This document shows positions 1 through 34,626 of a stretch of DNA of 34,626 nt, piece after piece (position 1 is the first letter of the stretch; every line of letters starts with the position of its first letter). The notes beneath the pieces are model-generated. The model saw only the letters and a program-made list of their open reading frames with translations. It had not been told where the DNA came from and ran no database searches. Position numbers and translations under genes: made by a program. Source of the stretch: Spirochaetales bacterium (GTDB lineage: Bacteria; Spirochaetota; GWE2-31-10); NCBI GenBank assembly GCA_017624275.1, contig JAGANG010000011.1:1-34626 (forward strand), written 5' to 3'.

Positions 1-142
1 AGTTAAACTTCTTTTTCGCCATATGGCAGAGTTCCATAAACATTTTCTTACATTTACTGTCTATAAAACGAATTACGCCCTGGTGAAAATGATTTGTAAC
101 ATGATAATAAACGCCGTCTTTTGTGATTCTTTTTTGTGACAT
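1..142 (-). CDS. REP-associated (Y1/IS200-like) transposase, 5' end only
   Basis: The first 47 codons of a gene that runs off the left edge of the window. The start ATG (142-140) has a GAGGTG ribosome-binding site 147-152. The visible protein begins MSQKRITKDGVYYHVTNHF; the 'R-I..DGVYYHVT' opening is typical of the N-terminus of Y1-transposase-domain proteins of the RAYT/TnpA-REP group. The catalytic HUH motif and tyrosine lie outside the window and cannot be checked. Supporting context: two copies of a GAGGTCTGGGC element lie just upstream (257-267, 304-314), and the same element forms hairpins at 4397-4435 and 6486-6522, as expected for REP sequences mobilised by a RAYT. RAYTs are single-copy, domesticated relatives of IS200/IS605 transposases. 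The family call rests on a short N-terminus plus the repeats. Confidence 0.65.
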   Translation of the reverse strand, partial: MSQKRITKDGVYYHVTNHFHQGVIRFIDSKCKKMFMELCHMAKKKFN

Positions 143-256
143 ATCACACCTCGTGAAAAATAATTTTTATTCACTTGCGTTAGGTGGGGAAAACGGTGTT
201 TTGGTTAATAAATTACCTTTTTTTTACTAATTACTGTTTTATTCGGAATATGAATA

Positions 257-267
257 GAGGTCTGGGC
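257..267 (+). repeat. REP-like element, copy 1 (single arm)
   Basis: GAGGTCTGGGC, preceded by GAATA. This arm plus its flank (GAATAGAGGTCTGGGCG) is exactly the reverse complement of the left arm of the hairpin at 6486-6522. It is direct, not inverted, relative to copy 2. Confidence 0.7.
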
Positions 268-303
268 GAAAAAGAAAACAGCAAGAAATACCAAAACAGG
301 ATT

Positions 304-314
304 GAGGTCTGGGC
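304..314 (+). repeat. REP-like element, copy 2 (single arm)
   Basis: GAGGTCTGGGC with left flank AGGATT, matching the right arm of the hairpin at 6486-6522 (AGGATTGAGGTCTGGG). Copies 1 and 2 are therefore the two different arm types, here placed head to tail 37 bases apart beside the transposase gene. Confidence 0.7.
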
Positions 315-494
315 ATATGAGGTAAGAAATCCCCACCGCCGCAAATAAACATAAAGAATTCAAAAAATCCTATTTTTTCCAAAATATCACCGACCGGCAA
401 AACTTCAAACTCAAAATAATCAGAAATGGCATATAAATATACTAAAAAACAATATTCAATTAACCATATAAATAGTATTTAATATGTAAAAATT

Positions 495-502
495 GGGGGG
501 GG
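495..502 (+). repeat. G8 homopolymer tract upstream of lipoprotein gene
   Basis: Eight consecutive G in very AT-rich surroundings, 67 bases before the ATG of the first lipoprotein gene. Its place in the promoter/leader makes it a candidate slippage site; no confident -35/-10 pair can be assigned around it. Confidence 0.6.
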
Positions 503-538
503 TAATGTAAGGTTTTTATGGAAAAAGTATCCTCTTTT

Positions 539-563
539 TTAAAGAAAGCTTTCTTTAAGGAGG
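539..563 (+). promoter_or_regulatory. Palindrome overlapping the Shine-Dalgarno of the first lipoprotein gene
   Basis: 539-558 is a perfect 20-base palindrome (TTAAAGAAAG followed by CTTTCTTTAA). Its right half runs straight into the ribosome-binding site AAGGAGG (557-563). CCTC at 531-534 can also pair with GAGG (560-563), so an RNA hairpin here would bury the Shine-Dalgarno. As DNA it could equally be an operator. The palindrome is seen; a regulatory role is inferred. Confidence 0.4.
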
Positions 564-569
564 TTTATC

Positions 570-2267
570 ATGAAAGCATTTTTCAAAATTTTCGGTTTCT
601 TAATTTTTAGTCTAATGCTGTGTTTGGCAATCGGCTGTACCGATGCCGGCAGCGGCGGTGATTCCGGTGATGATAACGGCGGTAATGTTCAGCTGCCTAA
701 TTATCCTGATTATCCGGACGATCCTAATCCGGAAAACCCGAATCCGGACAATCCAGAGCCTGATTATCCTGATTATCCTAATCCAGATAATCCTGACCCG
801 GACGATCCTAATCCGGAAGACCCAAATCCAAACGATCCAGACACCCCGGACAATCCTGATGACCCGGAACCTACACCCGGTACTGAATATGATGTCACAA
901 ATCTTGTTGTAGCAGAAAAAACTGTAGACAGTGTAACAATCAGTTTTCAAGCCTCTCAAGAGGTTGATGGATTATATTTTACTGTAAATGGTGTTAAGTC
1001 TGATTTGGTTAGTTTTTATGATGAAAATCTTGATTATGATTATCGCACAGATACATATTCTTATACTTTCACTGACAAAAATTGGCGTAGTGAAAAAGGA
1101 ACATCCCTGACTATTAAAGTAACTACAGATTACATTACGTATGATTCTGAATATAATGAAATTCAAAAAGAATCTGAGGGTGTTTCTGTTACCGTAACTA
1201 CAGAACCTTTTGACGGAACATTACCCGCATATACAGGTAACTACAGTAGATACAATTTGAATTCAATCAAAGTCGGCGGCACTTTTGATGAAAAAGAATA
1301 TTTATCAGAAGATTTTGACTTAGCAACATGGGAATTTAAATCTTCCGATGAAACAATCGCAACAGTAGATGAAAACGGAATTGTTACCGGAGTAAAAAGC
1401 GGAAGTGCAAAAATTATGTTCAAAAATACTGACGGAGTCTGGTACTACAGAGAATATACGATTATTGACGTACTTGCTAAAGGTATGGCTATTAATACAA
1501 TCTTCTCAAAAGTGGGCGGAACTTTAGATGCTGATGATATTGTATTTACAAGTGCAGAAAAAGATTTTGCCGTATCAGACAAAAACGTAACATGGTCTGC
1601 AGATGACAGCACTATGGTGACAATCGACGGCGGTAAGTTGACATTTGCAAAAGCCGGTTCTGTAAATATAACAGCTACATACAACAGCGACAATAATATT
1701 ACTGCAACGGCACAAATCAACGTATTACCTGAAACTGCAATATTAAAAGAAGATTTAACTCCTAACGAAGACGGTGAATATATCAGTGAATCCGGACTGG
1801 GATTTACTAATAACGAAATAATACAAGTTGTTGACGGCAGAACTCTTGATTTTAATTCATATCTCCGTTTAAATTATAATTCACTGATATTTAATGAGGA
1901 TTTCATATCCAATCAGACATCGATTACCATAGAAAATATACCTGTCATCGAAGATGAAAATAAAATTTCTGTTTATTACGTAATAAAAAATGTTACTTCT
2001 AATGTTACATGGACGTCTTTATCTTTTGATTTTCAACATGATAGTTCCTTTGAGGAAGTTGGGGACGGCGTAAGAAAATGGCAATTAGAAAAGTACTCAA
2101 AGGAATGGGTTTATTTCAATGTCGAAATCGGTGATGGTAAATACTATGAATACCAACCTAGATGGGGTTTCGAACAGTTTGATTTAGGTCCGCAAGAAAC
2201 TAAAATATTTAAAATCACTTTCGAGCTAAAAAAAGCCACAGGTAATTTTGAAGCAACTATTTATTAA
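570..2267 (+). CDS. Surface lipoprotein with acidic Pro-rich stalk, FN3-like and Ig-like (Big_2) domains
   Basis: 565 residues. Signal peptide of 22 residues with lipobox LAIG-C, so Cys23 should be lipidated. Residues about 42-104 are a low-complexity stalk built almost entirely of Asp/Asn/Glu-Pro dipeptides with a few Tyr. Residues ~107-212 resemble an FN3 domain ('DVTNLVV.....DSVTISF'). Two Big_2-type bacterial Ig-like repeats follow at ~229-302 and ~309-386, with the family's 'S.D..IATVD.NGIVTGVKSGSAKI' pattern in the first. The last ~175 residues are not recognised. Start fixed by AAGGAGG (557-563) at good spacing. The next gene starts 12 bases after the stop with its own AGGAGG, so the two are probably co-transcribed. 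Such architecture fits a surface-displayed adhesin or structural protein; no catalytic domain is visible. Confidence 0.8.
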   Translation: MKAFFKIFGFLIFSLMLCLAIGCTDAGSGGDSGDDNGGNVQLPNYPDYPDDPNPENPNPDNPEPDYPDYPNPDNPDPDDPNPEDPNPNDPDTPDNPDDPEPTPGTEYDVTNLVVAEKTVDSVTISFQASQEVDGLYFTVNGVKSDLVSFYDENLDYDYRTDTYSYTFTDKNWRSEKGTSLTIKVTTDYITYDSEYNEIQKESEGVSVTVTTEPFDGTLPAYTGNYSRYNLNSIKVGGTFDEKEYLSEDFDLATWEFKSSDETIATVDENGIVTGVKSGSAKIMFKNTDGVWYYREYTIIDVLAKGMAINTIFSKVGGTLDADDIVFTSAEKDFAVSDKNVTWSADDSTMVTIDGGKLTFAKAGSVNITATYNSDNNITATAQINVLPETAILKEDLTPNEDGEYISESGLGFTNNEIIQVVDGRTLDFNSYLRLNYNSLIFNEDFISNQTSITIENIPVIEDENKISVYYVIKNVTSNVTWTSLSFDFQHDSSFEEVGDGVRKWQLEKYSKEWVYFNVEIGDGKYYEYQPRWGFEQFDLGPQETKIFKITFELKKATGNFEATIY

Positions 2268-2279
2268 TAGGAGGAAACA

Positions 2280-4337
2280 ATGAAAAAACATAGAATAATT
2301 TTTACAGTTTTATCGATATTGACAATTTTATGTTTTGCCGGATGTACAGCAGTTACCGATTTCGATTCAAAAATCATGAATCAAGAAGTAAAGCCGGTTG
2401 AAACATTGAAAAACGGTAATGTATCAGTAAAAATGTTTATTCCTGATTACTACACACTTACAGAAAGCCGTGCCATTGCACCGCAGACAAAATATGCAAG
2501 CTTAAAATATAATACAAATATCAATTATGACACAACACCGCCGACCTATGAATGGGCTACAATCGAAACATTGGAAATCAAAGAAGAAGATTTGACAGCC
2601 GTAGAAGGTGCCGGTGATATCGGACTTCCGGGTAAAATTTGGAAAGCAACTTTTGTTCTCGGATTGGGAACTTATTCCAAAGGTAAACTTGCGATAGATT
2701 TGCTTGACAGTGACAAAAATGTTATTACGTCCGGAAATAATGCTGATGACGTAACAATCGAAGAGGGGAAATCTGCAAGCTGCAGTTTCTTTACCGTGCC
2801 GAAAGAAATCAGCAGCAACAGCGGTAGCCTTGCATTAAATGAAATGAAGTTTTTTAGTGATAAAGTTTTCAAAGCAAATGATGTTGTTACAGTTATGAAA
2901 GCAGAGCTTGGAGGAGCCGAAGTTATTCGTTTTAATGCTGACGGTACATTCGGCGGTGTGATGACAAATGACTTTGTAAGCGGCAATGAAATCACAATTA
3001 CAAGTGAAACAGCAGGTTCATATTACGGAGTCTGGGCAAAGAATGCAGCCGTAGACAACTATGAAGTAGCAGTATGTACTTATGAAATCACTCCGAAAGG
3101 GGTACAAAATGTTATTTCCGGAAATACAATTGCTTACAATCTAAAAATGTCATTTATGGACGGCACGGTTGAAAATGCTGTAAAAGAATTTACAACTGAA
3201 AATACCGGAAAGCAAACTTTTACCGTAGAACATGGAGGTATAAATAAAGCTGTCGAAGTAAATGTTCTATCTGCGGATTACTTGACAGAGCCTATTACTT
3301 ACATGGGAAATACTTACAACGGAATAGACAGTGATACAATGAGCGGAAGTACTGAAAACGTGAACCTAAACTCAAGCTTTCAGCAAATCAAAGATATATC
3401 AAAGCTTGAAGTATCTTATCCTACAGGAAATGAATTCAGTGCAGACGCATTCTTTCCATTGAAACTTAAAGTAAATAATCCGGATATGCATCAATTTATG
3501 GCGATTATAATTTCTAAAGGTACAAATACTGAACATTACACTTATCGAGGAACCGGTGAAGACGGCGAAATAAATACTCGTATTTGGTTACGCTGGGGAG
3601 CCGGAGAATATACGGTAAAACTCTATGACTTGAGTTCTGTTTCATGGGATTTTGAAAATGTCGGCGGAACAAGTGCCGACGGAAAAGTAACTTATCAAGG
3701 TGATAATGTTGTAGTTGGTAGCTACTATTGTGCAGAGGGTAGTGATTACCCGGCTGTTACTTTTACCGTTAATAATACTCGTGACGAAGACGGTACATGG
3801 TTGTATCCGTCAAACGTAGTACAGGCTGATGATATTAATATTATGAACAAAGCAGCAGATATTACATACGGATTTGAAACTGCTTACGACAAAGCAAGGG
3901 CTATTCACGATTGGATTGTATTAAATCACTTCTATGATAATGACAGCCTAGCCGGAGCCAGAAAACGACAGGACGCCGTAGCTGTAATGGAATACGGAAT
4001 GGCTGTATGTGAAGGATACGCTAACTTAGCAGCTGCACTGATACGAAACTGCGGAATAGAGGTAAAATATATTTCCAGTAGTTCCATGGTGCACGGATGG
4101 AATCATGTAAATGTAGGAACGGCAGATGAACCTGATTGGAGATTGCTGGATTGTACTTGGGATGATCCTATCGGTGATTATTTACCTGCAGATTTTATTC
4201 GATGGGATAACTGTTTGGTAGAAGACCTTTATGGAGGAGATGGTTCTCATGCAGCCTCAGACCAAGAAGAATCTATCGGCAGAAGTATTTCTGTCAGTCG
4301 CAGTCATGACGACGGTACAGAAAGTATAGCTTACTAA
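2280..4337 (+). CDS. Lipoprotein with C-terminal transglutaminase-like domain (paralog 1)
   Basis: 685 residues. Lipobox CFAG-C puts the lipidated residue at Cys22. The N-terminal ~240 residues are beta-rich and unrecognised, with an 'SRAIAPQ' motif of a kind I associate with treponemal lipoproteins. From about residue 260 the protein is homologous to the protein encoded at 4548-6425. The C-terminal part is a transglutaminase-core domain: 'ARAIHDWIV', then catalytic Cys577 in AVCEGYANLA, His605 in VHGWNHVNVG and Asp624 in LLDCTWDDP. All three catalytic positions are present, so activity is plausible: a thiol acyl-transferase or protease acting on protein at the outer surface or in the periplasm. 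Ribosome-binding site AGGAGG. A strong terminator (4351-4381) follows. The substrate cannot be told from sequence; protein crosslinking and peptidase activity are both known in this fold. Confidence 0.82.
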   Translation: MKKHRIIFTVLSILTILCFAGCTAVTDFDSKIMNQEVKPVETLKNGNVSVKMFIPDYYTLTESRAIAPQTKYASLKYNTNINYDTTPPTYEWATIETLEIKEEDLTAVEGAGDIGLPGKIWKATFVLGLGTYSKGKLAIDLLDSDKNVITSGNNADDVTIEEGKSASCSFFTVPKEISSNSGSLALNEMKFFSDKVFKANDVVTVMKAELGGAEVIRFNADGTFGGVMTNDFVSGNEITITSETAGSYYGVWAKNAAVDNYEVAVCTYEITPKGVQNVISGNTIAYNLKMSFMDGTVENAVKEFTTENTGKQTFTVEHGGINKAVEVNVLSADYLTEPITYMGNTYNGIDSDTMSGSTENVNLNSSFQQIKDISKLEVSYPTGNEFSADAFFPLKLKVNNPDMHQFMAIIISKGTNTEHYTYRGTGEDGEINTRIWLRWGAGEYTVKLYDLSSVSWDFENVGGTSADGKVTYQGDNVVVGSYYCAEGSDYPAVTFTVNNTRDEDGTWLYPSNVVQADDINIMNKAADITYGFETAYDKARAIHDWIVLNHFYDNDSLAGARKRQDAVAVMEYGMAVCEGYANLAAALIRNCGIEVKYISSSSMVHGWNHVNVGTADEPDWRLLDCTWDDPIGDYLPADFIRWDNCLVEDLYGGDGSHAASDQEESIGRSISVSRSHDDGTESIAY

Positions 4338-4350
4338 GCAAACAGTAAAC

Positions 4351-4381
4351 AAAAGAGAGCGGAGCAATCCGCTCTTTTTTT
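4351..4381 (+). terminator. Intrinsic terminator after the first transglutaminase lipoprotein
   Basis: 8-bp perfect stem AGAGCGGA (4356-4363) / TCCGCTCT (4368-4375) with a GCAA tetraloop, followed by a T run to 4381. Nearly the same terminator follows the paralogous gene at 6441-6471. Confidence 0.9.
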
Positions 4382-4396
4382 ATGCTCAAAACAACT

Positions 4397-4435
4397 GCCC
4401 AGACCTCAATTCTATTTTGGGATTGAGGTCTGGGC
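4397..4435. repeat. REP hairpin, copy 3
   Basis: Perfect 14-bp inverted repeat GCCCAGACCTCAAT (4397-4410) / ATTGAGGTCTGGGC (4422-4435) around an 11-base loop, lying 15 bases after the T run of the terminator. The arms match the single-arm elements beside the transposase at the left edge. Confidence 0.85.
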
Positions 4436-4547
4436 ATTAGTCCACAACAGTATTTTTTTATAAATTGTAAAAATGTCAAAAGTAAAGTGTGTCTCTTTTT
4501 ATAAAAGGGTATTTTCCTTTTTACAAAAAATTAGTAGGGGACAATTT

Positions 4548-6425
4548 ATGAAAATATTCAATTTCCGGAAATTATTGACTTTAATACTGTTTTTGCAAAT
4601 CGGGTGTTCTTACACCGATCAAGATAATTCCGACAATCGACAATATGACAATTCTGATAATTCAAATAATTCGTCTGATATCGAAATAAACAATGGCGAC
4701 TCTAATAAGCCGCAGCAAGTGCCTTATATTGAAAATTTTAATACGGCACTGGATACTTCCGTATGGACAAAATCAAATAATATAGGAAAAAATCCGGTTC
4801 CCGCTGTAACAACTTTAGCTTCAAGTTATATTCATAAGGAAACAAGCACAATTAAATTGTCTTACTACAACTCTACATTAAGCAAAACTGTCAATATTTA
4901 CGAACCGAGTGCAGTAACGTTTAGTTTTTATCCCGACGGCAATTATTCAGGTCAAAAACTTTATTTTTATATCAACAACAATGAACAAGGAAGCTGGAAC
5001 GGCATAGGTGCCAGACAAACTTATACATTTTTACTGGAAAAAGCAGGTAAATATGAATTGAAATGGAAAACTACGGGACCTTACGGTTTGAAAGGAATGG
5101 GAAATGAAGTTTATCTCGATTGCGTAAGTATAGTTGCCGACAAAACTGACAGTATTGCAGTCTATCCTAAAGGTGTGCAAACAGTTGCCCTCGGTGAATC
5201 TATCACTTATACAGCAAAAGCTTTGCGTATTGACGGCAGTGAAATTAACGGAAAAGATATCACAAAAGATTTCACGGCAACTGCAACCGGAGAACAAACT
5301 TTCACTATGGAAATAGACGGTAAAATTGCTGATGTTAAGGTCAATGTCGTTTCTGCTGATTATATTACAGAACCAATTTTCTACATGGGAAAAACTTATA
5401 ACGGAATCATCAGCACTGTAAAGGGAAGTTCTGAAAATATTAATAAAGATTCCGATATTCCCAATTTAAATGATTCTGCAAAATTGGAAGTTTCTTATCC
5501 TACAGGAAATTCTTTCGATACGGACGGTTTTTTCCCGCTAAAATTAAATATTAATAATCCTGATTACAATCAATTTATAGGTATCACAATTTCTGACGGA
5601 ACAAACAGCAAAACTTATTTATACAGAGGAAATCCGGACAATGATTCCGGTGAATTGGAAACTCGCATTTGGTTGCGGTGGGGAAAGGGTAATTACTTGG
5701 TGAAACTTTATGATATCGTAAGTCTGAATTGGAAATATGAAGATTATGATAAGCAAAAAAATACATCTGCTGACGGTGTAATTTTCCGCGGCGATAATAT
5801 TGCTTCTTTCGGATATCATAAAAATTATCCGGCAGTGACATTTACGGTAAATAATACTCGTGACGAAGACGGGACTTGGTTGTATCCGTCAAGTGTAGTT
5901 CAGGCTGACGACATAAGAATAATAAACAAAGCTGCAGATTTAACTGCCGGATTAGATAATGTTGAAAGCAAAGTAAAAGCAATTCACGATTGGATTGTTA
6001 CATCAAAGCATTATGATAATGACAGTTTAATCCAAGGTTGCAGAAAACGTCAGGACGCCGTAGCCGTAATGGAATACAATACCGGTGTGTGTGAAGGATA
6101 CGCCAATCTTGCATCAGCAATGCTCAGAAGTTTAGGAATACAAACAAAGTATATTTCGTCCGATTCTTTAAGCCACGGCTGGAATCATGTAAATATAGGG
6201 ACTGTAGAAAATCCTGATTGGAGAATGATGGATTGTACTTGGGATGATCCGAATATAGCCGGTACAGGCGACGGAGGTTCTTTCTTTGTAACGTATGATA
6301 ATTACTTATTAGAAAATCATACAGGCGGTTCTGAAGCTCATATAGGCGGTTTAGAAGATAATTCAAGAAATATTACTTCTATTACTGTCGGTCATATAGA
6401 CGGCGTAGAAAACATAGCTTATTAG
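4548..6425 (+). CDS. Lipoprotein with carbohydrate-binding-like and transglutaminase-like domains (paralog 2)
   Basis: 625 residues from the ATG at 4548. An in-frame ATG exists at 4473, but only the later start has a ribosome-binding site (TAGGGGA, 4535-4541) and puts a signal peptide with lipobox FLQIG-C (Cys20) at the N-terminus. An Asp/Asn/Ser-rich linker (about 22-55) follows, then a jelly-roll-like region (~60-185, 'FNTALDTSVW ... YLDCVSIVA') reminiscent of carbohydrate-binding modules, an Ig-like segment (~190-265) and a transglutaminase core with Cys515 (GVCEGYANLA), His543 (SHGWNHVNIG) and Asp562 (MMDCTWDDP). The region from 'YPKGVQTV' onward is homologous to the preceding gene, so the pair arose by tandem duplication with N-termini that differ. 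Followed by the same terminator/REP arrangement as its paralog. Confidence 0.82.
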   Translation: MKIFNFRKLLTLILFLQIGCSYTDQDNSDNRQYDNSDNSNNSSDIEINNGDSNKPQQVPYIENFNTALDTSVWTKSNNIGKNPVPAVTTLASSYIHKETSTIKLSYYNSTLSKTVNIYEPSAVTFSFYPDGNYSGQKLYFYINNNEQGSWNGIGARQTYTFLLEKAGKYELKWKTTGPYGLKGMGNEVYLDCVSIVADKTDSIAVYPKGVQTVALGESITYTAKALRIDGSEINGKDITKDFTATATGEQTFTMEIDGKIADVKVNVVSADYITEPIFYMGKTYNGIISTVKGSSENINKDSDIPNLNDSAKLEVSYPTGNSFDTDGFFPLKLNINNPDYNQFIGITISDGTNSKTYLYRGNPDNDSGELETRIWLRWGKGNYLVKLYDIVSLNWKYEDYDKQKNTSADGVIFRGDNIASFGYHKNYPAVTFTVNNTRDEDGTWLYPSSVVQADDIRIINKAADLTAGLDNVESKVKAIHDWIVTSKHYDNDSLIQGCRKRQDAVAVMEYNTGVCEGYANLASAMLRSLGIQTKYISSDSLSHGWNHVNIGTVENPDWRMMDCTWDDPNIAGTGDGGSFFVTYDNYLLENHTGGSEAHIGGLEDNSRNITSITVGHIDGVENIAY

Positions 6426-6440
6426 GTTTATAATTAAAGC

Positions 6441-6471
6441 AAAAGAGAGTGGAGCAATCCGCTCTTTTTTT
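6441..6471 (+). terminator. Intrinsic terminator after the second transglutaminase lipoprotein
   Basis: Same hairpin as at 4351-4381, with one change making a G-U pair (AGAGTGGA / TCCGCTCT, GCAA loop), then a T run to 6471. Confidence 0.88.
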
Positions 6472-6485
6472 ATGTTCAAAAAACG

Positions 6486-6522
6486 CCCAGACCTCTATTC
6501 TATTTTAGGATTGAGGTCTGGG
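6486..6522. repeat. REP hairpin, copy 4
   Basis: Inverted repeat CCCAGACCTC (6486-6495) / GAGGTCTGGG (6513-6522), extended by AT/AT after one mismatch. Lies 14 bases past the terminator T run, as for copy 3. Confidence 0.85.
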
Positions 6523-6552
6523 AGGTAACATCATTAACAGCATTAAGAACAT

Positions 6553-6588
6553 AAAAAAAACTTGCGAGTATTTTTTATACCACGCAAG
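6553..6588 (-). terminator. Intrinsic terminator of the M23 peptidase pair
   Basis: Read on the minus strand: CTTGCG (6588-6583), a loop containing TAT...ATA that can extend the stem, CGCAAG (6566-6561), then eight T (6560-6553). It sits 33 bases past the stop of the downstream peptidase gene. Confidence 0.8.
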
Positions 6589-6621
6589 CTTTCTATTTTA
6601 TCAATAGGGTAGAAAAAACAA

Positions 6622-7593
6622 TTAGAAGATTGTCACTCTCAAAGGATTAACTGTTTTTCCCCATTGTCTGACTTCATAATGCAAGTGAGTTCCTGTAGAA
6701 CGTCCGGTATTTCCCATTTTACCTATAATTGCACCGCTGTTTACCCAGGCACCGTCTTTTACTTGAATGCGGTCTAAATGACCGTATAATGTAACATATC
6801 CGCCCGGATGTTTGATTCTTATCATATTGCCGTATACCCATGACCATCCACAGTAAATAACAGTACCGGCTGCAGCGGCGTATATATTTCCGCCGTTTCT
6901 GTTTGCAATATCTACACCTTGGTGAAAATTACTCACACCAGTCCATGGGTCTTTTCTGTAACCGTACATCGAAGTAAATCTACCGTAAGCAGGACGGCGG
7001 AAATACTCACCTAAAAGCATTGAACGAGTAAGAGAGTCAAACTTTACACCGGGAACAAAAAGTTTCATTGATTCCACGTTTGAGTCAGAAAGACCGTTTA
7101 TTTTACAAAGTTCTTCTTTTTCAAAGTTATATTTTTCAGCAGTAGATTCTAAATCTTCTTTATTTTTTATATCTACTACTATTCCGTCTTGGTTAGGTAT
7201 TTGAATTTTCATTCCTGCACGAACAATAGACGCACAAGAAATATTATTAATATTAACAAGTGTTACTTCATCCATTCCGAAACGTCTGGCAATAGAATGA
7301 ATTGATTCACCGGATTTTATATAATAATCAAAATAAGTTACCGGGGCAGTGGTAGTATCTGGTTTGTACGCACCACCAAGCCCGCTGTCTTTATAGCGTG
7401 AAGAATATTCTAATGTCTTTTTTAATGTTCTTCCAGCCAAAAGCATATCTGATGAGTTTTTAGACAATGAAAACAAAGCTATTGCAAAGCCGCAAAAAAC
7501 AACTCCTAACATCGATATTAAAAAATATTCCCATCTTTCTATAATTGCAGATTCTTTTCTATTAGAAGATATTTTTTGTTCTTTATCTAACAC
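6622..7593 (-). CDS. LysM-M23 peptidase (membrane-anchored), second of a pair
   Basis: 323 residues. One N-terminal membrane segment (~22-43, signal anchor), a LysM domain (~89-133, 'YYIKSGESIHSIARRFGM'), a weaker second LysM-like unit (~138-180), then a C-terminal peptidase M23 (LytM/DD-endopeptidase) domain at ~205-320. Metal ligands are visible: His224 and Asp228 (HQGVD) and His303/His305 in THLHYEV, plus His272 in YGHL. Family role: cleavage of peptidoglycan cross-bridges or activation of amidases in the periplasm. The start is GTG (7593-7591), one base after the upstream gene's stop, with GGAG just upstream inside that gene, so the two are translationally coupled. A terminator follows. 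Confidence 0.88.
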   Translation of the reverse strand: MLDKEQKISSNRKESAIIERWEYFLISMLGVVFCGFAIALFSLSKNSSDMLLAGRTLKKTLEYSSRYKDSGLGGAYKPDTTTAPVTYFDYYIKSGESIHSIARRFGMDEVTLVNINNISCASIVRAGMKIQIPNQDGIVVDIKNKEDLESTAEKYNFEKEELCKINGLSDSNVESMKLFVPGVKFDSLTRSMLLGEYFRRPAYGRFTSMYGYRKDPWTGVSNFHQGVDIANRNGGNIYAAAAGTVIYCGWSWVYGNMIRIKHPGGYVTLYGHLDRIQVKDGAWVNSGAIIGKMGNTGRSTGTHLHYEVRQWGKTVNPLRVTIF

Positions 7594-7594
7594 T

Positions 7595-8776
7595 CTATTT
7601 CTCCATACTCAGGTATTTCAAAGGATTATCCCGTTTATTATTCTTCAATACTTCAAAATGTAAATGAGGTCCGGTACTTCTTCCGGTACTTCCTACAAAA
7701 CCAATAGTACTTCCTCGTTTAACATTTTCCCCTTTTTTTACATTAATCTTATTTAAATGTCCATACATTGTTACAATATTATTATCGTGCTTTATTAAAA
7801 TAAAATTACCATAAACATTTGACCAACCTGCAAAAGCTACATTTCCGTCTGACGGAGCTTTTACCGGAGTATTCATTGCTCCTCTTATATCCAATCCGGT
7901 ATGAAAATCTTTTACACCGTTTATAGGATCGCTTCTGAGTCCGTAAGATGATGTAATAGCACCTTTTATAGGCCATGAAAAAATACCTGATGTAGTAATA
8001 TTTTTTCTTAATGAATCTGTTGATTTTACAGCTCTGCGAACTGGTACAGTTTGTTTTGGCTTTATCTGATAAAATTTTTCACTTTCATATTTTGTCATTT
8101 GAGAATCAGGAATAAATAGTTTCATTCCAGATTTTATGTTTATATCAGATAAATTATTGCAATCTACAATCTTTTTCCACGATACGCCGTAACGTTCAGA
8201 AATTTTATAGATTGAATCGTTTGCTTTTACATTAATTAATCGTCCGTCTTGATTAGGAATAATAACAATATCACCGGTTTTTAAATCGGACGGTCGTTTT
8301 AAACCGTTTGCAAGAATTATTGTATCCGGTTTTAATCCGTATCTTTTAGCTAATTTTTTTAATGATTCGTTGTTTAAAACTCGTTGTTTAGTAAAAGAAA
8401 TCGGTCGTGTTACTTTATTTTCAATACTTTGTGTATCCGAACTGTCTTTTTTCTCTTCTTTATACAACGTTGCCAAATCTTCCAATAATAAATTGTTTGA
8501 ATCCACATCGAAAGGTATTTCAAAACTGTTAGATACAGTCGGCGGTTCAGCTATTGCAGCTTTTGATATTGAAATTGTTATAAAAAATAATAATCCGGCA
8601 AAAAATAATATTATTGCTCCGTAATAAGCATATACGGAAACAATAGAAGTCTTTTTTGTTTCGTCATTAAATGAAGTTCTTTTTGTTTGTCTTTTATTTC
8701 TTTTTTTTGCCGGGATTCTTGTTTGAAGCGGATACTCCCAGCATATACTAGAATAAACATTGTTGCTCTTATACAT
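7595..8776 (-). CDS. LysM-M23 peptidase (membrane-anchored), first of a pair
   Basis: 393 residues. A basic cytoplasmic N-terminus (~18-45, many Lys/Arg), one membrane segment (~48-73), a Ser/Asp/Glu-rich stretch, LysM at ~130-174 and ~181-223, then peptidase M23 at ~265-388. Ligands: His292/Asp296 (HTGLD), His340 (YGHL) and His371/His373 (HLHFEV). It has the same architecture as the gene after it and is an older tandem duplicate: the catalytic domains are alike in protein but clearly diverged. ATG start preceded by GAGG. Both are probably periplasmic cell-wall hydrolases tethered to the inner membrane; whether one is regulatory cannot be told, as both keep their metal ligands. Confidence 0.88.
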   Translation of the reverse strand: MYKSNNVYSSICWEYPLQTRIPAKKRNKRQTKRTSFNDETKKTSIVSVYAYYGAIILFFAGLLFFITISISKAAIAEPPTVSNSFEIPFDVDSNNLLLEDLATLYKEEKKDSSDTQSIENKVTRPISFTKQRVLNNESLKKLAKRYGLKPDTIILANGLKRPSDLKTGDIVIIPNQDGRLINVKANDSIYKISERYGVSWKKIVDCNNLSDINIKSGMKLFIPDSQMTKYESEKFYQIKPKQTVPVRRAVKSTDSLRKNITTSGIFSWPIKGAITSSYGLRSDPINGVKDFHTGLDIRGAMNTPVKAPSDGNVAFAGWSNVYGNFILIKHDNNIVTMYGHLNKINVKKGENVKRGSTIGFVGSTGRSTGPHLHFEVLKNNKRDNPLKYLSMEK

Positions 8777-8866
8777 ACCACATTCCTCGCCCTAATTTGG
8801 GATGCGGTTTCTTTTTCGTCATCGCAAAGTTAAAAATTGAATTTGGAGAAATTAATATTTTATCAT

Positions 8867-9805
8867 TTACAAGTGTTCGTTTAATTCACCTGTAAGAAAA
8901 ATTCGCCCATTGTCATTTATTGTAATCATATTCATTGCTTTCATTAAAAATAATGCTTTTTCTACAGTATCATTGAAATCTGTATCTTTAAAAGTCGGCC
9001 AAAAATTTGCAGATACCGGGCGATTAAGATATTCATTAAAAATAGGTAATATTTCATCTGTAGTTTTTCCGGGAAACTTTTTAAAATAAAGTTCTAATAA
9101 CGGACAAATTGTATTTACCAACAGCAACAACGGATTATCTGTAAATTTATCAGTTTTTCTTTTTAACATTGCAAAAACTTTGCCTAAATTATCAAAAGGA
9201 TTTCCATGTCCCGGGAATACTTTTTTATAATTTTTAGTCGCCAATTTATTATAAGTCGCTTTTAATAATGACAAACTTACCGGCAAATCATCATAATAAT
9301 CTACTTGAGGTACAATATTTTGATACAGCGTATCTCCGGAAAATAAAAATTCTTCATTAATCTCTATTGATATGGAATCCACCGTATGACCCGGAGTTTC
9401 AATAAATTTAATTTTTGTATTTCCCGATTCCAAACATTCGCAATCTTTTACTTCTATATGAATAGGATAGGTATCTGCCACATCTTCAATATCTTCATAA
9501 AGTGCATATTGCTTTTTCTTAGCTAAATAAGGTTGAGTTTTAATACTGTTGATTATTTTTGCATTTGAAAAATAATTTAAGAATTCTACATTACCGCCTA
9601 CATGATCCGGATGAGAGTGAGTATTGATTATATATTTTACGTCACCGGGAAAAAGTCCGAAATCTTTCAATACATTCAAATTTTCTTTCGCCTGATGTGG
9701 ATGACCGGTATCAATAATAATTCCGTCTTTTCCCCGAATAAAATAAATGTTGCTGCTCTTTTTCCCTTGCAATAAAAATATTCCGTTATCAAAATCTTTC
9801 AACAT
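8867..9805 (-). CDS. MBL-fold metal-dependent hydrolase
   Basis: 312 residues, metallo-beta-lactamase superfamily. Metal-binding motif THSHPDHVGG with His63, His65, Asp67 and His68; later 'ETPGHTVDS', 'FSGDTLY' and 'FPGHGNP' supply the other ligands. The fold ends near residue 210; the remaining ~100 residues are helical, as in MBL proteins with an extra C-terminal domain. No signal peptide, so cytoplasmic. The substrate is unknown: glyoxalase II-like thioesters are possible, but the sequence does not decide. It starts 12 bases after the carboxypeptidase stop, with only a weak GGAT ribosome-binding site, and is the last gene of the lipoprotein-carboxypeptidase-MBL string. Confidence 0.82.
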   Translation of the reverse strand: MLKDFDNGIFLLQGKKSSNIYFIRGKDGIIIDTGHPHQAKENLNVLKDFGLFPGDVKYIINTHSHPDHVGGNVEFLNYFSNAKIINSIKTQPYLAKKKQYALYEDIEDVADTYPIHIEVKDCECLESGNTKIKFIETPGHTVDSISIEINEEFLFSGDTLYQNIVPQVDYYDDLPVSLSLLKATYNKLATKNYKKVFPGHGNPFDNLGKVFAMLKRKTDKFTDNPLLLLVNTICPLLELYFKKFPGKTTDEILPIFNEYLNRPVSANFWPTFKDTDFNDTVEKALFLMKAMNMITINDNGRIFLTGELNEHL

Positions 9806-9817
9806 AATATTATCCGA

Positions 9818-11188
9818 TTATAAAGGTTGCCACAATTTCCAATACCATTGAAGAAAAAGTTCCAAATTATCATCAAAGTATTTCTTTATTAATAATGCAG
9901 TTTCTTTCCCTACATAGCGATAATGCCACGGTTCATATCTGTATCCGGTAAAATGTTCCATTCCCTTGGGAAAAGACAATATAAAACCATATTTATAGGC
10001 ATTATTTGCAAGCCATTTTCCTTCCGGATAATTCTCAAATGATTCATCTAATAAATTAAAGTCTATTGCCGTACCTAATTGATGTTGCGATGTTCCCGGA
10101 CGGGCACTGATACGTTGTGCTTCTTCCAATCCGAATTCTTTTACCCAATGCATAAAAACAATCTGTTGCGTGTTGTATGACCTAAATGCAGATATTACCT
10201 GTAAATTGCAATTATCAGATTTTGCAGCTTCTTTCATTTCTATAAGAGCATTTAAAGTATTTTTGCGAATTTGTATTCCACGCTTAGGTGAAAGTTTTTT
10301 CCCGTCTAAACTTTCTAAGTCTTTGGGAATATAATTTTTATCAAGACTATATTTTTTGTTCGGAAGTAAAAGTAATTCAGGATCAACCAAAGATTTTTCT
10401 AATAAATTAAAAAAATCATCTTCATTCTTTTTAACAGCTTCACATTCTACCGGCAAAGTTTCCAGCAAAAGCTGTTTAAAAAACAAGTTCTCATCTTTTT
10501 CTTTTTTAAACAAATCTTTAAGGAAATCAGTTTTAAAAAATTGTGAGAAAAAATCAGAATCTAACTTTTGTAAGAAACTAAACGGAACAGTTATCATCGG
10601 AATATTATATTGCTTTTCTAACCACAAGGACAAAGTTCCGCCGATGTGAATTTCCGGGTAGATATTTATATTTCCATATTTTTTTAACTGTAAAATACAA
10701 TCTTGAACCGGGGTAGAGTAGTTGCTTACGTAAATATTTTCAATGTTATTTCTTATTAAAAAAACAAGCGTTTTATTTTCCGAAAAAATCGATTTATTAT
10801 CCTGAAAAAAAGTAACCAGCTTTTTAGTCAGCTGCGAGCTTCCGGCTTCATTTCCGCAATTTATTTTCTTTGTATAATAATAAAGTGATGGTTGATGATT
10901 TTCTGAGAAATTACGCAACCAGCATTCTTTTCCGTCATTATCAGCTAAGAATACAGTAAATATTTTTGCATTTTGTACAGTCGGCTCTGCTTCTTTTTTC
11001 AAGTTTTGAACAAAACTCTCATAACTTGTTTTATTTTCAAATAAAAATATTAAATTGTTTTTCCCGTTTCCGAAAGTTTGCAGATAAGCGTCATTTCCGT
11101 TTGCCTGAACAGTTTCGATATTTTCCTGTAGAGAAAACATCACAAACGGAAACAACAGTACAATTATAAAACTGAATATTTTTTTCAT
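9818..11188 (-). CDS. D-alanyl-D-alanine carboxypeptidase, VanY type (peptidase M15B)
   Basis: 456 residues. Signal peptide at 1-19 without a lipobox, so exported. Residues ~20-280 are not recognised. The C-terminal part is a M15B/VanY domain with the zinc motif SQHQLGTAID (His369, Asp376) and EPWHYR (Glu419 and His422), plus 'VISAFRSYNTQ' before them. The family removes terminal D-Ala from peptidoglycan stem peptides, and the intact motif supports activity. The large N-terminal region is unusual compared with the ~200-260 residues of simple VanY proteins and may be a separate folded domain. The start ATG overlaps the upstream lipoprotein's TGA (ATGA), so translation of the two is coupled. 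Resistance to glycopeptides should not be inferred: no van regulators or ligases are nearby. Confidence 0.85.
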   Translation of the reverse strand: MKKIFSFIIVLLFPFVMFSLQENIETVQANGNDAYLQTFGNGKNNLIFLFENKTSYESFVQNLKKEAEPTVQNAKIFTVFLADNDGKECWLRNFSENHQPSLYYYTKKINCGNEAGSSQLTKKLVTFFQDNKSIFSENKTLVFLIRNNIENIYVSNYSTPVQDCILQLKKYGNINIYPEIHIGGTLSLWLEKQYNIPMITVPFSFLQKLDSDFFSQFFKTDFLKDLFKKEKDENLFFKQLLLETLPVECEAVKKNEDDFFNLLEKSLVDPELLLLPNKKYSLDKNYIPKDLESLDGKKLSPKRGIQIRKNTLNALIEMKEAAKSDNCNLQVISAFRSYNTQQIVFMHWVKEFGLEEAQRISARPGTSQHQLGTAIDFNLLDESFENYPEGKWLANNAYKYGFILSFPKGMEHFTGYRYEPWHYRYVGKETALLIKKYFDDNLELFLQWYWKLWQPL

Positions 11189-12525
11189 TTTAATTGGTTG
11201 ATTATAAGATATGTCTTATCCTGACAAACAGAAATTGAAAAATAACTGTTTCCGTTTTTCCAAAGTTCAATATTCTTTATATTACCGTCAATCCAATAAT
11301 CATTTTCACCTGTAAGACGCTTATTATCCTTATCCCAAAAAGCCACCGCACTTCTGATAAATAAATGATTATACCCGGTAGTAACGGTCATGTCTTCTTC
11401 CGTTTTGTAATTGTACCCAGCAGCATAATAATCATCGATTACTTTGACATCAGCTACATAAGAATTGTCACATACAGGCACATTAGACTCAATAGACACA
11501 GTTTCACCGTCAATTTTAAAAATTCCAAATCTGTTATAAGAAGAACAATACAATTTATTATTAAATATATTCATACTTCCCGGGTAATGATTTCCGATAA
11601 CATCATTAATTACATTTTCTTTTTTTATAAATGAAACTGTTTTTTTATCTAAATCATAATTATAAACATGGACACCGTAATCATTCTCACGTGAAGATAA
11701 ATAAACCTTATTATCGCATTCTTGCACTAAATACGGACTCATAGTTCCTTCCGTTTCCGCAGAAATAAAGCTTTTTTCTTTATTTGTATAATAGTCATAA
11801 TCCGGATTAACTTTTCCGTCCTGTACCGGAATGATAAATAAACGTTTATTTCCGGTAACAAAAAGTTTATCGGTATTTGCATAGATTTTACGTGCAGTAT
11901 TTCCCGTATCTTTTTTTACATCGGTAGTAGTGTCAGATATTGCGTCGTCACTGTCTCTGTAAGAAGATAATTTATCTAAAGGAAAAGCACTCGATACTGT
12001 TTTACTTGCTGTATCAAAATTCAAAATATAATACATTCCGTCAATACTGGAATTATCACTGCATGATACACACACCACTATATACAAAGATGTTCCGTCC
12101 GGAGTTAATGAAAAACTCATAGGAGTAAGAGTGTATTTTAATGTTGCTAATTTTATTCCGTTTTCTTCTTTACCGCTGCCGGGTCTTATCGAATCTACCG
12201 GCAATTTTAAAGCTATCTTTTCACTTTCTGATAAGATTTTTGAATCTTTCGGAGTATTACTTGATAATGTTCCAGATACGCCTTTATTTTTTAAATCTTC
12301 ATTGAACAGTGAAGAGTAATTATTTAAATCTATACAATACACATAAGCTTTCTTATCTAATACATAAAGCATATTATCTTTTATTTGACTTTGAATAGGA
12401 AGAGATAATCCTGCAATAGTATTATAAGGTGCAATATCTACTTCGTCGTCTTTTGGCAATCCGTCACAGGAAGAAAGAATCATTGAACCGACAAACAGAA
12501 AAACAAATAAGTAATTTAAACGCAT
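11185..12525 (-). CDS. Lipoprotein of unknown function, beta-rich, coupled to VanY-type peptidase
   Basis: 446 residues. Signal peptide with lipobox ILSS-C (Cys20). The mature part contains several units where a short strand leads into 'Y.YDLD....' or 'Y.IL.FD...K.V' and 'G.SLYIVV' or 'NKLYCSSY', which is how beta-propeller proteins look, but I cannot assign a family. GGAG ribosome-binding site 5' of ATG. The stop overlaps the carboxypeptidase start by four bases, suggesting that both proteins act together in the envelope. No catalytic motif seen. Confidence 0.7.
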   Translation of the reverse strand: MRLNYLFVFLFVGSMILSSCDGLPKDDEVDIAPYNTIAGLSLPIQSQIKDNMLYVLDKKAYVYCIDLNNYSSLFNEDLKNKGVSGTLSSNTPKDSKILSESEKIALKLPVDSIRPGSGKEENGIKLATLKYTLTPMSFSLTPDGTSLYIVVCVSCSDNSSIDGMYYILNFDTASKTVSSAFPLDKLSSYRDSDDAISDTTTDVKKDTGNTARKIYANTDKLFVTGNKRLFIIPVQDGKVNPDYDYYTNKEKSFISAETEGTMSPYLVQECDNKVYLSSRENDYGVHVYNYDLDKKTVSFIKKENVINDVIGNHYPGSMNIFNNKLYCSSYNRFGIFKIDGETVSIESNVPVCDNSYVADVKVIDDYYAAGYNYKTEEDMTVTTGYNHLFIRSAVAFWDKDNKRLTGENDYWIDGNIKNIELWKNGNSYFSISVCQDKTYLIINQLK

Positions 12526-12649
12526 AAAAAGAACTCCACATTTATCCCGGTAAAATTGTACTTTAAGTATTCATAGGCTTATACCAGAAAAAAAATATTT
12601 TTAAAATAGAACGAAATAAAAAGAGATAAAAATCTTTAAATAAATTATT

Positions 12650-14206
12650 TTAATTTTGCTTTTCTTCTGATGGAATAATTTTTTTTGATAATTTCAAATA
12701 TTTCACCATCATAGAATACATTTCTGCCATTGACATAATAAATTCTTTAGTTCCTGAACCTTTTAAACTTCTGATATTTGATATTTTCAATGAAGCTTGA
12801 GATTTATAATCTCTTAATACTTCTTCCATTCTGCTTGCAAAATTATGAATACACGAAAAACAATAACGTAGATGAGTATTTATAATTGAATTTATTTCAG
12901 AAGTAAGCATTCTTATTTTCTTTTCGGTAATAGCACTTTTAGGAGTAGACATCAGACTCTCTAATGTAGTTAATGAATTTTCCGGATTATTTGTAATTTC
13001 CTTTTCTGTCATCAAAAATTCGCCTTTCAATTCATTTACTCTAAAATACGCATCAGAAAAATCTCGCTGAAACTCTTTATCATTAAATAAACCGTTCACT
13101 AAGAAAATGTTTATTTGTTCTCTATAATTTTCTTCATAAATTTTTATTAACGTTTTAGTTACTTTTAAAGCTTGCATTCCTTTTAATTCTAAATTTCTTT
13201 CATCTAAATGAATTATTAATTCATCTGTATAATCAGGAATTTTTTCTAACTGAATATTTTTGAATAAATCTGATATTTCATTTTGAATCGATTCATTATT
13301 AAAAATTGCCAATGCATCTTCTTTTATTTTTGAGAACATATTTCCGATTTCTTTTCTGTATGATTCCAAAATCGTAACATGTTCATTAGCAACTTTTATT
13401 TTCATATACGGATCGTCATCTATATAACGAATCATGTTGAGAATGACATCCAATGCCAAATCATTTTGCAACAATTTAAATATTGTATTTATTGCATTCT
13501 TTATTTTATCTGCGACATTCTTTATATTTTCTTCACCGTATCTACCTACTAATTTTTCGATACTGTTATTAGAATTCTCTGCAATTCTTCTAAGGGTAGC
13601 GATTGTATAGTAAAAATCTTTCAAATCATCACTAATACGTGTTGCATCGCAATCTTTCAAAACTGGAACTCTTGGAATATTAGGATTAAAACTTAGATCC
13701 ATTTTTATAAAAAGCGATTCAAAATCAAAATTTACAAGATGATATAAATGGTAGAAAAAATTATATTCTTCTTCTGCTTCCGGCATATTTTCACGATGAT
13801 AATTTTTTTTGAAATTCATAAAATCATGTTCTATTAATTCTATTGTTTTTTGAGGTGTATTTGATTCTCGCAATCTTTTAGCTATTAAGTTTTTATCAAA
13901 ACTATCTTTTTTCTTCTTCAATTCATCTGATAAAAAACTATCTATATAAAAATACAAAAATAATTTTCGACGATTTTCATCCTTGTGAAATAAAGTTTTA
14001 TCAAAGAAATCCTTCAATACCAAAGTTTGTTCATATAAAGAAAAGATTTTATTGGAAAATGCCTGCTGTAAGATTTTATCTTTGGCTAAATACTTACATT
14101 TTTTCGCTATCAGCTTTTTCAAAATTAGCTTTAATTCTTTATTTTTTGCTGCATTTTCACTGTTCTTATTAAACAATGCAAAAATATAATCTAAGAAATT
14201 AAACAA
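12650..14206 (-). CDS. Large helical cytoplasmic protein, unknown function
   Basis: 518 residues, rich in Lys, Glu, Asn, Ile and Leu, almost entirely predicted helix, with no signal peptide or membrane segment. It resembles uncharacterised long helical proteins I associate with spirochaetes (possibly the DUF5312 type, from memory and unverified). The start appears to be TTG (14206-14204): GAGGTG (14216-14211) sits four bases upstream, and no ATG matches it. Divergent from the sigma factor gene, with a 185-base gap containing a long inverted repeat. No clear terminator follows the stop. Confidence 0.65.
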   Translation of the reverse strand: MFNFLDYIFALFNKNSENAAKNKELKLILKKLIAKKCKYLAKDKILQQAFSNKIFSLYEQTLVLKDFFDKTLFHKDENRRKLFLYFYIDSFLSDELKKKKDSFDKNLIAKRLRESNTPQKTIELIEHDFMNFKKNYHRENMPEAEEEYNFFYHLYHLVNFDFESLFIKMDLSFNPNIPRVPVLKDCDATRISDDLKDFYYTIATLRRIAENSNNSIEKLVGRYGEENIKNVADKIKNAINTIFKLLQNDLALDVILNMIRYIDDDPYMKIKVANEHVTILESYRKEIGNMFSKIKEDALAIFNNESIQNEISDLFKNIQLEKIPDYTDELIIHLDERNLELKGMQALKVTKTLIKIYEENYREQINIFLVNGLFNDKEFQRDFSDAYFRVNELKGEFLMTEKEITNNPENSLTTLESLMSTPKSAITEKKIRMLTSEINSIINTHLRYCFSCIHNFASRMEEVLRDYKSQASLKISNIRSLKGSGTKEFIMSMAEMYSMMVKYLKLSKKIIPSEEKQN

Positions 14207-14234
14207 AATGCACCTCTATAATTAAAATAATTAA

Positions 14235-14281
14235 TTTATGTATCTTTTTATATACATAAACTTATTACATATAAAAAGATA
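14235..14281. repeat. Nested inverted repeats between divergent genes
   Basis: Two overlapping dyads: TTTATGTAT (14235-14243) / ATACATAAA (14252-14260), and TATCTTTTTATAT (14241-14253) / ATATAAAAAGATA (14269-14281), both perfect. They share 14241-14253, so only one hairpin can form at a time. No T run follows. Located between the helical-protein gene (-) and the sigma factor gene (+), so an operator or alternative leader structure is possible. Confidence 0.55.
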
Positions 14282-14391
14282 AAATCTATTTTTTTTGCTT
14301 TAAACTAAAATAAATTAGGTCTCAGCTCATTTTTTATTCCCTTTTAACATAAGGCATTTCCAATGCTCAATTACAGATAAAGGAGAAAAAA

Positions 14392-14949
14392 ATGGTTAAT
14401 AATTTAATCGGTACTTTCAATAAAAAAGTTGAAACCTATAACTTGCCACAGCAGCATAAACTAATAATTTCATGTTTACCAATGCTGCAAGCTTTATCTG
14501 TAAAAATCGCTCGTAAAACAGGTTATTCCAGCGAGGATTTATTCCAAGAAAGTGTTTTGGGATTATTAAAAGCAATACAATTGTATAAAGGAGAAAACGG
14601 AGCAAAATTTAGTACATACGGATATTTCTGGGCATTATCTTTTATGTCTAAGTACATAGATAAAGAAAATAAAGTTAATAAACTAAATAATTATGAAAAT
14701 GAAGAAGAAATCATTCAATCCCCAGAAAAAGCTCTACTGGAAAAAGAGAAAAATGAAATTCTAAAGTTATCATTACTCAATTTGACACCAATACAATTGA
14801 AAATTATAGGACTTCGCTTCTTTACGGAAGAAAATCAAAATAAAAGCTTAAATTCTTTAGCTAAAGAACTTTGCATTAAAAAAAACAAAATAAATAAAAT
14901 TTATAAGATAACATTGTCCGAATTACGCCAAAAGTGCAAAGACTATTAG
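14392..14949 (+). CDS. Small sigma-70-family RNA polymerase sigma factor
   Basis: 185 residues. Region 2 at ~24-90 ('YSSEDLFQESVLGLLKAIQLY' core-binding helix, then 'GAKFSTYGYFWALSF'), a short acidic linker ('YENEEEI'), and region 4 at ~118-182 with a helix-turn-helix ('NSLAKELCIKKNKINKIYKITLSELRQ'). Region 3 is absent. In place of the usual 'FSTYA.wWIRqAI' of promoter-melting region 2.3-2.4 it has FSTYGYFWALSFMSKYI, so promoter recognition is probably unlike RpoD. AAAGGAG ribosome-binding site. No anti-sigma gene adjoins it; regulon unknown. A bidirectional terminator separates it from ispH. Confidence 0.8.
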   Translation: MVNNLIGTFNKKVETYNLPQQHKLIISCLPMLQALSVKIARKTGYSSEDLFQESVLGLLKAIQLYKGENGAKFSTYGYFWALSFMSKYIDKENKVNKLNNYENEEEIIQSPEKALLEKEKNEILKLSLLNLTPIQLKIIGLRFFTEENQNKSLNSLAKELCIKKNKINKIYKITLSELRQKCKDY

Positions 14950-14954
14950 TTACC

Positions 14955-15003
14955 AAAAAAATTGCAAGATTTGTTATTCTTTCTGCAAATCTTGCAATTT
15001 TTT
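14955..15003. terminator. Bidirectional terminator between sigma factor gene and ispH
   Basis: Perfect 18-bp stem: AAAAAATTGCAAGATTTG (14956-14973) / CAAATCTTGCAATTTTTT (14986-15003), 12-base loop, with A run and T run at the two ends. It serves the + strand sigma gene and the - strand operator-ended operon; the right arm lies inside the last codons of ispH. Confidence 0.9.
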
Positions 15004-15825
15004 AACTACAGATTCTATTTGAAAATTCGGAGTAGAGCAGCCTGCAGTCAAACCAATTAATTTTACAGACTTATCTATGGAAATTATTTCATCGCAATCT
15101 TCAATAAATAGAGTAGAAACTTTAGTTCGTATTCTTTCATACAGCGAATGTGTATTAGATGATTTTTTATCTCCTATTACAACCATTAAATCTACTTGAT
15201 TTGCAAGTTTAAGAGCTGCATCCTGAGTTCGCTGTGGATTTTTGCACAGAGTATTATGCACTTTCAACATCGGATAATTTGCATACAAAATCTCTTGTAT
15301 CTTACAAAAACTATCTTTATTCATTGTTGTTTGACTTATTAACACCGGTGAATTTAATGGCACAGTAAGAGATTTTGCCTCTTCATCAGAACTTATAATA
15401 ATAAAATTCGTACTGCAATATCCGCAAATTCCCAATACTTCCGGATGATCTTTTTTCCCGAAAATAATAATGTCATGACCTTCGTTAGATAATTGCTTTG
15501 TTAATAACTGGACTTTCTTTACAATAGGACATGTTAAATCAAAAACTCTTTTACCATTTTCTTTTAGAAGATTGTACGTTTGCGGTGTAATACCGTGAGC
15601 TCTGATAATTACATTTTTTATATCCGGATTGTTCAATATTTCATAAATATCCTCAACGACATTCAATCCGCTTTTCGCTATTTCATCTACAGCAAATCGA
15701 TTGTGAACAATGTCACCAAGTATAACTGTTTGCGGATAATCTTTTGCAATATCTAAAGCTTTATTGAAAGCATTTTTTACTCCCATGCAAAATCCGGCAC
15801 TTTCTGCTATTTGTATATCAAACAT
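14974..15825 (-). CDS. ispH: 4-hydroxy-3-methylbut-2-enyl diphosphate reductase
   Basis: 283 residues, full length for IspH (LytB), the last enzyme of the MEP isoprenoid pathway, which reduces HMBPP to IPP and DMAPP with a [4Fe-4S] cluster. The three cluster cysteines are visible: Cys13 (GFCMGV), Cys99 (DLTCP) and Cys194 (NTLC). Substrate-binding residues are also present: His41, His77 (RAHG), His127 and Glu129 (HPE), Thr in SQTT, and SSNTHSL. The usual TAGASTP motif reads TAGCSTP here (Cys263), an extra cysteine. The start ATG shares its A with the stop of the upstream LCP gene (TAATG), so it is the last cistron of the rplU operon. The terminator stem overlaps its C-terminal codons. Confidence 0.95.
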   Translation of the reverse strand: MFDIQIAESAGFCMGVKNAFNKALDIAKDYPQTVILGDIVHNRFAVDEIAKSGLNVVEDIYEILNNPDIKNVIIRAHGITPQTYNLLKENGKRVFDLTCPIVKKVQLLTKQLSNEGHDIIIFGKKDHPEVLGICGYCSTNFIIISSDEEAKSLTVPLNSPVLISQTTMNKDSFCKIQEILYANYPMLKVHNTLCKNPQRTQDAALKLANQVDLMVVIGDKKSSNTHSLYERIRTKVSTLFIEDCDEIISIDKSVKLIGLTAGCSTPNFQIESVVKKLQDLQKE

Positions 15826-17036
15826 TATTTTACAACCTTTCCGTCAAAATCCCTGCCAAGTATCAATTTTACATCGATTTTTGAATTGATATTATTTTCA
15901 TCCGGCTTACGAGTTTCATATATAGTTCTTTTGCACTTTATCAAATCTGCCAATTTCAATGCTTTAGCTTCATTATTTCTAATAATTATGACAGTATTTT
16001 TATACTCACTGTGATCGGCATTTCCGGTTTCAATAACATCAAATCCATATGATTCCAAATAACGTTTACATCTTCCTGCAAATCCGACAATATCAGTTCC
16101 GTTTAAAACCTGAACCGTAATTTTATTACCGATTTCTTTAACTTCTTTTATTTCTAAAGCAGTAAGCGTTTCTTTTATTTCTTTTTTTACCCAAAAACCA
16201 CTTTTTTTAGGCAAGAAGATTGTCTTATTATTTTTTATATCTCTATCACAATAAACAATTATACTTACAAAATTTCTAGAATAATTCGAAACACCTTGCA
16301 AAAAACGTGTATTTATTTGGTTATAAAAAATCAAAATATCATTCAATGAAAGATTTGTATTCCACAGCGGATAAATATGTTCTGATATAATTTTCTCATT
16401 AAACAAATCTTGAAATGTTTCTTTCAATGTTATCACACTGCGAATAAATATTTCATCTCGTTTTAATTCTTCATATTCATTTTCATTATTCTTTTTTAAT
16501 GTCAAATATTCGATAGTTTTATCGCCGTCAAGATTTATAATTCCGGAAGGATAATAAATATATTTAGCCGGAATCGATATTTCTTCAGTAAAGATCTCAA
16601 TTCCGCCCACTAAATCAACATATTTAATCAGATTATTTTTAGACATAAATAAATAATAATTAATCTGAGTTCCCAATAATTTAGAAATACCGTTTTTTAT
16701 TTCCTCTTTTGATATTCCGGCTGCATAAGTTTCAGACAGAATATAAAAATCTTGTTTCCCACCCTTAATAAAAGTAGAGTAGGTATTGGGCAATAAATGA
16801 ACACTGGCAATTCTATCAGTCATTGAATTATAAAATAAAACAAAGGCTTTTATTATTTTTTGTTCGTCATCATGAACAGCAAAAAAACAGGAAACAGTTT
16901 GATTATTTTTTAACAAAACTTGCAACTTATTTTCACTCTTGAAAAAAGTTCCCGCAAATATTGTAATAACAAGTAATAAAAGAATTATGGCAATTAAAAA
17001 CCAACTGTTTGCATTGTTAGAATGTCTGCTATCCAT
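15825..17036 (-). CDS. LytR-CpsA-Psr (LCP) family protein with LytR_C domain, active-site residues altered
   Basis: 403 residues. One N-terminal membrane segment (~12-31), an extracytoplasmic LCP domain (~60-250, 'YVDLVGGIEIFTEEI' and 'NLDGDKTIEYLTLKK'), and a C-terminal LytR_C domain (~300-395, 'ITVQVLNGTDIVGFAGRCKRYLESYGF'). In active LCP phosphotransferases the sequences are of the kind 'IPRD' and 'LxGxxALxYxRxR'; here the matching places read LPNT and IEYLTLKK, so the expected arginines are missing. It may bind a lipid-linked glycan without transferring it, or do something else. It lies 13 bases after nadD and overlaps ispH by one base. LCP next to nadD and obg is a common order in bacteria. 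Confidence 0.8.
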   Translation of the reverse strand: MDSRHSNNANSWFLIAIILLLLVITIFAGTFFKSENKLQVLLKNNQTVSCFFAVHDDEQKIIKAFVLFYNSMTDRIASVHLLPNTYSTFIKGGKQDFYILSETYAAGISKEEIKNGISKLLGTQINYYLFMSKNNLIKYVDLVGGIEIFTEEISIPAKYIYYPSGIINLDGDKTIEYLTLKKNNENEYEELKRDEIFIRSVITLKETFQDLFNEKIISEHIYPLWNTNLSLNDILIFYNQINTRFLQGVSNYSRNFVSIIVYCDRDIKNNKTIFLPKKSGFWVKKEIKETLTALEIKEVKEIGNKITVQVLNGTDIVGFAGRCKRYLESYGFDVIETGNADHSEYKNTVIIIRNNEAKALKLADLIKCKRTIYETRKPDENNINSKIDVKLILGRDFDGKVVK

Positions 17037-17049
17037 TTATAAAACCTTT

Positions 17050-17622
17050 TTAATTATCAATATAAAGCTTATGCTTATTTATATAATCTTTCACTTTGTC
17101 AGGCAATAAAAAATCTATCTTTCTACCGTTACGAATCCTGTCTCTTATATCTGTCGAACTTATATTTATTACACGATTATCAAGCAATGTCATGGGATAG
17201 GGAGCTATTATTGAACAATTATTACGTTTTAAACAAATTAATTCAGTCTCTAAACAAAGATTATCGATTTCCTTCCATTTATGAAGTCCGTCTAATAAAT
17301 CATCTCCGATTATCACTCCGAGTTTTTCCGTAAGATTTAATTTTTCTTTGAATTCCCTTACAGTATCAATCGTATAAGAATTTCCGCCTCTTTGTATTTC
17401 TACATCAGAAACTTCCAAGTAATCAAAACCTTCGACAGCAAGTTCTGTCATTTTCAAACGATGACACGGCAAAGGGAAATCTGAATAACTCTTGTGTACC
17501 GGAATATTAGTCGGCACTAAAATAATCTTATCATAATTGAGTTTTTCTAAAACCCACACAGCCGACAACAAATGCCCGTAATGTATAGGATTAAAACTCC
17601 CCCCATAAACAGCCACTTTCAT
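17050..17622 (-). CDS. nadD: Nicotinate-nucleotide adenylyltransferase
   Basis: 190 residues, the normal NadD length. It adenylates nicotinic acid mononucleotide to deamido-NAD. The nucleotidyltransferase motif GGSFNPIHYGHL (7-18) is intact, as is the C-terminal ISSTDIRDRI signature (about 152-161). The start overlaps obgE's stop by four bases (17619-17622), so translation is coupled. Confidence 0.95.
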   Translation of the reverse strand: MKVAVYGGSFNPIHYGHLLSAVWVLEKLNYDKIILVPTNIPVHKSYSDFPLPCHRLKMTELAVEGFDYLEVSDVEIQRGGNSYTIDTVREFKEKLNLTEKLGVIIGDDLLDGLHKWKEIDNLCLETELICLKRNNCSIIAPYPMTLLDNRVINISSTDIRDRIRNGRKIDFLLPDKVKDYINKHKLYIDN

Positions 17623-18617
17623 TTTACTGACTCATTTTCAAGTTCGTGTATTTTATCTTTTAATGCATATAATAAAGTATCAACACCCTCATGTGTTACA
17701 CTTGAAAAAGGTATTGCATGAATTTTCATTTCACTTTCTAATAATTCGATTTTAAAAGCACCGTCATGCAAATCATATTTTGATGCAGCAACTAAATATG
17801 GCTTATTATAAAGTTCTTTAGAATAATTAAAAATTTCTTTACGCAATTTATCAAATTGCAACTCATAATCCGGATCGTCTAAATCTATTATGAATAACAA
17901 AAGTTTTGTTCGTTCTATATGTTTAAGAAATTCAATTCCAAGTCCTACACCGGAAGATGCACCTTCTATAATTCCCGGAATATCAGCCATCACAAAACTT
18001 TCATAATCTACATGAAAAACACCTAAATTAGGAACTAAAGTTGTAAAAGGGTAGTTAGCTATTTTAGGTTTTGCACATGATACAACACTTAACAATGTTG
18101 ACTTACCCGCATTAGGGAAACCTACCAATCCGATATCGGCAATTAATTTTAATTCAACACGTAAACGCATTTCCTTTCCGGGTAATCCCGGTTGGGCATA
18201 ACGAGGAGCTTGATTCGTTGAAGTTGCAAAATGCATATTTCCTAAACCGCCTTTTCCGCCTTTAAGAAATTCATAAGTTTCATTCGATTCAAGCATATCA
18301 TGAATTAATACTCCGGTATCTGCATCATAAAAAACAGTTCCGGGCGGCACATCGATATAAACATCTTCTCCGTCCTTTCCGTTCATTTGAGATCCCATTC
18401 CCGGCAATCCATTTTTCGCTATAAAATTCTTACGTCTTTTTAAATCATATAATGTACGAAGATTATCGCGAACACGAAAAAAGACGGAGCCACCATCGCC
18501 TCCGTCTCCTCCATTCGGTCCACCATATGGAATATACTTTTCCCTCCGAAAACTGACACAACCAGCACCACCGTTTCCAGAACGGACTTTAATAATTGTT
18601 TCGTCTACAAAAAACAT
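17619..18617 (-). CDS. obgE: Obg family GTPase (ribosome assembly)
   Basis: 332 residues: glycine-rich Obg fold (1-~158) then G domain (~159-325). G1 GFPNAGKST (166-174), switch I with FTT (191-193), G3 DIPG (212-215) and G5 'FSSVT' (304-308) are canonical. G4 is SKYD (279-282) instead of NKxD; Ser or Thr in the first position occurs in some Obg proteins. There is no C-terminal OCT domain, so this is the short form. Obg acts in late assembly of the large ribosomal subunit and its genes normally sit beside rpmA, as here (3-base gap). Confidence 0.95.
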   Translation of the reverse strand: MFFVDETIIKVRSGNGGAGCVSFRREKYIPYGGPNGGDGGDGGSVFFRVRDNLRTLYDLKRRKNFIAKNGLPGMGSQMNGKDGEDVYIDVPPGTVFYDADTGVLIHDMLESNETYEFLKGGKGGLGNMHFATSTNQAPRYAQPGLPGKEMRLRVELKLIADIGLVGFPNAGKSTLLSVVSCAKPKIANYPFTTLVPNLGVFHVDYESFVMADIPGIIEGASSGVGLGIEFLKHIERTKLLLFIIDLDDPDYELQFDKLRKEIFNYSKELYNKPYLVAASKYDLHDGAFKIELLESEMKIHAIPFSSVTHEGVDTLLYALKDKIHELENESVK

Positions 18618-18620
18618 AAA

Positions 18621-18878
18621 TTAAACAGAATAAACACTAATGGCTCTTTTCTTTCCACCGAGAACTTTTTCAAATTTTACAACGCCATCGATTAAAGCAA
18701 AAAGAGTATGATCTTTTCCACAACCTACGTTTTTTCCTGCATAAAATTTAGTTCCTCTTTGACGAACTAAAATATTACCAGCTGAAACTGTCATACCACC
18801 GAATTTTTTAACACCAAGTCTCTTTGCCTCAGAATCTCTTCCGTTACTTGTACTTCCACCACCTTTATGATGTGCCAT
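18621..18878 (-). CDS. rpmA: 50S ribosomal protein L27
   Basis: 85 residues. Starts [19 protein letters not shown], the classic L27 N-terminus whose basic tail reaches the peptidyl-transferase centre, followed by the [15 protein letters not shown] core. Overlaps the end of prp by 14 bases. The frame upstream has a stop nine codons before the ATG and no alternative start codon between, so there is no cleavable N-terminal extension. GGAG ribosome-binding site inside prp. Confidence 0.97.
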
Positions 18879-19212
18879 CTTTATCCTCCATAATAATAAT
18901 CTTTACATATTTAGGATAATGTTTCTCAATTAAAAACAAACCAGTCAACAAAAAATCACAATAATCAGTAATTTTTTCTTTTTCATCTTCTGCAATATTT
19001 TTAATTTCTATTTTAAAACATTTCCCTGTGTCATATTGCTCTATTTTACTTGCTTTACAAGCTTTCAGTGCAACATAAGCAGTTTGAACCAAAGCCGAAA
19101 CTCCGGCACAAACAATATCATTACCTTTTACGGCAAAACCACTATGTCCAAGAACATGTAAACTATAAAAATAGTTACATTCTTTTCTTTTTTTAATTTC
19201 TACTTTAATCAA
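18865..19212 (-). CDS. prp: Ribosomal-processing cysteine protease Prp (YsxB family)
   Basis: 115 residues, family length. Catalytic pair visible: His23 in GHSGFA and Cys35 in [10 protein letters not shown]. In Firmicutes this protease removes an N-terminal extension from L27 and is encoded between rplU and rpmA, the same position as here. The L27 of this operon has no extension to remove, so the job of the protein is open. Overlaps rplU by four bases and rpmA by fourteen. Confidence 0.93.
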
Positions 19213-19529
19213 GCGTTAATTGATTCAATCTTAATTAAAGTTCTTTGTTCTTTATGACCTTTTGTTCTTTTGTAATTTTTTCTTCTTTTGAATTTGAAAA
19301 CAATGATTTTTGGGTCACGAACGTTATTATCTATAACTGTAGCTTTTACAGTTGCTCCGCTAACATAAGGTGCACCAATTTTAGTTGCATTCTTATCATC
19401 AATAACCATCATTAACTTATCAAAAGTAATTTCAGTATCTTTTTCAACATTTGCCATTTTATCAATTACGATAGTATCTCCAACTTGAACAGTATACTGT
19501 CTGTTTCTGTCTTCAAAAATAGCCTTCAT
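19209..19529 (-). CDS. rplU: 50S ribosomal protein L21
   Basis: 106 residues, complete L21: 'MKAIFEDRNRQYTVQVGDTI' opening and the KRRKNYKRTKGHKEQRT basic stretch near the end that binds 23S rRNA. GGGGAG ribosome-binding site upstream. First cistron of the rplU-prp-rpmA-obgE-nadD-LCP-ispH operon, with a promoter 98-126 bases upstream of the ATG and a leader of about 90 bases that may fold. Confidence 0.97.
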   Translation of the reverse strand: MKAIFEDRNRQYTVQVGDTIVIDKMANVEKDTEITFDKLMMVIDDKNATKIGAPYVSGATVKATVIDNNVRDPKIIVFKFKRRKNYKRTKGHKEQRTLIKIESINA

Positions 19530-19625
19530 TCTTAGAACTCCCCATTATTATAAATTTAATTATTTTTTAATAAACTTCGTTACGTTGATAACAGACAGGC
19601 CGAAACCTACGTAAACAGTACCGGT
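19530..19625 (-). promoter_or_regulatory. 5' leader of the rplU operon
   Basis: About 90 transcribed bases before rplU. On the minus strand it contains GTTTACGT and, further on, ACGTAAC, which can pair with one bulge around a small 'AGG-TTTCG-GCCT' region, then an AT-rich tail. L21 operons in other bacteria have structured autoregulatory leaders; this one is only a candidate. Confidence 0.3.
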
Positions 19626-19626
19626 C

Positions 19627-19654
19627 TTTTAACATAACGAATAATAAAAGTCAA
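19627..19654 (-). promoter_or_regulatory. Promoter of the rplU operon
   Basis: Minus strand -35 TTGACT (19654-19649), 16-base spacer, -10 TTAAAA (19632-19627); shifted by one, TAAAAG with 17 bases. Lies just past the stop of the EF-G2 gene, so the housekeeping operon starts here independently. Confidence 0.55.
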
Positions 19655-19661
19655 ATGAGAA

Positions 19662-21650
19662 TCATATTTTTTGCTCTCTCTGAGACTTTCTTGAATATCC
19701 CAATAATTTCATAGAAATCGCACTATGTCCGGATGAAAGACTTCGAAGCTTAGTTGTAAAACCGAATAATTCTTCCATCGGAGCATAAGATACAACTTTA
19801 TCAAAAGGTTCAATTCGAGAAATATCACATACCGTTCCATGACGAGCCGCAATTTCACCCGATATATTACCTGTATATTCCGGTTTTACAAATATTTCCA
19901 ATTCCATTTGAGGATATAAAATATCAACCTCTAAATCCTTAATTATTTTTGTTGCCAATCTTGAAAAAACACTGCAACAAAGCCCCAAAGAGGGCAACGA
20001 CGAAGATAAAGTAAAATCTTTTATTTTAACTTTTGTATTAATGAATTCGTATTCATTTACAGTCATAAGCAATGAATGCAAAATTTTCCCGGCTTCCGGA
20101 AACGGAAGATTTTCTTGAATAATACATTCAAGCTCATTTAATTTTAAAATTTCATTGTTCTGTAAACCTTCATTTTTATTAGTAAAACTAAATTCTAAAG
20201 ATAACGAAGCCAGAACTTCTTTATCTTGAATGGTAAAAAAAGATTCCTCGGTTTTTGTTACGCATTTTTGGGGAATTACCTTCGGAATAACAGCCGGTTT
20301 CCCTGCATGTGTTTTTATTTTATAAGAATGTTCAAGTCTGTCTCTAAAAATTTCAAGATGAAGTTCTCCCATTCCGCCTAATATAATCTCGCCGGTATCA
20401 GGTTCTTCTTTAAAAAACAAAGTAGAATCTTCCTGTAATAAGAATTTTCCTGCATTAATCATTTTTTCACGATCTTCCGGATTTTCCGGTTCTATACGTA
20501 AAAAAATTATAGGATGCTGATTTACCGCATAACATCCTTCATTTTTTTTAGCATCATCAACATCTAAATAAAGTGCAGAACTCGGAGATGTACTAAATTT
20601 TTCTTGAACTATTGCAATCTGACCTTCTTTTATTTCAGTTTCTTCCTCTAAGAGTCCGCCGAAAGGCATATAAATTTTATCTATTGAAATTTTTTCCCCG
20701 GATCCGGCACTATATAAATCTGTATCTTTTTTCAAAGTTATATCTTTATTTACCTTTACAAGTCTTAATCTACCTAATTCCTGATGTGCAATATATTTAA
20801 AAGAATAAACATCCGGTATTTTTTTATCACTTGCAATATCATCCGGTGCAGGGAGATAATTTTTTATTCCATCAGCTAACAGTGAAACTCCGATATTTTT
20901 CTTACTGGAACCGGCAAACAACGGTGTAATTTTTTGCAATATGGTTAGCTTACGAATTGTAGAAATAACAAGTTGTTCATTAATATTTTCACTGAGAACA
21001 CATTCCAAAAAATGTTCATCATGTTCTGTTAATGTATCAATCATAAGCGTGTAATAGAAATCTAAAAGACTTTTCCCATCTTCCGGAATATCCAAACTTA
21101 TTTGATTTTTATCATCATTAATGAAAAGTTTTTTTGATAAGACATCAATTATACCAATAAATTTATCTTCCTTATAATAAGGAATGGTCAGCGGTAAAAT
21201 TGGATATTGTTCTTGAATTTCATAAAAAACTCGCTCAAAATCGGCAGATTCTTTATCCAATTTATTTATATAAAAAATCAAAGGCTTATTTTTCATCGAG
21301 TCAGCACGTAATAAATTTTCAGTTTGAGCTTGAATTCCGGATTGACCGCACAAAACTACAACTGCTGCGTCCAAAACCTGAAGACAACATTCTACTTCAT
21401 TCATAAAATCAATATGTCCCGGCGTATCTATGATATGAAAAGTTGTATCTTTCCATAAACATTTAGCTACTGCCGACTGAATTGTGATACCACGTTCTCG
21501 TTCCTCATAAAGATAATCGGTAACAGTAGTTCCTTCATCTACTTCACCTAAATAACGACAAGCTCCCGATAAAAACAAAAGTCTTTCGGTTGTAGTAGTT
21601 TTACCGGCATCAATATGAGCTATAATTCCAAAATTACGAATATTAATCAT
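19662..21650 (-). CDS. Elongation factor G paralog, EFG2 type (likely ribosome-recycling GTPase)
   Basis: 662 residues. Five-domain EF-G layout. GTPase motifs: G1 AHIDAGKTT (11-19), G2 RGITIQ, G3 DTPGHIDF, G4 NKLD. The switch region 'GEVDEGTTVTDY..EERERGITIQSA' matches mitochondrial EFG2 more than EF-G or Tet(M). The C-terminal motif reads LRSLSSGHSA where translocating EF-Gs have LR..TQGRA, again EFG2-like. Spirochaetes carry two EF-Gs, and the Borrelia EFG2 has been shown to act in ribosome recycling rather than translocation, so that role is inferred here. The place next to ribosomal protein genes fits. No Shine-Dalgarno precedes the ATG. A tetracycline ribosomal protection protein is the main alternative, judged less likely. 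Confidence 0.85.
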   Translation of the reverse strand: MINIRNFGIIAHIDAGKTTTTERLLFLSGACRYLGEVDEGTTVTDYLYEERERGITIQSAVAKCLWKDTTFHIIDTPGHIDFMNEVECCLQVLDAAVVVLCGQSGIQAQTENLLRADSMKNKPLIFYINKLDKESADFERVFYEIQEQYPILPLTIPYYKEDKFIGIIDVLSKKLFINDDKNQISLDIPEDGKSLLDFYYTLMIDTLTEHDEHFLECVLSENINEQLVISTIRKLTILQKITPLFAGSSKKNIGVSLLADGIKNYLPAPDDIASDKKIPDVYSFKYIAHQELGRLRLVKVNKDITLKKDTDLYSAGSGEKISIDKIYMPFGGLLEEETEIKEGQIAIVQEKFSTSPSSALYLDVDDAKKNEGCYAVNQHPIIFLRIEPENPEDREKMINAGKFLLQEDSTLFFKEEPDTGEIILGGMGELHLEIFRDRLEHSYKIKTHAGKPAVIPKVIPQKCVTKTEESFFTIQDKEVLASLSLEFSFTNKNEGLQNNEILKLNELECIIQENLPFPEAGKILHSLLMTVNEYEFINTKVKIKDFTLSSSLPSLGLCCSVFSRLATKIIKDLEVDILYPQMELEIFVKPEYTGNISGEIAARHGTVCDISRIEPFDKVVSYAPMEELFGFTTKLRSLSSGHSAISMKLLGYSRKSQREQKI

Positions 21651-21657
21651 GATAATT

Positions 21658-21686
21658 TATATACAAAAACACTTTTATAATGTAAA
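21658..21686 (-). promoter_or_regulatory. Promoter of the EF-G2 gene, possibly giving a leaderless mRNA
   Basis: Minus strand -35 TTTACA (21686-21681), 17-base spacer, -10 TATATA (21663-21658), then only seven bases (AATTATC) to the ATG. Transcription would start at or next to the start codon. A second possible -10, TATAAA inside the spacer, has no good -35 and would still leave no ribosome-binding site. Confidence 0.45.
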
Positions 21687-21706
21687 GGTTCAAGATAAAA
21701 ACATCT

Positions 21707-21735
21707 TTGTTACTAAGAATTATTTGTGTTAATTT
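21707..21735 (+). promoter_or_regulatory. Candidate promoter of the polysaccharide locus
   Basis: TTGTTA (21707-21712), 17-base spacer, TAATTT (21730-21735), 27 bases before the first glycosyltransferase ATG. Both hexamers deviate from consensus. Confidence 0.35.
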
Positions 21736-21762
21736 ATATAGAAGTTTCAATAGGATAATGCA

Positions 21763-23943
21763 ATGCACAAAGTTACGTCTTATTTTTTTAATAAACACAT
21801 TGATATTGATAAACTTGTAGACTTACAGCCTCAAGATATAATTATTTTTCAATTCAAAGACGGAATTTTATTAAATAATGCATCGAAAACACTTATTAAA
21901 GAAATAAAAAAATATAAGGCTGATTTTATTTACTGCGACGAAATAGGCAGCTACAAACCAAATTGGTCACCGGATACTCTTCGCAGTTGGAATTATATTT
22001 CCGGTTTGATTGCATTTTCCGGCGAACTTTTCTTAAAAACAAATTTAATAAAACAGCCGTCATTTTGTGCTTACGATTTAATTTTAAGATTAACGGAAAA
22101 TGCAAAAAAAATTATCCATACTGATAAAATTTTATTTGCTGCGGACAACGAAATCAAATTCGATATCAATCTTGAAAAAAAAGCATTAAATAATCACTTA
22201 ATACGAATCGGATTGCAAAATTTTTCAATCACCGCTACAGATTCAAATGTTTTTCACACTCGAATTATTCCTCAAGATAATCCGCTTGTAAGTATTTTAA
22301 TACCAAATTGTGATCACATAGCCGATTTGCACCGATGTATAACTTCTATTTTAGATAAATCAAGTTATAAAAATTATGAAATTATCATTATTGAAAATAA
22401 CAGCAAGACAACAGAAATATTCGACTATTACAATCGATTAAAAGAAAATCCTTTAATAAAAATTTTATATTATAAAGGAAATTTCAATTACTCAGCTATA
22501 AACAATTTTGCTGCAAAACACGCAAAAGGGAAATATCTGCTGCTTCTTAATAATGATACAGAAATACGTTCTTCCGACTGGTTAGAAGAATTATTGTCAT
22601 GTTTACAATATCCTAATGCCGGATGCGTCGGAACATTATTAAGTTACCCGGACAAAACGATTCAGCATGCCGGAATTGTTTTAAAAATGCAAAACGGCAC
22701 TGCCGGTCATCTTTTCCAATACGAGCCGGAAACAAAAATCGGTTACGAACATCGACTTGATGCAATTCAAGATATAAGTGCCGTTACGGGAGCTTGCTTA
22801 ATGGTAAAAGCATCCGTTTACAATCAGTTAAATGGTCTGGATGAAAAATTTCAAGTTTCATATAATGACGTAGATTTTTGTTTACGATTGCAAAAAGCCG
22901 GTTTGAATTGCATTTTTACACCGTACGCCAAACTTTTTCATGACGAATCAAAAAGTCGAGGAAAAAAACGCTCTTTATCGCAAAAAATTCGATTTTTTTC
23001 TGAAATTTCACGTTTGCATTTACGCTATAAAAAAATATTTAAAAATACTGATCCGTTTTATTCCAAACATTTACCTCTGGATAAAACAGATTGCAACAGT
23101 AACTGTGAATTAAAAAGCAAAGTTTTTATTGCAATGCACAAAGCTTACCCTGTCCCTAAAAATGATGTTTTCGAAACGGTTCAATGCGGCTGTAAATTGA
23201 CAGATACACGCCTTGATTGCAATCATTTTGATGATTGCGGAGAAAATATTTCGAATAAAAATAAAAATTATTGTGAATTAACGGCTCTTTACGCATTATG
23301 GAAAAATAATAAATTTGAAGACTGTGACTATATCGGATTAATGCATTACCGTCGTTATTTATATCCGTTTAAGTTGTCATTAAACAATTTTCGCCGTATA
23401 TGTTTTTCATTATTACATCGCTGGCATTTCAAAAAGATTTTATCGAATTTTAGCGGACAATTATTTTCAGGTAAAAAAAACAGTCATTGGGAAAAACCTG
23501 AAATTGCCTGGAATAAAATATCTTCTTTTTTAAAAAATGAATCATATAATTTCGATATGCTTGTTCCTTATCCGGAAACATTGCCTTGCAGTGTTTATAA
23601 AAATTATTGCGATTGCCACAAAGAAAGTGATTTACAGGCGATGATAGAAAGTACAAAAAAATTATATCCGGATTTTTATCCATATTTAGAAAAAGCTTTA
23701 ACTTCTCACAAGCTATATATCGGGAATTTATTTGTTATGAAAAAATCATTAACGGATAAATATTTGCCAATGTTGTTTGACATTCTTAATGATGTGGAAA
23801 AAAGAATTATTTTACCGACAGACTATTATCAAGCCAGAGTTTTTGGTTTTCTTGCAGAAAGATTATTTTCTGCATTTGTGCTATATTGTGAATCTCAAAA
23901 AATTAAAATCCGTTATGCGTGGATTTTAAATATAAAAAATTAA
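21763..23943 (+). CDS. Glycosyltransferase: degenerate GT2 + GT2 + DUF4422
   Basis: 726 residues in three parts. Residues 1-~165 resemble the second half of a GT2 domain ('ADFIYCDEI...[22 protein letters not shown]') but lack its nucleotide-binding first half. Residues ~174-430 are a complete GT-A/GT2 domain ('PLVSILIPN', '[11 protein letters not shown]' with Asp265, '[12 protein letters not shown]', '[12 protein letters not shown]'). Residues ~453-726 are a DUF4422 domain ('[18 protein letters not shown]', '[15 protein letters not shown]'), which occurs in capsule and O-antigen glycosyltransferases. No signal peptide or membrane segment, so it works at the cytoplasmic face. AGGA ribosome-binding site. 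Likely adds two sugars in the glycan assembled by this locus; donor sugars unknown. galE follows after 16 bases. Confidence 0.85.
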
Positions 23944-23959
23944 TGTAGGAGAAAATATC

Positions 23960-24976
23960 ATGACTATTTTATTAACAGGCGGAGCAGGATATATCGGAAG
24001 TCATATTTGTGTAGAACTTGCCAATGCCGGATATAACACCGTAATTCTTGATAATTTAAGCAATTCATCAGAAGAATCTATACGTCGTGTAGAAAAAATA
24101 ACAGGAAAACAGATTGCATTTTACAAAGTCGACTTACTCGATTCAGTTGCTGTAGAAGAAGTTTTTAAAAAAGAAAAAATAGATGCGGTAATTCATTTAG
24201 CCGGTTTGAAAGCCGTTGGGGAATCTGTAAGAAAACCGCTTGAATATTATCATAATAATATTACGGGAACGCTGGTTCTTATCGATTGTATGAGAAAGTA
24301 TAACGTGAAAAACCTTGTATTCAGTTCGTCTGCAACTGTTTACGGAACGCCTAAAACAGTTCCGATTACAGAAGATTTTCCGGTAGGAAACACAACAAAT
24401 CCATACGGTGAAACAAAATTGATGATAGAAAGAATTCTTACTGATTATCAAAAAGCAAATCCAGATTTCAATGTTGTTACGCTTCGTTATTTCAATCCTG
24501 TAGGAGCACATAAAAGCGGAATGATAGGGGAAGATCCTAAAGGAATTCCGAATAATCTAATGCCGTATATTTCACAAGTTGCCGTTGGAAAACTTGAATG
24601 TCTAAATGTTTTCGGAAATGATTATGATACTCCGGACGGTACCGGTGTACGTGATTATATTCATGTGGTAGATTTAGCAAACGGTCACGTAAAAGCTATC
24701 GATTATTTAAAAGATCATAACGGACTTTTTATTTTTAATTTAGGTACTGGCAACGGTTACAGCGTACTGGATATGGTCAGAGCATTCGGAAAAGCTTGCG
24801 GTAAAGAAATAAATTATACCATTGTTCCGAGACGCAGCGGAGATATTGCACAATGTTACGCCAATCCGGAAAAGGCTGAAAAAGAATTAAAATGGAAAGC
24901 TGCAAAAACACTTGAAGATATGTGTGCCGACACTTGGAATTGGCAATCAAAAAATCCTAACGGATATAACGGTTAA
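23960..24976 (+). CDS. galE: UDP-glucose 4-epimerase
   Basis: 338 residues, standard GalE length (short-chain dehydrogenase/reductase, extended). NAD-binding TGGAGYIGS (6-14), catalytic Tyr149 and Lys153 in NPYGETK, Ser122-124 in FSSSATVYG, and 'RYFNPVGAH' substrate loop. It interconverts UDP-Glc and UDP-Gal, feeding galactose (and, through UDP-Galp, galactofuranose) to the neighbouring glycosyltransferases. TAGGAG ribosome-binding site close to the upstream stop, so one operon with the glycosyltransferase. A terminator follows at 24993. Confidence 0.96.
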
Positions 24977-24992
24977 TAATTAAATAACAACT

Positions 24993-25040
24993 AAAAGGTG
25001 AAATAAGAAACCGTCAAAAGCTTCTGTTTTCACCTTTTTT
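24993..25040 (+). terminator. Intrinsic terminator after galE
   Basis: Stem AAAAGGTGAAA (24993-25003) / TTTCACCTTTT (25028-25038), 24-base loop that can pair further (AGAA / TTCT), then T run to 25040. Confidence 0.8.
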
Positions 25041-25260
25041 ATTTATTAAATAACACATCAACACTGTAAGCCTAAAATAATTATTTATTTACAAAAACAA
25101 CAAACTTTCAACAAAAAGCAAATCTAGTTCTTTTTCATAAATTCTCTAATTCCTAAAAATTCCATTTTGAAATACCTTTTTATTACGGTGTTATAAAAGA
25201 TTCCTATCTTAGGAAAAATCTCAATAAAACAAACATTTTTTACTAAAAATTTTATTATTC
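25041..25260. other. AT-rich gap after the galE terminator
   Basis: With the terminator and the promoter at 25261, this makes a 338-base stretch without a supported gene. A minus-strand frame (25321-25124, 65 codons) covers part of it but has no good ribosome-binding site and no family resemblance. I see nothing else. Confidence 0.5.
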
Positions 25261-25289
25261 TTGTAATCAATAAGGCAATAATATATATT
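25261..25289 (+). promoter_or_regulatory. Promoter of the second half of the polysaccharide locus
   Basis: TTGTAA (25261-25266), 17-base spacer, TATATT (25284-25289): near-consensus sigma-70 promoter. Transcription would start near 25296, which leaves room for the ribosome-binding site at 25305 and favours the ATG at 25315. Confidence 0.6.
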
Positions 25290-25314
25290 CTATTAAAAAT
25301 AGATGGAGATTGAA

Positions 25315-25758
25315 ATGGCACATTTTGATATTACAAAAAATTCAATCATTTCAAATGTATTGATAGGTTTCTCCTTTTACTTTCTATCTTGTTTAAATTT
25401 ATTTTATCCGAATGTAACATTTCTGCTATTAACAATATTTTTTCTCATTTCTTTAATTGTTCATATTTTCAATAAAGCAAGAAAATCTTTATTTTCTGAT
25501 TTATTCTTTATTGCAATAAACGCATTTGTTACATACTTCCACTTTAAATTACACGGAAAATTTTCACTTCAAACCAATGGCTTTATCTCCGGAATCCTTT
25601 TCATGCTTGGAAATATCCAGATCAACAAATCTATTTTTCTTACAAAACGCAAACTCTCCAAAATCAAAAGAATCGAAAAGTATAATGAAATGATGAAAAA
25701 CAGCCAAACAAAACAAGCTAACGATTGCAAAATAATTTGGGAAGAATGGAAAGATTAG
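25315..25758 (+). CDS. Small membrane protein of the polysaccharide locus, unknown function
   Basis: 147 residues from ATG 25315. An in-frame ATG at 25303 overlaps the GGAG (25305-25308) that serves the later start and would itself lie at the predicted transcript end, so 25315 is preferred. Three or four hydrophobic segments (~13-33, ~36-56, ~65-83, ~93-110) are followed by a basic, charged cytoplasmic tail (~115-147, Lys-rich). Not recognised. Position between galE and a galactofuranosyltransferase gene suggests a part in glycan assembly or export, but the sequence itself gives no function. Confidence 0.6.
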   Translation: MAHFDITKNSIISNVLIGFSFYFLSCLNLFYPNVTFLLLTIFFLISLIVHIFNKARKSLFSDLFFIAINAFVTYFHFKLHGKFSLQTNGFISGILFMLGNIQINKSIFLTKRKLSKIKRIEKYNEMMKNSQTKQANDCKIIWEEWKD

Positions 25759-25821
25759 TAAAACTACTTCATTAAATTTGATAAATAGTATACAAACCAA
25801 CCAAAATATAAGAGGTGAGAT

Positions 25822-27537
25822 TTGGTTCTGCAAGAATTAATATTTCCGTATATAGGCGATACAGAATTATATTTTCGTATTGATAACGGTAAGATTGAAA
25901 ACAAAGAAATTCTTCTCAATAAAAACGGTACACTTAAGACCAATACGTTTTTTAATATTTTTTCTTCCGGGAAATGGTTTAAATATACAGATTTACAAGA
26001 TTTATCTCTTTCTTTTAGCGGAACAGGTAAAGCTAAACTTGAAATATTCAGAATCAATAACGAAAAAGAATCTGAGCAAATTATTTATTCTGCTGATTTG
26101 CAATTAGATAAAAATCCGATTTTAGAATTACCGATAAATATTTGGCAAATTAATGATTGCATGATTTTTTTTAGCTTAACAGCTTATGAAACAGTTACAA
26201 TAAAGAAAATCGACTATATTACAAATACCTCGGTAAATACAGATGTCGTAATTGCGTTAAATATTTGTACATATAAACGTGAAGAATACCTAAAAGCAAA
26301 TCTTTCACTGCTAGAAGAGCAAATTCTGAATAATCCGCAATCTCAACTTTATAATAAACTTGAGGTTTTCATTGCTGACAACGGAAAAACTCTTGGTGAC
26401 AGCGTAACAACCAATAAAATTCATGTTTTCCCAAACGCAAACACCGGAGGCTCCGGAGGTTTTACAAGAGGATTACAGGAAATACTTGCAGTATCTGACG
26501 AAAAAAAAATCACTCATACTATTTTCATGGATGATGATATAAAACTTATTCCGGCAGTAATAGAACGTAATGCTACATTTTTGTCTTTTATAAAAGATAA
26601 ATTTGCAGACAGTATAATTCCCGGTGCGATGTTAAATATGAATAATCCTAACAACCAATATGAATTTGGAGCAAAATGGGATAATATCCCTCGTCCGCAA
26701 CACATGAATTTAGATTTGTTAGATGTAAAAACTTTAACTTGCAATGACAAAGAAAATATTAAAATTGACTATGCCGCTTGGTGGTATAGCTGTATGTCAA
26801 TTCAATCACTAAAAAGAATCGGTTATCCGATGCCTTTTTTTATACATGGTGATGATATTGAATATGGACTGCGTTTAAACCATTCATTTATTTTGTTAAA
26901 CGGAATAGGCGTATGGCATGAATCATTTGAAAATAAATATCAACCGGTAAATATTTACTACGATACTCGAAATTATTTGATAATAAATACTTTATATAAT
27001 CATCAACTTAAAATAATTAATCATATTTTTAATAATATTTTTTGGCAAACATCAACATATAGATATTGGGATGTAGATTTCTTTTTGAAAGGAATTAAAG
27101 ACTTTTGCAAAGGTGCAAATTGGTTATTAAAATTGAATTCAGAAAAAAATCATATCAAACTGTCAGAACAAGCAAAAAAAGCTTTTTCATGCAAAAGTAT
27201 AAATAATTTACCTAACGATTTTACTTATATCAAAAATGCTTCTTCTAAAACTTATAATAAATGGAAGTTTATTTTTATGCTAAATGGCTGGCTATTACCG
27301 GCAAATAAAAATATCGTGTTAGATATAGGAACTGATGCTCATGAAATGTACAGAGTAAAAAAAGCTATTTGGTTCTTTCCGCAAACAAAACAAGGTATAG
27401 AAGTAAAAAAAAGTTTTTTTCCTTTATTTAAAATAGGTATTCAAACAATTTATACTTGTATACTTGTAATATTTAAATATAAAAAAGCACAAAAAAGTTA
27501 TAAGAAAGATTTTGATAAACTATGTAGGAAAAGTTAG
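25822..27537 (+). CDS. GlfT2-like galactofuranosyltransferase (GT2)
   Basis: 571 residues. N-terminal beta-rich domain (~1-135), GT-A domain (~140-375) and helical C-terminus, the layout of mycobacterial GlfT2. Signatures: 'NICTYKREEYL', 'NANTGGSGGFTRGL', metal-binding FMDDDIK (Asp237-239), AAWWYSCM, HGDDIEYGLR (Asp344-345) and VWHE (His366). Family members add galactofuranose from UDP-Galf to a growing glycan. The start is TTG (25822), with AGAGGTGA at 25811-25818; no ATG fits, and the first residues 'VLQELIFPYIGDTELYFRI' match family N-termini. No UDP-galactopyranose mutase gene is visible in the window, so the donor must be made elsewhere or the donor is different. Confidence 0.82.
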   Translation: MVLQELIFPYIGDTELYFRIDNGKIENKEILLNKNGTLKTNTFFNIFSSGKWFKYTDLQDLSLSFSGTGKAKLEIFRINNEKESEQIIYSADLQLDKNPILELPINIWQINDCMIFFSLTAYETVTIKKIDYITNTSVNTDVVIALNICTYKREEYLKANLSLLEEQILNNPQSQLYNKLEVFIADNGKTLGDSVTTNKIHVFPNANTGGSGGFTRGLQEILAVSDEKKITHTIFMDDDIKLIPAVIERNATFLSFIKDKFADSIIPGAMLNMNNPNNQYEFGAKWDNIPRPQHMNLDLLDVKTLTCNDKENIKIDYAAWWYSCMSIQSLKRIGYPMPFFIHGDDIEYGLRLNHSFILLNGIGVWHESFENKYQPVNIYYDTRNYLIINTLYNHQLKIINHIFNNIFWQTSTYRYWDVDFFLKGIKDFCKGANWLLKLNSEKNHIKLSEQAKKAFSCKSINNLPNDFTYIKNASSKTYNKWKFIFMLNGWLLPANKNIVLDIGTDAHEMYRVKKAIWFFPQTKQGIEVKKSFFPLFKIGIQTIYTCILVIFKYKKAQKSYKKDFDKLCRKS

Positions 27538-27591
27538 GAATTATATTGTTTTATAATTAACTTTATTTAAACACAAAACACAGGATACTTT

Positions 27592-28371
27592 ATGTTAAAA
27601 ACAATAAAAGAACTTTGGAATTACCGAGCAATGATAGAAAGTCTCGTTAAACGAGAACTCAGAGGCAAATATGCGGCCTCTTTTTTAGGATTTTTGTGGA
27701 CTTTTATGAATCCGTTATTACAATTGGTTGTATATACAATAGTTTTCTCTGTTTTATTTCATAATAACATTGACCGTTACTATTTATATCTATTTATAGG
27801 ACTTGTTCCATGGATGTACTTCAGTGCTGTTTTTACTGAGGGGGCAAATTGCGTCGTAAACCAAAGTAATTTAGTAAAAAGAATACAATTTCCTCGAATG
27901 GTACTGCCGATTTCCTTCTCTACAAGTCGTTTTATCAATATGCTTTTAGTTTTTATTGTCATATTTTTGGTTATCATTGTGACCGGGTGGGGAATAAATC
28001 CTATTGCTCTTTTATTTCTACCGATTGTTTTTGCTGTAGAATATTTACTGGTTACGGGAATCGCAATGCTCGTTTCATGTTTGACTGTATACTTTAGGGA
28101 TTTAGCTTATATTCTCGGAGTAATATCAACTCTTTGGATGTACGCAACACCTCTTTTTTATTCTCCGAATATAATCCCGGAAGCATACAGAGGATATTAT
28201 AATTTAAATCCTATGGTTTCAATAATCACTGCATTTCGAGATATTTTATATTACAAGCGAATTCCTGCATTAGAAACATTAACTTTGGCAATTGTACTTG
28301 GATTGTTAATATTAATTATAGGAACTTTGCTATTTAATTTTTTAAATCGTCGTTTTGCTGAGGAGTTATAA
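27592..28371 (+). CDS. wzm: Polysaccharide ABC exporter, permease (Wzm type)
   Basis: 259 residues, six predicted membrane segments, ABC-2 permease family. 'LVKRELRGKYAASFLGFLWTFMNPLLQLVVYTIVFSVL' is the typical start of Wzm/TagG proteins, and 'LVKRIQFPRMVLPIS' the conserved cytoplasmic loop after it. With the ATPase encoded three bases downstream it would form the inner-membrane channel that moves lipid-linked glycan to the periplasm. AGGA ribosome-binding site. Confidence 0.93.
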   Translation: MLKTIKELWNYRAMIESLVKRELRGKYAASFLGFLWTFMNPLLQLVVYTIVFSVLFHNNIDRYYLYLFIGLVPWMYFSAVFTEGANCVVNQSNLVKRIQFPRMVLPISFSTSRFINMLLVFIVIFLVIIVTGWGINPIALLFLPIVFAVEYLLVTGIAMLVSCLTVYFRDLAYILGVISTLWMYATPLFYSPNIIPEAYRGYYNLNPMVSIITAFRDILYYKRIPALETLTLAIVLGLLILIIGTLLFNFLNRRFAEEL

Positions 28372-28374
28372 AAT

Positions 28375-29541
28375 ATGAGTGAATATGCTATTGAAGTAAA
28401 TAACGTATCTAAAAAATTTAAAATATATTTTGATAAAGGTTATTCCTTACGTGATAAATTATTGTTTTGGAAACGAAATCGTTATGAAGAATTAAAAGTT
28501 TTGCAAAATGTCAGTTTCTCAATAAAAAAAGGCGAGGCCGTAGGGCTGATAGGGCATAACGGTTGCGGAAAAAGTACAACACTGAAAATGCTTACACGTA
28601 TTATGTATCCGGATGCCGGTGAAATAATCATGAACGGACGAGTTTCCAGCTTATTGGAACTCGGAGCCGGTTTTCACCCTGATATGAGCGGAATTGAAAA
28701 TATTTATATAAACGCCTCAATTTTCGGACTCAGCAAAAAAGAAATAAACAAAAGACTAAAAGATATAATCGAATTTGCAGAACTCGGTGATTTTTTAAAT
28801 AATCCGGTAAGAACATATTCCTCAGGGATGTATATGCGTTTGGCGTTTGCTGTAGCCATCAATGTGGATGCCGATATTTTACTTATAGATGAAATTCTTG
28901 CTGTCGGGGATGCTAAATTTCGTGATAAATGCTTAAAAAAACTCAAAGAAATAAAAGAACAGGGAACAACCATAGTTCTTGTTTCTCATTCACTCGGACA
29001 AATAGAATCATTCTGTAACAGAACAATTTGGCTTCATAACGGTCAAATTTGTAAAGACGGTACACCGAAAGAAGTTCATAAAGAATATTTAGATTTTATG
29101 AACGGAAAGCCAATAACATCACCTACGATTACATATCCGATAAAGTTTACAAAATCAAAATTTCTAGATAAAAACAACAATGAAATAACATCACTAGCTA
29201 CGGGAAGTTCCCTAAAATTAGATATATCCTATGAAGCAGATTCGCAAATAATAGGAAAAGAACCGGTTTTTACAATAAGAATTTTTAATAAAGACAATGT
29301 TTATTGTTACGGAACAAACACTATTATGGACAAAATAGAAACCAAGCCACTGGAAAAAGAAGGAAAAATAAGTATTATCTTGTCAAACTTGTGGTTAATC
29401 AGCGGGAAATATAGATTTGATTTCGTAATAAAAAACAATAAAATGCAAGATATATCACCTATATTGAAAAAAAATATTGAAATAACAAGTAAAAATTCTC
29501 GTCCGGGAATTATACCGGCTTATGTAGATTGGGTAATTTAA
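28375..29541 (+). CDS. wzt: Polysaccharide ABC exporter, ATPase with glycan-binding C-terminal domain (Wzt type)
   Basis: 388 residues. ATPase part: Walker A GHNGCGKST (60-68), signature YSSGM (148-152), Walker B DILLIDE (167-173) and H-loop SH (204-205). The last ~135 residues (~252-388) form the Wzt C-terminal beta-sandwich. In E. coli O8/O9a this domain recognises the methylated end of the finished chain before export. Its presence implies a capped, substrate-specific export system, which makes the methyltransferase-like protein encoded next worth attention. Ribosome-binding site GAGGAG lies in the end of wzm. Confidence 0.93.
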   Translation: MSEYAIEVNNVSKKFKIYFDKGYSLRDKLLFWKRNRYEELKVLQNVSFSIKKGEAVGLIGHNGCGKSTTLKMLTRIMYPDAGEIIMNGRVSSLLELGAGFHPDMSGIENIYINASIFGLSKKEINKRLKDIIEFAELGDFLNNPVRTYSSGMYMRLAFAVAINVDADILLIDEILAVGDAKFRDKCLKKLKEIKEQGTTIVLVSHSLGQIESFCNRTIWLHNGQICKDGTPKEVHKEYLDFMNGKPITSPTITYPIKFTKSKFLDKNNNEITSLATGSSLKLDISYEADSQIIGKEPVFTIRIFNKDNVYCYGTNTIMDKIETKPLEKEGKISIILSNLWLISGKYRFDFVIKNNKMQDISPILKKNIEITSKNSRPGIIPAYVDWVI

Positions 29542-29572
29542 TTCAAATTTATTTGTCATTTAAAAAAGAACT

Positions 29573-29604
29573 CCTTATTTTGCTATTCGATATTAAAATA
29601 AGGA
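29573..29604 (+). promoter_or_regulatory. Hairpin covering the ribosome-binding site of the coiled-coil methyltransferase gene
   Basis: Stem CCTTATTTT (29573-29581) / AAAATAAGG (29595-29603), 13-base loop. The right arm contains the Shine-Dalgarno AAGGA (29600-29604) of the ATG at 29612, so the folded RNA would hide it. No T run, so not a terminator. AT-rich and probably weak. Confidence 0.4.
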
Positions 29605-29611
29605 ATATTAA

Positions 29612-31384
29612 ATGTTTTTTCCCTTCAAAAAATTACTTTGGCTATTTCCTTGGGTAGGAAATATAATTTATAAAAAAGAATTGCGAACTATACGTAATTC
29701 CAGATATTTTGATGAAAAATATTATTACTTTTTGCGTCCTGATGTTTTCAATTCCCAAAAAGATGCAGCTTTGCATTATTTGCTTTATGGCTGGAAAGAA
29801 AAAACTAATCCGTCGGAATACTTTAATACTGCCGAATATTTAACTGCTTATCCTGATGTTAATTTTAATCCGCTTCTGCATTATGAATGGTTTGGAAAAA
29901 ATGAAAACAGAAACATTGGAATAAAACCATTTTTAATAGAAAGAAGTAATAAACAAAACAAAACTATAACTAACTTAAAAAATAAATTAATAACAATTCA
30001 AAACGCCATATCTTCATTAGAAGATAAGTTTATTTTTGACAAACAGCAATATACAGTAATACAAGAGGAACAAGAAAATAAGCTTACTACAATTCAAAAT
30101 ACAGTTTCTTTTGTACAAGAAAACCTTAATTTTGCCAGACGACAAACAGCAGAAATCCAACTTGTAGTCCAAGAAGAACAAAAATTAAGACAAAATAATA
30201 CTAATCAATTTGAAGAATTAAAAAAACAAGTCAATAATATTGAAAACTCATTACAACCCAAATTAGCAGAACAACAAAACGATTTTGAAACAAAATTAAC
30301 CGATTTAAAATTTCGATTTGAAAATCACATTTCAAATATTTTGCAAGAAATGGAAAAGAATAAAAAATCATTCGAAAATACAGTTAAAGTAATAGAAGAA
30401 ATAAAATCTTATTTTAGTCAAAATATTAATTCTTTACATGCGAACCTAACTGAACAACAAAACAACTTCGAATCAAAATTAGCAAAAGCTCAATTAGAGC
30501 AAGAAAAAAGTTTCTTAAATTACCAAAAGCAAGAACATGAGAAAACTGTTGCCAGGGAAGAAAATACACTGAAATTACAACGAGATTTGTTTGATATTGA
30601 ACGCAGTAACTCTGATTTACAAAATAAAATTAGTGAAAATACTACAAAACTAGAAAAAATATCAAATCTTGAATTGAGAATTAATTCAGTTGATGCAAAA
30701 TATTCACAAAAAGTCAGATCTGCAGAAGAATCTTTATGGGCTGATATTTTCAATCAAACCGTAAATGACAGTATTTGGTTAAAAAATAAAACATTTTCGC
30801 CGGGACGTTGGGCGGTAGGTTATCCTTATTTATACGTTATGTATAGAGTCTTGAATGAAGTAAAACCTACAAATATTTTAGAATTAGGTTTAGGTGTATC
30901 AACAAAAATTATAGGTCAATATGCCGGATATTATAATAATGTCAACCATACCGTAGTTGAAAATGATTCAGAATGGATTGATTTCTTCAACAGAGATTTC
31001 AAACTTTCTGATAATACAAAAATAGAACAACTAGATTGGGTATTTGAACCTTTTGAAGAAGCAAAATCTGTAAGAGTTTTCGGAAATTTTCAGACTAGAT
31101 TTTCCAACAAACAATTTGATTTTATTTCTATTGATGCTCCTCTCGGCGGAGATATGAAAGAGTATTCAAGAGTTGATATCTGCAAAATATTACCTCATTG
31201 TCTAAAAAAATCTTTTGTAATAATGATTGATGACTATGAACGAATCGGCGAAAAGCACACTGTAGAGAAAATGAAAGAAGCACTAAATAATGCCGGAATA
31301 AAATATAAAACAGGTGTCTACTCCGGAAAAAAAGACCTTCTAATTTTCGCTTCTGAAGATTTAAAATTTTTATGTTCAATGTAG
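29612..31384 (+). CDS. Coiled-coil protein with C-terminal methyltransferase-like domain
   Basis: 590 residues. Residues ~30-105 hold a twofold motif, 'RYFDEKYYYFLRPDV...ALHYLLYGW.EK.NPSEYF' then 'AEYLTAYPDV..NPLLHYEWFGKNENR', found at the N-terminus of some surface-glycan enzymes. Residues ~112-375 are a long coiled coil rich in Gln, Asn, Glu and Lys, with diverged 11-residue units such as LAEQQNDFETK and LTEQQNNFESK. Residues ~385-590 look like a class I SAM methyltransferase: motif I NILELGLGVST (421-431), acidic VVEND (Glu450), 'FDFISIDAPLGGD' and 'MIDDYER'. No signal peptide. Directly after wzm-wzt. A chain-capping methyltransferase with a coiled-coil spacer is a reasonable inference; other small-molecule or sugar methylation is possible. 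Confidence 0.72.
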   Translation: MFFPFKKLLWLFPWVGNIIYKKELRTIRNSRYFDEKYYYFLRPDVFNSQKDAALHYLLYGWKEKTNPSEYFNTAEYLTAYPDVNFNPLLHYEWFGKNENRNIGIKPFLIERSNKQNKTITNLKNKLITIQNAISSLEDKFIFDKQQYTVIQEEQENKLTTIQNTVSFVQENLNFARRQTAEIQLVVQEEQKLRQNNTNQFEELKKQVNNIENSLQPKLAEQQNDFETKLTDLKFRFENHISNILQEMEKNKKSFENTVKVIEEIKSYFSQNINSLHANLTEQQNNFESKLAKAQLEQEKSFLNYQKQEHEKTVAREENTLKLQRDLFDIERSNSDLQNKISENTTKLEKISNLELRINSVDAKYSQKVRSAEESLWADIFNQTVNDSIWLKNKTFSPGRWAVGYPYLYVMYRVLNEVKPTNILELGLGVSTKIIGQYAGYYNNVNHTVVENDSEWIDFFNRDFKLSDNTKIEQLDWVFEPFEEAKSVRVFGNFQTRFSNKQFDFISIDAPLGGDMKEYSRVDICKILPHCLKKSFVIMIDDYERIGEKHTVEKMKEALNNAGIKYKTGVYSGKKDLLIFASEDLKFLCSM

Positions 31385-31395
31385 GGGAAAAAATT

Positions 31396-33666
31396 ATGAA
31401 TAAAAATAACATTATCACAGTAAAAAATGCAGAAGGCGATCCGGATACACAAGCTGAAATCATCATACAAAACAAAATAGATTACATCCCGAAAGTTTCC
31501 GTAATTATTCCGGTTTATAATGTAGAAGAATACTTGCGAGAGTGTCTTGATAGCGTAGTAAATCAAACATTAAAAGAAATCGAAATCATCTGTGTTGATG
31601 ACGGAAGTACTGATAATTCGCTTGAAATTTCGAAAGAATATGCACAAAAAGACAATCGAATAACTGTAATAAAACAGAGAAATTCAGGTTCTGGAACTGC
31701 TCGTAATTGTGGAATTAACATTGCAAAAGGAGATTTTATTGCATTCATGGACAGCGATGACATGTATCCAGAAAATAAAACTCTTTCCACAATATATGTA
31801 AAAACAACAGAAAATAATGCTCTTATTTGTGGTGGTTCTGTTAATCAAATAAAAGATGGTAAATTAATAACAGATACCTCGATTTTCGAAGAAGGGTATT
31901 CTTTCAAACAAGAAGGATTTGTTGATTACAAAGATTACCAATTTGATTATGGTTATTGGCGTTTTATTTATAATCGAAATTTTTTGATTGAAAATCTGAT
32001 TTTTTTCCCTAATTACAAAAGATATCAAGACCCGCCATTTTTTGTAAAATCAATGATTTTAGCAAAAAAATTTTATGCTCTAAAAGAAGCTACATACATC
32101 TACAGAATATCTCATAAAAAAATTCAATGGACTGAGGAAAAAGTTCTAGATGTATACAAAGGGAAACTTGCAGTTCTAAATATGTGTAAAGAAAATAATC
32201 TCTTAAATTTATATAATAAAACAGCCCGCAGTTGCATCTCTACATGGCTTTTAGAAAATATAAAGCCGGTAATTACAAAACATAATTATGTTCAAAAATA
32301 TATATTAAATATAATCAATTCTATAGACAAATCTTTATTAACTACCAATATATCTATACCTGACATGTTGACAGTTCCCATTAAAATATCCGTTATTATT
32401 TCAATCTATAATACTGAAAAATACATTCGTGAATGTCTTGACAGTGTGATAAATCAAACACTAAAAAATATAGAAATCATATGTGTTAATGACGGTTCAA
32501 CTGATAATAGTTTAAATATACTAAAAAAATATGAATCCAAAGATAAACGAATAATTATTATTGATCAAAAAAATCAGGGACTCTCTTGTTCACGTAATAA
32601 TGCAATGAAAATTGCCAAAGGAGAATATATACAATTTCTCGACAGCGATGATTATTTAAAATCCGATACTATTGAAAAACTCTATAATTTTGCAAATAAA
32701 AATGATTTAGAGCTTTGTTCTTTCAGTGGTTACAATTTCATTGATGGAGAAAATGAATTATTGGAAAATAAATATTGGGATTTTGATTTTCTTCCGACTG
32801 ATTTTAATTGTGACCATTTTAATTATAAAGACTGCTTTGATTTTATAAATAAATTACCAGTTTCCTCATGCTTAACGATTTACAAAAATGATTTTATAAA
32901 AAAGCATCAATTCGAATTTCCGAAAGGCTTATGTTTCGAAGACAATGTTTTTTATTCAAAAGCTTTATTATCAGCACAACGATGCGGAATATTAAAGGAA
33001 AAACTATATTGCAGAAGAATTCACGGTAATTCTATCACTCAAAATTGGGATAAACATTTTAATGATTACATTAAAATCGTAGACATTCTTTTATCATGGA
33101 TAAAACAAAATAAAATTGAATTGTATAACACTTATAAAAATCATTACTTAACAGGGATTTTAAATAGATTTAAAAATTTCAACACAGGAATAAAGAAACA
33201 GTACATAAAAAAATTAAAAGATTTGATTGAACGCTATACAACATGTTTCGATTCTTTAAGTTTAATATCCTTAGCACAAAGTGTATGTAATGAAGACTTT
33301 TCTATTAATCCTCCGCTTTTATTCAAAGACTTAGGAGTAGGGTGTAACACTTGGTGCGAACCGAAAACAATAACCGGTGACGACATAAAAAGTTACACTT
33401 ACGATTTGTCAGACAATATTTACACTCGCTATGTCAGCTGGGATCCCATAAAAAAAGGCTCGTGTAATGTAGAAATTATACGACTTTCAGCTATTGAAAA
33501 GCAAAGTAAAAAAATCATAGAATTTCCTATAAACAAGATTATTTCCAACGGAGAAATAATCAATAATAAAGTAGAATTTCATAATCAAAAAGGTTGCTGG
33601 ATCGGCTGTAAAATAGAAGGAACATACGAGAGCTTCTCAATAGAAGCAAAGATAAAAATAATTTAG
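31396..33666 (+). CDS. Glycosyltransferase with two tandem GT2 domains
   Basis: 756 residues from ATG 31396, which has TAGGGGA (31382-31388); an in-frame ATG at 31372 overlaps the previous gene and has no ribosome-binding site. Two complete GT-A domains: the first at ~33-250 ('VSVIIPVYNVEEYLRECLDS', DDGSTDNS, metal motif DSDD 119-122), the second at ~331-540 ('ISVIISIYNTEKYIRECLDS', NDGSTDNS, DSDD 416-419). The domains lie 297 residues apart and stay alike at DNA level around those motifs, so they come from an internal duplication. The C-terminal ~120 residues are beta-rich and unrecognised. It probably adds two sugars of the repeat unit. Confidence 0.85.
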   Translation: MNKNNIITVKNAEGDPDTQAEIIIQNKIDYIPKVSVIIPVYNVEEYLRECLDSVVNQTLKEIEIICVDDGSTDNSLEISKEYAQKDNRITVIKQRNSGSGTARNCGINIAKGDFIAFMDSDDMYPENKTLSTIYVKTTENNALICGGSVNQIKDGKLITDTSIFEEGYSFKQEGFVDYKDYQFDYGYWRFIYNRNFLIENLIFFPNYKRYQDPPFFVKSMILAKKFYALKEATYIYRISHKKIQWTEEKVLDVYKGKLAVLNMCKENNLLNLYNKTARSCISTWLLENIKPVITKHNYVQKYILNIINSIDKSLLTTNISIPDMLTVPIKISVIISIYNTEKYIRECLDSVINQTLKNIEIICVNDGSTDNSLNILKKYESKDKRIIIIDQKNQGLSCSRNNAMKIAKGEYIQFLDSDDYLKSDTIEKLYNFANKNDLELCSFSGYNFIDGENELLENKYWDFDFLPTDFNCDHFNYKDCFDFINKLPVSSCLTIYKNDFIKKHQFEFPKGLCFEDNVFYSKALLSAQRCGILKEKLYCRRIHGNSITQNWDKHFNDYIKIVDILLSWIKQNKIELYNTYKNHYLTGILNRFKNFNTGIKKQYIKKLKDLIERYTTCFDSLSLISLAQSVCNEDFSINPPLLFKDLGVGCNTWCEPKTITGDDIKSYTYDLSDNIYTRYVSWDPIKKGSCNVEIIRLSAIEKQSKKIIEFPINKIISNGEIINNKVEFHNQKGCWIGCKIEGTYESFSIEAKIKII

Positions 33667-33852
33667 CAACATTAATATTTTTTGCAAAATATATTCTGTT
33701 TTCAACTTAAAACACTAAGACTTTTCTTTCAATCTTTTTCCCATACCTATTGTCATTTGGTACTATCTACCATAGTAGCTAAAATAATAACAACAATTCA
33801 TAACTTATTTTTTTTAAAAAACTAAGTATATCGACTTATAACATCATCAAAC
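33667..33852. other. AT-rich gap before the second coiled-coil gene
   Basis: Holds two weak dyads, ATATTTT / AAAATAT (33675-33692) and TACTAT / ATAGTA (33761-33777), neither followed by a T run. No gene seen. Confidence 0.45.
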
Positions 33853-33881
33853 TTGATAAAAATATAAAAAAAGTATATATA
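33853..33881 (+). promoter_or_regulatory. Promoter of the second coiled-coil gene
   Basis: TTGATA (33853-33858), 17-base spacer, TATATA (33876-33881), giving a leader of about 33 bases. This is the best promoter match in the locus and suggests the repeat-bearing gene can be expressed on its own. Confidence 0.6.
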
Positions 33882-33921
33882 TCATTTTTAGTGAAAATCA
33901 GTATTTTAGGGAGAAAAAGTT

Positions 33922-34626
33922 ATGAAAAAACTATTAAAAAAGATACTTTGGCTGTTTCCTTGGCTAGGCAACATTCTTTATAAAAAAGAATTGAGGATTA
34001 TACGTAATTCAAGATACTTCGATGAAAAATACTATTATTTTTTACGTCCGGACGTTTTTGCTTCAAAAAAAGATGCAGCATTGCATTATTTACTGTACGG
34101 CTGGGAAGAAAAAGTTAATCCTTCAGAATTCTTTTATACATCAGAATATTTAACAGCTTACTCGGATGTAAATTTTAATCCGCTTTTGCATTATGAATGG
34201 TTTGGAAAAAATGAAAACAGAAACATTGGAATAAAACCGTTTTTAACTGAAAGAAATAATAAATTAGAAGAAAATATAACTTTTGCCAGACGACAAATAA
34301 CAGAAGTTCAATTTGTAGTTCAAGAGGAACAAAAATCAAAACAAAATTATCTTAACAACAGTATAACTGAATTAAAAAACAGATTATCTGCATTAGAAAG
34401 CAAAAATCGTGAAATCGAAGAACTAAAAAAACAAATAAACAACTTTACCAACTCTTTACAATCTAAATTAGCTGAGCAACAAAATGATTTCGAATCTAAA
34501 TTAGCTGAGCAACAAAATGATTTCGAATCTAAATTAGCTGAGCAACAAAATGATTTCGAATCTAAATTAGCTGAGCAACAAAATGATTTCGAATCTAAAT
34601 TAGCTGAACAACAAAATGATTTCGAA
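33922..34626 (+). CDS. Coiled-coil protein, paralog of the 29612 gene, cut by window end
   Basis: 235 codons visible, no stop. ATG 33922 with AGGGAGA (33908-33914). The N-terminal ~107 residues ('KKLLKKILWLFPWLGNILYKKEL', 'RYFDEKYYYFLRPDV', 'NPLLHYEWFGKNENRN') are closely related to the protein encoded at 29612; bases 34187-34238 are identical to 29877-29928. The coiled coil then differs: about 57 residues present in the first protein before 'FARRQ' are missing here, and from 34462 the sequence becomes a run of 33-base units encoding SKLAEQQNDFE. Whether a methyltransferase domain follows, as in the paralog, is outside the window. Confidence 0.8.
   Translation, partial: MKKLLKKILWLFPWLGNILYKKELRIIRNSRYFDEKYYYFLRPDVFASKKDAALHYLLYGWEEKVNPSEFFYTSEYLTAYSDVNFNPLLHYEWFGKNENRNIGIKPFLTERNNKLEENITFARRQITEVQFVVQEEQKSKQNYLNNSITELKNRLSALESKNREIEELKKQINNFTNSLQSKLAEQQNDFESKLAEQQNDFESKLAEQQNDFESKLAEQQNDFESKLAEQQNDFE
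34462..34626 (+). repeat. 33-bp tandem repeat, at least five units, in frame
   Basis: Units at 34462-34494, 34495-34527, 34528-34560, 34561-34593 and 34594-34626. The first four are identical; the fifth has one G-to-A change (silent). Each encodes the 11-residue unit SKLAEQQNDFE. The array continues to the window edge, so the true copy number is unknown. Confidence 0.97.

Follow-up and report, generated by a model that had tools for sequence, protein, structure and literature searches.

A coiled coil is a characteristic marker of the chain terminators of ABC-transporter-dependent glycan pathways (PMC11231755). In WbdD, the terminator of Escherichia coli O9a and Klebsiella pneumoniae O3, insertions into the coil raise the modal chain length and truncations lower it (PMC5082667). 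Terminators can also be glycosyltransferases placed at the far end of the coil, as in WbbB of K. pneumoniae O12 and in the O4 and O7 systems, and terminator modules are freely distributed among proteins (PMC11231755). In NeuO of E. coli K1, a phase-variable O-acetyltransferase that acts on polysialate, catalytic efficiency increases linearly with the number of RLKTQDS heptads, which are N-terminal and appear disordered in the crystal (PMC3046976).

Here we describe a 33-bp array in a glycosyltransferase gene beside an ABC transporter. The array is real, young and frame-safe, and it is one case of repeat-built coils that recur in glycan enzyme genes. The window, that is, the whole stretch of 34,626 nucleotides that we analysed, is an entire contig (G000:C42, hereafter C42) of a genome that consists of 91 contigs and is about 84% complete.

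An in-frame array of 33-bp units

The array gene (33922–34626, plus strand) has 235 codons in the window, where its 3′ end is missing. TRF detected a period of 33 bp at 34460–34626, with 5.1 copies, 99% match and a score of 327, whereas the best score among 60 first-order Markov surrogates of the window was 80. The array (34462–34626, plus strand) comprises five units encoding SKLAEQQNDFE, all read in frame by the ORF that runs from 33922 to 34626. Units 1–4 (34462–34593) are identical base for base; the sole difference among the five is a silent G>A change at 34608 (plus strand) in unit 5 (34594–34626), which turns GAG into GAA (Glu) and marks where GAG-type units give way to GAA-type units. 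TRF and the comparison of units thus confirmed the original prediction of at least five units of exactly 33 bases, four of them identical at the DNA level. Its proposal that any gain or loss would keep the frame was likewise borne out, as the 33-bp units are 11 codons long and lie in frame. The position at which it ended the array, 34626, is where the contig stops, and the same array resumes in bases 1–153 of another contig, C82. The array gene was missing from the one other genome of the genus, two further genomes of the family and the remaining genomes of the order that were compared; a scan of the genome contigs with the array protein as query gave no match, nor did a search of viral contigs with the array unit.

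C82 (L018) opens inside the array with a partial GAG-type unit, continues with four GAA-type units and then enters unique sequence. The ends of C42 and C82 share only one exact suffix–prefix overlap, which is 54 bp long and spans the GAG>GAA border, and we used this overlap to join the two contigs. The minimal join contains four GAG and four GAA units, that is, eight units of 11 residues at exact 11-residue steps, and encodes a protein of 642 amino acids. Because each contig penetrates the array by 150–180 bp and then stops, as expected for an array longer than a short read, we take eight units as a lower bound, and the real number may be higher; if a single GAG>GAA border exists, eight is exact.

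The array gene lies in a glycan export locus

The array gene belongs to the same gene run as a wzm-like ABC transporter permease gene (27592–28371, plus strand) and a wzt-like ABC transporter ATPase gene (28375–29541, plus strand) whose product carries a Wzt_C carbohydrate-binding tail. This gene run is therefore an ABC-transporter-dependent glycan cluster. The locus also has a galE-like gene, recognized by reading, and several GT2 genes. A paralogue of the array gene (29612–31384, plus strand) starts 70 bp downstream of wzt, and a double GT2 glycosyltransferase gene (31372–33666, plus strand) lies between it and the array gene; in C82, the array gene is followed by a partial relative of this double gene.

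The array protein begins with an N-terminal helix (MKKLLKKILWLFPWLGNILYKKE) and a small helical domain (FDEKYYY...PDV...HYL.YG), encoded together at 33922–34251 (plus strand) and 84–86% identical in the paralogue. This region probably docks the protein to the membrane or to a complex. The same domain also adjoins wzm–wzt in a relative (G370), and in another (L068) it occurs with a coil and a methyltransferase. A coil without repeats (34252–34461, plus strand) precedes the array and was predicted as one helix by AlphaFold2; in the model of the array protein, a single continuous helix (residues 111–234) spans both coil and array. A fold search with the model of the dock and coil matched nothing meaningful. 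In Pfam and NCBIfam the coil matched models of SMC, Rad50 and apolipoprotein (PF01442, E 1.2e-5, with 25.5 bits where the cut-off is 90), all of which we set aside as generic coil matches far below cut-off. The C-terminal domain is a GT2-like glycosyltransferase, with a Pfam E-value of 3.2e-4 that falls just under cut-off; against the sequences of solved structures this domain gave only a marginal match, to KfiA (E 0.016). No kinase domain match was detected in the array protein or the paralogue.

In the paralogue, the shared N-terminal domain and coil are followed by a C-terminal class I methyltransferase; the paralogue is a candidate chain terminator. The methyltransferase domain (30731–31381, plus strand) was modelled with a pLDDT of 96.4, and the model matched O-methyltransferases in the PDB at an E-value of 5e-9 and weaker. 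Its assignment as a class I SAM methyltransferase follows from the fold together with motif I (E-x-G-L-G), in which E51, G53, L54 and G55 are invariant. Searched against the sequences of solved structures, the domain gave marginal matches only (LlaGI/LlaBIII, 0.009–0.07), and 30 of 48 relatives weakly matched the glucuronoxylan methyltransferase family PF21729.

Origin of the array gene

Between the paralogues, the N-terminal domains have diverged to a dS of about 0.87; the array gene ends in a glycosyltransferase and the other gene in a methyltransferase. Directly after the glycosyltransferase stop codon (L018/C82 1279–1332), we found approximately 44 bp that match the final 44 bp of the methyltransferase gene (window 31341–31384) almost perfectly. 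This remnant is followed in C82 by the start of a gene resembling the GT2 gene downstream of the paralogue, and DNA identity is 84% over both. Because a 3′ remnant of the methyltransferase gene stands after the glycosyltransferase stop, we read the arrangement as a duplication of the dock–coil–methyltransferase gene together with the GT2 gene, after which the C-terminal domain was swapped. The array gene would then have arisen from its duplicated dock–coil–methyltransferase neighbour by exchanging the C-terminal domain for a glycosyltransferase.

The coil of the array gene would have grown as one 33-bp unit, still single in the paralogue, was duplicated in tandem, presumably through slippage. 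This single copy, PKLAEQQNDFE (30257–30289, plus strand), is accompanied by the hexamer AAATTA at 30260 and 30293, 33 bp apart, a pair that is a possible seed for slippage; a degenerate second copy of the motif, NLTEQQNNFE, lies at 30443–30472 (plus strand). Because the array units differ by at most one silent change, as against a dS of about 0.87 for the paralogues, the array is much younger than the gene duplication, or is homogenized. This agrees with the original prediction that it had expanded very recently or was being homogenized.

Several other features of the locus and the window were recorded. A C-terminal domain (LLFKD.G.GC.TWCEP...SWDPIK.GSC.VEI) is common to three otherwise differing glycosyltransferase genes, at window 33301–33663 and at the ends of L018 1311–5306 and 8465–9826; judged from these sequences, it appears to be a second mix-and-match module at the locus. 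An EF-G-like protein encoded on the minus strand (19662–21650) also matches tetracycline ribosomal-protection models. It scores below every curated cut-off (EF-G, 356 bits against 659; tet_protect, 264 against 775) and is probably an EF-G paralogue. Three probable lipoproteins (570–2267, 2280–4337 and 4473–6425) have no NCBIfam match; the one at 570–2267 has an Asp/Pro/Asn-rich repeat stretch at 705–838, and the other two look like mutual paralogues with a C...HGWNHV...DCTWDDP region.

Repeat-built coils recur in relatives

Scanning the named genomes with the methyltransferase domain returned 72 loci, found in Firmicutes, Bacteroidales, Treponema, Methanobrevibacter, Gastranaerophilales, Akkermansia, Endomicrobium and others. 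Many of these relatives have a short basic/hydrophobic helix first, a coil next and the methyltransferase last, and wzt lies immediately upstream of the methyltransferase gene, as in the window, in 11 of the 65 relatives with upstream sequence. The coil before the methyltransferase ranged from almost nothing to more than 200 residues, a rough range from a proline-free coil-length heuristic that fails on the array gene and on multi-domain proteins. A comparison of L042 with L047 as a clean two-hendecad difference was dropped, as the alignment gaps were 8, 7 and 7.

In L059, L068, L080, L084, L090, G060, G138 and G370, in-frame tandem coil repeats preceded or adjoined the same domains, with units of 7, 14, 28, 35, 36 or 40 residues. 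Because the unit sequences are unrelated, these arrays probably arose independently. In the archaeon Methanobrevibacter curvatus (L068 5720–7036), the same dock is followed by a coil that contains a 120-bp sequence twice, in exact copies, and by a methyltransferase. In Endomicrobium (L090), 36-residue coil repeats lie in a single protein that is matched by the glycosyltransferase query as well as by the methyltransferase query. In Treponema saccharophilum DSM 2985, a glycosyltransferase gene downstream of the methyltransferase gene carries an in-frame 21-bp array of 13.2 copies, IAEQNAT (L059 11700–11977). G370 has wzm–wzt followed by two large dock-domain proteins, one of them with 4.3 copies of a 35-residue coil repeat, and in G138 a glycosyltransferase gene near wzm–wzt contains 6.7 copies of KEKDELL. 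Methyltransferase genes accounted for four of the six genes with strong coil arrays (score of at least 90), compared with about 7.5% of bases, in a count read by hand in which genes overlapping a methyltransferase gene by a few bases were not taken as methyltransferase genes.

G060 has three paralogues with 21-bp (heptad) arrays of 2.9, 2.9 and 21.8 copies. They are 73–75% identical across their glycosyltransferase domain, which is related to that of the array gene, and the N-terminal helix of these relatives is INKILWWIPFRKKRD (for comparison, KKILWLFPWLGNILYKKE). In the same genome, G060:C9 (L135) contains perfect AGACC pentanucleotide runs of 13.2 copies (9929–9994) and 11.6 copies (16402–16459) close to the heptad-array glycosyltransferase genes; these are possible phase-variation tracts. 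A further 21-bp array of 20.3 copies lies at 16670–17095, about 360 bases past a 505-aa glycosyltransferase gene.

Discussion

We consider it probable, with room for doubt, that the array forms a coiled-coil spacer, recently expanded in frame, that joins a dock to a glycosyltransferase in a Wzm/Wzt cluster and resembles the WbdD and WbbB rulers. In the proposed mechanism, the N-terminal helix and domain would dock the protein and the coil would keep the C-terminal enzyme at a distance. Because each in-frame unit gained or lost would change the helix by about 1.65 nm (11 × 0.15 nm; about 13 nm for eight units), repeat number would set the reach of the enzyme from the dock, as coil length does in rulers of the WbdD/WbbB type. 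The glycosyltransferase might cap, decorate or extend the glycan. We infer that the coil is oligomeric and that its length may affect the glycan; stepwise tuning of glycan length by the array, as the original prediction proposed, is plausible. The methyltransferase paralogue, which lacks the array, is likelier than the array gene to be the chain terminator, that is, the ruler proper. The distance to a segment that both proteins share, FLNYQKQEHEK, is similar (residue 282 in the minimal array protein and 301 in the paralogue), and a shared docking site, if there is one, may place the two enzymes at comparable reach.

The original prediction took the unit for a hendecad of a coiled coil. Its length, 11 residues, is indeed the hendecad period, and a hendecad projection places L and F next to each other on the core face with the two Q residues alongside. 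When these 11 residues were permuted, on the other hand, 37–40% of the orders had as large a hydrophobic moment at 11/3 residues per turn, so that the moment of the unit is not above chance. The pattern of the unit therefore seems compatible with a hendecad and does not by itself require one. An 11-residue period would also suit an amphipathic helix that lies on the membrane in the manner of apolipoproteins, and the coil does match the apolipoprotein domain below threshold (E 1.2e-5, 25.5 bits versus 90). The unit has a net charge of −2, however, with L, F and A as its sole hydrophobic residues, and in relatives the same place is occupied by heptads, which suit coils; we regard a membrane-lying helix as improbable.

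A coiled-coil spacer could also be neutral. If any coil length were tolerated, slippage or recombination would add in-frame units and the glycan would not respond to their number, and the unrelated units of relatives, 7 to 40 residues long, are what is expected if only helicity is kept. The wide range of coil lengths before the methyltransferase points the same way. Against this, chain length follows coil length in WbdD (PMC5082667), and genes of this kind repeatedly carry long arrays of nearly identical units, so that neutrality is a possibility to be taken seriously but one to which we give the lesser credence. It is highly unlikely that the assembler over-extended an array that numbers one or two units in the real gene. 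Both contigs do break within the array, and the assembly is single and incomplete, but a collapse to one or two units is hard to reconcile with two contigs that each end in at least four whole units, with a silent variant that consistently marks one border, and with similar arrays in complete or isolate genomes of relatives (L059 and G370).

More speculatively, the dock–coil–enzyme proteins of ABC-exported glycans, with a domain order opposite to that of WbdD, swappable methyltransferase and glycosyltransferase ends and fast in-frame coil repeats, might be widespread, unrecognized adjustable rulers that set surface-glycan length stepwise in bacteria and archaea; we put this forward tentatively and think it doubtful as a general rule. 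We found no description of such arrays in the open-licence literature, which is weak evidence of novelty. Given the results with engineered WbdD coils, natural arrays of near-identical coil units would offer an existing length series, and they would open directly the question of whether evolution tunes surface-glycan length by the count of coil units. The swap remnant and the paralogues with different repeat numbers show how a shared dock and coil serve to rebuild such enzymes.

The array protein and its paralogue share with WbdD an ABC-transporter-type glycan locus and a coil, predicted here, that separates the catalytic end from a docking end, the latter probable here, and the paralogue shares the methyltransferase. 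They differ in order, with the dock N-terminal and the enzyme C-terminal, whereas WbdD has an N-terminal methyltransferase and kinase and a C-terminal membrane region. The array protein further differs in having a glycosyltransferase, no detected kinase domain and near-identical tandem units. WbbB and the O4 and O7 terminators are similar in that a glycosyltransferase sits at the far end of the coil; those enzymes are Kdo transferases (PMC11231755), whereas that of the array protein is GT2-like, a distinction drawn from their descriptions. NeuO resembles the array protein in being a glycan enzyme that contains in-frame repeats, and its activity is tuned stepwise by their number (PMC3046976). 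Its gene, however, has 7-nucleotide repeats, so that most changes shift it out of frame and off, whereas the 33-bp array always keeps the frame. Further counterparts are the arrays of relatives, which combine a homologous methyltransferase, glycosyltransferase or dock with in-frame coil units, although those units are 7–40 residues long and unrelated in sequence.
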